Part shown: positions 1-64,000 of the stretch, one piece after another
Position numbering within the stretch: the stretch's first letter is position 1
How the letters are laid out: each line of letters begins with the position of its first letter
Source of the DNA: an uncultured Pelagibacteraceae bacterium
Lineage (GTDB): Bacteria; Pseudomonadota; Alphaproteobacteria; Pelagibacterales; AG-422-B15
Length of the DNA: 64,000 nt
Reading direction: 5' to 3'
Assembly (NCBI GenBank): GCA_902554325.1
Contig: CACDOH010000003.1
Coordinates: forward strand, 62,001 to 126,000
Notes under the pieces: model-generated
The model's database searches: none
The model's input: only the letters and a program-made list of their open reading frames with translations
Told to the model about the DNA's origin: nothing
Made by a program: the position numbers and the translations under genes

Positions 1-29
1 TCTCTTTACTACTAACACTGATTTGATAT

Positions 30-1361
30 ATGAATTTTGAAATCACAGCTCAAAAAATTATTGAAAAGACTCTCAAAAGTGGAGCTACTGATTGCGATGT
101 TGTGCTTGCAAAGGCAAGTGGGAAATCAATCAGCTGCAGAAAACAGAATATAGAAGATCTTGAAGAGTCAAATGATAGCACCATTGGAATAAGAGCGCTG
201 GTTGATCAGAAGCAAGCTTTTGTTTCTTCATCTGAAGTAGATGATGATAATATAGAAACACTTGTAAACAAGTGTGTATCCATGGCAAAATTAGCACCCA
301 TTGACGATACGGCTGTCTTGGGCGATAGTTCATTATTCGAGAGCGAAATAGGTAATTTAGAATTACATCAAAGTGAAGAGACTTACACTGAAGTTCTAAT
401 AGACTCAGTTAAGGAGTGTGAAGAAGCAGCTCTTTCAGTGCCTGGGATAAGTAATTCAGAAGGGGCTGGAGCATCTTTTTCACAGGGCGAATTCTACTTA
501 GCGACTAGTAATGGATTCCAGGGAGGATACAAATCATCAACCAATTCTATATCTTGTTCTGTTCTAGCTGGTGATGGACAAAGTATGGAAAGAGATTATG
601 ATTACTCTGTATCAAGACATTTTTCAGATTTGCGATCAGCTAAAGAAATTGGAACATCAGCGGCAAACAAAACATTAAAACGTTTAAATCCAAAAAAAAT
701 AAAATCAACAAAACTTCCGGTAATATTTGATAAAAGAATTAGTAATGGCTTAATCGGATATCTTGCTGGAGCAATATCAGGTCCATCTATCGCAAGAGGA
801 ACAAGTTTTCTAAAGGATAGTCTTGGAAAACAAATTTTCAAAAAAGATGTAACTATAATCGATGATCCGGGAATTCTCAAAGGGTTGGGCTCTAAACCGT
901 TTGATGGAGAAGGAATTCAGGTCAGTAAAAAAGAAATTGTGTCCAATGGAAAACTCAATACTTGGATTTTAAATACCTCAACAGCAAAGAAGCTTAACTT
1001 TAAAACAACAGGAAACGCATCACGTTCTGTTGGAGCACCTCCAGGTGTATCAACATCAAATTTTTTTATGACTAATGGAATACTGTCCTATGATGATATG
1101 ATCAAATCTATTAAATATGGTTTTTATGCAAATGAACTAATTGGAATGGGCGTTAACTTAGTTACAGGCGATTATAGTATGGGTGCTAGTGGCATGCTGA
1201 TTGAAAATGGCGAAATTACTCATGCTGTAAGTGAAGTAACTATAGCTTCAAATCTTACAGAAATGTTTTTAAATTTATCCGCTGCTAATGATCTTGAGTT
1301 CAAGTACCGAACCAACGCTCCTACAGTTCTAATTGAGCATATGACACTGGCAGGAAAATAA
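30..1361 (+). CDS. pmbA: TldD/PmbA family metalloprotease (PmbA/TldE-like)
   Basis: 443 aa ORF; PmbA-like C-terminus (GxxLVTGDYSMGASGMLIENGEI) and N-terminal region; followed by lipid A genes as in many alphaproteobacteria. Confidence 0.9.
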   Translation: MNFEITAQKIIEKTLKSGATDCDVVLAKASGKSISCRKQNIEDLEESNDSTIGIRALVDQKQAFVSSSEVDDDNIETLVNKCVSMAKLAPIDDTAVLGDSSLFESEIGNLELHQSEETYTEVLIDSVKECEEAALSVPGISNSEGAGASFSQGEFYLATSNGFQGGYKSSTNSISCSVLAGDGQSMERDYDYSVSRHFSDLRSAKEIGTSAANKTLKRLNPKKIKSTKLPVIFDKRISNGLIGYLAGAISGPSIARGTSFLKDSLGKQIFKKDVTIIDDPGILKGLGSKPFDGEGIQVSKKEIVSNGKLNTWILNTSTAKKLNFKTTGNASRSVGAPPGVSTSNFFMTNGILSYDDMIKSIKYGFYANELIGMGVNLVTGDYSMGASGMLIENGEITHAVSEVTIASNLTEMFLNLSAANDLEFKYRTNAPTVLIEHMTLAGK

Positions 1362-1426
1362 GCTTTTTAGCCATAAACCAATATTTAGATTTAAATTTTC
1401 TGTAATAGTATTATGAATACCTTCTC

Positions 1427-3157
1427 ATGACTGGATCGCAGATATTAACAAGGTTATTCAGAGATAGTATAAAACCTTACGCATCAAGATTAGCAAGCTC
1501 CTTATTCTTTATGGTAATAATAGCCCTATCAACAGGTGCGACTGCTTGGCTGCTTGACCCTGCAATTGACAAAATTTTTCTTGATAAAGATGAGTCAATG
1601 TTGTTATTAATTCCAATTGCAATAATTCTTACACTGCTTATTAAAAGTGTTGCAACCTACATCCAGGTTGTGCTTTTAAATGGTGTAGCGCAAAATATTA
1701 TTGCAGACACACAAATAAAATTATTCAAAAAAATTATCAATGCTGACTTATCTTGGCTTCATAAGATACACTCAGCAAAGATAATTTCTAATTTTCTGTA
1801 TGACGTTACTTTACTTCAAGATGCAGTTAGTAGCAGTCTTGCTAATGGAGTTAAGGATTTACTGACACTCATTTGCCTACTTGGCGTTATGTATTACCAA
1901 GACTGGCAACTAGCAACTATAGCAATTATAGCTTTCCCTTTAGTCGGAGTATTGACAAGAAGATTGGGCAAAAGAGTAAAAAAAGCCTCGACAGAAACAC
2001 AGGAAGAAACGGGAGTGCTTGCATCCATACTTTCTGAAAATTTAGATGGAACAAGAATTGTAAAAGCTTATCAACAAGAAGAGAAAGAGATTGAAAAACT
2101 TAGTAATTCGGTATTGAGAAGGGTTCAAAAAATTCTCAAAGGGGCAAATGCTCGTGGGGCCGCATCACCATTTGCTGAATTTCTTGCCGGTTTTGGTATA
2201 GCGGGAACATTATACTATGCAGGTTTGAGGGGCCTTCAAGGAGAACTACCATTAAACGAATTTGTATCATTTCTTGGAGCAATGATGTTGGCATTTCAAC
2301 CACTTAGAAGACTCGCCTCAATAAATACAACTCTCCAAGAAGGTTTTGCAGCAGCTATAAGAGTATTCGGTCTATTAGACCAAAAGAGCTTAATTAACGA
2401 AAAAAAAGATGCGAAAGATCTATCATTAAATAAATCTAATATTGATTTAAATGAGGTTACTCTCTCTTATGAAGGACAGATCAATTCAGCGCTAAAGAAA
2501 GTTAGTCTTAATATTCCTCACGGAAAAACTACTGCTTTAGTGGGACCAAGTGGATCAGGTAAATCGTCTATTTTAAATCTTATACCAAGATTCTATGATC
2601 CCGACTCAGGTGAACTAAAAATTGACGGACAAAATATAAAAGATTTGACAATTTCTTCAGTGAGGTCAGTGATTGCTTTAGTTAGTCAGGAACCAATTCT
2701 ATTTGATATGTCCATTAAAGAAAATATTCTCTACAGCAGACCTAACTCTACTAACGAAGAAATAGTAAGTGCTGCAAAATCTGCTGCTGCAGACACATTT
2801 ATTGCTCAGCTGCCAAATGGATACGATACGATAATTGGAGAGAAGGGATATAGTCTTTCAGGTGGTCAAAAGCAAAGAATCTCAATTGCAAGAGCTTTTT
2901 TAAAAAATGCACCAATACTTTTATTGGATGAAGCAACCTCAAGTTTAGATACCAAGTCAGAAAGCCTTGTTCAGGAAGCAATAAAGAAACTAATGAAAGA
3001 TAGAACAACTTTGGTAATAGCTCATAGGCTAAGCACCATAATAAATGCTGATCAAATTATAGTTCTAGACGATGGAAAGATAGTTGAAAGCGGCAATCAT
3101 GAAGGGTTGCTATTAAAGAATGGCATTTATAAGAAATTATACGAACGCGAATTTTAA
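1427..3157 (+). CDS. msbA: ABC transporter, ATPase-permease fusion (MsbA-like lipid A flippase)
   Basis: Six-TM exporter domain plus Walker A GPSGSGKSS, signature LSGGQKQR, Walker B ILLLDEATSSLD; adjacent to lipid A genes. Confidence 0.85.
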   Translation: MTGSQILTRLFRDSIKPYASRLASSLFFMVIIALSTGATAWLLDPAIDKIFLDKDESMLLLIPIAIILTLLIKSVATYIQVVLLNGVAQNIIADTQIKLFKKIINADLSWLHKIHSAKIISNFLYDVTLLQDAVSSSLANGVKDLLTLICLLGVMYYQDWQLATIAIIAFPLVGVLTRRLGKRVKKASTETQEETGVLASILSENLDGTRIVKAYQQEEKEIEKLSNSVLRRVQKILKGANARGAASPFAEFLAGFGIAGTLYYAGLRGLQGELPLNEFVSFLGAMMLAFQPLRRLASINTTLQEGFAAAIRVFGLLDQKSLINEKKDAKDLSLNKSNIDLNEVTLSYEGQINSALKKVSLNIPHGKTTALVGPSGSGKSSILNLIPRFYDPDSGELKIDGQNIKDLTISSVRSVIALVSQEPILFDMSIKENILYSRPNSTNEEIVSAAKSAAADTFIAQLPNGYDTIIGEKGYSLSGGQKQRISIARAFLKNAPILLLDEATSSLDTKSESLVQEAIKKLMKDRTTLVIAHRLSTIINADQIIVLDDGKIVESGNHEGLLLKNGIYKKLYEREF

Positions 3158-3161
3158 TTTG

Positions 3162-3842
3162 ATGATAAAGTATCTTGCAAGTAAAGTAATTGCACAAAAT
3201 ATAATATCTTATTTAGGATCTCTATATATTTTACTTGTACACAAGTCCTCGAAAATAAAATTTAAAGACCGAAAAAATATTAATGGACTATTTAAAAAAG
3301 ATGAGTCTTTTATTTATTCTTTTTGGCACGACCAACTTTTATTGTGTCCCCTTACGTGGCAAAATAAAAAACCTATAAGAGTTCTTATATCAAAGCATCG
3401 TGACGGTGATATAATATCTAAGGTCATTTCACATTTAGGCTTTAGCTCGATCCGAGGATCAACTCACAAATCCAACAAAACAAAAAATAAGGGTGGGCTT
3501 TTATCAGCTAGAAAAATGATAAAATCGCTTCAGGAAAATATTTGTATTGGTATTTCCCCTGATGGGCCTAAGGGGCCAAGACATAAAGTAAGTAACGGTA
3601 TAATTAGTATTGCAAAGCTTAGTGATTCAGTAATTGTTCCTGTGGGCATTGGATTTAAAAATAAATGGAAATTAAATACGTGGGATCAATTCATTATTCC
3701 AAAGCCGTTTAATGAAATAACTATAATTTGGGGCACACCAATTAAAGTAGGTAAAAGAAATACAAAGATTAAGCCAACAAAAGAAAAGCTTGAGAAACTG
3801 ATGAATGATCTCACAAAAAGAGCTAATAAAGGATATAATTAA
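3162..3842 (+). CDS. DUF374 lysophospholipid acyltransferase family protein
   Basis: ORF track start 3120 lies inside msbA; ATG 3162 (MIKYLASKV) is a better start; motifs SFWHDQLLL, ISKHRDGDIIS, GISPDGPKGPRH typical of DUF374. Confidence 0.85.
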   Translation: MIKYLASKVIAQNIISYLGSLYILLVHKSSKIKFKDRKNINGLFKKDESFIYSFWHDQLLLCPLTWQNKKPIRVLISKHRDGDIISKVISHLGFSSIRGSTHKSNKTKNKGGLLSARKMIKSLQENICIGISPDGPKGPRHKVSNGIISIAKLSDSVIVPVGIGFKNKWKLNTWDQFIIPKPFNEITIIWGTPIKVGKRNTKIKPTKEKLEKLMNDLTKRANKGYN

Positions 3843-5091
3843 AAAAGTGATATTATTTCTCTATCGTATATTTTCAAATTTAGCTCTCATCTTTATCCCT
3901 TTAGTTATCTTTATACGAAAAAGAAAAGGTAAAGAGTTGCAAGAAAGGATTAAAGAAAGGTATGGGAAAAATACGCATGAGCGAGAAATAGGTAAACTGA
4001 TCTGGATTCATGCTGCCAGCATTGGTGAGTGTCAATCAATACTGCCAATAGTAGATAAATTAAAAAAAGATCAATCTATTGATCAAATATTAATAACATC
4101 TGGAACTGTAACATCGGCACAAGTAATAAATAAAAGAATCAAAGGTAAAGTTGTACATCAATTCATTCCTTTCGATATACCTGTATTTGCAAATAGATTT
4201 CTAAATTACTGGAAGCCATCTCTTGCAGTTTTTGTAGAATCTGAAATTTGGCCTAACTTTATTCATAATCTAAATAACAAAAATATACCCCAAATTATAA
4301 TTAACGGAAGAATGACAATTAAAAGTTTTAAAAGGTGGTCTTTATTTAATGCATCGTCTAAAGATTTGTTTTCTAAATTTAGTTCCTGCAGTACGCAAAA
4401 TACAGATAGTACTTTGTTTTATGAAAAACTTGGAATTAAAAACACTAATTATACTGGTAATTTAAAGTTTGCCCTAACTCCTGATCCTACTGATACTAAA
4501 AAATATGACGAGCTCAAAGTTTTGACTGGCGGTAGAAAAATATTTCTTGCAGCAAGTACACACCCTGGAGAAGAAGAAATTATTAGTAGAGTGACTCTAA
4601 AATTAAAAAAAACTTGTAAAGATCTTCTAACAATCGTTGTTCCTAGGCATCCAAAAAGAAATAACATCATCAATAAGAATATTATTAAAAACACTGCAAT
4701 TAGATCAATGGGAAATAAAATTAAAAGAAATACTCATATTTATTTAGCAGATACAATTGGTGAATTAAATTTATTTTATAAGTTAGCAGATATAATTTTT
4801 ATTGGTGGCAGTTTAGTGATGCACGGGGGGCAAAATCCAATTGAAGCAGCGTACCATGGAAAAAAAGTATACCATGGCGAATACGTTGAAAATTTTTCTG
4901 ATGTATATATGACTTTAGATCAAATGAAATTATCACAAATTGTGAAAAATGAGAGACAGCTCGAATATTTTATTCATGAAGAGTATAAAACTTTAGACAA
5001 TGAGGTCAGAAAAGTTGGTATTGGCAGGTTAAAAAAAGAAGGTGAAGAAACAGTAAAAAAAGTATTAAAAGAAATATATCAACACCTCTGA
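3805..5091 (+). CDS. waaA: 3-deoxy-D-manno-octulosonic acid transferase
   Basis: IWIHAASIGE, VESEIWPN, AASTHPGEE, FIGGSLVMHGGQNPIEAA motifs of KdtA/WaaA; overlaps the upstream gene by 38 nt. Confidence 0.93.
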   Translation: MISQKELIKDIIKKVILFLYRIFSNLALIFIPLVIFIRKRKGKELQERIKERYGKNTHEREIGKLIWIHAASIGECQSILPIVDKLKKDQSIDQILITSGTVTSAQVINKRIKGKVVHQFIPFDIPVFANRFLNYWKPSLAVFVESEIWPNFIHNLNNKNIPQIIINGRMTIKSFKRWSLFNASSKDLFSKFSSCSTQNTDSTLFYEKLGIKNTNYTGNLKFALTPDPTDTKKYDELKVLTGGRKIFLAASTHPGEEEIISRVTLKLKKTCKDLLTIVVPRHPKRNNIINKNIIKNTAIRSMGNKIKRNTHIYLADTIGELNLFYKLADIIFIGGSLVMHGGQNPIEAAYHGKKVYHGEYVENFSDVYMTLDQMKLSQIVKNERQLEYFIHEEYKTLDNEVRKVGIGRLKKEGEETVKKVLKEIYQHL

Positions 5092-5097
5092 TTCATT

Positions 5098-6072
5098 ATG
5101 GAAAAATTTTTTCTGAAAATATGGTACCAGGAAGTATATTACGCAAATCTTGCCTCATTATTTTTTATTCCATTATCATGCATATACATAAGCCTTTTTT
5201 ACTTAAGAGCGTTATTTTATAAAAATAAAAAGTTCAATATCCCTATCATATGCATTGGTAATATAAATATTGGAGGAACGGGTAAAACCTCAACGTTACT
5301 GACACTAATTGAGGAAATAAAAAAGAAAGACAAGAAAGTATCAGTATTATTGAGAGGTTATAGATCTAAAAATAAATCTATTTTCCATAAGGTTTCAAAA
5401 TCGGATACATTTAATAAGGTTGGAGATGAAGCCCTGCTCTATGCAAATTGCGTCCCAACTTACATTACCACAAATAGAAATTTTGCAATTGAGAGAATAA
5501 TAAATGAAAAGCAAACAGACATCTTATTGTTAGATGATGGATTTCAAGATCGATCATTTCATAAAGATAAAAGTTTACTAACAGTTAATGGCAAGAGAGG
5601 TTTTGGAAATAAAATGTGCTTACCTGCAGGACCACTGAGGGAACTTATAAGACCTGCTCTAAAATCTGCACAATTTGTTGTCATTATTGGAGATGATCTA
5701 CATCATATTACAAAGAAATATGATTATGATAACCTAGAATTCTACAATGCTAATATTAAAGCCGTAGATGTTTTAGATAAGAAACGTTATTTCGCATTTA
5801 GCGGTATTGGAAATAACGACGGCTTTTTTGATACCTTGAAGAACGAAGGATACGACATTAAAAAAAAGAAAAGTTTTCCCGATCATTATCAGTTCACTAG
5901 AAAAGATTTAGAAAGCTTATTAGATAAGGCAAAGATAGAAAATTTATCACTTATCACGACAGAGAAGGACTATGTTCGCATTCCTGAAGATTATAGGAAG
6001 AACGTTGATTGTTTCAAGATCAAGCTTGAAATACCGAATGTTGAAAAACTAATAAGAAAATTAATTAATTAA
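5098..6072 (+). CDS. lpxK: tetraacyldisaccharide 4'-kinase
   Basis: GNINIGGTGKT Walker A, LLLDDGFQDRS motif; next to waaA. Confidence 0.93.
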   Translation: MEKFFLKIWYQEVYYANLASLFFIPLSCIYISLFYLRALFYKNKKFNIPIICIGNINIGGTGKTSTLLTLIEEIKKKDKKVSVLLRGYRSKNKSIFHKVSKSDTFNKVGDEALLYANCVPTYITTNRNFAIERIINEKQTDILLLDDGFQDRSFHKDKSLLTVNGKRGFGNKMCLPAGPLRELIRPALKSAQFVVIIGDDLHHITKKYDYDNLEFYNANIKAVDVLDKKRYFAFSGIGNNDGFFDTLKNEGYDIKKKKSFPDHYQFTRKDLESLLDKAKIENLSLITTEKDYVRIPEDYRKNVDCFKIKLEIPNVEKLIRKLIN

Positions 6073-6076
6073 AATA

Positions 6077-6952
6077 ATGAAATCATTATTCAAGATCTTG
6101 GTAAAGTATCCACTGGAGTTTTTATGTTTTATTATCTTCTTTACAGTCTTTAAAATTCTACCTCTTAAAATGTCGCGTACTCTTGGAATATTAATTACTA
6201 CTTCTGTTGGACCATTTCTTCCAATACATAATCTTTTGATAAAAAATTTATCCATTGCATTTCAAGATAAAGATAAAAAGTGGATTAATGATACAGCTAA
6301 TAGGGTTTGGAAGAATCTGGGCTATACAATCTCAGAATATGCTCATATGAACAGTATACTCAAAAAAAAGATTGAAGTTATTAATAATGAATTTTCAGAT
6401 GATGTATTTAATGAAAATGGACATAGTGTAATTGTTTCAGGCCATAGTTCAAATTGGGAAATACCTGGAATGGCTCTTCGTAGTAAGATGAATAGGGTCT
6501 CAGCGATAGTTAGAGAACCAAATAATCCTCTAATAAATTTTGTCGTAAAACAACTAAGACGCAAATATAGTATTCAATGTTATAGTAAAAACAGATCAGG
6601 GACGAGACAGCTATTAAATCAATTCAATAAAGGAAGTTCTATTGCCCTCTTGGCAGATCAACAATTGTCTTCAGGAACAAAGGTTAAATTTTTTAATAAG
6701 GAAATGAATATATCAACACTTCCTGCACAAATTGCTTTGAAAGCAAAATGTAAAATATTTTTAGCCTGGCCAATACGAACAATTGATAATAATTTTAAAT
6801 TTGAGGTAGTTGAGTGCATTGATACAAAAGATAAAGAGAGTAATGAAGAAAACATTTATAAAATTTCAGCTCAAATATCCTCATTTTACCAAGAAATGAT
6901 TACTAAGTACCCTGAACAATACTTTTGGTTCCACAATAGATGGAAAATATAA
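6077..6952 (+). CDS. lauroyl/myristoyl acyltransferase (LpxL/HtrB-like)
   Basis: VSGHSSNWEI (HX4D/E-type motif), LLADQQ, WFHNRWK C-terminus of the LpxL family. Confidence 0.85.
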   Translation: MKSLFKILVKYPLEFLCFIIFFTVFKILPLKMSRTLGILITTSVGPFLPIHNLLIKNLSIAFQDKDKKWINDTANRVWKNLGYTISEYAHMNSILKKKIEVINNEFSDDVFNENGHSVIVSGHSSNWEIPGMALRSKMNRVSAIVREPNNPLINFVVKQLRRKYSIQCYSKNRSGTRQLLNQFNKGSSIALLADQQLSSGTKVKFFNKEMNISTLPAQIALKAKCKIFLAWPIRTIDNNFKFEVVECIDTKDKESNEENIYKISAQISSFYQEMITKYPEQYFWFHNRWKI

Positions 6953-6973
6953 ATCTAATTTTTTTTTAAAAAA

Positions 6974-7774
6974 TTAATCTAAAAGCAATTGTGGGTCTAC
7001 ATAGGTATTAAACACCATTACTCCCCAGTGAAGGTGGGGACCAGTTGATCTTCCTGTAGAACCTACTTCACCAATAACATCATCTTTTGAAACGGTTTGA
7101 TTTACTGTTACTTTTACATTAGATAAATGAGCATAAATTGATTTTACCCCATGCCCATGATCAAGAATTATGGTTCCACCTGTATAATAAAGATCATCTT
7201 CGGCATGTATAACAAGTCCTTCATTGCAGGCATAAATTGGGGTTCCAGTTTCAGCCGCAATATCTAAACCACGATGTGGACTTTTAGCTTTTCCATTTAA
7301 TATTCTTTGACTACCAAAAACACCACTGATAATTCCTTCTGTTGGTTGAATAAAACTATCTTTAAAATAAGTAAGGTCTAAGTTGATTTTTTTCTTTTCT
7401 TTTATCAAATCATTTTCATAAATTATTCTTTCAATTATTTCATCATCAAGTGGTGTAACCATTTGTTCTGGTAAACCGTCAATCCTTTGTATGTCGTAGT
7501 CTTGTTTTATTATATTTATTTGATGAATTTTAATTAATGATCCATTTTTTAAATATGTCACACTTATAGGTTCCACATGGTCCCTGCCGACTGCAAATAC
7601 AAAGTGACCTTTTTCGCTAACTTTTATAAAATTATTATCTACTATAATTTCATCTGCATCTAATGACTGGCCGATAACCAGGCTTCCTTGAGGTATTTCT
7701 TTGGGTAAATCAGCTGCTATGGCTGGTTGAAAAATAAAAAAAAAGATTGCTATTAATTTAATCTTTATTTTCAT
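6974..7774 (-). CDS. M23 family metallopeptidase
   Basis: Signal peptide; SPHRGLDIAAETGTPI...LDHGHGVKSIYAHLS...GPHLHWGV LytM/M23 motifs. Confidence 0.92.
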   Translation of the reverse strand: MKIKIKLIAIFFFIFQPAIAADLPKEIPQGSLVIGQSLDADEIIVDNNFIKVSEKGHFVFAVGRDHVEPISVTYLKNGSLIKIHQINIIKQDYDIQRIDGLPEQMVTPLDDEIIERIIYENDLIKEKKKINLDLTYFKDSFIQPTEGIISGVFGSQRILNGKAKSPHRGLDIAAETGTPIYACNEGLVIHAEDDLYYTGGTIILDHGHGVKSIYAHLSNVKVTVNQTVSKDDVIGEVGSTGRSTGPHLHWGVMVFNTYVDPQLLLD

Positions 7775-7970
7775 TTATCTCTTTGTATCTCCTTAGTGCA
7801 ACTTTTGGATTTGCATAAATTTCCTGTAAATCAACGTTCCAATACTTCAAATTATCAAGTGAGATCTTCTCTTTTGTGATTGAGCATTCTACATAATCCC
7901 CAGACTTTATTATTTGAAACTGGCCATGATGCAATCTTATTTCTGCCTTCGTAGTAAAACTATTTGTCAT
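7758..7970 (-). CDS. DUF2093 domain-containing protein
   Basis: 70 aa with GDYVECSITKEKISLDNLKYWNVDLQEIYANP resembling DUF2093; next to xseA as in other alphaproteobacteria. Confidence 0.8.
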   Translation of the reverse strand: MTNSFTTKAEIRLHHGQFQIIKSGDYVECSITKEKISLDNLKYWNVDLQEIYANPKVALRRYKEINENKD

Positions 7971-9261
7971 TAATTTCTCTAAGTTTGGCTTTTAAAGTAG
8001 CAAAATTAGTTTCTATGATCAACTCACTTTCATCTTTTAAATCTTTTTTTGATTTGATTATTCTATTTGAACTCCTTGTAACTGAGTACCCTCTTTTTAA
8101 AACAGATTTATAACTCAAGCTTTCAAGGAGTGTACTTTTATTATCTAATTCTTTTTGAAGCCTCTCTACCAAAATATTTTTTGCTTTCAATAGAGACTCC
8201 TCTAAAGAAATGAGTTTTACTTTACTGCTCTTTAATTGCTCACCGATAACACGAAAATTAAGTGATTGAGAAATATTTTGAAAATGAGAAGTAAGATTAT
8301 TTAGAAAAAGTTTTAGTGAAACAGGCAATTTATCTTTTATTGAAATGAAATTGTCTTTAAGATTATCAAGGTATAAATTTATTGAATAATTTAGACGATT
8401 ATTTTTTTCACTGATGTCCCTCAAAAGTTCTTCTTTATCTGGGGTAGAAATTTCTGCTGCAGCTGTAGGCGTTGGTGCTCTTAAGTCAGAAACAAAATCA
8501 ATTAGTGTGGTATCTGTTTCATGACCAATTGCAGATACAATAGGAATATTACTTTTGAAGACAGACCTGATTACAATTTCTTCATTGAAAGGCCAAAGGT
8601 CTTCTATACTGCCCCCACCACGTGCTATGATAATAAGGTTCGGTATATTTACTTCGTCTTTACTCGATAAATTATTAAATCCATCTACTGCATCAGAAAT
8701 TAACTGAGCCGCATCTTGGCCCTGAACTGGAACAGGCCATAGAATGACATTGCATGGAAACCTCTCATTTAATCTATGAAGTATATCTTTTATAACTGCA
8801 CCTGTTGGAGATGTGACTATACCAATCGTTTCAGGATACTTTGGTAGACTTTTCTTATTTTGCTCATCAAATAAACCCTCAGCCACAAGCTTTTTCTTAC
8901 GTTGCTCTAAAAGAGCCATTAAGGCTCCCTCTCCTGCAGGAGTTATTGAATCAACTATAATTGAATAATCTGATCTCCCCGGGTATCGATCAGAATATCC
9001 CGTTGTGAGCTTACCTGAACAAATAACTTCTAATCCATCTTCGGGTACAAAACTAATTCTTGCTGCTGCACTTCGCCAGATTATTGCTTTTATAACGGCC
9101 TTATCATCTTTTAAATTTAAATATATGTGGCCTGACGCTGGCTTACTTAAACCCGAGACTTCCCCTCTAACTTTTACGTAGCCAAAACTGTTTTCAAGAG
9201 TTCCCTTTATAGAGTCTGAAATTTCTGAAACTGAGTACTCTTGGATATTTTCTCTAACCAT
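7960..9261 (-). CDS. xseA: exodeoxyribonuclease VII large subunit
   Basis: OB-fold N-term (VRGEVSGLSKPASGHIYLNLKD), IARGGGSIEDLWPFNEE, SAIGHETDTTLIDFVSDLRAPTPTAAAE. Confidence 0.95.
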   Translation of the reverse strand: MVRENIQEYSVSEISDSIKGTLENSFGYVKVRGEVSGLSKPASGHIYLNLKDDKAVIKAIIWRSAAARISFVPEDGLEVICSGKLTTGYSDRYPGRSDYSIIVDSITPAGEGALMALLEQRKKKLVAEGLFDEQNKKSLPKYPETIGIVTSPTGAVIKDILHRLNERFPCNVILWPVPVQGQDAAQLISDAVDGFNNLSSKDEVNIPNLIIIARGGGSIEDLWPFNEEIVIRSVFKSNIPIVSAIGHETDTTLIDFVSDLRAPTPTAAAEISTPDKEELLRDISEKNNRLNYSINLYLDNLKDNFISIKDKLPVSLKLFLNNLTSHFQNISQSLNFRVIGEQLKSSKVKLISLEESLLKAKNILVERLQKELDNKSTLLESLSYKSVLKRGYSVTRSSNRIIKSKKDLKDESELIIETNFATLKAKLREINDK

Positions 9262-9312
9262 TTAATTTAATTCCTTATATGCTAATATATCAATTAATTT
9301 AAATTTTACTTT

Positions 9313-10575
9313 ATGAAAATTCTTGTACTTGGAAATGGAGCTAGGGAGCATTCTCTATGCCATGCAATATCAAGAAGTCCTTTGGCTACATCACTATTTT
9401 GTGCTCCTGGGAATTATGGAATAAGTCTACTAGCAGAATGTAAAGATTTAGATCTTGATGATTTTAACTCTATTCATTCATATTGTGTCGAAAAATTTAT
9501 TGATTTAATTGTAGTTGGACCTGAGGTTCCATTAGTTGCGGGAATAGTGGATTATTTTGTATCAAAAAATATTAAAATATTTGGTCCAAATAAATACGCA
9601 TCCCAACTTGAAGGATCAAAGAGCTTTATGAAAGATCTTTGCAAAAATTATTCTATTCCAACAGCTGCCTATTCTACTTTTGATAACTACGAAGACGCAG
9701 TCAAATACTTAAAAAAACAAAGTTTGCCAATTGTAGTAAAAGCAAATGGATTAGCTGCCGGAAAAGGAGTGACAGTCGCAGATAGTTTTGAAATGGCTGA
9801 AAAAGCTCTGAAGGAAATTTTTGAAAATAAATTTGGAATAAATATGACCGCAGTCATTGAAGAATTTATGGAAGGTGAAGAAGCGAGTTACTTTGTATGC
9901 ACTGATGGTACTGAGTTTATTTCTCTTGAAAGTGCTCAAGACCATAAACGCATAGGAGAAAATGATACTGGTCCTAACACAGGTGGGATGGGAGCCTACT
10001 CACCTGCTCCTATCTTTACAGATGAGATTAAAAAACAAGTCGATGATGAAATTATATATCCCACACTAAATGCCATGAGAGAGTTAGGTCATCCATATCA
10101 AGGTATTTTGTATGCAGGGCTAATGATTAAAAATGGGAAGGCAAAACTTGTTGAATATAATATTAGATTTGGAGATCCTGAATGCCAAGTTTTAATGCTA
10201 AGAATGAAAAGTGATATAGTTCAACTTATGCTGAGCTGTATCGATAAAGATTTACATGACTTTGAATTAAAATGGGAAGATGATCATTGTGCAACAGTTG
10301 TAATGGCATCGAATGGATACCCAGGATCATTTGAGAAAGAAACTGTAATTAACGGAATAGATAAGTTAGAAAATACTGATACTTTTCAGGTATTTCACGC
10401 TGCAACAGCTATTAAAGATAAAAAAATAATTGCTACAGGTGGAAGAGTCCTCTCTGTAACGTCAAAAAATGCATCACTTAGTGAGGCTTTGAAGAAAATC
10501 TATGATTCAATTCACTCGATAGACTGGCCTGAGGGGTACTATAGAAAAGATATTGGAAAGAAAGCTTTAACGTGA
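9313..10575 (+). CDS. purD: phosphoribosylamine--glycine ligase
   Basis: MKILVLGNGAREHSL, GPEVPLVAGI, VVKANGLAAGKGV, DHKRIGENDTGPNTGGMGAYSP. Confidence 0.97.
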   Translation: MKILVLGNGAREHSLCHAISRSPLATSLFCAPGNYGISLLAECKDLDLDDFNSIHSYCVEKFIDLIVVGPEVPLVAGIVDYFVSKNIKIFGPNKYASQLEGSKSFMKDLCKNYSIPTAAYSTFDNYEDAVKYLKKQSLPIVVKANGLAAGKGVTVADSFEMAEKALKEIFENKFGINMTAVIEEFMEGEEASYFVCTDGTEFISLESAQDHKRIGENDTGPNTGGMGAYSPAPIFTDEIKKQVDDEIIYPTLNAMRELGHPYQGILYAGLMIKNGKAKLVEYNIRFGDPECQVLMLRMKSDIVQLMLSCIDKDLHDFELKWEDDHCATVVMASNGYPGSFEKETVINGIDKLENTDTFQVFHAATAIKDKKIIATGGRVLSVTSKNASLSEALKKIYDSIHSIDWPEGYYRKDIGKKALT

Positions 10576-11636
10576 CTGATAGAAATGAAATATTCTCAGG
10601 CACAAAGCAAGTTGATGATAAACTTAAAATTAATAAAGAATCTTTAAATGATTATCTAAAAAAACTTATGGGTAACAATATTCTGATAAGCGACATAACA
10701 CAATTTAAAGGTGGACAGTCAAATCCAACTTATCTGGTTGAAACAAATATTAATAATTTTGTACTTAGAAGAAAGCCTCCAGGTAAACTTCTTAAATCCG
10801 CTCATGCAGTTGATAGAGAATGCAGGGTAATGACAGCTCTTCATGATACTGATGTTCCTGTTCCCGAAACATTTGGTTATTGCGATGATGAAACAGTAAT
10901 TGGTACATCTTTTTTTATTATGGATCATGTCATAGGTAACATTTATTGGGAACTTCTTCTTCCAGGATGCGATCCAAATCAAAGAAGGGAAATTTACTTA
11001 TCCATGAATGATACTATTGCGAAGTTACATAACGTTGATTTTGATAAAGTTAATCTAGCTGATTACGGTAAACATGAAAATTATATGGACAGACAAATTC
11101 ATAGATGGACAAAACAGTACAAAGATTCTGAAACACAAATGATACCTGAGATTAATGAATTGATAGAATGGTTACCTAAAAATATACCTTCTGATCAAGA
11201 GACCACGATCGTTCATGGGGATTTCAGGTTGGACAATATGATATTCGACCCTATAACTCATGAAGTAAAAGCAATATTAGACTGGGAATTATCTACTTTA
11301 GGAAATCCGATAGCAGATTTTACTTATCATATGATGTCATGGAGATTGCCAGCAGGCGCAAAGGGATTAGGAATGATGGGATCGGATCTTAAATCACTCA
11401 ATATTCCCTCAGAAAATGAGTATGCTGAACTTTATTACAAAAAAACAGGAAGAGAAAAAATAGATAATTGGGATTTCTATATGGCATATAATATATTTAG
11501 ACTTGCAGGAATAGCTCAAGGCATAGTGGGTCGTGTAAGAGATGGAACTGCTTCAAGCTCAGAGGCTAAAAATTATGAAGCTTTTGTTCCAATATTAGGT
11601 AAGCTCGGTTGGAGTATTGTAGAAGGAATTAAATAA
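10572..11636 (+). CDS. phosphotransferase (APH-like kinase, ACAD10/11 kinase-domain type)
   Basis: FKGGQSNPTYLV, LRRKPPGKLLKSAHAVDRE, IVHGDFRLDNMIF, AILDWELSTLGNP motifs of the ACAD10/11 APH-like domain. Confidence 0.88.
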   Translation: MTDRNEIFSGTKQVDDKLKINKESLNDYLKKLMGNNILISDITQFKGGQSNPTYLVETNINNFVLRRKPPGKLLKSAHAVDRECRVMTALHDTDVPVPETFGYCDDETVIGTSFFIMDHVIGNIYWELLLPGCDPNQRREIYLSMNDTIAKLHNVDFDKVNLADYGKHENYMDRQIHRWTKQYKDSETQMIPEINELIEWLPKNIPSDQETTIVHGDFRLDNMIFDPITHEVKAILDWELSTLGNPIADFTYHMMSWRLPAGAKGLGMMGSDLKSLNIPSENEYAELYYKKTGREKIDNWDFYMAYNIFRLAGIAQGIVGRVRDGTASSSEAKNYEAFVPILGKLGWSIVEGIK

Positions 11637-11637
11637 T

Positions 11638-12882
11638 TTGAGTAGAAATATACTAGATATAGAATTTGTGAGAAAACAATTTCCTGTTTTTCAAAATCCC
11701 AAAACTGCTGATTTTGCATTCTTTGAAAATGCAGGGGGTACATATGTTCCTAAGCATGTAATTGAAAAACTTAATGATTTTATGATTACTAAGAAAGTTC
11801 AACCTTATGGTGACTTTGGTCCATCAATAGAAGCAGGAAATGAAATGGATAACAGCTTAGAGAAAATTGCAGAACTATTAAATATTTCAAAAAATGAATT
11901 TATTATAGGTCCATCAACGACCATGAATATGTTTTTGCTGTCTAATGCAATTAAAGATTGGCTTAAAACTGATGATGAAATAATTGTAACCAATCAAGAC
12001 CATGAGGCAAATATTGGGTCGTGGAGGAAACTTGCGGAAAAAGGAATTAATATTAAGGAATGGAAGTTTAATCCAAAAAGTGCTGAACTTGAAGTTGAAG
12101 ATTTAAAAAATTTAATAACAAAAAGAACTAAATTTATTTGTGTCTGTCATACATCAAATGTTGTGGCTTCAATAAATAACTTAAAAGAAATAATCTCAAT
12201 AGCTCATAGTCATGACATAAAAGTAGTTGGTGATGGAGTAGCGTACATGGCACATGATATTATTGATCTAAAAGAATTAGACATAGATTTCTATGGGTTC
12301 AGTCTATACAAAACTTATGGTCCACATTTAGCCCTTTTATATGGAAAAAAAGAACTTCTTGATCAAACTAAAAACTTGAATCACGAATTTCTAGCATCAG
12401 AGATACCGTACACAATGAACCCAGGCGGCCCAAACCATGAGGAATTGGCATGCTTATCTGGAGTCACTGACTACTATGAAACACTTTACAGTCATCATTT
12501 TACAGAACAAGGATTGAACCTTCATGAAAAAGGAAAAAAAGTTTTTGAGCTAATTTATAACTACGAAGAAACACTAATCAAAACACTTATTGAATTTTTA
12601 AAGCTCAAAAAAAATGTACGATTAATTGGCAAAACTTCTCACTCTAGAAGTGAACGAATGCCTACTGTCTCATTTACTGTGAAAGACAAAAGTTCACTAG
12701 AAATTGCAAAAGCTGCAGGTAAAAACCAAATTGGAATTCGCAATGGTGAGTTTTATGCATGGAGGTGTTTGAAGGGATTAGGAATTGAACCAAATGATGG
12801 TGTGGTTAGAGTTTCAATGGTTCATTATAATAATATTGAGGAAGTAAATAGACTAATAGATTTTTTAGATACTATTCTTTAG
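11638..12882 (+). CDS. class V aminotransferase / cysteine-desulfurase-like PLP enzyme
   Basis: TTG start; FENAGGTYVP, TNQDHEAN, FYGFSLYKTYGPHLALLYG (PLP-lysine region). Confidence 0.85.
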   Translation: MSRNILDIEFVRKQFPVFQNPKTADFAFFENAGGTYVPKHVIEKLNDFMITKKVQPYGDFGPSIEAGNEMDNSLEKIAELLNISKNEFIIGPSTTMNMFLLSNAIKDWLKTDDEIIVTNQDHEANIGSWRKLAEKGINIKEWKFNPKSAELEVEDLKNLITKRTKFICVCHTSNVVASINNLKEIISIAHSHDIKVVGDGVAYMAHDIIDLKELDIDFYGFSLYKTYGPHLALLYGKKELLDQTKNLNHEFLASEIPYTMNPGGPNHEELACLSGVTDYYETLYSHHFTEQGLNLHEKGKKVFELIYNYEETLIKTLIEFLKLKKNVRLIGKTSHSRSERMPTVSFTVKDKSSLEIAKAAGKNQIGIRNGEFYAWRCLKGLGIEPNDGVVRVSMVHYNNIEEVNRLIDFLDTIL

Positions 12883-13039
12883 TTTCGATTTTTTTTGTTC
12901 TTTCAATTTTTTGTCTAACTGACTCTTTCATCGAGATATCCTCAAGCTCATGGTATTCATCCCAGTATACATCAAACTCTTTAGACTTTATGTAACGTCC
13001 ATACTTGTCTTTTTGGAATGTCTTCTTTTTTTTTATCAA
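12872..13039 (-). CDS. small uncharacterised protein (55 aa), not in ORF track
   Basis: Manual translation, TTG start just after the ACAD stop: MIKKKKTFQKDKYGRYIKSKEFDVYWDEYHELEDISMKESVRQKIERTKKIETKE*; fills the otherwise empty gap. Confidence 0.45.
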   Translation of the reverse strand: MIKKKKTFQKDKYGRYIKSKEFDVYWDEYHELEDISMKESVRQKIERTKKIETKE

Positions 13040-13041
13040 TG

Positions 13042-14247
13042 TTAGAGATATTTTTTTAATTCATTTCTAGCGATTGAGAGTCTATGAACTTCATCTGGCC
13101 CATCTGCTAAACGTAGCGTTCTCATGCCGGCATAAGCTTGGGCTAATCTTGGATCTGTAGTGACTCCTGCGCCTCCAAAGGCTTGGATTGCATCATCTAT
13201 TATCTTAAGTGCCATATTGGGTGCTGCAACCTTAATCATAGCTATCTCATTTTTAGCAACTTTATTACCTACCTCATCCATCATTGATGCTGCTTTAAGC
13301 GTCAAAAGTCTTGTCATCTCAATATTAATTCGAGCATCTGCAATTCTTTCTTGCCACACAGAATGCCTAACTACCTCTTTTCCAAAAGCTTTACGGCTCA
13401 TCAATCGTTTGCACATGGCCTCCAGCGCAACTTCCGCAAGTCCGATTGTTCTCATGCAATGATGAATTCGTCCCGGACCAAGTCTGCCTTGAGCGATTTC
13501 AAATCCTCTACCCTCTCCTAACAACATATTTTCAGGTGGCACCTTTACGTCCTTGAACTCTACCTCCGCATGCCCGTGTGGAGCATCGTCAAATCCAAAA
13601 ACTGGTAAATGTCTTTTTATTTTAATACCTGGTGTATCCTTATCCACTAAAATCATGGACTGTTGTTTATGAATATTCTCATTCTCAGGATCAGTTTTGC
13701 CCATAAAAATGTAAAACTGGCATCTTGGATCCATTGCTCCCGACGTCCACCATTTTGTTCCATTTAAGACATATTGATTACCCTCTTTTTTTATCTCACT
13801 TTCAATATTGGTTGCATCTGAAGATGCAACGGCTGGTTCTGTCATTGCAAATGCAGATCGAATTTCGCCATTAAGAAGTGGTTTAAGATATTTATCTTTC
13901 TGTTCATCAGTTCCGTATCTGACTAGAACCTCCATATTACCTGTATCAGGCGCAGAGCAGTTAAATACTTCTGCAGACCACATAGCTCTTCCCATTATTT
14001 CACACATGGGAGCATATTCAGCATTTGAAAGTCCATGTCCTAAATCGCTGTCTGGTAAAAACAAGTTCCAGAGGTCCTCTTTTTTTGCTTCTTTTTTTAA
14101 ATCTTCAACTATAGGGACAACCTGCCAGCGATCATTTCCGAAGTCTTCAATTTGCTTATGATATGTATCATTATTTGGATACACGTTTTTTTCCATAAAT
14201 GTGTTTAGTCGATCTGTTGTTTGCTGTGCCTTAGCTGAAATTGTCAT
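13042..14247 (-). CDS. acyl-CoA dehydrogenase family protein (ACAD11-like)
   Basis: [81 protein letters not shown]. Confidence 0.93.
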
Positions 14248-14696
14248 GGTCTTTTACCTTTAAAAAAATCGTTTATTAAATTCTCACATTGAATTTTTGA
14301 AATACTATCATAAATCTCTGGCACATGATTGCAATTTTTTGTTTGAAAAAAATTAAATCCACCGTTGATAGAACCAAAACTCATATCATCTGCTCCATAA
14401 TATAGTCTTTTTAACTTAGATTTCGATATTGCGGCGGCACACATTATACAAGGCTCTAAAGTAACATAAATACTACAATCGATTAAACGCTCAGATTTTA
14501 AGGAAGCACATGCTAGCCTTATAGCGTTAATCTCAGCATGAGCAGTGGGATCGTTATCCGCTATAACTTTATTATATGATTGGGAGATTATCTTATTATC
14601 TTGATTCACAATCACACAACCGACTGGTACCTCTCCCAAATCTAGTCCTTTGTAAGCATTTATTATTGCCTGTTCCATAAATGTATTTTGTGTCAT
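14244..14696 (-). CDS. tadA: tRNA-specific adenosine deaminase
   Basis: [11 protein letters not shown] and [12 protein letters not shown] zinc deaminase motifs; 150 aa. Confidence 0.92.
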
Positions 14697-14745
14697 AAAT
14701 ATTTAATTGTAACTTAAATATTGCTCAAAAAACTAAACAATAATA

Positions 14746-15447
14746 ATGGAAAGAATAAATAAAGTTCTCGCAAGATCAACTGATTTTTCTCGAAGAGAGA
14801 TTGATAAATTCATTATGGAAGGTCGTATTAAAGTAGATGGGAAATTACTGACTACACAAGGAATAAAAGTTTCTCCAAGTAATAAAATTAGCATTGATGA
14901 AACTATAATTAAAATTAAGAAGATTACTGAACTAAATTCACTTTATATTTTTCATAAACCTAGAGGATGCTTAGTTACCAAATCTGATGATAAAAATAGA
15001 AAAACGGTTTATGATTTTTTAGGACCTAAACAAAAAAATTTATTATCAATTGGAAGATTAGATTATAACACTGAGGGTTTATTACTATTTACAGATAACG
15101 GAGAATTTAAAAGAAAAATGGAATTACCCAAAAATAATTTTGAAAGAGTGTACAAGGTAAGAGTACAAGGATTTATTGATAAAAATTTCATAGATAGATT
15201 ATCAAAAGGACTTAGAATAAAGCATATTAAGTATAAGCCTATAAAAGTAAGCCTCATTAGCAAGACTAAGACTTACTCTTGGATTAAAATGTCATTGCTC
15301 GAGGGTAAGAATAGAGAAATAAGAAATATCTTCGAGTCATTAAATATAACTGTTACTCGGCTCATCCGAATATCTTATGGAGCTTATAAATTAGGATCGT
15401 TAGAGAGAAGTAAATTAAAAAAAGTCAAAATATATGAGAATAATTAG
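14746..15447 (+). CDS. pseudouridine synthase, RsuA/RluB family
   Basis: N-terminal S4 domain; GRLDYNTEGLLLFTDNG and EGKNREIRNIFE motifs. Confidence 0.92.
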   Translation: MERINKVLARSTDFSRREIDKFIMEGRIKVDGKLLTTQGIKVSPSNKISIDETIIKIKKITELNSLYIFHKPRGCLVTKSDDKNRKTVYDFLGPKQKNLLSIGRLDYNTEGLLLFTDNGEFKRKMELPKNNFERVYKVRVQGFIDKNFIDRLSKGLRIKHIKYKPIKVSLISKTKTYSWIKMSLLEGKNREIRNIFESLNITVTRLIRISYGAYKLGSLERSKLKKVKIYENN

Positions 15448-16003
15448 TGGGTCAAAAAAAGGGCATTCTATTTTTAGTCATAAAGATAAAGATGTTCGAC
15501 CATTATCTGATAAAAATAGAGAAACAATATTTAATATTCTTACGCATGGTAAAGAAATAATTAATACTGGATTTCAAATTGAAAAATCAAATGTTCTAGA
15601 TTTATTTGCAGGAACAGGTTCATTTAGTTTTGAAGCTTTATCAAGAGGCGCCAACAGTGCAACAATGGTTGAAAACAATGATCAAATAATTAATCTAATT
15701 TATAAGAGTGCAAATAAACTAGGCTTGACTGATCAAATATCTGTTCTAAACGAAAATGCATGCTCATTTGAAACTATTTCTGATAAGCCAAAATTTAACT
15801 TGGTGTATATAGATCCCCCCTATAATAAAAACTTAGTTGCCAGATCTATAAAAAATATCCTAAAGAAAAATCTTATAAACAAAGACTCTATACTGGTTAT
15901 TGAAGAGGAAAGAAAATCAAAAGATATATTAATCCCAGAGCTAAAAATAGAAAGAGTTAAAGAGTTGGGTATATCAAAATTTTCTTTCTATAGACTAACT
16001 TAA
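15434..16003 (+). CDS. rsmD: 16S rRNA (guanine(966)-N(2))-methyltransferase
   Basis: MRIISGSKKG start, VLDLFAGTGSFSFEALSRGA, YIDPPYN. Confidence 0.92.
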   Translation: MRIISGSKKGHSIFSHKDKDVRPLSDKNRETIFNILTHGKEIINTGFQIEKSNVLDLFAGTGSFSFEALSRGANSATMVENNDQIINLIYKSANKLGLTDQISVLNENACSFETISDKPKFNLVYIDPPYNKNLVARSIKNILKKNLINKDSILVIEEERKSKDILIPELKIERVKELGISKFSFYRLT

Positions 16004-17017
16004 ATTATTTTTTTGAAGTTCGACAGCTTCCTGAACAAAAGGATCTACATTAAGAAGCTTTGCCAAGAAAATAACAGTTAATATTTCGATACAAAAATAA
16101 AAACCCAGCTTCTTAACATCATTCTCCTTAAATATTGAAATTCTTGGTTTAAGACCTTGCTTTATAAGTGTCTCGTTCATTGCACTCATATGGTTAGAAA
16201 GTGTCATATTTATTAAATTCACTTTATCACTCTCCATACTCATGATTTCAAAGAATACATTCCTTGGCCCGTCCAGAAATAATTGAAGAATACTATGCTG
16301 GTCTTTTGTCATCTCAGAAACAACTGGCATAAATCCTTTTCCATTTTTACCTAGCGATTCAGCAAAAAGTTGTTTTTTCCAATTACCTACTTCAAGTAAT
16401 TCATGCCCATAAATAAGATATGCTGCGATATTTTTATTATTTTTTATAGACTGACTTAACTGATCAGCCAAATCTTCAGCTAAACCTTTTTCTTCCATAG
16501 CTTCTCTGCCGCCCTCAAGAAAATTTTTGCACAAATGCGAATTAAAATAAAACCCAGGAATAAGAGATGTATTGCTGAATATAGAAAATCTTCCTCCTAT
16601 ATCTGGATCATGCTCAATAGATTTCATTGAGTGCTGTAACGCAAAGTCGTGAAGTTGAGATTGTTTATCTTCGGTTAAAGAAAAAAAGTGATTTGAGATA
16701 TTTATTTTATTTTTGCATTTGTCTATCAAGTACTCAAAAATAGATAATGTTTCAGAAGTTTTGCCAGATTTAGAGATGAAAATGAACCCTGTTTTTTCTA
16801 AATTCAAAGTTACGACTAATTTATCAATAATATCAGAATGTAAATGATCAATATAAATTACTCGTATTTCATTTAAAAAGGAATTAATGGCTTTTGAGCC
16901 TTGCGTTGATCCTCCAAAGCCAATAACAACAATATTTTCAAATTTTTGATAAATGATATCACTAGATAAAAGGAATTTTTTTTCAAGTTTCTCGAAATCT
17001 AAGAATGAATAATTCAT
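15995..17017 (-). CDS. pgi: glucose-6-phosphate isomerase (compact form)
   Basis: GFGGSTQGSKA, ISKSGKTSETL, DIGGRFSIFS, KQLFAESLGKNGKG; two SIS-like halves in 340 aa. Confidence 0.85.
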   Translation of the reverse strand: MNYSFLDFEKLEKKFLLSSDIIYQKFENIVVIGFGGSTQGSKAINSFLNEIRVIYIDHLHSDIIDKLVVTLNLEKTGFIFISKSGKTSETLSIFEYLIDKCKNKINISNHFFSLTEDKQSQLHDFALQHSMKSIEHDPDIGGRFSIFSNTSLIPGFYFNSHLCKNFLEGGREAMEEKGLAEDLADQLSQSIKNNKNIAAYLIYGHELLEVGNWKKQLFAESLGKNGKGFMPVVSEMTKDQHSILQLFLDGPRNVFFEIMSMESDKVNLINMTLSNHMSAMNETLIKQGLKPRISIFKENDVKKLGFYFCIEILTVIFLAKLLNVDPFVQEAVELQKNNLS

Positions 17018-17019
17018 TT

Positions 17020-18015
17020 TTATACAGGAGTTTCCTCTTCAATTAAAACTTCATCAATTTGTCTTTCAAACTCTCTTAGTCTCTTATAAACACTTGCGAG
17101 CTCAATTATCGTAGGCCATGCTTTTAGCAGATACTGCATTGATCCCTCAACTCTTCCAAATGCCCTGATTATCTGCTGCATAACCCCAAGGGTAACAACG
17201 CCTGCAACGATTGCGGGTGCTAAAAATACATACGCTGATAAAACATTTGCCTGTAAAAATGCAACACGGCCAATATCAAAATATAGGTATCTTATATAAC
17301 TTAGAAAATGTATCTGCCTTACATCACCGAACAATTCCTCAAGAGTTTTTGGCCTCACAGTCTCATCGTCCTCAGCAATTACGAGCATTTTCCTATATGC
17401 AGCTTCTTGTTTTTGAAGATCATATTCGATTCCAACAAGTCTTAAAATAAAACCAAGAATAATTAAAAATAATGTACCACCAATTGACCACACCAACGCC
17501 CCAACAACTAAACCATATTCCCATTCACCAAAGAAAAATATTGGAATTCCAATGCTCAGGCCAAATAAAATTGGCATAAATTCAACCAGTATCATTAATG
17601 CTTCGATCAAACTCGTTCCAAGAGACTCCATGATTCTTGAGAATTTAATTGTATCTTCTTGGACTCTCTGTGAGGCCCCTTCAATTTTGCGGGCTTTGTC
17701 ATAAACAGAATGATACCATTCTACCATTGCGGTTCTCCACCTGAATAGAAAATGATTAGTAAAATAACTTACAAGAACTGCTACAGCCACATACATGCCA
17801 GCTAAAGTTATAAATGATAAAAGACTTGCCCAATATTCTTCTATAGTAATTACGTTAGGAGCTGACAACGCCTCTTGTATCATGTCATAAAATTCACCAA
17901 ACCATTCATTAATTTTTACGTCAATTTGTACTTGAATCCATAATGACGATAAAATAATTGCTGAACCAATATATGCCCAGTAAAACCATTTTGGATCTCT
18001 AAAAAACTTAAACAT
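17020..18015 (-). CDS. SbmA/BacA-like peptide transporter family protein
   Basis: FRDPKWFYWAYIGS, VQIDVKINEWFGEFYDMIQ, FRWRTAMVEWYHSVYDKARKIEGASQRVQEDT. Confidence 0.88.
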   Translation of the reverse strand: MFKFFRDPKWFYWAYIGSAIILSSLWIQVQIDVKINEWFGEFYDMIQEALSAPNVITIEEYWASLLSFITLAGMYVAVAVLVSYFTNHFLFRWRTAMVEWYHSVYDKARKIEGASQRVQEDTIKFSRIMESLGTSLIEALMILVEFMPILFGLSIGIPIFFFGEWEYGLVVGALVWSIGGTLFLIILGFILRLVGIEYDLQKQEAAYRKMLVIAEDDETVRPKTLEELFGDVRQIHFLSYIRYLYFDIGRVAFLQANVLSAYVFLAPAIVAGVVTLGVMQQIIRAFGRVEGSMQYLLKAWPTIIELASVYKRLREFERQIDEVLIEEETPV

Positions 18016-18026
18016 TTATAGAATAT

Positions 18027-18689
18027 TTAATTTGAATATGAGTTGAGTAAATCATCCACTCTGTTCAATAGATCATTTAAATCTTGGTCATCATCGTAAA
18101 CTGTAGGATCGTCATAAACTTCTTCTTCAATAATCTCAGGCTTCAACTGCTCTTCTTCTGGAAGCGATGTTATATCATCTACATTTGATAACTCATCTAG
18201 CAACTTTTCTTCAGTAAAATTGGTTTCTTGAGACTCATTATTTTGGGCTTGATCATCTTGAATCATCTCTTCTGTATCATTTGTATTTTCGACATCAGTA
18301 GGCTGATCAGGTAAGTCGTCATTTACCAAAACGTCTAGGGATTCAGTATCGTCATTTGTGTTTACTTCATTTGATACTTCTTCTTTTCCATCATTAACAA
18401 AATTACTATCAATGAAATCTTCTAAAGATGAACTCTCAGTCTTTTCACTAGTTTTCGCACTATTATCACTTGTTAGTATTTCTTCAATATCTTCTACCAC
18501 TTCTTCATTTGGCAGCTCTTCACTTGCAGAGTCATCATTCACAACTGGAGGTGATAACTCAAAGTCAGGGGGTATTTCTAGTGCTTTTTGCTTAAGTGAC
18601 GTATAATCTCTTACTGTATTATTAGAACAAGAAATAAATATAAAAAAAACTATCAATAGAAAGTATCGACTGGTTATTTTATATTTCAT
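18027..18689 (-). CDS. DUF3035 (BamF-like) lipoprotein with acidic low-complexity region
   Basis: Lipobox-like FIFISC; DYTSLKQKALEIPPDFELSPP; long Asp/Glu/Asn-rich tail; immediately downstream of lspA. Confidence 0.7.
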   Translation of the reverse strand: MKYKITSRYFLLIVFFIFISCSNNTVRDYTSLKQKALEIPPDFELSPPVVNDDSASEELPNEEVVEDIEEILTSDNSAKTSEKTESSSLEDFIDSNFVNDGKEEVSNEVNTNDDTESLDVLVNDDLPDQPTDVENTNDTEEMIQDDQAQNNESQETNFTEEKLLDELSNVDDITSLPEEEQLKPEIIEEEVYDDPTVYDDDQDLNDLLNRVDDLLNSYSN

Positions 18690-19182
18690 TTTTTTTCTTT
18701 CTATTTGAAAACAATTCTAAAATTATTATTAGGATACATCCAAGAGTTATATTTATATCAGCAATATTAAATACATACCAATGGAAATTATTATAATGCA
18801 CGTCAATAAAATCCAATACTGCTGCATACTGATAACGATCAAAAAGATTGCCTAATGCACCTCCAATTATTAAACTAAATCCATAATAATAAACTTTGCT
18901 ATTAATGGTTAAGGCGTAAATGAACACCACGACAATAATTGCAGCCATTAAAATCATATAAATATTATTTACAATCCTTATATCATTTTGAAATAACCCA
19001 AAGGCAAAGCCTTTATTCCAAATTAAATATAAATTTATGTATTCATTAATTGAGGTTAAATACTGGGAACTTAAATTTTCAACATCGATGTTGTAAAGTT
19101 GTATAATTATATTTTTACTTATTTGATCTAAAGCGAAAAAAAATAATATTAGTAAAAAAAATTTAGAAAGCCTATATATCAT
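18679..19182 (-). CDS. lspA: lipoprotein signal peptidase (signal peptidase II)
   Basis: DQISKN, NKGFAFGLF, GGALGNLFDRYQYAAVLDFIDVH, FNIADINITLG. Confidence 0.95.
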   Translation of the reverse strand: MIYRLSKFFLLILFFFALDQISKNIIIQLYNIDVENLSSQYLTSINEYINLYLIWNKGFAFGLFQNDIRIVNNIYMILMAAIIVVVFIYALTINSKVYYYGFSLIIGGALGNLFDRYQYAAVLDFIDVHYNNFHWYVFNIADINITLGCILIIILELFSNRKKKNEI

Positions 19183-21993
19183 TTATTGATTCATAACTTG
19201 CTCACAACGTAAACAAATATCTTTTTCTAGATTAGGATAATATTTCCAGCATCTCTCGCACTTATTGCCATCAACTTTCTTAACTACAATACCTACATCT
19301 TTTTCTGACTCAGAAATATATGAGCCTTCTGGTGGCTTTTCGTTTAATATTGTTAATTCACTTATTATTGAAATATTTTCAAGTGTATCACTATCAATTT
19401 CATTAATATTTTTTGTTGAAAAGAGTGTTACAGATGCTTCAAGACTTGAGCCGATGACTTTTTCTTTTCTCTTTACCTCAATTGCGCCATTTATTGCCTT
19501 ACGCAACTGCTTATATAAATCCCATTTTTTTGTGAGCTCTTTATTAATAACATCACTTTCTAAGACTGGAAAATCAACTTCATGGATACTTGATTCTTTT
19601 CCAAGTCTGCTTTGCCAAGCCTCTTCAGATGTAAAACATAAAATAGGCGCGAGTAAGGTAAGCAAATTATAGAATAGTTTATCTAATACTGTTCGAGTAG
19701 ACATCCTGATATGGCTGTCCTTAGATTCGCAGTAAAGTACATCCTTTTTAATATCAAAATAAAAAGATGATAAATCATTAGTACAAAAATTAAATATTGC
19801 AGAAAAAACTTTTTGATATTCAAATATTTTATAGTTTTCTATTACTTCTTTTTTTAGCTCCTCTAACTGAGATAAAATATATTGATCAAGCTCACTGAGT
19901 TCTGCATATGAAATTTTTTCATTATCATTAAATTCAGATAAGTTTCCAAGAATGAAACGTAATGTATTCCTCAGCCTTCTGTAGCTATCAACATTGCTCT
20001 TCATGATTTCAGGCCCTATCTTTAAATCCTCTGAATAATCGCTGCTTGCAACCCATAGTCTTAAAATATCTGCTCCAGATTTATTTATAATTTCATCAGG
20101 TGAAACTATATTAGCTGAAGACTTACTCATTTTTAGTCCATCTTCGTGAAGAACAAAACCATGCGTCAAGACCGACTCATAAGGAGCAATCCCTCTGGTT
20201 CCACATGACTCCAAAAGTGAGGAGTGAAACCATCCTCTATGTTGATCAGTGCCTTCTAAATAAAGAGATGCAGGCCACATTTGATCTTCCTTTTCATCTA
20301 AAACAAAGGAATGGGTACAGCCAGAATCAAACCAAACATCAAGAATATCATCAACTTTTTTATAATCATTTGGATCGTACTTATATCCCAACAATTCTTC
20401 TTTAGAGTATTTAAACCAAGCGTCTGATCCTTCTTCTTTATACAGATCGATTATTTTTTGATTAATTTCTTTATCAATTAGAGGTTGTCCAGTTTCTATG
20501 TTGTAAAATATAGATAGAGGAACACCCCAAGCTCTTTGCCTTGAAACAACCCAATCAGGTCTATCTTCAATCATCGAATATATTCTATTCTTACCTTGTT
20601 TAGGGAACCAATTAACTTTGTCTATTTCATTAAGTGCCGTTGACCTTAAACCATTCTTTTCCATACTAATAAACCACTGAGGAGTATTTCTGAATATGAC
20701 AGGAGCTTTAGATCTCCATGAATGAGGATAGCTGTGCCTGAGTGATCCTTTGCCTGCAAGGTTATTATGATTTTTAAGCTCAACAATCACTGCTACATTC
20801 GCGTCTGCATCAGAGCCATCATCATTAAATACTTTTTTGCCTTTAAAAAGGGGAACATGGTCAAAATATTGACCATTCTCATCTACTGTTTCTGGAACTT
20901 CGACATTATTTGCAATGCCTAAATTATAATCATCTGCTCCGTGACCTGGAGCTATATGAACAAATCCACTTCCTTGTTCTAAAGTTACAAAATCAGCATC
21001 AAATAATTTAACTTCAAAATCATACCCTGAATCTCTGAAAGGATGTCCACAAATTATTTGATCTAAGTCTTTGATTGCTCTAATTTTTGTGAGCTCTTTT
21101 ACTTTGCACTGGGTTCTTACATTGTCTATCAATTGATCAGCAATAATAATTTGCTCTCCTTCTTTTAATAGACTGTTTTCTTCTAATCCATCAACAGAAT
21201 AAATTGAATAACTTATATCTTTACTGAAAGCTATGGCTCGATTTGCTGGTATAGTCCATGGAGTTGTAGTCCAAATAATAACCGACGTATTTACATCATT
21301 ATTTTCCAGTGAAGAAATAACTGGAAATTTTACAAAAATTGTTATCGATTTATGTTCTTTATATTCTATCTCAGCTTCAGCTAATGCGGTCTTTTCAACT
21401 GTTGACCACATAACTGGTTTAGAGCCACGATATAAACTCTCATTTTCCAAAAATTTGAAAAACTCCTTCACAATTGTAGACTCAGCTTCGTAAGACATTG
21501 TAGTGTAGGGATTGAACCAATCTCCAGTTACTCCAAGCCTAATAAATTCCGATCTTTGAATATCAATCCACTTTTTAGCAAATTCCCTGCATTCTTTTCT
21601 AAACTGAATGATATCTACTTCGTCTTTATCTTTTCCTTTTTCTCGATATTGTTCTTCAATCTTCCACTCTATCGGGAGGCCATGACAATCCCAGCCAGGA
21701 ATATATGAGCTATTGTGGCCAAGCATTTGCTGTGACCGAACAACAAAATCTTTTAAAACTTTATTTAAAGCATGGCCCATATGAAGATGGCCATTTGCAT
21801 ATGGTGGGCCATCATGAAGTACAAATTTCTTTCGGTCCTTCGAATTGTTTCTTAATTTATGGTAAAGATTATTTTTATCCCAATCCTCTAATATGCTTGG
21901 CTCTTGTTCAGGCAGACCCGCACGCATAGCAAAAGAAGTTTTAGGCAAAAACAAAGTTTCACTAAAATCTATTTTATCATCTTTAGCGGTCAT
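19183..21993 (-). CDS. ileS: isoleucyl-tRNA synthetase
   Basis: DGPPYANGHLHMGHALNK, KMSKS, C-terminal zinc motif CERCWKYYPNLEKDICLRC. Confidence 0.98.
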   Translation of the reverse strand: MTAKDDKIDFSETLFLPKTSFAMRAGLPEQEPSILEDWDKNNLYHKLRNNSKDRKKFVLHDGPPYANGHLHMGHALNKVLKDFVVRSQQMLGHNSSYIPGWDCHGLPIEWKIEEQYREKGKDKDEVDIIQFRKECREFAKKWIDIQRSEFIRLGVTGDWFNPYTTMSYEAESTIVKEFFKFLENESLYRGSKPVMWSTVEKTALAEAEIEYKEHKSITIFVKFPVISSLENNDVNTSVIIWTTTPWTIPANRAIAFSKDISYSIYSVDGLEENSLLKEGEQIIIADQLIDNVRTQCKVKELTKIRAIKDLDQIICGHPFRDSGYDFEVKLFDADFVTLEQGSGFVHIAPGHGADDYNLGIANNVEVPETVDENGQYFDHVPLFKGKKVFNDDGSDADANVAVIVELKNHNNLAGKGSLRHSYPHSWRSKAPVIFRNTPQWFISMEKNGLRSTALNEIDKVNWFPKQGKNRIYSMIEDRPDWVVSRQRAWGVPLSIFYNIETGQPLIDKEINQKIIDLYKEEGSDAWFKYSKEELLGYKYDPNDYKKVDDILDVWFDSGCTHSFVLDEKEDQMWPASLYLEGTDQHRGWFHSSLLESCGTRGIAPYESVLTHGFVLHEDGLKMSKSSANIVSPDEIINKSGADILRLWVASSDYSEDLKIGPEIMKSNVDSYRRLRNTLRFILGNLSEFNDNEKISYAELSELDQYILSQLEELKKEVIENYKIFEYQKVFSAIFNFCTNDLSSFYFDIKKDVLYCESKDSHIRMSTRTVLDKLFYNLLTLLAPILCFTSEEAWQSRLGKESSIHEVDFPVLESDVINKELTKKWDLYKQLRKAINGAIEVKRKEKVIGSSLEASVTLFSTKNINEIDSDTLENISIISELTILNEKPPEGSYISESEKDVGIVVKKVDGNKCERCWKYYPNLEKDICLRCEQVMNQ

Positions 21994-21997
21994 TTTA

Positions 21998-22957
21998 TTA
22001 ATTTAAGATTTTCTTAGCTTTGGATATATCTATTTTCAATTGAGTTTTTAATGAATCTATTCCAGAAAACTTTTTTTCTTTCCTAATGAAGTCAATAAAT
22101 TCTACTTTTAATGAAGAATTATAAATATTCAAATTAAAATTAAACAAGTGAACCTCTAATAAGGGCTTATTTTTATCAAAAGTCGGTCTGACTCCAAAAT
22201 TGGCAATTCCCTTGTAATTCTTTCCCTTTGCACTCTTATTCACGACTTGTGCACGAACAGCATAAACCCCATGGTTAGGTTGAATATATTCATCAATTTT
22301 AAGGTTTGCTGTTGGAACTCCTATTGTTCGGCCCCTTTGATCACCTTTCATTACTCTAGAGACAATTGTAAACGGAGCCCCAAGAAATTTGTTGGCAAGT
22401 TTCACCTCTCCTTTTTGAATTAAAGCTCTTATGTTTGATGAAGAGTAAATTTTCATTTTTGTTTTTTTGTGAAGTATTTTATTTGTTTCCACTAAATTTA
22501 TGGGTGTCACATAAAATGAATGTTCTTTTCCAAAATTTGATAGAAACCGATAGTCGCCAGATCTTTTATTCCCAAACCTAAAATTTTTACCAACAAAAAT
22601 ATTCTTCATAGCTATGCCTGAAAAAAGAATTTTTTTACAAAATAATTTAGGCGTCATTGTTGCAATGCTCTTATTGAACTTTAAGACAATCGCATAATCA
22701 ATTTTATGGGATTTTAAAATTTCTAGACGCGTATCAACCTGTGTTAATAAAAAACCTTTATTATCCTTTTCAAAATACCTCCTAGGATGAGGATCAAAAA
22801 GTAATACTCCAACTTTTGCGTCTTTTTTTTTACTAAGTTTCTTGGCTAACGATATTATTGATTGGTGACCTTTATGAACACCATCAAGGTTACCAATTAT
22901 AAGGATAGAGTCTTTCGTAAAATTATACGTCTTTTTAAGATCTTTAAATATTTTCAC
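21998..22957 (-). CDS. ribF: bifunctional riboflavin kinase/FAD synthetase
   Basis: IGNLDGVHKGHQ, LFDPHPRRYF, VMKGDQRGRTIGVPTANL, GVYAVRA. Confidence 0.95.
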   Translation of the reverse strand: MKIFKDLKKTYNFTKDSILIIGNLDGVHKGHQSIISLAKKLSKKKDAKVGVLLFDPHPRRYFEKDNKGFLLTQVDTRLEILKSHKIDYAIVLKFNKSIATMTPKLFCKKILFSGIAMKNIFVGKNFRFGNKRSGDYRFLSNFGKEHSFYVTPINLVETNKILHKKTKMKIYSSSNIRALIQKGEVKLANKFLGAPFTIVSRVMKGDQRGRTIGVPTANLKIDEYIQPNHGVYAVRAQVVNKSAKGKNYKGIANFGVRPTFDKNKPLLEVHLFNFNLNIYNSSLKVEFIDFIRKEKKFSGIDSLKTQLKIDISKAKKILN

Positions 22958-22963
22958 TTTATT

Positions 22964-23830
22964 TCACTTCAGAAAATCAGAAACTGTGATTTCTTTTGTA
23001 TCTCTTGAAAGAATATTTTCCACAAGCTTGCTAATATCTTCAATGTTATTTTTACCTGATATTTGATCCTTATGTATACCATTCATAATAAAGACAAAAT
23101 CCAAATTAAAGTTTTGTGCACCAAGACAGTCGGTTTTGATACTGTCCCCGATTGCAAGGATATCTGACTTATTTTCAATATTATTCATATTTTTCAAATC
23201 TTGAAAAGCTTGGTCATAAATTTCAACGTATGGTTTTCCATAATATACTACTTTACCACCAAGTTTTTCATAATATTTGCCTAAAGCTCCAGCACAAAAA
23301 ATAGAGTTTAATCCTCGATAAACAATTTCATCAGGATTTACACATACAATAGGTTTTTCTTTCTCAATGAAGTCATTAAATAAATCATTATAATCTTTAG
23401 GAGTTTCAAAACTGTCATCGTAAAGTCCCGTTGTTAAAATGAAATCTGCCTCATTAATACTATCTACCTTACTAATATTTATATTTTCTAATAGATCATA
23501 GTCCTTAGTTGGGCCTAGATGAAAATAACTTTCACCATGAATTTTTTTATTAACAAACTTCGTTCCTATATCTCCAGAGGTATAAATATCTTTATAAAGA
23601 TCGGGATTAAGTCCAAGTTTATTTGTCAAACCCTCCTGAACAACATAATTAGGACGCGGGGCATTAGAAATCAAATAAACATCAATTCCATGCTCCTTCA
23701 TGCGTTCAAGATAAGTGAGAGCGCTAGCATAAATTTCAACACCATTATGAATTACTCCCCAGAGATCACATAAAATTGCTTTATAGGATAGTGAATAACT
23801 CTCAACACTCTTAACTTCATTAATATTCAT
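22964..23830 (-). CDS. HAD-superfamily hydrolase (TIGR01459/NagD-like)
   Basis: LCDLWGVIHNGV, SNAPRPNYVV, YGKPYVEIYDQA, AIGDSIKTDCLGAQNFNLDFVFI. Confidence 0.88.
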   Translation of the reverse strand: MNINEVKSVESYSLSYKAILCDLWGVIHNGVEIYASALTYLERMKEHGIDVYLISNAPRPNYVVQEGLTNKLGLNPDLYKDIYTSGDIGTKFVNKKIHGESYFHLGPTKDYDLLENINISKVDSINEADFILTTGLYDDSFETPKDYNDLFNDFIEKEKPIVCVNPDEIVYRGLNSIFCAGALGKYYEKLGGKVVYYGKPYVEIYDQAFQDLKNMNNIENKSDILAIGDSIKTDCLGAQNFNLDFVFIMNGIHKDQISGKNNIEDISKLVENILSRDTKEITVSDFLK

Positions 23831-23890
23831 ATTTTTATTGAAATTATTTTATTAACTTATAATCTTTTTTTTAAATCAGTTCGTAATTAA

Positions 23891-24661
23891 ATGACATCAC
23901 TTTTTAATTTAAAAGATAAAAATGCAATTATTACTGGATCTTCACGTGGCATAGGTAAGGCTATTGCATATCGAATGGCTGAGCATGGCGCCAAAGTAAT
24001 AATAACAAGTCGCAAAATTGATGCATGCGAGAACGTTGCAGAAGAAATTAATAGTACGTTTGGTAAGGATACCGCTACAGCAATATCATGTAATATTTCT
24101 GACAAAGAACAGTTAAAAAACTTGTATGTTAAATCAAAGGAGTTTTGTGGGAGTATAACAACTTTAGTATGCAACGCGGCTGTAAATCCATATTTTGGGC
24201 CATCTAACAACATACCAGATGAAGCATTTGAAAAAATAATGAAATCAAATGTACAGAGTAACTTTTGGCTATGTAACGAAATACTGCCCGATATGGTAAA
24301 AATAAAAAGTGGTTCTATCATTATAATTTCATCAATAGCAGGTCTACACGGAAGCAGCATGTTAGGCGCTTATGCTATTAGCAAGGCCGCTGATTCTCAG
24401 TTAGCAAGGAATATTTCTGTGGAGTATGGTAGAAATAATATTAGAGCAAATTGTATATCTCCGGGGCTAATCAAGACTGATTTTGCACGTGCACTTTGGG
24501 AGAACGAAGACATTTTGAGGGTAACAACGGCGAAATCAGCGCTCAAAAGAATTGGCATGCCAGATGAAATCGCAGGAGCCGCCGTCTACCTTGCGTCTGA
24601 AGCAGGCTCGTTTATGACTGGACAAAATATAGTTATAGACGGTGGAGAGTCTGAACAGTAG
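23891..24661 (+). CDS. SDR family oxidoreductase
   Basis: ITGSSRGIGKAIA, CNAAVN, YAISKAADSQLARNISVEYG, MTGQNIVIDGG. Confidence 0.93.
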   Translation: MTSLFNLKDKNAIITGSSRGIGKAIAYRMAEHGAKVIITSRKIDACENVAEEINSTFGKDTATAISCNISDKEQLKNLYVKSKEFCGSITTLVCNAAVNPYFGPSNNIPDEAFEKIMKSNVQSNFWLCNEILPDMVKIKSGSIIIISSIAGLHGSSMLGAYAISKAADSQLARNISVEYGRNNIRANCISPGLIKTDFARALWENEDILRVTTAKSALKRIGMPDEIAGAAVYLASEAGSFMTGQNIVIDGGESEQ

Positions 24662-24724
24662 TCAAAGTGTTGTAAAATAGGCATTTTTTGTCATTTTTTA
24701 TAATTATTCGTTTTTGAAGCCCCT

Positions 24725-24753
24725 CTTGACACATACGCACTGGATCACTATAT
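24725..24753 (+). promoter_or_regulatory. RpoH (sigma-32)-type heat-shock promoter for groESL
   Basis: CTTGAC-N17-CTATAT 47 nt upstream of the groES ATG, matching the alphaproteobacterial RpoH pattern CTTG-N17/18-CYTAT. Confidence 0.7.
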
Positions 24754-24799
24754 GCCTAGGTAATTAAGCAAAAGATATTAAATATTTAGGAGATTAAAA

Positions 24800-25120
24800 A
24801 TGGATTTTCGACCTTTACATGATCGTGTTCTCGTAAGGAGATTAGACACTGAAGAAAAAACTGCTGGAGGGATTATCATTCCTGATACAGCTCAAGAAAA
24901 ACCTCAAGAAGGACAAATTGTTGCTGTTGGATCAGGAACAAAATCTGAAGATGGAAAAGTTACACCATTAGATTTAAAAGCGGGAGATATTGTCCTGTTT
25001 GGAAAATGGTCTGGCACTGAAGTCAAAGTTGATGGGGAAGAGCTATGTATCATGAAAGAGTCTGACATCATGGGTGTCATTGAAAAAAAATCAAAATCAA
25101 AATCAAAAAAGAAAAAATAA
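24800..25120 (+). CDS. groES: co-chaperonin GroES
   Basis: [37 protein letters not shown] aggag; K/S-rich C-terminal tail. Confidence 0.98.
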
Positions 25121-25141
25121 ATCTTAAATCAAGGAGAATAA

Positions 25142-26794
<1,653 letters not shown>

Positions 26795-26821
26795 TAATCG
26801 TTCACGATAAACTCTAAAAAA

Positions 26822-26840
26822 AACCCGGCCTAGCCGGGTT
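26822..26840. terminator. Bidirectional rho-independent terminator between groEL and hisG
   Basis: aacccggc-cta-gccgggtt stem flanked by A-run on the left and T-run on the right. Confidence 0.92.
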
Positions 26841-26844
26841 TTTT

Positions 26845-27546
26845 TTATTCAAACTTATTAATAAAATTTTTGTAATTACTTTCTATTTCGTTATCCCACT
26901 CCGCAACTTTTGAAGAAAAAATATTTGCTGATGATTTCAGGATTATGCCATCATCAAGAACTCTTAAATTGTTAGCCCTTAGTGTTTCACCTGTTGATGT
27001 TATATCAGTGATAATTTCTGAAAAACCATTAAAAGGCGCGCTTTCAGTAGAGCCATCACTTTCAACAGTTCTATAATCAACAACTCCACATTTAGAAAAG
27101 AAATTATTTGTTAAATTCTTATATTTAGTTGCTACACGCAACCTTTTTGAATATTTATCTCTGTGATTATTGCTCACTTCTTCCAAATCAGCCATCGTCA
27201 TTACATCAATCCAGATATCCGGTACAGCAACAACCAGATCCGCTTTTCCAAAAGTTAACTCCAGATCCTTTGTTATTTTTGAATTAAAATTGAAAATTTT
27301 TTCTTGTATGAGGTCATCACCAGTTAAGCCTGCATGAATTGATCCCTCATCAAGTCTATTGGTAATTTCTTTGGCACTTAAAAAATATAGAACTGTATCT
27401 CTTAGTCCCTCTATTGTACCAATATAATCTCTATCATTTACAAGATTTTCAAAAGTAATATTTTTATCTAGAAATAGTTTCTCCATGTCTTTTCTTAATC
27501 TGCCTTTACTAGGTAATCCTATCCTTAATTTATTTTCAAATTTCAT
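26845..27546 (-). CDS. hisG: ATP phosphoribosyltransferase catalytic subunit (short form)
   Basis: RIGLPSKGRLRKDMEKLF, GLTGDDLIQE, RVATKYKNLTNNFF; 233 aa short form with adjacent hisZ. Confidence 0.93.
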   Translation of the reverse strand: MKFENKLRIGLPSKGRLRKDMEKLFLDKNITFENLVNDRDYIGTIEGLRDTVLYFLSAKEITNRLDEGSIHAGLTGDDLIQEKIFNFNSKITKDLELTFGKADLVVAVPDIWIDVMTMADLEEVSNNHRDKYSKRLRVATKYKNLTNNFFSKCGVVDYRTVESDGSTESAPFNGFSEIITDITSTGETLRANNLRVLDDGIILKSSANIFSSKVAEWDNEIESNYKNFINKFE

Positions 27547-27548
27547 GA

Positions 27549-28676
27549 CTATATAATTTTACTTAAATTATTATTATTTGTTGCAAACCCTATAGCTGAC
27601 AGATTGTTTCTGGACCCTAAAATATTAAGTAACTTATCGTATCTTCCACCAGTTATTATCTTTAAATTGCCTGATTGATCATAGATTTCGAACATAACAC
27701 CATCATAAAATTCAATTGAATGTCCAAAGTCATTGTTAAAATTAATTTTAGATATATCCATTTCAGATGAGACGGCGTTCTTGAATTCTTCAATGCCATC
27801 AATCTCTTTTTTAAAAAAATCAAGCTTTTGATCACTTACAAACTCTCTTAAAATATTCGGAAAAGTATCAAGAGAAGCGTTTAAACCTAAAAAATTTTTA
27901 ATCAGATTTACAATTTGTTTTCCATTACTTTCAGAGACGATGTTTTCACTTTTCTCCTGAAATCGTTTGACGATTTCTTCAACTGTCCTTGAGCCTGAAC
28001 CGGAATTGCTATTAGAATTAATTAGATCAGCCAAATTTCCACTTGAATTGGCATTCAAACCTAGTTTTTCATTGATAATTTCATCTTTTTTCAAAATGTC
28101 ATAACCGACACCTTGCCCTAATCGATTTAACAAACTATCAAAATATGTTCTTCTAAAAAAATGCCTGACAATTCTTTGTTTCCACCTGATCGGTAAATCT
28201 AAATAACTTATAAAACTATTAAAGAGGTTTAGACTGCCTATTTTAATTTGGTATTCATTAATATTTAATTTTTCTAGAATTTTGACTGCTGTTTTAAGCG
28301 CATATATATCTTTTTCATAAATAGTTTTTAGCTTTTTTTCTGTAAAAATAATTTCAACCCCTGATTGGTTTAATTCAATTGATGCGTCATTTATTCCATT
28401 GGTTGACCTAAATACGGGTCCACTGTAGCATAAATTAGCTTCATTTATTTTATCATCATTTTTAATAAAACTTTGACACGTAGGGATCGTCATATCTGGT
28501 CTCAGACATTTTTCCTTGCCTGAACCGTCTATAAAAGAATACATCTGACTTCTGATTTCTTCTCCCGATGTTTCATAAAAAATGTCAGAATCATGAACTA
28601 AAGGAAGCTCTACATATTGAAATCCTAACTCAATAAAATAATCTTTTAATCTAATATTTAATTCCTGTAGTGACAT
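27549..28676 (-). CDS. hisZ: ATP phosphoribosyltransferase regulatory subunit
   Basis: HisRS-like fold without anticodon domain (LRPDMTIPTCQSF, GGRYDKLLNILG); between hisS and hisG. Confidence 0.9.
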   Translation of the reverse strand: MSLQELNIRLKDYFIELGFQYVELPLVHDSDIFYETSGEEIRSQMYSFIDGSGKEKCLRPDMTIPTCQSFIKNDDKINEANLCYSGPVFRSTNGINDASIELNQSGVEIIFTEKKLKTIYEKDIYALKTAVKILEKLNINEYQIKIGSLNLFNSFISYLDLPIRWKQRIVRHFFRRTYFDSLLNRLGQGVGYDILKKDEIINEKLGLNANSSGNLADLINSNSNSGSGSRTVEEIVKRFQEKSENIVSESNGKQIVNLIKNFLGLNASLDTFPNILREFVSDQKLDFFKKEIDGIEEFKNAVSSEMDISKINFNNDFGHSIEFYDGVMFEIYDQSGNLKIITGGRYDKLLNILGSRNNLSAIGFATNNNNLSKII

Positions 28677-28679
28677 AGC

Positions 28680-30071
28680 TCAAATTTTTAGTATTTCCTT
28701 TAGAGTGCTTACTAAATCCTCTCTAATGACTTCTTTTTGACCTGCTTTAGTTTCTTTCCATTCTTCACGTCCAGTTATATTTTTTGAAATCTCACTTCCC
28801 TCTTTTAAATCTTTAAGTGATATTTTATTATTTTTAATTTCATCATCACCTGCAATTACAACTGCATCAGCTTGCTTGCGATCGCAATATTTAAGTTGCT
28901 TAGCTAAGTTTTTTGAGCCAAAAGAAATCTCGCAGGCCATGCCTGCATCTCTAATTTCAGATGCCATTCGAATATACTCAGATAAATTATTATCTCCTAA
29001 ATTTGCTACAATTACTAAAGGTCTCGATTTAGCTTTAATGAGATCCAACTGCTCTAGAGCGACAATAAGCCTGTCAACACCAACAGAAATGCCAGTAGCG
29101 GGAACGTCCTCTTTCCCAAATCTTGATATCAGTTTGTCATATCTTCCTCCTCCAGCCACTGATCCAAAAACTATAGTTTCACCTTTTGTATTTTTTACAT
29201 CAATTAATAGTTCAGCTTCAAAAATCATACCTGTATAGTAATCCAATCCTCGTACAATGGATGGATCAAATGAAATTGGATAATCTGCAAAATTCTTTAA
29301 ATAAGAGTTAAACTCATCAATATCATCACTCGTTTGCTTCTGGTTGTTCATAAAGTCTAAAATCATTGATGCTTGTTCATCATCAAGACCTACACCTTCC
29401 ATAAAATCACCAGATTTATCTTTCCTACCCTCACATAATAACTCTTTAACACCTTCATCACCTAGACGATCCTTTTTATCTACTGCTCTAAGAATTTTTG
29501 ACTCAACTTCTTTCGAAGCCTTTATTTTCTCAAAAAGACTTGTCCAAATTTTTCTATTTGAATATTTAATTTTAAATTGAGAGTCATTTAAACCAAGTCT
29601 TCTCAAAATATTTACAACCATGACGCATAATTCAGCATCGATTAGATTTGATTGAATTCCAATAACATCTGCATCAAATTGTAAGAATTCTCTGAATCTT
29701 CCAGGCCCTGGCTTTTCATTCCTCCATACTATTCCGGATTGATATCTTTTAAATGGCTTCACTAAATTTTGATAATTCTGTGCAACATATCGTGCTAAAG
29801 GAGCTGTTAGGTCATATCGTAATGATAGCCATTGACCATCTTCATCTTGTAACGAAAAAACTCCTCCACTCGGTCGATCTATATCAGGCAAAAACTTGCC
29901 CAGACTATCAGTGTATTCAATGGATGAAGTTTCTAATTCAACAAATCCAAATTTTTGACACTCTTCCTCTATTACCTCAGTAACTATTTTTCTGAGAGTC
30001 AGGAGTTGTTTCTCACTGTCTTTAAACCCTCTAGGTAAAATAGCCTTGGGTTTATTGTTATTCTTAGTCAT
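28680..30071 (-). CDS. hisS: histidyl-tRNA synthetase
   Basis: PRGFKD, LRYDLTAPLARYVAQN, GGGRYDKLISRFGKEDVPATGISVGVDRL, C-terminal anticodon domain. Confidence 0.96.
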   Translation of the reverse strand: MTKNNNKPKAILPRGFKDSEKQLLTLRKIVTEVIEEECQKFGFVELETSSIEYTDSLGKFLPDIDRPSGGVFSLQDEDGQWLSLRYDLTAPLARYVAQNYQNLVKPFKRYQSGIVWRNEKPGPGRFREFLQFDADVIGIQSNLIDAELCVMVVNILRRLGLNDSQFKIKYSNRKIWTSLFEKIKASKEVESKILRAVDKKDRLGDEGVKELLCEGRKDKSGDFMEGVGLDDEQASMILDFMNNQKQTSDDIDEFNSYLKNFADYPISFDPSIVRGLDYYTGMIFEAELLIDVKNTKGETIVFGSVAGGGRYDKLISRFGKEDVPATGISVGVDRLIVALEQLDLIKAKSRPLVIVANLGDNNLSEYIRMASEIRDAGMACEISFGSKNLAKQLKYCDRKQADAVVIAGDDEIKNNKISLKDLKEGSEISKNITGREEWKETKAGQKEVIREDLVSTLKEILKI

Positions 30072-30098
30072 ACGATTCCAATCGTTAGTACGATACTA
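30072..30098 (-). promoter_or_regulatory. Two adjoining palindromes at the hisS translation start
   Basis: acgattccaatcgt (30072-30085) and tagtacgatacta (30086-30098), directly abutting the hisS ATG. Confidence 0.55.
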
Positions 30099-30133
30099 CA
30101 AAGTTAGTTTATTTAATATAAAAAGGGGTTGTT

Positions 30134-30161
30134 GTTCGCTGACGCTTTTTGTTCAGCAAAC
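30134..30161 (-). promoter_or_regulatory. Leader hairpin just after the His leader-peptide stop codon
   Basis: Minus strand GTTTGCTGA-ACAAAAAGCG-TCAGCGAAC; 9 bp stem (one U-G). Confidence 0.6.
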
Positions 30162-30197
30162 TTAGATATGAATATGATGATGTGTATAAACAATCAT
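30162..30197 (-). CDS. His-rich leader peptide upstream of hisS (MIVYTHHHIHI*)
   Basis: Minus strand ATG ATT GTT TAT ACA CAT CAT CAT ATT CAT ATC TAA: four His codons in 11; directly followed by a stem-loop; upstream of hisS-hisZ-hisG. Confidence 0.75.
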   Translation of the reverse strand: MIVYTHHHIHI

Positions 30198-30285
30198 GAA
30201 CAGTGAAATGCCTTATTTATTCAAAAAAGTCAAATTTTTATAATTTTTATTATTAAGTGAAGCCGAAATACTCTATTTTTATTAA

Positions 30286-31485
30286 ATGATTACCACTGAA
30301 AACAGTAGAAAATTAACTGTTATTTATGCTGCGCTTGGCCATCTATTGATGCACATGTTTGCTGCATTTTACTTTGTAATTGTTCTTGCAATTGAAGATG
30401 AGTGGAAATTTTCATATGACGAGCTTTTAAATCTATGGTTTCTTGGGTCTCTCCTTGTTGGCATAGGATCTTTACCAGCCGGATGGATTAGTGATCGATG
30501 GAGCCGTTCAGGAATGATTGCAATTATGTTTTTAGGTCTAGGCATTAGTTCAGTTCTTTGTGGTCTGAGTGGGAATAAATTATCTCTTTTTATTAGTCTA
30601 TCCTTACTTGGCTTATTTTGCTCAATATATCACCCTGCTGGAATATCATGGATAGTTAATACATCAAAAGAAACAGGACGTGCACTTGGCTTCAATAATA
30701 TATTTGGGGGCGTAGGAATTGGATTGGGAGCTTTTTTTGCTGGTATTTTAATTGACCAAATTAATTGGCAAGCTGCGTTTATATTCCCCGGAATAATTTC
30801 TATTCTAACAGGCTTATGTCTCTCATATCATTTGAAATCAGGAAAAATTTCATTGACTAATATTAAATCAGAACAATTTCGAGATAATCCAGAAAAAAAT
30901 CAAATGCTAAAAATTGCGATTATAATGCTTGTAAGTATTACATGTTTGAGTTTTGTATATCAAATTCTTCAAACAAGTTTGCCTAAAGCAATTGATATCA
31001 GACTATCAAACAGCTTAAACCTCTCTACGTCTGAGATTGGATATATTGTAGCTGCTATTTATATTGTAAGTGGTTTAATGAACTACATAGGTGGTATTTT
31101 AACAGATAAATATTCTGAGAAAGTAATTTATGCTATTGGCATCATCGGACAAGGCGGACTTCTTTTATTCATTGTTAGTCTATCAAATTATTGGTTAATT
31201 GTTATCAGTCTCATGATTGTTGCTTTTAATTCAAGTATACTTCCAGCAGAAAATTTATTACTGGCTAAATTCTCGCCAGAAAAATATCAAAGTCTCGTAT
31301 ATGGTATAAAATTCATTGTTTCATTCTCCGTAGGGCCAATAGCCCTAATCCTAATTTCTAGAAGCTATGAAATAAGCGGTGAGTTTGGATTTCTTTATTT
31401 ACTTTTCGGATTTGTAATGATCCTGCTCTTTTTGATCGTACTCACTCTTCCCGTAAAAAAATCATTAGTTGGTACAGCTGGGTAG
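30286..31485 (+). CDS. MFS transporter
   Basis: Twelve hydrophobic segments; GWISDRWSRSGMI between TM2/3; stop codon lies inside the antisense tRNA-His gene. Confidence 0.88.
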   Translation: MITTENSRKLTVIYAALGHLLMHMFAAFYFVIVLAIEDEWKFSYDELLNLWFLGSLLVGIGSLPAGWISDRWSRSGMIAIMFLGLGISSVLCGLSGNKLSLFISLSLLGLFCSIYHPAGISWIVNTSKETGRALGFNNIFGGVGIGLGAFFAGILIDQINWQAAFIFPGIISILTGLCLSYHLKSGKISLTNIKSEQFRDNPEKNQMLKIAIIMLVSITCLSFVYQILQTSLPKAIDIRLSNSLNLSTSEIGYIVAAIYIVSGLMNYIGGILTDKYSEKVIYAIGIIGQGGLLLFIVSLSNYWLIVISLMIVAFNSSILPAENLLLAKFSPEKYQSLVYGIKFIVSFSVGPIALILISRSYEISGEFGFLYLLFGFVMILLFLIVLTLPVKKSLVGTAG

Positions 31486-31546
31486 ACTTGAACTACCGAC
31501 CTCCTGGTCCACAACCAGGCGCTCTAACCAACTGAGCTACAGCTGC
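31470..31546 (-). tRNA. tRNA-His (GTG)
   Basis: GCAGCTGTAGCTCAGTTGGTTAGAGCGCCTGGTTGTGGACCAGGAGGTCGGTAGTTCAAGTCTACCCAGCTGTACCA; full cloverleaf, anticodon GTG, encoded CCA. Confidence 0.95.
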
Positions 31547-31551
31547 ATAAG

Positions 31552-31627
31552 TGGTGGCTCGAGGTGGATTTGAACCACCGACACAAGGATTTTCAGTCCT
31601 TTGCTCTACCAACTGAGCTATCGAGCC
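31552..31627 (-). tRNA. tRNA-Phe (GAA)
   Basis: GGCTCGATAGCTCAGTTGGTAGAGCAAAGGACTGAAAATCCTTGTGTCGGTGGTTCAAATCCACCTCGAGCCACCA; anticodon GAA, encoded CCA. Confidence 0.96.
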
Positions 31628-31696
31628 TCACGTTAGTAATGTAAGTCTTTTATTCTATAAGAAGTATTCGTGCAAAGAAAATATTCTTATTGCTAA

Positions 31697-32053
31697 TTAA
31701 TTAAGCTTTTCATTTAGTCTGCTTATCAAATCCTGCACACTTTTTAATGAATTTAATTCATCAGCATCAATCATCAGCTGATAATTATCGTCATTTTTAA
31801 TATAAACGCATGGTAAGTTGATTTGCTTAGGTACAAACTCTAAGTCTTCGAGATGGTCAATGTAATAAAATCTGCTATTAATTTTTAGCGACTTAAGATA
31901 ATTACCCCAAATCTTTTCCTTACCTCGATTGTTATATGTGATAGAGCACAAATGACATTCATATGTACTTGGTGAGATTATTTTATGACCCCAATCTATG
32001 AGTGCATTAAAAATACCACTTTTTGCATTGTAAATAAAAATTAATTCTCTCAT
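31697..32053 (-). CDS. conserved hypothetical protein
   Basis: 118 aa; FIYNAKSGIFNALIDWGHKIISPSTYECHLCSITY resembles a conserved family of unknown function; overlaps maf by 4 nt. Confidence 0.65.
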   Translation of the reverse strand: MRELIFIYNAKSGIFNALIDWGHKIISPSTYECHLCSITYNNRGKEKIWGNYLKSLKINSRFYYIDHLEDLEFVPKQINLPCVYIKNDDNYQLMIDADELNSLKSVQDLISRLNEKLN

Positions 32054-32622
32054 GATTTAATTAGACCTACCGAACCCAATAGATTATTAGTTTGAAACAA
32101 TGGTAAACCAACGACATTTGAATACGAACCATTTATTGACTTGATGAATACTTCAGCAAAGCCCTGAATTTTGTATGATCCTGCAACATTTTGCCATTGA
32201 TTTGTTTTGATGTAGTTATCAATATCTTTTTTATTAAGCAGTTTAAAATTGACTGTAGTTGTAACGCTCCTACTTATAAATTTATTCTTAGTGTCTCGTA
32301 CACACAATACGGTTGAAACGCGATGTCTTCGCCCTGATAATCTACTGAGATTTTTTCTAGCAATATCTTCGTCATTTGTTTTATCTATTATTCTTCTTCC
32401 ACTATAAGCAATAGTATCTGCTGTAAGAATCACAGTATTTTCATGCTTCCCATCAAAGTGCTTCATCTTTTGAGTAGCTATTCGTTTACAGTAATCTAAA
32501 GGCAATTCCTTTTTGTTGATTGTTTCATCAGTATTTGGAGCGATAATTTCATCGGGTTTAATGCCAAGAATTGATAGCAATTCTAACCTTCTAGGAGATG
32601 AGCTGCCTAAAATAAATTTCAA
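32050..32622 (-). CDS. maf: Maf family nucleotide pyrophosphatase
   Basis: LGSSSPRRLELL, ILTADTIAY, SGRRHRVST, AGSYKIQGFA, GSYSNVVGLPL. Confidence 0.94.
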   Translation of the reverse strand: MKFILGSSSPRRLELLSILGIKPDEIIAPNTDETINKKELPLDYCKRIATQKMKHFDGKHENTVILTADTIAYSGRRIIDKTNDEDIARKNLSRLSGRRHRVSTVLCVRDTKNKFISRSVTTTVNFKLLNKKDIDNYIKTNQWQNVAGSYKIQGFAEVFIKSINGSYSNVVGLPLFQTNNLLGSVGLIKS

Positions 32623-32635
32623 TATATTCTCTTAG

Positions 32636-32854
32636 TTATTTATATCTAAAAATTATTCTACCTTTAGTAAGGTCATAAGGTGTGATCTGAACAAGAACTT
32701 CGTCACCTGCTAAGACTCTAATTCTATTTTTTCTCATTCTACCAGCTGTATGTGCCAGAACTTCATGGCCATTTTCTAGTGCAACTTTAAACATTGCATT
32801 TGGAAGTATATCAGTAACTTTACCTTTAAATTCTAAAATCTCTTCTTTTGACAT
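32636..32854 (-). CDS. infA: translation initiation factor IF-1
   Basis: 72 aa; [45 protein letters not shown]. Confidence 0.98.
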
Positions 32855-32857
32855 AAA

Positions 32858-34153
32858 TTATTTTTTTGTAAGCCTATATTCAATTGACCTTGAATGTCCG
32901 TCAAGACCTTCATTATCAGCGATTGTCATAGCACTATTTCCAATTTCTTCAATACCTTCTTTTGTAAATTCAACAAGTGATATTTTCTTTAGAAAGTCAA
33001 ATACTGATAGTCCTGATGAAAATTTTGCACTCCTTGACGTAGGCAATACATGGCTTGGACCAGCAACATAGTCACCTAATGCTTCGGGTGTATTCCTACC
33101 GAGGAATACTGCGCCTGCATTAACAATATATTTAAGAAAATCTCTTGCATTATCAATAGCAAGCTCGAGGTGTTCAGGGGCTAATTGGTTTGAGATATCA
33201 AAAGCCTCTTTAAGATCACGTACAACGATGATTTTACCATTTGATTCCCAGCTTGCTGACGCAATTTCTTTTCTTGGAAGAGACTCTAATTGACTAGGCA
33301 CTTCTTTTTCAACCGCTTCAGCTAATGCCTGATCAGTGGTAATTAGAATGCTTTGAGCACTTTTATCATGTTCAGATTGGGCGATGAGATCAGCAGAAAT
33401 AATTTTTGGATCACTATTCTGGTCAGAAATTACAACTATTTCAGAAGGTCCTGCAAACATATCAATTCCGACAAATCCTGAGACTTGCCGTTTTGCTTCA
33501 GCAACGTAAATATTACCAGGTCCAACGATTTTATTTACAGGTGCTACGCTTTCAGTTCCATATGCCATTGCCGCGACTGCCTGAGAGCCACCCATGCAAT
33601 ATATTTTTTTAATGCCAACAATTTTTGCGGCATATAAAACTGATGGATTAATCTGTCCGTCAGTTAATGGTGTGGACATTACTATATCTTTTACGCCTGC
33701 AACCATAGCCGGTATTGCATTCATAAGAACTGTACTAGGGTAGCTTGCTGTTCCACCTGGTACATAAATCCCTGCTGTTTCCAAAGGCTTCCACATGTAT
33801 CCAAGAGTAGATTTTAGATCATCATTAAAACTTAAATCCTGTGGTAATTGTTTTTCATGGTATATCCTAACTCGATCTGATGCTGTTTGAATAGCCTTGC
33901 ATATCTTTTCAGATAATCCATCTGTCTGCGTGTTGATTGCAGTTTCATCTAAAATGAAGTTTGATTTTGAAAGTTCATTGCGATCAAGTTGATTGGTATA
34001 TTCTATTAAAGCATCATCACCTTTGGTTCTTACATCATTAATTATTTTAACTACAACATCTTTTACATCTTTGTCATCTGACCTATTAGTATTTACTAAA
34101 TTTTCAAATTCCTGTTGAAAGCCTGAATTGCTTGTATTAATTATTTTATTCAT
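32858..34153 (-). CDS. hisD: histidinol dehydrogenase
   Basis: YVPGGTASYPSTVLMNAIPA, GGSQAVAAMAYGT, VGPGNIYVAEAKR, DMFAGPSEI, EHLE. Confidence 0.97.
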   Translation of the reverse strand: MNKIINTSNSGFQQEFENLVNTNRSDDKDVKDVVVKIINDVRTKGDDALIEYTNQLDRNELSKSNFILDETAINTQTDGLSEKICKAIQTASDRVRIYHEKQLPQDLSFNDDLKSTLGYMWKPLETAGIYVPGGTASYPSTVLMNAIPAMVAGVKDIVMSTPLTDGQINPSVLYAAKIVGIKKIYCMGGSQAVAAMAYGTESVAPVNKIVGPGNIYVAEAKRQVSGFVGIDMFAGPSEIVVISDQNSDPKIISADLIAQSEHDKSAQSILITTDQALAEAVEKEVPSQLESLPRKEIASASWESNGKIIVVRDLKEAFDISNQLAPEHLELAIDNARDFLKYIVNAGAVFLGRNTPEALGDYVAGPSHVLPTSRSAKFSSGLSVFDFLKKISLVEFTKEGIEEIGNSAMTIADNEGLDGHSRSIEYRLTKK

Positions 34154-34559
34154 TCACTTGTTCTTCTGTACTCCAAGGGTTTCCTTGATCATCTAATTTG
34201 CACCGAATAATTTCAGTTTCGAGTTTTATAATTGCATCATTTTTGAAAAGCAATTCAATTTCAATATTTTTTGACTTATTGGGATAATAGTTAAAAGTCA
34301 AAAGTTCTAATTTCTTTGATTTGTTCAATTGATCAATATTTTTTGAGTAAACTGATATGACATCCTCAAAGCACAGAACAGCCTTAATACGCTGATTGAC
34401 TTTATTTACGATTTTTTCTTCCCACATAAATCGTGTAATCATTAGAAAAAATGATCTTATTGATGGCAGATATTTAATGTCACTTACTTCAATGAGTCCG
34501 TCCTGCAATATTGTCCCAATAATTTTTAATTCATCAGTATCAATTGCATTCAAATTCAT
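34146..34559 (-). CDS. DUF2948 family protein
   Basis: 137 aa between murA and hisD, the usual DUF2948 position; LKIIGTILQDGLIEVSDIKYLPSIRSFFLMITRFMWE. Confidence 0.75.
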   Translation of the reverse strand: MNLNAIDTDELKIIGTILQDGLIEVSDIKYLPSIRSFFLMITRFMWEEKIVNKVNQRIKAVLCFEDVISVYSKNIDQLNKSKKLELLTFNYYPNKSKNIEIELLFKNDAIIKLETEIIRCKLDDQGNPWSTEEQVNE

Positions 34560-34564
34560 AATTT

Positions 34565-35824
34565 CTACACCCGCTTAATCTCTGCTCCACATGCTTCTAA
34601 TTTAACCTCAATTTGTTCATATCCTCTATCCAAGTGATAGATGCGATTTAGGGTTGTTTCACCTTCAGCTGCTAATCCTGCTAAAATTAAACTTACTGAA
34701 GCTCTTAGATCAGTTGCCATAACTGGAGCCCCTCTAAATCCTGAGCAAGGATTAATAATTGCTCTTTTGCCATTAATTTCAATATTTGCTCCCATTCTAT
34801 TCAATTCAGGTACATGCATGAATCTGTTTTCAAATATGTTCTCGTCTATGACTGACTTAGTTTTAGCCATAGACATTAAAACCATCATTTGCGCTTGAAC
34901 GTCTGTTGGGAAACCAGGATATTCCTTTGTTTGAATTTCAATACCTTCACTAATATTAGATTTATTTACTGTTACACTATTTTCATCAAAAATTATATCA
35001 ACTGGTAATGTCTTTAAAGTCTCTAAAACATTACTAATGTGTTCAATGTCTAAATTTTCTATTTTAAGTCCATCTCCTGCTAATGCTCCAGCTATGATAT
35101 AAGTAACAGCCTCGATACGATCAGGAATAATAGAATAATTTGAGCCGTTCAAAGTTTTTACTCCTTGGATCACAACAGACCTATTGTCACCAAGTTCAAT
35201 TTTTGCTCCCATAGTATTTAAACAATTAATTAAATCAATGACCTCAGGCTCTAACGCGATATTAGAAATTTCAGTTTCACCACTTGCTAATGTCGCTGCC
35301 ATAACAATATTTTCAGTAGCGCCAACAGATACTTTAGGAAGTTTGATCTTATTTCCAGTTAGTCCTTTAGGTGCGCTACATTGAATATATCCTTTTTCCA
35401 ATTCAAAAGTTGCACCGAGCTTTGTAAGTGCGTCTATATGAATATCGATTGGTCGAGCACCTATAGCGCAACCTCCAGGAAGTGATACACTCGCCTCACG
35501 CTTTCTTGCAAGTAAAGGTCCTAGCACTAATATACTTGCTCGCATCTTTCTCACTAAATCATATTCAGCAATAGTTTTTTCTGTATCTGAATATTGAAGT
35601 GTAATAGAATTTTTATTACTTTCACTTTTTGCGACATTAACTCCAAGAGATGATAAAACCAAACTCATAGTTTTTACATCAACAAGATCCGGAACATTTA
35701 AAAGTTCTAATTTTTCATTAGTTAAAATACTAGCAGCCATAATGGGTAGAGCAGCATTCTTTGATCCACTAACAGGAATCACACCCCTTAGAGGTTGTCC
35801 TCCATTTATAACAATTTTCTGCAT
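34565..35824 (-). CDS. murA: UDP-N-acetylglucosamine 1-carboxyvinyltransferase
   Basis: GVIPVSGSKNAALPIMAA, LPGGCAIGARPIDIH, GFPTDVQAQMM, DLRASVSLILAGLAAEG, YHLDRGYE. Confidence 0.97.
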   Translation of the reverse strand: MQKIVINGGQPLRGVIPVSGSKNAALPIMAASILTNEKLELLNVPDLVDVKTMSLVLSSLGVNVAKSESNKNSITLQYSDTEKTIAEYDLVRKMRASILVLGPLLARKREASVSLPGGCAIGARPIDIHIDALTKLGATFELEKGYIQCSAPKGLTGNKIKLPKVSVGATENIVMAATLASGETEISNIALEPEVIDLINCLNTMGAKIELGDNRSVVIQGVKTLNGSNYSIIPDRIEAVTYIIAGALAGDGLKIENLDIEHISNVLETLKTLPVDIIFDENSVTVNKSNISEGIEIQTKEYPGFPTDVQAQMMVLMSMAKTKSVIDENIFENRFMHVPELNRMGANIEINGKRAIINPCSGFRGAPVMATDLRASVSLILAGLAAEGETTLNRIYHLDRGYEQIEVKLEACGAEIKRV

Positions 35825-35830
35825 TGAATT

Positions 35831-36385
35831 TTATAACTTGGGAAGAGTAACGCCAGTTTGTTTCATGTATTTCCCTTTTCTATCCTTGTAGGAAATCTCA
35901 GGCGGAGCCTCTCCTTTATAGAATAGGAACTGACAGCCTCCTTCATTTGCATATATTTTTGCTGGCAGTGGTGTTGTATTTGAAAACTCTAAAGTTACAT
36001 GTCCTTCCCACTCGGGCTCCAAAGGAGTTACATTAACTATTATTCCACATCTTGCATATGTTGATTTACCTAAACAAACTACTAATACATCTCTTGGAAT
36101 TCTGAAATATTCTACGGTGCGTGCCAGTGCAAATGAATTAGGTGGTATGATGCATTCTTTGCCTGGTCTATCAACAAAGCCTTTATCATCAAAATTTTTA
36201 GGATCAACTAAGGCTGAGTCAACATTTGTAAATATTTTAAAATCTTCAGATACTCTTGCGTCATATCCGTAAGATGACAATCCAAAGGAAATAGTCCCAT
36301 CTTTTTTTTGTCCGTCTACAAAGGGTTCAATCATGCCTTGTTCTAAAGACATTTTTTTAATCCAGTTATCAGACATGATGGTCAT
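35831..36385 (-). CDS. dcd: dCTP deaminase
   Basis: [50 protein letters not shown]. Confidence 0.96.
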
Positions 36386-36386
36386 T

Positions 36387-36518
36387 TTATTTTTCTTCTT
36401 TCTTTCGTTGATATTCTTTTCTTTTCCTTAAATTCTGTCTCAAAGCTTCAGATAGTCGTTCAGTATCATTAAGCTTTTTATTCTTTTGCTCTTCCTTCGA
36501 GGAACTGTTTGATTTCAT
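36387..36518 (-). CDS. small uncharacterised protein (43 aa), not in ORF track
   Basis: ATG 36518 to TAA 36387: [43 protein letters not shown]; ends 1 nt before the dcd ATG. Confidence 0.6.
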
Positions 36519-36666
36519 CTTTATTCAACCCTGCTTTTTTAAGCTCTTTAACAAGTTTTTCTTCTTCTTTTTTATCTGTATTATCAGCTTGTTTGGACTC
36601 TCTTTTCTGCTGTTTTGCCATCGCGCGCTCTCCGCGTTTAGACTTGTAATCGTGATGAATGCCCAT
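36478..36666 (-). CDS. small basic hypothetical protein
   Basis: Start moved from 36729 to the ATG at 36666 (MGIHHDYKSKRGERAMAKQQKRESKQ), which has GGAG upstream. Confidence 0.6.
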   Translation of the reverse strand: MGIHHDYKSKRGERAMAKQQKRESKQADNTDKKEEEKLVKELKKAGLNKDEIKQFLEGRAKE

Positions 36667-36765
36667 AATTATCTCCGTGAATTGCGCTACTTTATACAAT
36701 TTTTTTATAGGATTCTCTAGTAAAAACAAGGAGTGCTATTGAAGGATTATTTTCTAAGCTTATTG

Positions 36766-37962
36766 CTAGTCTTTAATGAACAGATCGCTTGAAAAATCAG
36801 AAAACTTTTCTGAACCATTTTCTGTAACTCTCAATGAGTGACTCGCTTCAACACCCCAACTACCGAATTGCATTACTGCAATCATGTGGAATGTGACATT
36901 TGGATGAAGAATAGTTTGATCTCCTTTAGAGATATTTATTGTATGCTCACCCCAATCTGGAGGGTATCCTATGCCGATTGAATATCCCGTTCGAGAATCC
37001 TTTTTAATGTCATGCTTATCAAGAACAGCCCAAAATTTTTGTGCCACATCATCTGCTGTGTTTCCAGGTTTAATAGCTGAAATGCCTTCATCTAAGGCTT
37101 CATTGGTAGCCTTGATGGCGTCCATTTGTTTCTGCTCTGCCTTACCAAGCAACACTGTTCTCGCTAGTGGAGCATGGTATCTCTTATGAACACCAGCTAG
37201 TTCAACGATCGTAGCTTCACCCTTAACAAACTTCTCTTGTGTTGCGGTTAAATGAGATGCAGATGTCCCTGTGCCAGTGGGTAGCAAAGTTGCAATACTT
37301 GAGTACTCACCACCAATTTCAGGTGTACCATAAAACATTGCTTTTTGAATTTCTCCAACTGCATCACATTGTCTAATTCCTGGATTTATTGTGTCAATTG
37401 CAGTTTGCATAGCTTGATCGGTAATCAATGCTGCATTTTTCATTAGTTCAATTTCATTATCTGATTTTATAAATCTCACCCAATTCACAAGCCTTTCAGA
37501 GTCTTTAAGTGATGCATCAGGTAATCCGTCAATGAGTTTCTGATAACAAAAAGCTGTAAAATAATGACTATCCATTTCAAGACCAATTGATTGATTGTCC
37601 CACTTTTTATTCTTAATGATCTCGATTAAATAATCATAGGGATGGTTGGGCCATGTATGGATATATTTTTCTGCATATACAATAATATTTTCTTGTGACC
37701 AACAGCTCTGCAAAAATGCACCTCCGGCGTCTTGATCTCTTACAAATAAAAATGGCTCATCTAAATCAATATGAATTAAAACACATTGCGCATAATAAAA
37801 TGACCATGCATCATATCCTGTGAGATAATTCATATTTGCAGTATCTTGCGATATTAACAGATCTATCCCTTTTTCTTGCATTGACTTCTTAACTTTAGCA
37901 AGTCTGTGAGTATATTCGCTTTTAGGAAAATTCATAAATCTAGGATAGTCGTTCGCAAACAA
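36766..37962 (-). CDS. M24 family metallopeptidase, ectoine hydrolase (DoeA/EutD)-like
   Basis: DTANMNYLTGYDAWSFYYAQCVLI, KKDSRTGYSIGIGYPPDWGEHT, motifs characteristic of DoeA/EutD. Confidence 0.8.
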   Translation of the reverse strand: MFANDYPRFMNFPKSEYTHRLAKVKKSMQEKGIDLLISQDTANMNYLTGYDAWSFYYAQCVLIHIDLDEPFLFVRDQDAGGAFLQSCWSQENIIVYAEKYIHTWPNHPYDYLIEIIKNKKWDNQSIGLEMDSHYFTAFCYQKLIDGLPDASLKDSERLVNWVRFIKSDNEIELMKNAALITDQAMQTAIDTINPGIRQCDAVGEIQKAMFYGTPEIGGEYSSIATLLPTGTGTSASHLTATQEKFVKGEATIVELAGVHKRYHAPLARTVLLGKAEQKQMDAIKATNEALDEGISAIKPGNTADDVAQKFWAVLDKHDIKKDSRTGYSIGIGYPPDWGEHTINISKGDQTILHPNVTFHMIAVMQFGSWGVEASHSLRVTENGSEKFSDFSSDLFIKD

Positions 37963-39100
37963 GTTTGGTCCAAAAAGAGGACCCGATCACAAGAAGTTTG
38001 TCATTAAAGTCGTATGTGGAAGAATGTAGTGACTGGCCATGTGTTCCCTTCGTTCCATTGCCAATAAGTATGTAGCAACCTGGTTTAACCATTAACATTT
38101 GAGCAAAATCCTCAGAAAATAATTTTGGATCACAATTTCCATCAACATTAGCAGTTCCAACAAGATCTTCAGCAACCTTTGAAGCAAAAGATGCTTGATC
38201 AGTTGTATTTATTGTCATGTTGGTTCGAGTATCATATGTAAATTCATATTTTATACCATGAGCGTTGGCAATGCCTTCAACAATATTTCGCATACTATCT
38301 TCAATAATTTTATTGGCCTCAGGCGATAGTGCTCGAGCATCTCCAGAGATTATAGAATGACCGGGTAAAATATTTTCATTTCCATCAGACTCAAATTTGG
38401 TAACAGATACAACACCATTCATTGCTGGGTTTAATTTTCTTGAAACTATTGATTGTAATGAAGTTATAATTTGTGTTCCTACTGTTATCGTATCAACTCC
38501 CATGTGCGGTAATGCAGAATGTCCGCCTTGACCCCAAAGCTTGATATTAAAAAGACTTTCACTTGCTGTTATTGTGCCTGAACGTGTAGCAAAAGAGCCG
38601 ACATCCATTCCTGGTAAATTATGAAATGCATAAACTTCATCTATCGAGAATTTTTCAAACAAACCGTCATCAATCATTGCTTGTGCACCTTGCGTTTTTT
38701 CTTCATCAGGTTGGAAAATAAAATAAACCGTGCCATTAAAATTTTTTGTTTCAGAAAGATATTTAGCAGCACCGAGAGCCATTGCCGTATGACCATCGTG
38801 ACCACACGCATGCATTTTTCCTTCATGAGTGGATTTATATGCGCAGTCACTCTCTTCTTTTACTGGTAAAGCATCCATGTCAGCACGTATACCTATACTC
38901 TTATTACTATTGCCATTTTTAAGGACTGCAACAATGCCTTTTTTTCCAATTCCTTCAAAAACTTCTAATCCAAAGCTTTTTAAAATCTCTGCAACTTTTG
39001 CTGATGTGATGTCTAAATCAAAATTTAGTTCTGGGTGGGCATGAAAGTCATGCCTCCAAGCAATCATTTCTTTTTCAAAATTTTCTGTAACTACATTCAT
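37940..39100 (-). CDS. M20 family amidohydrolase (hippurate hydrolase-like)
   Basis: IGIRADMDALPV, MHACGHDGHTAM, FQPDEE, GQGGHSALPHMGVD. Confidence 0.92.
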   Translation of the reverse strand: MNVVTENFEKEMIAWRHDFHAHPELNFDLDITSAKVAEILKSFGLEVFEGIGKKGIVAVLKNGNSNKSIGIRADMDALPVKEESDCAYKSTHEGKMHACGHDGHTAMALGAAKYLSETKNFNGTVYFIFQPDEEKTQGAQAMIDDGLFEKFSIDEVYAFHNLPGMDVGSFATRSGTITASESLFNIKLWGQGGHSALPHMGVDTITVGTQIITSLQSIVSRKLNPAMNGVVSVTKFESDGNENILPGHSIISGDARALSPEANKIIEDSMRNIVEGIANAHGIKYEFTYDTRTNMTINTTDQASFASKVAEDLVGTANVDGNCDPKLFSEDFAQMLMVKPGCYILIGNGTKGTHGQSLHSSTYDFNDKLLVIGSSFWTKLVCERLS

Positions 39101-39110
39101 TTTTTAATAT

Positions 39111-40253
39111 TTATAATTTCTTTCTAAGCCAATTATGAAACCTTTTTATTTCATACTCTTCAGGCATTAAAGTTCCATTTTTACGTATTGGATTATGTAT
39201 GCCTTTTTGATTAAGTTCACAAGCTTCTGCGTCCTGTTTCATTACGAGCACTGCAAAATCAACAACATTTTTCATTGAATATTTTTTATCTTTAAGTGTT
39301 TCTTTTCGAAAAACCCACTCTGCCGTTACTTCTGTGAGTTCATTCGATAAAGGAAGGATACGAACCATTCTGATATGGTCAGTAAAAATTGCTAAAAACA
39401 TAGATGGCCAGCTTGTCATATAAATATATCCAGGGAAGTCTGTCTGCTTTTCTAAGTATTCTACACGATGCCCTTGCGCGCTTCCATCCATTGACCACGT
39501 TTCAGTTCCTTTTTTCATACCTCCTTTATACTTTGGATCATTATAATTGATAAACTTTTTCCAGTTAGGATCATCTTTTATGTCTACAAGTCTTCGGCCG
39601 TAAATAGGAACAAGATTAGATAGTTCTGGATGAAGGTTTGGACAATGTAGACACTCACTATAATTTTCCCAAAAAATTTTCCAGTTACATTTTATTTGTT
39701 TTTTCCATGTGTGACCAATTTGATAATTACTCACATTCAATTGCGAAAAAGCGTCACTATAATCTGGGAAAACTTTTTTTGAATTCCATTTAGCATTATT
39801 GTCTAAGTTAATAAAAATTAGTCCATTCCAAATTTTAAATTTTACTTTGATCAAACAATTTTTGTCCTTTTTAAAATTTTTTGGATCTATTATTGAGGAA
39901 GTTTTTACAAGATTTCCATTACTTGCGTTGTAGGACCATTGGTGATATGGGCAAACTAATAAATTAGACTTTAGCTTACCATTTTTTTCGTTTTTTAAAA
40001 TAGATCCTCGATGGCTACAAGAATTATAATATGCATTCATATTTCCCTCTTTGTCACGCACAAGAAGGATATTAAATTTACTTATTTCAACAGTATGAAA
40101 AGATAACGGCTGTGATAAAGCATGTTCATGGCAAATGTATAGCCATTCCTTTGATAAAACTTTCTTTATTTCTTTATCAAACTGATTTTGATTGAAATAC
40201 CAATTTAATGGCAGAGATTGTTCAGTTTTTTTTAAAATATATCCCTCACTCAT
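39111..40253 (-). CDS. Rieske (2Fe-2S) aromatic-ring-hydroxylating-type oxygenase alpha subunit
   Basis: Rieske motif CSHRGS...CPYHQW; NYSECLHCPNLHPEL mononuclear-iron motif; resembles quaternary-ammonium demethylase/carnitine oxygenase alpha subunits. Confidence 0.88.
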   Translation of the reverse strand: MSEGYILKKTEQSLPLNWYFNQNQFDKEIKKVLSKEWLYICHEHALSQPLSFHTVEISKFNILLVRDKEGNMNAYYNSCSHRGSILKNEKNGKLKSNLLVCPYHQWSYNASNGNLVKTSSIIDPKNFKKDKNCLIKVKFKIWNGLIFINLDNNAKWNSKKVFPDYSDAFSQLNVSNYQIGHTWKKQIKCNWKIFWENYSECLHCPNLHPELSNLVPIYGRRLVDIKDDPNWKKFINYNDPKYKGGMKKGTETWSMDGSAQGHRVEYLEKQTDFPGYIYMTSWPSMFLAIFTDHIRMVRILPLSNELTEVTAEWVFRKETLKDKKYSMKNVVDFAVLVMKQDAEACELNQKGIHNPIRKNGTLMPEEYEIKRFHNWLRKKL

Positions 40254-40363
40254 GCTTGTAAAAATTTTATACCCTTATATTGTCTATTGCTAGATATTAT
40301 GAGAAAAATAATGCATAAGATGGCCAAGTTATTATCTATCTTAACAAAAAAATAATTGAAAAT

Positions 40364-40987
40364 ATGTTTCCAAATGGTCTGACAGAAAAGTACAAAAATT
40401 GGCAAAATGATACCTTTATAAAAAAGAAAGCTCAATTTGAAAGACTCGCTAGAGAAGGGCAATCTCCAAAGTATATTATTATTTCCTGTGTTGACTCAAG
40501 AGTTGATCCAAATTCAATATTCAAATCAGAGCCAGGTGAATTTTTAGTTCATAGAAATATTGCAAATATAGTGCCACCCTATAATTATATAACGGAACAT
40601 AGCGGAACAATTGCAGCTATTGAGTTTGGCATAACTGTCTTAAAGATTGAAAATATAGTTATCATGGGTCATTCAGGCTGTGGTGGCATTAAAAATGGCT
40701 ATAGTATGTGTAAAGAAAATTCCTTCAATACCAATTCATCAATTTCAAACTGGTTAAATCTTCTTAAGCCCTCGTTTGACAAGCTCGCTATCATGAACGA
40801 AGATGAATCAATAAAAAATTTGGAGAAAGTAAGTATTAAAACATCTATTGAAAATCTAAAAAGCTATCCATTTATTCAGGAAAAATTAGATAGTAAGGAA
40901 ATCAATATTTATGGCTCGTGGATAGATATTGGATCGGGTAAAATTCATGCACTTGATTTTGCATCAGGTATCTTTAAGTCAATTTAG
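40364..40987 (+). CDS. beta-class carbonic anhydrase
   Basis: CVDSRVDP, HRNIANIVPPY, MGHSGCGGI zinc-site motifs. Confidence 0.93.
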   Translation: MFPNGLTEKYKNWQNDTFIKKKAQFERLAREGQSPKYIIISCVDSRVDPNSIFKSEPGEFLVHRNIANIVPPYNYITEHSGTIAAIEFGITVLKIENIVIMGHSGCGGIKNGYSMCKENSFNTNSSISNWLNLLKPSFDKLAIMNEDESIKNLEKVSIKTSIENLKSYPFIQEKLDSKEINIYGSWIDIGSGKIHALDFASGIFKSI

Positions 40988-41047
40988 TACAAATAATATA
41001 TTTAAAAGAATAAAAGACTTCTTTATTTTTAGTGATATAAAGTAGCG

Positions 41048-41971
41048 ATGCAAAATGTCGTCTCAATAAAAAAATTATCAAAAACTTATGATAATGATTT
41101 TCAGGCACTCAAAAATATTACCCTAGACATAAAGAAAAACGAAATAATTGCTTTGTTGGGTCCAAATGGTGCTGGAAAAACAACAATGATTAGTATTATA
41201 TGTGGAATTGTTATTCCAACATCCGGCTCAGTAACAGTCGATAATTTTGATATTATAAAAGACTATAGACGTACCAGGTCGCTAATTGGTTTAGTTCCAC
41301 AAGAACTATCATTAGAACAATTTGAGTATGTATTTAACAATGTTTCTTATACACGCGGTTTATATGGAAAGGCTCCCAATCCATCTTTAATTGAAAAAAT
41401 TTTAAAAGATTTAAGCTTATGGGATAAAAGGCACTCTAGAATTAATGAATTATCTGGTGGCATGAAAAGAAGAGTATTAATTGCAAAAGCTCTTTCACAT
41501 GAACCTTCCGTATTATTTCTTGATGAGCCCAGTGCTGGCGTAGACGTTGAATTAAGACAAGAAATGTGGCAAGTAATCAAAGACCTTAGGAATAGCGGTG
41601 TCACAATTATTCTCACAACCCATTACATTGAAGAAGCGGAGGCAATCGCTGACAGAGTTGCTGTTATTAATAAGGGAGAACTTCTGGTAGTTGATAACAC
41701 ATCAGACCTTGTAAAGAGCATGGGTCAAAAAACACTTCTTATTGAATTACACGAGGCTATTCGTACTCTTCCCTCTAAATTAGAAAGATATAATCTAACA
41801 GTTTTAAATAATGGATTGTCAATCAGCTACAATTATGACTCGTCAAGTAAACAAACAGGCATTACATCACTGTTACAAGACATGAAAGAGACTGGATTAA
41901 AATTGAAAGACTTAAATACTGAACAAAGCTCCTTGGAAAATATTTTTGTCGAGTTGGTACGGGAAAATTAA
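41048..41971 (+). CDS. ABC transporter ATP-binding protein (ABC-2 type)
   Basis: GPNGAGKTT, LSGGMKRR, VLFLDEPSAGVD, TTHYIEEAE. Confidence 0.94.
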   Translation: MQNVVSIKKLSKTYDNDFQALKNITLDIKKNEIIALLGPNGAGKTTMISIICGIVIPTSGSVTVDNFDIIKDYRRTRSLIGLVPQELSLEQFEYVFNNVSYTRGLYGKAPNPSLIEKILKDLSLWDKRHSRINELSGGMKRRVLIAKALSHEPSVLFLDEPSAGVDVELRQEMWQVIKDLRNSGVTIILTTHYIEEAEAIADRVAVINKGELLVVDNTSDLVKSMGQKTLLIELHEAIRTLPSKLERYNLTVLNNGLSISYNYDSSSKQTGITSLLQDMKETGLKLKDLNTEQSSLENIFVELVREN

Positions 41972-42732
41972 TGAATTTTTACGCTATAAGAGCAATATAT
42001 TTCCATGAAATGGATAGAATGCGAAGAACAATAGGTCAAAGCATACTTTCGCCTGTTATTTCAACTTCATTATATTTTATTGTATTTGGTTCTGTTATAG
42101 GGGGAATGATACCTGAGCTTGATGGTGTGAGTTATGGATCATTTATAGTACCTGGCCTGCTTATGCTTACTCTTTTGACACAAAGTATTTCAAATTCAGC
42201 ATTTGGAATCTTTTTCCCAAAGTTTACAGGGTCAATTTATGAAGTATTGGCCGCGCCAGTATCATCTTTTGAAATCATTGTTGGATTTGTTGGAGCTAGT
42301 GCAACTAAGTCTCTAATTGTTGGTATAATAATTTTACTTACTGCTAGTTTTTTTGTTGAACTAAAAATTCAATATCCCTTATTGATGCTTTTTCTCCTAA
42401 TTTTAACTTGTCTTACATTTAGTTTGTTTGGATTTTTAATCGGGTTGCTCAGTAATAATTTTGAACAACTTCAAGTTGTTCCTCTAATAATTATTACTCC
42501 ATTAGTTTTTTTAGGGGGAAGTTTATACACGATCGAAATGTTGCCTGAATTTTGGCAAAAAGTTTCATACTTTAATCCTGTTGTGTACCTTATAAATGGA
42601 ATGCGATGGTCGTTTTATGGCGCTTCAGATATTAATATTTTTATAAGTGTAGTGTCGCTTGTGGGATTTTTAATTGCATGCATAGTTGGTGTAGCCATAG
42701 TGATATCTAAGGGCTATGGTACAAAAACGTAG
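41971..42732 (+). CDS. ABC-2 type transporter permease
   Basis: Six TM; YGSFIVPGLLMLTLL, FLGGSLYTIEMLP; coupled to the ATPase (1 nt overlap). Confidence 0.92.
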   Translation: MNFYAIRAIYFHEMDRMRRTIGQSILSPVISTSLYFIVFGSVIGGMIPELDGVSYGSFIVPGLLMLTLLTQSISNSAFGIFFPKFTGSIYEVLAAPVSSFEIIVGFVGASATKSLIVGIIILLTASFFVELKIQYPLLMLFLLILTCLTFSLFGFLIGLLSNNFEQLQVVPLIIITPLVFLGGSLYTIEMLPEFWQKVSYFNPVVYLINGMRWSFYGASDINIFISVVSLVGFLIACIVGVAIVISKGYGTKT

Positions 42733-42757
42733 ACGACTACATCTTAACTTTTATCTT

Positions 42758-44707
42758 TTAATCACGAATCCAAATAGGAGATGACCATGCCATTTCAGTC
42801 ATGGTGGCACTATACTCTTTAGGGGGTTTGCGGCCTGCTCTGATATTGTCATATGTGGTCCACCTACAAGTTGGGTTTTGCAATACTCGAGCATAATAGA
42901 AGGCATTCTGTTCTGGCTTATAATTTGGATCTGTCCACAAAACTTTAAGCTCGTCTGCACCCCGGTCTTGGTCAATCTTGCATGTTGTTAAATCAACATC
43001 TACTTTTAAAGTTTCACATCGCATAGATTTATTGTTTATTTTTCTGTTTTCACTGCAAACAACATCCATCACTTCTTCCATTGTTTCACCGTTTTCAATC
43101 CAACCCTTGATCACTTGTATTTTATCTAAAGGCGCATCAATTGGATCCTTTTTTGCAGTAATATAGAATGAAATATTTTTACCTTCATTATGCTTTATTG
43201 TACTACCCATAGGATTGCCGTCATTATAAGCGGAAGTTAAGGGATCGGATGCTGAAAGAATACTTTCGTTGTAATTGAACCCTCCAAAAAATCTAAGTTC
43301 AATTCGTGTCCCCGTAGTTGCATATACTTCTTTATTTTGCATGGCTTCAAAAAGTTCATCACGATTATTTTCTTTAGCCCAGATTGCTGCAAGTCCTCCC
43401 GGATTATTTACAAATCGAGGAATAAATGCATGCGCATCAGTCCGTGCAAACGCAGGGCCAACAACGCTACTTTCACCTTTAAAATCCCATTCTTCCGTAT
43501 CTCCAGGATTTGCATTATGAGTATCTGAACTTCCAATCACTCCTAAATCTAATGGGTTAAAACCTAAATCTGTCTCAAGTTCTATACCTCGTTTTAAGGC
43601 ATCTCTTACCATTGAAGTAGGTTGAATACATAGAGTATCTCCTTCTTTTTCACATTTAGGATAAATTTGTTCAATATTACATTCTTCATCTGTGCTTCCA
43701 AAGAAAGTACTGCACTCTGAATTTCCTTTGATTTGAAACATTTCAACAAGTGGTTCAACTTTATCTCTCATTGCCCAGTTTGCTTCTGTATACTCAGCAC
43801 CGTCAATCGTCTTATCGGCAAAAGTAACGCCCCAAGATCTATTGCTATTATGAGGTATGGTCATGAACTCACATGGATAATTACAATTTGCCAATAATTT
43901 TTCCCATAAATCTATGGCTGTGTGAGCATCAAAAAGTGAAAATACCCTATCAGGCACTGTATTATTTTTAAAAATAACATTCCGATGATTGTAGCCCCCA
44001 TCTGGTAAAACTGGTGAATATTCATATGCAATAAATGTTGTAAATTTTCCAGGATCGTTATGTCTTTCAGCTGCATTGATAATTTTATTCCAAGTGGACT
44101 TTATAAATTTTTCTTCTTTCTCTTTATCATTGATTGCCTCAGATAAAAAACTGACCGGAGGTCTTTTTACTGCTGTTTCCCGCAGCTCAGCAAAGAATTT
44201 AAAACTTGGAGTTTCTAATCGCTGACACGTATAAACTGACTCTTCTGTAATTTCAGGATCACTACAACTCTCATGTATTCCAAAAGTTTCTGCATGATCA
44301 GTTACTGCTGCAAAATCCAGTGGTCTTGATATTTGCATTGTTTCACCATACATATTCTTAAATGGCATACCTTTCGCAAACTCATAAGATTCATCAACAT
44401 CAAGCCGTGTATTGAATATATAAGCATCAAAGGAAAGGCTTGAGTGAACATGCAAATCCCCAAAATACACATTTTTTAACTCATTCTTTTTCTTATATTT
44501 CTCTTTTTGAAACTCCCATTGTAAAAAAGCATCTTCATTTTGTTGAGCCGCCAAAGCTCTAGCTCTTTCCACATCCTCTTTCGTCATCAATGGCTGATCT
44601 GTCATTACCAAGAGTGGCTTAAGCAATGGCTTTAAGTAAATATATCCTCCAATGAAAATTAAAGACAAAGTTACTGCGATCAAGATTATCCAATTTACTC
44701 TACTCAT
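42758..44707 (-). CDS. DUF3604 domain-containing protein
   Basis: FGDLHVHSSLSFDAYIF, AAVTDHAE, GVIGSSDTHNANPGD; N-terminal TM anchor. Confidence 0.88.
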   Translation of the reverse strand: MSRVNWIILIAVTLSLIFIGGYIYLKPLLKPLLVMTDQPLMTKEDVERARALAAQQNEDAFLQWEFQKEKYKKKNELKNVYFGDLHVHSSLSFDAYIFNTRLDVDESYEFAKGMPFKNMYGETMQISRPLDFAAVTDHAETFGIHESCSDPEITEESVYTCQRLETPSFKFFAELRETAVKRPPVSFLSEAINDKEKEEKFIKSTWNKIINAAERHNDPGKFTTFIAYEYSPVLPDGGYNHRNVIFKNNTVPDRVFSLFDAHTAIDLWEKLLANCNYPCEFMTIPHNSNRSWGVTFADKTIDGAEYTEANWAMRDKVEPLVEMFQIKGNSECSTFFGSTDEECNIEQIYPKCEKEGDTLCIQPTSMVRDALKRGIELETDLGFNPLDLGVIGSSDTHNANPGDTEEWDFKGESSVVGPAFARTDAHAFIPRFVNNPGGLAAIWAKENNRDELFEAMQNKEVYATTGTRIELRFFGGFNYNESILSASDPLTSAYNDGNPMGSTIKHNEGKNISFYITAKKDPIDAPLDKIQVIKGWIENGETMEEVMDVVCSENRKINNKSMRCETLKVDVDLTTCKIDQDRGADELKVLWTDPNYKPEQNAFYYARVLQNPTCRWTTYDNIRAGRKPPKEYSATMTEMAWSSPIWIRD

Positions 44708-44831
44708 ATATTTTAACCCTTACGTACAATAACTTTTGCTGAATTTAATATTAATTAGTAAAGAATAAGAATTGCTCAAAAAAAAGCAATTAATTAATGA
44801 CACTGAGTTTCTCCTCATAAAAAGCTATTAA

Positions 44832-46652
44832 TTAAGATTTTGATTTCCGATATTTTTTTCGTTCAATAGCTGAAAGATAACGTTTTCTGAGTCTTAAATT
44901 ACTTGGGGTAACCTCTAATAATTCATCTTCATTTATATAAGCCATCATTTCTTCAAGAGACATTCGTCGTGGTGGTGTTAATTTTACTGCTTCATCTGTT
45001 CCAGAGGCTCTTACATTTGTAAGCTGCTTTCCTTTCAAAACATTTATTTCAAGATCATTATCTCGACTGTGCTCACCAACAACCATTCCGCCATATACTT
45101 TCGATTGGTGACCAATAAACATTGTCCCACGATCTTGAAGATTGAAAATTGCATAAGCTGCGGCACTGCCAGTATCAGTTGATATTAATGCGCCATATTT
45201 TCGTCCAACAATACTTCCTTTGTAATTATCATATTTATTGAAGAGTCTGTTTATAACTCCTGTTCCTTTAGTATCTGTTAAAAATTTGTTTTGGTATCCT
45301 ATTAAGCCCCTTGATGGAGCTAAGAAAGTTAGTCTCGTCTTGCCTGCTCCAGATGATCGCATGTCTTGCATTTCAGCTTTTCTCTGATTCATTCCATCAA
45401 CTACGGTACTTGTATATTCATCATCAACATCAATGATAACTTCTTCAATAGGCTCAGTTCTTGCCCCATTTTCACTAACTTTATAAAGAACACGTGGACG
45501 TGAGACTGATAGTTCAAATCCTTCTCTTCTCATTTGTTCTATTAAGACACCAATTTGTAGCTCACCTCGCCCACCGATTTCAAAAGCATCTTTCTGATCA
45601 TTCTCTTCAAAAGTAATCGCAACGTTTGTTTCAGCTTCAGCTAAGAGTCTTTCACGAATTAAAGTTGAGGTTACTCTATTTCCATCTGTACCGGCAAATG
45701 GAGAGTCATTAACTGTAATAGTTACTGACATTGTGGGAGGATCAATAGGTGTTGAAATAAGTGGTTCTGTAACTTCAGGATTACATATTGTATCTGCAAC
45801 TGATGTTACAGCTAAACCAGCTATACATATTATATCTCCAGCTGTTACCTGATCAACTGGCACCCTATCCGCCCCTCTGAAGGTAAATAGTTTTGTTAAT
45901 CGTCCCGTTTCTATTTGAGATCCACTAAGATTAATAGATTTTACTTGGTCATTTACTTTTGCTGATCCATTTATTACTCGTCCAATAAGACACCGGCCCA
46001 AGTATGGATCTGCATCAAGTAAAGTTGCTAACATTGCAAAAGGTTTTAATAAATCTACTTGTGGTTCTTCAACGTGGTTTAATATTAGATCTAATAATGG
46101 ATGTAAATTTTCTCGAGGATCTTCTAAATTTTCAACACACCAGCCTTCTCTTCCTGCTGCATACAAGATTGGAAAATCCAACTGTTCTTCACTTGCGTCT
46201 AATGCAACAAATAAATCAAAAACCTCATTTACAACCTCTTCAGATCTAGCATCATGTCTGTCAACTTTATTAATCACAACAATTGGTCTTAAATTCTGGG
46301 CAAGGGCTTTACCTAAAACAAACTTTGTTTGCGGCATTGGTCCTTCGGCAGCATCTGCTAATATTATAACGCCATCAGCCATTCCAAGAACTCGTTCCAC
46401 TTCACCTCCAAAGTCAGCATGTCCAGGAGTGTCAATAATGTTAATACGGACATCTTTCCAAACAATAGAAGTTGGTTTGGCTAAAATTGTAATCCCTCTT
46501 TCCTTTTCGAGATCACCGGAGTCCATTAAACGTTCATCTACGTTCTGATTTTCACGAAACATACCTGTTTGTTTCATTAAAGAGTCAATCAAAGTGGTTT
46601 TGCCATGATCCACGTGAGCAATAATTGCGATGTTTCTTAGTTTTGATGTCAT
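44832..46652 (-). CDS. typA: translational GTPase TypA/BipA
   Basis: IAHVDHGKTTLIDSLMKQTG, DTPGHADFGGEVER; start set at MTSKLRN (46652) rather than the ORF-track start. Confidence 0.96.
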   Translation of the reverse strand: MTSKLRNIAIIAHVDHGKTTLIDSLMKQTGMFRENQNVDERLMDSGDLEKERGITILAKPTSIVWKDVRINIIDTPGHADFGGEVERVLGMADGVIILADAAEGPMPQTKFVLGKALAQNLRPIVVINKVDRHDARSEEVVNEVFDLFVALDASEEQLDFPILYAAGREGWCVENLEDPRENLHPLLDLILNHVEEPQVDLLKPFAMLATLLDADPYLGRCLIGRVINGSAKVNDQVKSINLSGSQIETGRLTKLFTFRGADRVPVDQVTAGDIICIAGLAVTSVADTICNPEVTEPLISTPIDPPTMSVTITVNDSPFAGTDGNRVTSTLIRERLLAEAETNVAITFEENDQKDAFEIGGRGELQIGVLIEQMRREGFELSVSRPRVLYKVSENGARTEPIEEVIIDVDDEYTSTVVDGMNQRKAEMQDMRSSGAGKTRLTFLAPSRGLIGYQNKFLTDTKGTGVINRLFNKYDNYKGSIVGRKYGALISTDTGSAAAYAIFNLQDRGTMFIGHQSKVYGGMVVGEHSRDNDLEINVLKGKQLTNVRASGTDEAVKLTPPRRMSLEEMMAYINEDELLEVTPSNLRLRKRYLSAIERKKYRKSKS

Positions 46653-46720
46653 TGATGAGTGATAAAATAATATTGATTGTCTTCTAATGGGTTTGTCATA
46701 TAAAAACAAGATTTATAGTT

Positions 46721-47143
46721 ATGAAGATGAAATATTTTCTCGTTATATTTGTTAGCATGATTACAACTGTTCAAGCTGAAATCAGTCTTCGACAGTATAA
46801 CGATCAATTCTGTTATGATGGAGATACTTGCTACGTCACAATCAATGGCATGAAGAAAAAAATTAGATTACTTGAATTAGATACCCCTGAAATATCCAAG
46901 CCGAAATGCAATGCTGAACTAGAACTGGGCTTAAAAGCACGTGATTACCTTAATGATCTTATTGCAAATGCATCAACAATTGAATTTAAAACCGAATATC
47001 TAGAAGATTATTTTGGAAGAATATTATCATATTTAATAATTGATGGTGAGGATGCATCAAGTAAGATTGTCAAAAATAAGCTAGGCGTTGTTTATAATCG
47101 CAAACAAAAATATGATTGGTGTCAGGATTTAAAACGTGAATAA
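46721..47143 (+). CDS. thermonuclease (SNase-like) family protein
   Basis: Signal peptide; CYDGDTCYV, IRLLELDTPEI, DYFGRILSYLI. Confidence 0.85.
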   Translation: MKMKYFLVIFVSMITTVQAEISLRQYNDQFCYDGDTCYVTINGMKKKIRLLELDTPEISKPKCNAELELGLKARDYLNDLIANASTIEFKTEYLEDYFGRILSYLIIDGEDASSKIVKNKLGVVYNRKQKYDWCQDLKRE

Positions 47144-47166
47144 AACTATTAAACATAGAGAATAAG

Positions 47167-48957
47167 ATGAAAAAACTACTTTCTCTTATTTTATTAACTT
47201 TCTTACTAATCCAAAATGCTCACGCTGAGGATCTCTCTGATCTAATTAGCCCAGAAACGTTTATTATTGATTATGAGGATTTAAATACTGAACAAATAAA
47301 TTCTTCAATGCAGGCCAAAAAAGATGTGGTTCCAGTTTTAGGGAAAGACTGGATGATTGTGACGGCAAATTCTTACGCTTCTGCAGCAGGAGCTAAAATT
47401 CTTGAGGAAGGCGGAACAGCCGCAGACGCAATGATTGCTGCACAATCAGTTTTAGGGTTAGTAGAGCCAGAATCTTCTGGCCTTGGTGGTGGAAGTTTCT
47501 TAATTTGGTACGACAATAAAACTAATAAAGTTACCACATTAGATGGACGAGAAACTGCACCAAGAACTTCATATACAACTCAGTTTCAAAACGAAAGTGG
47601 AGAGACTAAGAAATTTTTTGATGCTGTAATTGGTGGTCTTTCTGTGGGATCACCGGGTACGCCTGCGTTAATGTTCAAAGCACACGAAAAATGGGGAAAA
47701 ATTAAGTGGTCAAATCTATTTACCACTGCAATAAATCTTGGGGAAAATGGCTTCCCCGTGTCTAAGAAGCTGGCATCATCAATTGAAAGAGACTCGGATA
47801 GATTAAAAAAAAGTAGTCAAACATCTAAATACTTTTTACCTGATGGAAATAATCTTAAATATAAACAAATAGTAACGAATAGAGCTTATGCTGAAACACT
47901 CAAAAAAATTTCTACAGATGGTATTGAAGATTTCTATAAGGGGGAAATTGCTGATGACATTGTAAATACAGTTCAAAACTATTCTGAAAATCCTGGGTAT
48001 CTAGAGAAAAGTGATTTAGAAAATTATAACGTAATAGAACGCGATCCAGTCTGTATAAGTTATAGAGAACATAATGTTTGTGGTATGGGGCCGCCCTCAT
48101 CAGGGGGTGTAGCAGTAGCACAAATATTAAAAATCCTTGAGGAATTTAACTTAAAATCACTTGGCTACGAAGATCCTAAATCATGGCAGGTGATTGGTGA
48201 TGCAAGCCGGTTAGCATTTGCTGATCGAGATAGATATTTAGCAGACAGTGATTTTGTTGATGTTCCCATGAAAGGTTTACTTGATCATGAATATTTAAAA
48301 AAAAGATCTAAGAACATAGAATTAGGAACAAGAACAGAAAATATTGAGGCTGGAAATCCTTCTAAGGAATTTACATACAAATATGCAGATGATAATTCAC
48401 TTGAGCTTCAGTCAACAACTCATATATCAATTTATGATAAATATGGGAACGCATTGTCTATGACTTCTTCAATAGAAAATGCTTTTGGATCAAGATTGTT
48501 AACGGAAAGTGGGTTTCTATTAAACAACCAACTTACAGATTTTTCTTTTCGCGATGAAATTGATGGGAAATTAATTTCCAATAGACTAGAACCAGGTAAA
48601 CGTCCACGATCTTCCATGTCGCCTACAATTGTTCTTAAGAAAGGAAAGCCAATATACATTACCGGATCTCCAGGAGGGAGTAACATTATTGGGTTCGTTG
48701 CAACCTCTCTTATTTCTCTTATTGATTGGGATATGAATGTACAACAATCTGTATCTTTACCCCATGCAATTAATCGATGGGGTAGATATGACATTGAAGA
48801 TGGTCCAAATGCTAACACTCTAAAAGAAGCGCTTTCATCAATGGGCTACGAAACACAATTAAAAAAATACTTTTCAGGAATAAATACCATATATATCGGC
48901 GATAATCTTGAGGGGGGATCAGATCCTCGAAGAGAAGGGATTGCAATTGGAGGGTAA
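47167..48957 (+). CDS. ggt: gamma-glutamyltransferase
   Basis: Signal peptide; LVEPESSGLGGGSFLIWYD, STTHISIYDKYGNALSMTSSIE (catalytic Thr), GSPGGSNI. Confidence 0.93.
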   Translation: MKKLLSLILLTFLLIQNAHAEDLSDLISPETFIIDYEDLNTEQINSSMQAKKDVVPVLGKDWMIVTANSYASAAGAKILEEGGTAADAMIAAQSVLGLVEPESSGLGGGSFLIWYDNKTNKVTTLDGRETAPRTSYTTQFQNESGETKKFFDAVIGGLSVGSPGTPALMFKAHEKWGKIKWSNLFTTAINLGENGFPVSKKLASSIERDSDRLKKSSQTSKYFLPDGNNLKYKQIVTNRAYAETLKKISTDGIEDFYKGEIADDIVNTVQNYSENPGYLEKSDLENYNVIERDPVCISYREHNVCGMGPPSSGGVAVAQILKILEEFNLKSLGYEDPKSWQVIGDASRLAFADRDRYLADSDFVDVPMKGLLDHEYLKKRSKNIELGTRTENIEAGNPSKEFTYKYADDNSLELQSTTHISIYDKYGNALSMTSSIENAFGSRLLTESGFLLNNQLTDFSFRDEIDGKLISNRLEPGKRPRSSMSPTIVLKKGKPIYITGSPGGSNIIGFVATSLISLIDWDMNVQQSVSLPHAINRWGRYDIEDGPNANTLKEALSSMGYETQLKKYFSGINTIYIGDNLEGGSDPRREGIAIGG

Positions 48958-49024
48958 TAAATAAAATAATATTAATCTCAGGACATTACTTTTTTATTAT
49001 AGTAGAATTTTTTGAGGGGATAAG

Positions 49025-50200
49025 ATGGATATACATGAATACCAAGCAAAAAAAATTTTATCTGACTTTGGAATTGGAATCCCAAGGGGAGGTATTGCCT
49101 ATAGTCCTGAAAATGCAGAATATAAGGCAAAAGAAATTGGTGGTTCGCGTTGGGTTGTAAAGGCACAGGTTCATTCAGGCGCAAGAGGTAAAGCTGGCGG
49201 GATAATTATTTGTAACGATGCTTTAGAAGTTGCACGTGCTGCAGATAAGCTACTTGGAAAAAAACTGGTCACCAATCAAACAGGTCCATCAGGGAAAATT
49301 ATCAATAGAGTTTATATAGAGGAAGCCTCTGATATAGAAAGAGAACTTTATTTAGGTCTTGTTTTTGATAGAGGCTCTGAATGTATTATGGTTGTGGCTT
49401 CTACTGAAGGTGGAATGAGTGTTGAAGAAATATCAAATAAAAAACCTGAAACAATAATCAGGTCAAAAATAGAAGCTGCTGTTGGGATTCAGGAGTTTCA
49501 AGCAAGGGAGATCGCATTTAACCTTGGCATTGAAACAGGTCTTATCTCAAGAACAGCTGAGGTTATTGAGGGTTGTTATAGAGCTTTCAGTGAACTTGAT
49601 GCAACTATGGTAGAAGTTAACCCTTTGGTCATCACGAAAGATAAACATGTCTTAGCTTTAGATTGTAAAATGAGTTTTGATAATAATGCATTATTTAGAA
49701 GAAATGATGTTTCTGAATTAAGAGATAAGTCTCAAGAAAACCCAAGTGAGGTATATGCAAGTGATAGAGGTCTAAATTACGTAGGACTTGATGGAAATAT
49801 AGGAAATATTATTAACGGAGCAGGATTGGCAATGGCGTCAATGGATATGATTAAGTCTGCTGGAGGAGAGCCTGCAAACTTTCTTGATATTGGGGGAGGA
49901 GCAACGCCAGAAAAAATTGTAAAAGCTTTCAAGCTTGTTTCATCTGATGAAAAAGTAAAAGTTATTTTAGTGAATATATTCGCTGGCATTAACAGATGCG
50001 ATTGGGTTGCTGAGGGAATAGTCCAAGCACTTCAAACAATAAAAATAGACATGCCCCTTGTAATTAGGTTGGCTGGCACAAATGTTGAAAAGGGCAATAA
50101 AATTTTAAAAGAAAGCAATATTAATTACATTGAAGCCCATTCTCTTAAAGAAGCTGCTTCTAAGGCTGTAGAGGCGTTAAAAAAGATTGAAGTAAAATAA
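49025..50200 (+). CDS. mtkA: malate--CoA ligase (malate thiokinase) beta subunit
   Basis: [15 protein letters not shown]-grasp; [41 protein letters not shown] resemble MtkA rather than SucC. Confidence 0.8.
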
Positions 50201-51084
50201 TGTCTATATTGATTGATGAACATACTAAAATAATTGTCCAGGGCTTCACTGGTAAAATAGGAAGTTTTCATGCGCAAGAAATGATTGATTACGGATCTAA
50301 CGTTGTTGGAGGTGTTACTCCTGGCAAAGGGGGAACAACACATCTCGGCCTTCCTGTTTTCAATACCGTTAAAGATGCAGTAAAAGAAACAGATGCTGAA
50401 GCAAGTATCTTATTTGTTCCACCAAGTTATGCTGCTGACTCTGCTATGGAAGCAGCTGATGCAGGTATCAAAGTATGTGTTGCGATAACTGACGGAATAC
50501 CCTCTCACGACATGATTAAAGTGAAGAGATATATGCGAAGATATGCAAAATCTGAAAAAATGACGATGATTGGTCCTAACTGCGCAGGTATAATTAGCCC
50601 CGGCAAATCAATGCTGGGCATAATGCCAGGACATATTTATAAAAAAGGAAATGTTGGCATTGTTGGCCGATCAGGAACACTGGGCTATGAAGCCGCATCA
50701 CAAATGAAAGAGCTGGATATTGGTGTTTCAACTAGCGTAGGCATTGGCGGAGATCCGATTAATGGAAGTTCGTTCAGGGATGTACTAGCTCGGTTTGAAG
50801 AAGATCCTGATACAGATATTATATTAATGATTGGAGAAATTGGTGGACCTCAAGAAGTAGATGCAGGTAAATTTGCAAAAGAAAATATGAAAAAACCAGT
50901 AGTCGCATATATTGCAGGGCTAACTGCCCCAAAAGGTAGAGTAATGGGTCATGCTGGTGCTATTGTTTCTGCATATGGAGAAAGTGCAGTTGAAAAAGTC
51001 GAACTCTTAAAGGAGTCTGGTGTTACTATATCAAAGAACCCATCAGTAATTGGGGATACCATAAAGTCTGTTTTAAAAGGATAA
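50200..51084 (+). CDS. mtkB: malate--CoA ligase (malate thiokinase) alpha subunit
   Basis: [74 protein letters not shown]. Confidence 0.82.
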
Positions 51085-51105
51085 ATCTGATTAACAATTA
51101 AATTT

Positions 51106-51179
51106 GCCCCCATAGCACAATGGTAGTGCAACGCATTGGTAATGCGTAGATACCTGGTCAGTACAGGTTGGGGGCACCA
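51106..51179 (+). tRNA. tRNA-Thr (GGT)
   Basis: GCCCCCATAGCACAATGGTAGTGCAACGCATTGGTAATGCGTAGATACCTGGTCAGTACAGGTTGGGGGCACCA; all four stems pair, encoded CCA; atypical T-loop GTCAGTA. Confidence 0.85.
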
Positions 51180-51212
51180 TAAAAATAAAAAAATATTAAT
51201 AGCATAAAAAAA

Positions 51213-53252
51213 ATGAAACCTCCTCAGCCAAAAAAAATTCCTAAAATTCATATTGCACACGGCGATGAACGAATTGATGATTATTATTGGTTGAGGGACG
51301 ATACTCGTAAAAATCCAGAAATTATTTCTTATTTAGAGGAAGAAAATAATTACTTAGAAGATTGGTTTGCAAATAATAATGATTGTCGTAAAGAAATATA
51401 TGAAGAATTAGTCAGCTTCATACCGCCGAATGAAGTTTCAATGAAAATTAAATACGGAGACTATCTCTATTATTCCGAAATCAACTCTGATCAACAATAC
51501 AAAACATACTACCGCGAACAAAATGGTAATAAAGAATTAGTTATAGATATAAATGCACTGGCCGAGGGGTTGGATTATATAAATGTTACATCAATAACTC
51601 CCTCACCAAATAATCTTTTCATTGCATATGCCGAAGATTTATCGGGTCGAAGAGAATACAACATAAAAGTTAAAGATCTAACGACCGGCAAAATTATGGA
51701 CAGTAAAGTTGAGAGGAGCTCTGGGAGCATTGTTTGGGACAAGAAGAATACTTCATTTTACTATGCTCAAAAAGATCCTGTTACTTTGATAGAAAATAAG
51801 GTTTTTAAACACAAAATTGGAACTGATCCAAAAGAAGATGTTCTTATCTATGAGGAAAATGACTCAGAGTTTCATCTTCATATTTATGAATCACGTACAA
51901 AAAAATATTTAAATATCTATACTAGTAAAACTGAATCTTCAGAGACATGGTTACTTGATCTAGATGATGAACTCGGTCAACCGTTTTGTGTACTCAAACG
52001 TTCCGATAAGCATCTTTATTCCATTGAAGACACACCAGAGTGTTTCTATGTCAGCAGTAATGCAGAAAATAAAAAAAATTTCTCAATTTTAAAATTTACC
52101 ATAGATCAAATTAATAATTTTAATAGTTGGCAAACTGTTGTTGAGCATGACGCTGCTATATTAATTGAAGATTTTGTTACTTTTCCTAAATATCTTTATT
52201 TAGAGATACGCGAAGACGGACTGCCCAAGATCGTAAAAATTAACAGAGAAACACTCGATAGGAGTTATATTGAATTTAGTGACCCTGCCTTTTCTTGTTA
52301 TTTAGCAACCAATAATGAGTACCTTGATACTGAATTTTACTATGGATATTCGAGTCCAAAGAAACCTAGTTCAATATTCAAAGAGGATATTGAGTCAGGT
52401 AAGAGTGAATTGGCATGGCAGCAGCCAGTAAACAATTACGATGAAAATCTATATGAGGTGGAAAGAATTAAAATTACTGCCCGTGATGAAACAAAAGTTC
52501 CTGTATCACTGGTGTATAAAAAGGGAACCAACTTATCTCATGCTCCTATTCTTATTTATGGCTATGGTTCTTATGGCATTATAATTGATGCAGCTTTTAG
52601 AACGTCAATCATACCCCTACTCAATCGGGGTTTCGTTTTTGCTGTCGCCAATATCAGAGGTGGCTCTGAAATGGGTCGGCAGTGGTACGATGATGGTAAA
52701 ATCTTTAATAAAAAGAACACATTTTATGATTTTATTGATGCAACAAAATCACTAATCAAGCAAGGGTATGGCAATGCTAAAAATGTATATGCAATGGGTG
52801 GAAGTGCTGGCGGTCTTTTAATGGGAGCAATCATTAATATGGAGCCAGAATTATATACAGGTATTATTTCAGCAGTTCCTTTTGTGGATGTAGTGACTAC
52901 AATGTCAGATGAAACAATTCCCCTAACTACTTTTGAATATAAAGAATGGGGTAATCCAGCAAATGAAGATGAGTATAATTATATTAAGAGTTATTCACCC
53001 TACGATAACATTAAACCATCAAATTATCCTGCAGTCTTAGTCACATCCAGCCTTTATGACTCTCAAGTTCAGTATTACGAACCAGCCAAGTATGTTCCAA
53101 AACTAAGAGAAAATAGTACTTCAGATAATGCAATATTAATGAAGATGAATTTAGTAGGTGGTCATGCTGGTAAAAGTGGACGATTAAATGCTTTGGAAGA
53201 GAGTGCTCTCGATAATGCCTTTTTACTTTGCTTGACTAGAGATTCAAATTGA
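51213..53252 (+). CDS. ptrB: oligopeptidase B (S9A prolyl oligopeptidase family)
   Basis: ERIDDYYWLRDDTRKNPEIISYLEEEN, FAVANIRGGSEMGRQWYDDGK, AMGGSAGGLLMGA. Confidence 0.92.
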   Translation: MKPPQPKKIPKIHIAHGDERIDDYYWLRDDTRKNPEIISYLEEENNYLEDWFANNNDCRKEIYEELVSFIPPNEVSMKIKYGDYLYYSEINSDQQYKTYYREQNGNKELVIDINALAEGLDYINVTSITPSPNNLFIAYAEDLSGRREYNIKVKDLTTGKIMDSKVERSSGSIVWDKKNTSFYYAQKDPVTLIENKVFKHKIGTDPKEDVLIYEENDSEFHLHIYESRTKKYLNIYTSKTESSETWLLDLDDELGQPFCVLKRSDKHLYSIEDTPECFYVSSNAENKKNFSILKFTIDQINNFNSWQTVVEHDAAILIEDFVTFPKYLYLEIREDGLPKIVKINRETLDRSYIEFSDPAFSCYLATNNEYLDTEFYYGYSSPKKPSSIFKEDIESGKSELAWQQPVNNYDENLYEVERIKITARDETKVPVSLVYKKGTNLSHAPILIYGYGSYGIIIDAAFRTSIIPLLNRGFVFAVANIRGGSEMGRQWYDDGKIFNKKNTFYDFIDATKSLIKQGYGNAKNVYAMGGSAGGLLMGAIINMEPELYTGIISAVPFVDVVTTMSDETIPLTTFEYKEWGNPANEDEYNYIKSYSPYDNIKPSNYPAVLVTSSLYDSQVQYYEPAKYVPKLRENSTSDNAILMKMNLVGGHAGKSGRLNALEESALDNAFLLCLTRDSN

Positions 53253-53939
53253 TACTTCATTTTTAAACGACAATTTATCCAGGCTCTCTTTCTTTGACTC
53301 AGTAATAATTTTTCCTCTTTTCATGACATAGATATAATCTGCTAAATCAAATGCAAAATCAAAATATTGCTCAACTAATAGTATGGTCATTCCCTGCTCA
53401 TCTTTTAAATATTTTATGACTTCTCCAATTTGCTGGATGATGTTTGGCTGTATCCCTTCGGTTGGTTCATCCATAAGTAGTAATTTTGGTTTTGAAACCA
53501 TTGCTCTTGCAATTGCTAATTGCTGTTGTTGACCTCCTGATAAATCTCCACCTCTTCTATTTATCATTTGTTTCAATACTGGAAAAAGATCGAAAATTTC
53601 ATCAGGTATGAAATGTTCATCACGTTTTAAACATGCAAAACCAGTTTCTAAATTCTCTTTTACCGATAATAATGGAAATATAAAACGGCCTTGAGGAACA
53701 TACCCTACTCCTCTCTTAGCAAGTTGGTGGGAGCTAAAGTTAGTTACATTATCCCCTTCAAAAAGATAATTTCCTGACTTTGAAGGATAAATTCCTGATA
53801 AAAACTTTAATAAAGATGTTTTACCAACTCCATTTGAACCCATTAAACAAGTAATTTCTTTATTTTTCGCTTTGAGTGAAACGTCAAATAATATCTGAGA
53901 AGAACCATAGTAAAAATTTAAATTACTTATATCAATCAT
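53244..53939 (-). CDS. urtE: urea ABC transporter ATP-binding subunit UrtE
   Basis: Walker A GSNGVGKTSLLK, LSGGQQQQLAIARAM, DEPTEGIQPNIIQQIG (UrtE-like); in urtABCDE order. Confidence 0.94.
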   Translation of the reverse strand: MIDISNLNFYYGSSQILFDVSLKAKNKEITCLMGSNGVGKTSLLKFLSGIYPSKSGNYLFEGDNVTNFSSHQLAKRGVGYVPQGRFIFPLLSVKENLETGFACLKRDEHFIPDEIFDLFPVLKQMINRRGGDLSGGQQQQLAIARAMVSKPKLLLMDEPTEGIQPNIIQQIGEVIKYLKDEQGMTILLVEQYFDFAFDLADYIYVMKRGKIITESKKESLDKLSFKNEVSI

Positions 53940-53941
53940 GA

Positions 53942-54724
53942 CTATCTTCCTAGATATACCTCAATTACTTCATTATTAGAGGACACGTGTTCTATAGAAC
54001 CCTCTGAAAGAATTGAACCTTCATGCAATACAGTAACCTCACATTCAAGATCTTTTACAAATTCCATATCATGCTCAACAACAATAACTGATTTATCTGC
54101 AGATAATTTTTTTAGAATCTCAACTGTCTGTCTTCTTTCATTAGAAGTCATTCCAGCTGCTGGTTCATCAATTAATAATAGCTTTGGTTCTTGAGTTAAT
54201 AGCATTCCTATTTCTAACCACTGCTTTTGACCGTGAGATAACTCACCAGCAATTCTATCTTGTTCATTTTTAAGACTAATTTCACCTAGTATTTTTTCTA
54301 TTAGATTTTTTTCATCTCTATTTAATTTTTGGAATAAAACACTGAAAGGACTTCTATTTTTCTTCATGGATATAAATAAATTTTCAAATACTGTTTTTAG
54401 CTCAAATACAGTAGGACGTTGAAATTTTCTTCCTATACCTAGTAATGCTATTTGAGACTCACTTTTCATTAGAAGATTTTCATCCCAAACGACTTGATAT
54501 TTTTGATCACTTTCAAGCCATACGCTTCGTTCACCAAATAATACTTTACCCTCATCTGGTTTAGTTTGGCCCGTAATTATATCCATAAAGGTAGTTTTTC
54601 CAGCTCCATTAGGTCCAATAATCGCTTTGAGTTCATTTTTACCAATGCTGTAACTCAAACTATTAATAGCTTTAAAGCCATCAAATGAAACCGAAATTTT
54701 TTCAACTTTCAATAAAGTATTCAT
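53942..54724 (-). CDS. urtD: urea ABC transporter ATP-binding subunit UrtD
   Basis: GPNGAGKTTFMDIITGQTKPDEG, GIGRKFQRPTVFE, LSHGQKQWLEIGMLL. Confidence 0.94.
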   Translation of the reverse strand: MNTLLKVEKISVSFDGFKAINSLSYSIGKNELKAIIGPNGAGKTTFMDIITGQTKPDEGKVLFGERSVWLESDQKYQVVWDENLLMKSESQIALLGIGRKFQRPTVFELKTVFENLFISMKKNRSPFSVLFQKLNRDEKNLIEKILGEISLKNEQDRIAGELSHGQKQWLEIGMLLTQEPKLLLIDEPAAGMTSNERRQTVEILKKLSADKSVIVVEHDMEFVKDLECEVTVLHEGSILSEGSIEHVSSNNEVIEVYLGR

Positions 54725-55890
54725 TTTTCCTTAACAAATATATTTCTTAAAAAACCAATTATTCCATTTTCACTAAAAATTGTGATTATTACAAATCCAA
54801 ACCCTAACAACACTGTCCACCAATTCACCCATTCTATAGTAAATATGCCCAAAGGAATATCGGGTGCCTGTCCACCAGTAAACCATGACGAAAATAATGA
54901 AACAAAAGCGGCACCAATGATTGCTCCATACAATTTTCCTCTTCCTCCAATTGCAACCCATACAGCGAGATAGATCGATGCAATAGGCGCAAGCTCTGCA
55001 GGATTAATTATACCTGCTTGAGGGTAATAAAGAGCACCAGCAATGCTTGAGATTATTGCTGTTAACACAAATATAAATAATTTATATATTTCGACATTGT
55101 ACCCTAAGAACCTTACTCGTGTTTCATTATCTCTTATTGATGTAATAATTAATCCAAACTTGCTTTTCATAAGTGAATGAAAAAGTAAAAAAATAGATAT
55201 TAGAAAAACACAACTTGCCCAAAAAAACCCTATAGATATGACCTCTTGCCCTAAATACTCAATGCCAGGAATGTTCTGCAAACCGGAGAGGCCGTTATTA
55301 CCCCTGAGACCACTGTCATTTTGAAATAAATATAATGACAGAGCTAAAGTTAATGCTTGAGTTAAAATTGAGAGATAAACTCCAGTTACTCTCGACCTGA
55401 ATGCAAGCCAACCAAATATAAATGCAAGAATACCCGGTACTGCAATAACCAAAATCAATTGTAAACCAAGACTATCTGCAAACATCCATATGGATGGTAT
55501 GTCATAGCCACCGACAACTCCAAAAATCTGGTTTCCAATCGCGTTTGATAATTCAGTTTCGGTTAATGGAAGCAACTCATTAGTGGCAGCCTCCTGAACA
55601 ATAATGGCTGTTCGCTCATACATTAGCCACATTCCAATCATGTAACCACCAAGTCCAAAAAAGGCGAAATGCCCTAGAGACAGAATTCCGCAATAACCCC
55701 ATACCACATCCATTGCCAGAGCAATTATGCATAGACAAACAGTTTTGCCTAAAGTTTTGACAAAACTAGTAGATATTAATCCGTTTCCGTAAGGTTCACT
55801 AAAAAAAGTTATAAACAGAGAAAATATAATAACAACTATTGTAAAAATTAATGTGTGTCGAGCTAGTAAATCATTTATTGAATTAGTCAT
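54721..55890 (-). CDS. urtC: urea ABC transporter permease UrtC
   Basis: DVVWGYCGILSLGHFAFFGLGGYMIGMWLM, NDSGLRGNNGLSGL, PAELAPIASIYLAVWVAIGGRGKLYG. Confidence 0.95.
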   Translation of the reverse strand: MTNSINDLLARHTLIFTIVVIIFSLFITFFSEPYGNGLISTSFVKTLGKTVCLCIIALAMDVVWGYCGILSLGHFAFFGLGGYMIGMWLMYERTAIIVQEAATNELLPLTETELSNAIGNQIFGVVGGYDIPSIWMFADSLGLQLILVIAVPGILAFIFGWLAFRSRVTGVYLSILTQALTLALSLYLFQNDSGLRGNNGLSGLQNIPGIEYLGQEVISIGFFWASCVFLISIFLLFHSLMKSKFGLIITSIRDNETRVRFLGYNVEIYKLFIFVLTAIISSIAGALYYPQAGIINPAELAPIASIYLAVWVAIGGRGKLYGAIIGAAFVSLFSSWFTGGQAPDIPLGIFTIEWVNWWTVLLGFGFVIITIFSENGIIGFLRNIFVKEK

Positions 55891-57895
55891 CAGCTGCTCT
55901 CCCTTTAAGGGCTACTATCCCTTTTGGTCTAAATTGTATAAATAAAATAATAAAGATGATCATATAAGTTTGCGCTGCGAGAGTATTAGATGGATTGAAC
56001 CATTCTATAAATTTTTGAAGGAACCCGATTAGTGATGCTCCCGCTAATGTGCCCCATATGTTGCCCACTCCTCCAACAACCACTGTCATAAAGCTCTGAA
56101 CTATATATTCAGACCCAAGCTCAGATGTAACCTTAGAAAAAAGTCCAATAGCAATTCCTGCAATTCCTGCAATTCCTGAACCAAAGCCAAAAGTTAACAT
56201 ATTTATTCTTTCAGGATTAATTCCCATGTTGGAGGCCATCACTGGATTTTGGGTCACTGCACGAGTCTCCAATCCAAGTCTGGTGCGATTCATTACAAAG
56301 AGCAATAAACCCAGAAATATTAGACTCAAAATAAATATGGCAATTCTTATATAACTGATCGATAGATCGTCGCTCAGACTGAGCGATCCATCAAGCCACG
56401 ATGGAGATGTAAGTGGTCTTGCTTGTGTTCCGAAAATATTCTTTGCAATTTGTTGTAATGCAATACTGATCCCGAAAGTGGCCAGTAATGTATCAAGTGG
56501 TTTACGATACAAATGACGTATAACGAGTCTTTCCATGATCACTCCAGCTATAAATGTAATTATAAATGCGAGGGGAAGTGCAACTAAAAGTGACAGTGTA
56601 TGGTTACTTATAAATTGTTGAACAACATACCCCGTATAGGCACCCATCATGATAAATTCACCATGAGCCATATTAATTACTCTCATTACACCAAAAGTAA
56701 TCGCTAAACCAATTGCTCCAAGAAAATAGATTGATGCAAGACTTAAACCATCAATAAGTAAGTCAATATATTTATAGATCTGAACTCTAAAATTTATACT
56801 AGCTAGAGTATTTAGTGCGGCATTTGTTACTTCAGAAGAAGTTTCATTGTAAATCGAATAAAATATAAATTTGTTTACTTCTTCATTAATTTTATTTTCA
56901 GAAATAAAAGGAGGTGCTAAATTATTTTCAACTAATTTATTATAGGCAGCAATGCGAGATTGTTCATTGTCTAGTGAACTAATAGAATATCCTCCAATAG
57001 TATCTCCGCTAATATTTTGTTCTAATATTTTCTTTAATTCTTCTTGGGTAATCCTTTTTTTATAAACTAGATTATCTGCATATAATTTGTCATATGCATC
57101 ATTAATTGATATCTCAACATCTTCATTAAAAAAATTAGTTGTACCCGATGTTCCATTACTATTTTTGATTGTAAAACCAGGCACAATTACCCTAGCAATA
57201 TTTTTATTATTAGGAAGAGAGATGCCGACTTTCACTTCTGAAGAATTGAGGAGTTGATTTAGAGAAGCCCTTATTTCGATCGCAGTATCGCCTTTAAAAG
57301 ACTCGATTATTTCTAATTTTTTATCATTCGAGTCGGAGTACTTAACAATTGCAAATTTTAGCAATCGATCAATAACAGTTTTTAGTTCTGCATCTGACTC
57401 ATTTATGTAAGCATCTTGTAACACTTCCAAATGTTCAGGCCGGATATTTCTTTTTAAGCTTTCTATGCTTTTTTGTCGTACATTAATATCTGAATTAAAT
57501 ATTTGGTATTTTACTAAAATAGAGTCTATTTTTGCTCTTACTCCACTGTTGGGTTTAATCTTTTTGATTTCTTTTTTGCTGTAATTGCCGATCCTAGTAA
57601 GACCATCTATTTCTAAGGCGTCAAGTGACTCTTCATTTTCATTAACTATAACTACTTGTTTCGTATCTTTTATATAGTAGAGACTCTTCGATTTCCACAA
57701 TTCTAAAAATCTTGAAACAATTTCATCATCAAAACTTTGTATGTCTCTTAGTATAGAATCAACAGTTTTTGCTGAACTCTTAATTATATTCTCTGAATTT
57801 TCTATTAAGAATATATTGAATTCATCATGGTGAGCAACTGCTGGTAGATTTATAAAAAAAACATACAGAAAAATTATATAAAATTTAATTTTCAT
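55883..57895 (-). CDS. urtB: urea ABC transporter permease UrtB with large N-terminal extracytoplasmic region
   Basis: C-terminal permease GVMRVINMAHGEFIMMGAYTGY, SFMTVVVGGVGNIWGT; signal peptide; N-terminal region about 370 aa. Confidence 0.93.
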   Translation of the reverse strand: MKIKFYIIFLYVFFINLPAVAHHDEFNIFLIENSENIIKSSAKTVDSILRDIQSFDDEIVSRFLELWKSKSLYYIKDTKQVVIVNENEESLDALEIDGLTRIGNYSKKEIKKIKPNSGVRAKIDSILVKYQIFNSDINVRQKSIESLKRNIRPEHLEVLQDAYINESDAELKTVIDRLLKFAIVKYSDSNDKKLEIIESFKGDTAIEIRASLNQLLNSSEVKVGISLPNNKNIARVIVPGFTIKNSNGTSGTTNFFNEDVEISINDAYDKLYADNLVYKKRITQEELKKILEQNISGDTIGGYSISSLDNEQSRIAAYNKLVENNLAPPFISENKINEEVNKFIFYSIYNETSSEVTNAALNTLASINFRVQIYKYIDLLIDGLSLASIYFLGAIGLAITFGVMRVINMAHGEFIMMGAYTGYVVQQFISNHTLSLLVALPLAFIITFIAGVIMERLVIRHLYRKPLDTLLATFGISIALQQIAKNIFGTQARPLTSPSWLDGSLSLSDDLSISYIRIAIFILSLIFLGLLLFVMNRTRLGLETRAVTQNPVMASNMGINPERINMLTFGFGSGIAGIAGIAIGLFSKVTSELGSEYIVQSFMTVVVGGVGNIWGTLAGASLIGFLQKFIEWFNPSNTLAAQTYMIIFIILFIQFRPKGIVALKGRAADD

Positions 57896-57955
57896 AATTT
57901 AAAAACGCCATAAAGAATATTAACTATTCTTTACAGCGTTTTATTTAGGTTAAAA

Positions 57956-59221
57956 TTAGTAGTTAGACTTTAACTGAACACAGCTGCTGGTCGAAGTATT
58001 ATACATCCCACAACCTAAGCTTTGCCAATCTGATTTTAAAACAGCTGACTCTACTAAGTGATCTGTCCATGCATCTCCTGGAACCTCGGTCGTTTGGCTA
58101 ATTATATCAAACTGACCATCCTCAAGGATCTCACCTATTAAAACAGGTTTAGAGAGATGATGATTTGGGAGCATTTCTGCAGTTCCACCCGTGAGATTTG
58201 GAACTGTAATTCCATACATAGCTTCTCTAACTGCATCTACATCAGTAGTTCCAGCTTTTTCCACTGCTTTTACATACATGTTAAATCCAATCACGTGCGC
58301 TTCCATCGGGTCATTAGTAACTCTTTCTGATCCCATAGTGCTTTTCCAGTTTTTGATAAATGCTGTATTTAAATCGGATTCAGCTGATTGAAAATAATTC
58401 CACGCAGCTAGATGGCCAACCAAATTTTTTGTATCAAGTCCGGATAATTCCTCTTCACCAACTGAGAACGCGACAACTGGTATGTCTTCAGCGTTCACGC
58501 CTGCAGCTGCAAGTTCTTTATAAAATCCAATGTTTGCATCACCGTTAATAGTTGAAATAACACCTACCTTCTTTCCATCAGCCCCAAGTGCTACAACATC
58601 AGCAACAATTTTCGACCAATCCGAGTGACCAAAAGGTGTGTAATTTACAAAAATATCAGATTCAGGAATTCCTTTATCAATTAAATATTGATTTAGAATT
58701 TTGTTTGTTGTTCTAGGATAAACATAGTCAGTTCCAAGTAATGCGAACTTTTCAATGCCTAGTTCTTCTAGATAGTAATCAGTAGCTGGTATAGCTTGTT
58801 GGTTTGGAGCGGCTCCGGTATAAAATACATTTTTTGAGCTTTCTTCACCCTCATATTGAACTGGATAAAAAAGTAATCCGTTAAGTTCTTCAATTACGGG
58901 TAATACAGACTTTCTAGACACAGAAGTCCAGCAGCCAAACATTACATCAACATCATTGACAGTTATTAGTTCTCGAGCTTTTTCAGCAAAAAGTGGCCAA
59001 TCTGAAGCAGGATCAACGACTACTGCTTCCAGTTTTTTTCCGAGAATACCGCCCTTTTCATTTTGTTCATCGATCAACATTAACATTGTATCTTTTAACG
59101 TTGTCTCTGAGATTGCCATCGTACCCGACAGCGAGTGTAATATGCCAACTTTGATAGTATCTGCATACGCAGTGATACTAAAAAAGAAAAATGACATAAC
59201 AACTATAATTTTCTTGATCAT
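57956..59221 (-). CDS. urtA: urea ABC transporter substrate-binding protein UrtA
   Basis: Signal peptide; KVGILHSLSGTMAISETTLKD, FGCWTSVSRKSVLPV, YPVQYEGEESSKN; start set at MIKK (59221), preceded by AAAGGA. Confidence 0.96.
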   Translation of the reverse strand: MIKKIIVVMSFFFFSITAYADTIKVGILHSLSGTMAISETTLKDTMLMLIDEQNEKGGILGKKLEAVVVDPASDWPLFAEKARELITVNDVDVMFGCWTSVSRKSVLPVIEELNGLLFYPVQYEGEESSKNVFYTGAAPNQQAIPATDYYLEELGIEKFALLGTDYVYPRTTNKILNQYLIDKGIPESDIFVNYTPFGHSDWSKIVADVVALGADGKKVGVISTINGDANIGFYKELAAAGVNAEDIPVVAFSVGEEELSGLDTKNLVGHLAAWNYFQSAESDLNTAFIKNWKSTMGSERVTNDPMEAHVIGFNMYVKAVEKAGTTDVDAVREAMYGITVPNLTGGTAEMLPNHHLSKPVLIGEILEDGQFDIISQTTEVPGDAWTDHLVESAVLKSDWQSLGCGMYNTSTSSCVQLKSNY

Positions 59222-59339
59222 TATTCGTCCTTTCATTTTTTTAACTGCTACATAATTTCTTAAAAAAATTAGTGATACGAATCTTTACACTTGCCAACAT
59301 GACATCTTCAAAAAAAAAATTTAAACGTAATTTTTATAT

Positions 59340-59351
59340 TACTAATTAGTA
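59340..59351. promoter_or_regulatory. 12-bp perfect palindrome in the urtA-ureD divergent region
   Basis: TACTAATTAGTA. Confidence 0.4.
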
Positions 59352-59377
59352 TCTGTAATTTTAGTGATAAAAATAAA

Positions 59378-59393
59378 TGACAATTATTTGTCA
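59378..59393. promoter_or_regulatory. 16-bp inverted repeat (candidate operator) in the urtA-ureD divergent region
   Basis: TGACAA-TTAT-TTGTCA; overlaps a minus-strand TTGACA -35-like hexamer facing urtA. Confidence 0.5.
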
Positions 59394-59422
59394 ACTTGAA
59401 ATTAAAACACTATGATAATTTC

Positions 59423-60220
59423 ATGAAAGTAAATCTTCAAAAATCTGTAGGCACAATTGATGCAGAGTTTATAAATAATGATGTTGAAAGATTATATCAG
59501 CAAGGATGCCTTAAAGCTTTACTACCTCAATCCTACTCTAGTTTGTCTCAAATAGTTTTAGTTAATACATCTGGGGGTGTAACAAGTGGAGATAAGTTTA
59601 ATATCAATATAGATTTACACAATACACATATGCTCACTACAAGTCAGGCTGCTGAGAAGGTATACAGTGGATATGGAGATGCGGCTGAACTTAAATATAC
59701 AATTAACATTGATAACAGTACTCTTTTTTGGATACCAAATGAAACAATCCTCTTTGATAACTGCAACCTAAGACGTCAAATTGATATCAATCTTTTGAAT
59801 AATTCAAATTTATTTTTCTGTGAAACAGTTGTTTATGGAAGATCAGCAATGCATGAAACGATTGAAAAAGGTTACTACTCTGATCGATGGAAAATATTTA
59901 ATGATAATAAAATTGCTCACCTTGAAATCAATGGCTTTAAAGATAATATAAAAAAAATGCGGAAAAGTAAATTTATGCTTAATGATAATATTGCAATTAA
60001 TACAATAATAATACTCGGTTCAGAGATGAATAAATTTTATACTGTATTAAAAGATAATATACATGATGAAAAAAGTATAACTACTGGTATTTCAGAGTGG
60101 GATGGTAAGATAGTAATAAGAAGTATTTCATCTAATAACTATTATTTAAAAAAATTTACAAAAAATATCGTATCAATCATGATGAATGGTAAAATTCCTT
60201 ACATGTGGGGTGCTGCGTGA
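59423..60220 (+). CDS. ureD: urease accessory protein UreD
   Basis: [47 protein letters not shown]; start at ATG 59423 preferred over TTG 59396. Confidence 0.93.
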
Positions 60221-60519
60221 AGCTTTCTCCAAGAGAGATTGATAAAATGATGGTCAGCATGGCTGCAATAGTCGCTCGAAAGAGGTTAGACCGTGGCGTT
60301 AAATTAAATTACCCTGAAGCCGTATCAATTATTTCTGATTATGTTGTTGAAGGTGCAAGGGACGGCAAATCTGTAGCTGAATTAATGGAAAGTGCAGCAC
60401 ATGTGTTAAAAAAAGATGACTGTATGGAAGGAGTTGCTGAAATGATTGCCGAAGTGCAGACAGAAGCAACTTTTCCAGATGGAACAAAGTTAGTCACGGT
60501 ACATAAACCCATAAGGTAA
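60217..60519 (+). CDS. ureA: urease subunit gamma
   Basis: GTG start in a GTGA overlap with the ureD stop; [57 protein letters not shown]. Confidence 0.96.
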
Positions 60520-60526
60520 GAATTTT

Positions 60527-60835
60527 ATGATTCCAGGAGAAATAATTACAAGTGACAGTGAAATCGTTTTAAATAAAGATTTAGTGAGTTTGACAATGAA
60601 AGTCTCCAACACTGGTGATCGACCAATTCAAGTCGGTAGCCACTATCATTTCGCTGAAGTAAATGAAAGTCTTGAATTTGATAGAAAGAAATCTTTAGGC
60701 ATGAGACTAAACATTTCATCTGGAACTGCAGTAAGGTTTGAACCAGGTCAATCAAGAGATATTGAACTTATCGAAATACAAGGACTAAAAAAATTATTTG
60801 GGTTTAATAAAAAAGTCATGGGAAAAATAAAATGA
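60527..60835 (+). CDS. ureB: urease subunit beta
   Basis: [55 protein letters not shown]. Confidence 0.97.
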
Positions 60836-62538
60836 AAAAAATTCCAAGACAATCTTATGCAGCTATGTATGGGCCCACAACAGGCGATAAAATAAGGTTA
60901 GCTGATACTGAACTTTTCGTAGAGGTTGAAAAAGACCTCACAGTCTACGGTGAGGAAGTCAAGTTTGGTGGTGGCAAAGTTATTCGCGATGGCATGGGGC
61001 AGTCTCAGGTTTCAAGAAGTGATGGAGCTGTAGACACAGTTATTACAAATGCTCTAATTCTAGATGTCACCGGGATATATAAAGCAGATATTGGACTAAA
61101 GAACGGAAATATTGATCATATTGGAAAAGCTGGTAACCCTGATACACAACCTGGTGTGGATATTATAATTGGCCCAGGAACTGAAGTTATTGCAGGTGAA
61201 GGTAAAATTGTAACAGCAGGTGGCTTTGACAGTCATATACATTTCATATGTCCTCAGCAAATTGATGAAGCCTTACATTCTGGCATTACTACGATGCTGG
61301 GTGGAGGTACTGGACCAGCACATGGAACATTAGCAACTACTTGCACACCAGGTCCATGGCACATCGGCAGAATGCTTCAATCATCTGATGCTTTCTCAAT
61401 GAATTTAGCTTATGCAGGCAAAGGAAATTCATCGTTGCCTTCTGGTTTAGAGGAACAAGTTCTTGGTGGAGCAGCTGCTCTTAAACTTCATGAGGACTGG
61501 GGCTCTACTCCTGGTGCAATTGATAATTGTTTAAATGTTGCTGATCAATTCGACGTTCAGGTCATGATACATACTGATACGCTCAATGAAAGTGGCTTTG
61601 TAGAAAATACAATTAATGCAATTAATAAAAGAACCATTCATACATTTCACACTGAAGGTGCAGGTGGTGGACACGCGCCTGATATAATAAAAATTTGTGG
61701 TGAACCCTATGTTTTGCCTTCTTCAACTAATCCAACACGACCATTTACCGTTAACACAGTTGAAGAGCATTTGGATATGCTGATGGTTTGCCATCACCTT
61801 GATAAATCAATACCTGAAGACGTAGCATTTGCCGAGAGTAGAATACGCAGAGAGACGATGGCCGCTGAAGACATATTGCACGATATGGGTGCTTTCTCAA
61901 TCATTGCATCTGACAGTCAAGCTATGGGACGCGTTGGTGAGGTTATTATTAGGACATGGCAAACTGCTCATAAAATGAAAGTGCAACGAGGAAGACTATC
62001 TGAAGAGCAAGGTGATAATGATAATATAAGAGTCAAACGATATATTGCAAAATATACAATAAATCCGTCAATTGCTCATGGAATTTCTTCCTATGTTGGC
62101 AGTCTTGAAAAAAATAAAAGAGCCGATATTGTTATTTGGGACCCAGCTTTTTTTGGTGTTAAGCCTGAGATTATAATAATGGGTGGAAGTATTGCCTGCG
62201 CTCAAATGGGCGATCCAAACGCATCGATTCCAACTCCCCAACCTGTGTACACGCGCCCAATGTTTGGAAGTTATGGAAGATCACTTGAAAATTCATCGGT
62301 AACTTTTGTCAGTAAGAGTTCACTAGAGGCGGGCAGCCTTAATCATCTCAATATACAAAAAAGTATGTTACCGGTAAGCAATACAAGGTCAATTTCAAAA
62401 AAAGATATGGTTTTAAATGATGTTTGCCCAACTATAGATGTAAATCCTGAAACATATGAGGTTAGAGCAAATGGAGAAATTATTACATGTGAACCTGCGG
62501 AAGAACTGCCAATGGCACAAAGATATTTTATGTATTGA
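60832..62538 (+). CDS. ureC: urease subunit alpha
   Basis: [46 protein letters not shown] (carbamylated Lys), [21 protein letters not shown]. Confidence 0.98.
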
Positions 62539-62984
62539 TTATGGAAGTTTGTAATTCAATATTAAGTAATTATGATTTCTCTGAAGAGGTTGATACAATT
62601 TCGCTATCCTATGAGGAGAGATTCATGCGACGCAAAAAATTAGTTTCTGACAAAGGTCATGAATTTCTTGTTGATCTTGAAGAGATGAAATCAGTCTTGA
62701 GTAATCAAGCGTTCAAACTTGAGAGTGGAAAATTAATTACTATAAAATCAAAAAAAGAAGATTTAATTGAGATCAAGTCAAAAGATTTAAATAAATTAAT
62801 ATGGCATATTGGGAATAGACATATCCCCTGTCAGATTGAAGCTACAAGAATTCTAATACAAAGTGATCATATCATTGAGGATATGGTGAGAAGACTTGGG
62901 GGGCAGACAAAATCTGTGATTGAACAATTTAATCCTGAAGGAGGGGCTTACGGTATGGGAAGAACGCATGGTCACAAGCATTAA
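62535..62984 (+). CDS. ureE: urease accessory protein UreE
   Basis: Domain order, [13 protein letters not shown], His-containing C-terminus GRTHGHKH. Confidence 0.93.
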
Positions 62985-63627
62985 AAGTAAAAACTTATTA
63001 GATTTAAAATCTCATCAAATTTTACAACTTTGGTTTTCGTCTTCATTTCCTATTGGTTCATACGCATATTCGCATGGTCTCGAGGCTTTAATTGATGATA
63101 AGCTAATCAAAAATAAGAATGACGTTTTGGAATTCATCAAGAGTATTCTCTTTGAGGGAACTTGCAGAAATGAGTATATCTTTATCAAGGCTGCCTATGA
63201 TGGAATTAATGTAAATGATTTAGTGCTTGCAAGTTGCTCATCCAAGGAACGTCAACTTGAAACACTAAAAATGGGTGATGCCTTCAGAAAAATTATGTCT
63301 GAGAGTTGGGACTATACAATAAATAATGAAACCGCTTTTCCAGTCTGTATTGCTCAAGCAGGAATTAAATTTCATATTGCTTTTGATGATTTGGTTGATT
63401 TTTATATTCAATCATTCATTTCAAACTTAATTAATATGTGCGTTAAACATATACCTTTAAGTCAAAAAGATGGTCAAGATTGTATGGTGTCATTTCTTGG
63501 AATGATGAAAAGATTTCATAATACTATGAAAGACTATAGCTTAGACGATTTACGCAGTTCAATGTTTTGTGCGGATATTTACAGCATGAAACACGAAAAT
63601 CTTACATCCAGAATTTATGTCACATGA
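62968..63627 (+). CDS. ureF: urease accessory protein UreF
   Basis: [27 protein letters not shown]-track start 62920 replaced by ATG 62968, the best of several candidates. Confidence 0.9.
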
Positions 63628-64000
63628 ATAATTTTCGAGGTCCATTAAAAATTGGTATCGGCGGCCCAGTAGGTGCAGGTAAAACAAGTCTTACTGAGGC
63701 TTTGTGCAAAAATTTATCTAAAAATATTTCAATGGCAGTTATATCAAATGATATTTATACAATCGAAGATGCCGAGTATTTAATGAGAGCTCAAGTTTTA
63801 CCAATTGAGAGAATTAAAGGGGTTGAAACAGGTGGATGCCCTCATACCGCAATTAGAGAAGATGCTTCAATTAACCTCTTGGCTGTAGAAGAAATGAAAC
63901 AAAAATTTCCTGATTTACAGTTGCTATTGATTGAGTCAGGTGGAGATAATTTGGCTGCAACGTTTAGTCCAGAGTTGGTAGATTTATCAATCTATGTGAT
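63624..64000 (+). CDS. ureG: urease accessory GTPase UreG (truncated at window edge)
   Basis: ATGA overlap with ureF stop; [83 protein letters not shown]. Confidence 0.96.

Follow-up and report, generated by a model that had tools for sequence, protein, structure and literature searches.

A conserved histidine-codon leader and adjoining hairpin upstream of hisS-hisZ-hisG in SAR11 bacteria, a putative attenuator-like element lacking an intrinsic terminator

Few cells in the ocean are as abundant as SAR11 bacteria, whose set of transcription regulators is small. In the DNA analyzed here, a stretch of 64,000 nucleotides from a SAR11 bacterium of the AG-422-B15 group (Pelagibacterales), referred to as the window herein, an earlier note had proposed a His-codon leader peptide and a probable attenuator of the enterobacterial kind upstream of hisS-hisZ-hisG. 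The locus poses the question of how a leader-peptide attenuator could operate without an intrinsic terminator. Across the order, one short leader seems to link histidyl-tRNA synthetase with the committed step of histidine synthesis and, in the order's larger family, tRNA-His seemingly comes under the same leader as well.

The features of the locus are collected in Table 1. The identities of hisS, hisZ and hisG, the genes downstream of the leader, held by both similarity and position: hisS and hisG score above their cut-offs, and hisZ, whose best match falls below, keeps its place between the other two genes wherever longer loci were read.

Table 1. Features of the hisS leader region and neighboring genes (positions in the window)
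Feature	Position	Strand	Basis or remark
hisG, ATP phosphoribosyltransferase	26845..27546	-	TIGR00070, above NCBIfam cut-off
hisZ, ATP phosphoribosyltransferase regulatory subunit	27549..28676	-	best matches HisZ models, below curated cut-off
hisS, histidyl-tRNA synthetase	28680..30071	-	TIGR00442, 374.6 bits, above NCBIfam cut-off
Intrinsic terminator at operon end, CCCGGC..GCCGGG + T8	26815..26847	-	overlaps hisG stop codon
Imperfect inverted repeat TAGTA-TCG-TACTA	30086..30098	-	holds invariant AGTA; before hisS
Invariant ACCCC, fixed 4 nt past hairpin	30125..30129	-	invariant columns, f1 alignment A1
9-bp hairpin GTTTGCTGA / TCAGCGAAC, directly 3' of leader stop	30134..30161	-	pairing and covariation
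Leader ORF MIVYTHHHIHI*, four His codons, putatively leaderless	30162..30197	-	sequence and conservation in 44 f1 loci
Likely -10 element (GG)CATTTC, 17 nt from -35	30205..30210	-	position-specific GCAttTC conservation in f1; inferred
-35 element TTGACT of leader promoter	30228..30233	-	TTGAC in 44/44 f1 loci
MFS transporter gene	30286-31485	+	bounds leader region opposite hisS
tRNA-His gene	31470-31546	-	beside tRNA-Phe, beyond MFS gene

The minus-strand 11-residue peptide with four His codons was found as the note had described it, reading ATG ATT GTT TAT ACA CAT CAT CAT ATT CAT ATC TAA from a start codon at 30197-30195 to its end at 30162. The order falls into two families, f1, to which the window belongs, and f2, a large sister family that we take to be of the Pelagibacter type. 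The note had suggested aligning the regions upstream of hisS in relatives and had named loss of the His codons or of the hairpin as evidence against its reading. Upon alignment of these regions, both the His codons and the hairpin were retained in each of the 44 f1 loci whose hisS start is intact, and the stem was found to covary. Each of these loci carries the 11-aa ORF with two to four His codons, nearly always three or four and mostly four (for instance, MFKFKHHHYHI, MFIIKHHHLHI, MLIIKHHHSHI and MITLLHHHYHI). Fewer occur in L039 and L040, which read HHTAH, and in L002, L017, L020 and L044, each of which has lost one His. The His codons of f1 leaders also vary synonymously between CAT and CAC.

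The 9-bp stem-loop that the note had drawn is present in the window, and its nine pairs are all conserved. The arms, GTTTGCTGA (30161-30153) and TCAGCGAAC (30142-30134), enclose a 10-nt loop, and the stem occupies the very next base after the stop codon with zero spacer; the note was right about the adjacency and off, trivially, in placing the stem one base further on. We assessed covariation with 31 distinct f1 sequences, using 500 shuffles and slid versions of the stem as controls. Pairing across the nine positions is complete (100% of cells) compared to 94.2 ± 0.6 in the shuffles, none of which equaled the observed value (0/500). Similarly, the covariation score was 0.402 versus 0.279 in the shuffles (0/500) and at most 0.193 in the slid versions, and double changes were observed in 17 cells where 3.4 were expected. 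Three pairs show compensatory changes, a number that is unremarkable in itself (139/500 shuffles). Several pairs switch between Watson-Crick and G-U, and since G-U pairs favor RNA over a DNA palindrome, we rejected a DNA operator as the explanation of the stem. The folding stability of the whole leader is ordinary relative to shuffles (z = -0.45); only the local hairpin stands out, and it does so by its conservation.

Upstream of the leader, each of the 44 f1 loci has TTGAC at a distance of 35-36 nt from the ATG. As a genome-wide control we used the complete 1.2-Mb f2 genome G054 with its 953 short intergenic ATG ORFs, of which 5.7% have a TTG at this distance compared to 35 of the 41 f2 leaders. 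From this spacing between the -35 element and the ATG, transcription is predicted to start at the leader ATG, beside it or a few nucleotides before it, and the leader ORF probably begins at the first base of its transcript, i.e., it is leaderless.

When we examined the 41 f2 loci, we found a different His-rich leader (e.g., MIKIVKTLVLTHRHHFHAGCTLAI) followed by a hairpin in the same geometry as in f1. The order of elements is leader, tRNA-His(GTG) and hisS, then hisZ and hisG where longer loci were read. ARAGORN calls tRNA-His in 38 of the 41 loci, with divergent tRNA-like sequence in the remaining three (L072, L074 and L077). The f2 hairpin is short and GC-rich, varies in sequence while keeping its pairing, and begins at or close to the last His codon, which abuts the stem in most loci. 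In 27 of the 41 loci, despite their differing peptides, the stem follows the first clustered His codon at a distance of exactly 18 nt. A few f2 leaders (L073, L079 and L089) have only two His codons, which counts against the explanation that we favor below. In f1, tRNA-His, beside tRNA-Phe (31470-31627), is parted from hisS by the MFS gene and lies beyond the reach of the leader, which adjoins hisS, whereas in f2 tRNA-His lies between leader and hisS, implying that the leader goes with hisS in both families.

The leader is also exclusive in its location. Among the 953 short intergenic ORFs of G054, just one has at least four His within six codons, and it is the orthologous hisS leader. We judged a second His-rich ORF of that genome, MGGLQSHQDHSHIHAF (three His in six), to be spurious, as an unrelated gene lies downstream and it resembles coding sequence of the opposite strand. 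In the window's own genome, the degenerate leader pattern was found once. Outside the order, 21 sampled alphaproteobacterial loci with the same long HisS type yielded neither a convincing upstream His-run ORF (0/21) nor tRNA-His before hisS (0/21).

We then asked whether the hairpin has the makings of a terminator, a point on which the earlier note had voiced doubt. A TTTTT run (30124-30120) does follow the stem at a distance of 9 nt, as the note had said, with AACAACCCC in between. This run occurs only in some f1 lineages, others having CCCCTTATACC and CCCCCTATATAAATT, whereas the CCCC before it is conserved, and the doubt was well placed. No U-tract lies directly 3' of the stem in either family, as a Rho-independent terminator would have, and the f2 tails past the hairpin are mixed A/T with one to six T in eight. 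We rejected a canonical terminator at the leader hairpin on account of the conserved C-rich gap in f1 and these mixed tails in f2. The canonical T8 terminator at the end of hisG, which is conserved in the genus, indicates that the organism does employ the standard form. Further, the RNAalifold consensus for f1 contains a single hairpin, and we found no antiterminator partner or alternative pairing in it. That neither a terminator nor an alternative pairing was identified weighs against the explanation that we favor below. Two candidate pairings were also discarded: that of ACCCC with the hisS Shine-Dalgarno sequence amounts to 2-3 bp by inspection and is unconserved, and one between the His codons and the 5' arm (B:C) was seen by eye in one f2 leader and is unconserved in f1.

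To relate hairpin formation to the position of the ribosome, we used an occupancy model that places the front edge of the ribosome ∼13 nt downstream of the first A-site base. In f1, the hairpin has a mean modeled probability of 0.97 while the ribosome occupies the first His codon, falling to 0.53 on the last and to 0 on the stop codon. In f2, the mean is 0.92 at the first His codon, and the hairpin is unformed at the last His codon and at the stop. These modeled occupancies suggest a logic common to both families, in which the hairpin forms under a shortage of charged tRNA-His and is absent when the supply is ample.

The ORF, the hairpin, their geometry and their conservation can be read directly from the sequence. 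That the ORF encodes a His leader peptide that would sense charged tRNA-His is strongly supported by conservation across the order, covariation, promoter geometry and the exclusive location of the leader. We consider it likely that the whole constitutes a ribosome-sensing cis-regulatory leader for hisS-hisZ-hisG, acting through a leaderless ORF, ribosome stalling and a hairpin that raises expression. Under this explanation, transcription would begin at or beside the ATG of the leaderless 11-codon ORF. With charged tRNA-His plentiful, the ribosome would reach the stop codon and its front edge would cover the 5' arm, blocking the hairpin. With charged tRNA-His scarce, it would stall on the first His codons, 18-21 nt short of the hairpin, leaving the hairpin free to form ahead of it. 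The hairpin would in turn allow more transcription into hisS-hisZ-hisG, or into tRNA-His-hisS-hisZ-hisG in f2, a sign of control that we infer from the biology of the genes.

The effector is the least certain part of this explanation. We propose that, by default, Rho would end transcription within the G-poor spacer, which is not translated, and that the stalled ribosome together with the hairpin would counteract this. Rho was proposed since no U-tract terminator is present, and such an effector is possible given that Rho is encoded in 54 of the 58 genomes sampled in the order. The assembly to which the window belongs, 79% complete, yielded no Rho, probably due to incompleteness. The f2 spacer, which is A/T-rich rather than C-rich, weakens the proposal, and Rho specifically is our leading guess at somewhat short of an even chance. 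With a tRNA as the first gene in f2, the target of control would have to be transcription or RNA stability rather than the initiation of translation at the following gene. That these leaders form an order-wide SAR11 class of attenuators without an intrinsic terminator, in which a leaderless His-codon ORF and a single translation-sensitive hairpin control tRNA-His, its synthetase and the first histidine enzyme via Rho or polymerase pausing instead of a terminator/antiterminator switch, is a broader proposition on which we are evenly divided.

Several other explanations were weighed against this one. A chance ORF beside a chance hairpin would agree with a whole-leader folding energy no lower than that of shuffles; conservation across the order, the covariation and the G054 control already refute it, and we give it next to no weight. 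A classical attenuator of the enterobacterial type, in which this hairpin or an unseen one downstream is an intrinsic terminator with an antiterminator, would account for a His-codon leader with an adjoining hairpin and, in the window's genus, for TTTTT 9 nt beyond the stem. However, that T-run is not conserved and the invariant ACCCC occupies the place where a weak U:A hybrid is needed; the mixed f2 tails, the single consensus hairpin and the standard T8 terminator at the end of the same operon argue in the same direction. In the leader geometry, moreover, starvation is the condition in which the hairpin would form, whereas a terminator ahead of his genes should behave the other way round, and we regard this type of attenuator as quite unlikely. 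We hold it unlikely, too, that the hairpin stabilizes an RNA polymerase pause that synchronizes polymerase with the leader ribosome while final control lies elsewhere. The fixed hairpin-N4-ACCCC-Y spacing sets an RNA 3' end ∼10 nt from the stem, which is the known spacing of hairpin-stabilized pauses, but f2 shares neither this spacing nor the sequence, and a pause alone does not set expression.

The remaining alternatives turn on the region just upstream of hisS. The inverted repeat there, whose stem length varies among relatives, may be a second RNA hairpin or a weak internal promoter or -10 element. Were it a promoter, the leader could form an independent small transcript or peptide that has a function of its own, with hisS or tRNA-His transcribed from near the conserved TAGTAT element. 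AGTA(T) is invariant before hisS, and a similar motif, TAGTATAAA, precedes tRNA-His in many f2 loci. In the sequences that we inspected, however, no -35 TTG is correctly spaced from the AGTA(T) motif, whereas the leader promoter has one; the leader is confined to positions before hisS or tRNA-His-hisS, and the amino acid that its codons specify is that of the genes downstream. Such a transcript is in our estimation very unlikely. A leader that governs access to the hisS ribosome-binding site by translational attenuation would give a role to this second inverted repeat, 8-20 nt upstream of hisS in f1, and attenuators that sequester ribosome-binding sites do exist (PMC9413887). Against it, the leader hairpin and ACCCC show no conserved pairing with the hisS start region, and the f2 leader precedes a tRNA, which is not translated; we view this, too, as very unlikely.

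Our preferred reading, a ribosome-sensing leader, shares features with several known systems. Like the enterobacterial his leader (RF00514), it has a short His-run ORF before histidine genes with an adjoining RNA stem, and charged tRNA-His is presumably read through ribosome position. Unlike RF00514, it has no U-tract terminator and no antiterminator that we could find, its ORF is probably leaderless, and it precedes hisS-hisZ-hisG instead of the main his operon. In Rfam searches, His_leader RF00514 did not match the SAR11 leader at the gathering threshold or up to E = 10, and the T-box covariance model had no match upstream of hisS. A His-codon leader ORF and histidine-related genes downstream (hisS, hisZ and hisG), two hallmarks of amino-acid attenuators, are both present, and a third, dependence of hairpin formation on ribosome position, holds in the model only. 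The SAR11 leader is attenuator-like yet falls outside the classical his attenuator family, since the defining terminator was tested for and is absent. Of the earlier note's proposal, the sensing leader peptide stands on conservation and covariation; the attenuator of enterobacterial type is not supported, as neither a U-tract terminator nor an antiterminator pairing nor an Rfam His leader match was found.

Bacillus His leader peptides precede a hisS paralogue and hisZ (Naville and Gautheret 2010, PMC2965389), and the SAR11 leader adds a proteobacterial case. In both, a His-codon leader controls, or would control, hisS-family genes; the Bacillus study chose its elements by a Rho-independent terminator in a different phylum and reported no likeness to proteobacterial leaders (PMC2965389). 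Attenuators of Firmicutes his operons likewise have three to five consecutive His codons upstream of hairpins, whereas these are terminator and antiterminator hairpins and the controlled gene is not hisS (PMC9413887). The trpL leader peptide of Sinorhizobium meliloti, another alphaproteobacterium, is encoded by a transcript with its 5' end at the ATG, as predicted here, but it serves tryptophan, yields a terminated sRNA and has trpE(G) downstream (PMC7298713). Lastly, the hisS T-box of Firmicutes places hisS under the level of charged tRNA-His, as we propose for SAR11; the T-box RNA reads the tRNA directly, whereas in SAR11 the ribosome would read it via codons. Our search of the openly accessible literature found no description of a SAR11 hisS leader. 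A survey of structured RNAs in SAR11 mentions neither hisS nor a His leader, and its candidate table omits intergenic regions that hold tRNA genes (PMC2704228).

Some minor observations were made along the way. In most f2 loci, hisS starts ∼5 nt past the CCA of tRNA-His, so a processed mRNA would be nearly leaderless. Within one f2 genus (L070-L081 and L089), the tRNA-His sequences are very divergent, the tRNA-like sequences of L072, L074 and L077 keep a GTG anticodon-like loop and CCA, and HisS is also more divergent, with ∼44% identity to that of the window. In the window itself, the 3' end of the plus-strand MFS ORF overlaps the 3' end of the minus-strand tRNA-His gene by 16 bp (31470-31485). 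The terminator at the operon end is bidirectional and serves the convergent groEL and hisG, its A-run being the part that overlaps the hisG stop. An Rfam match to the Helicobacter 5' ureB antisense RNA (60982-61270, minus strand, 105.9 bits) probably reflects the underlying urease gene rather than a true sRNA.
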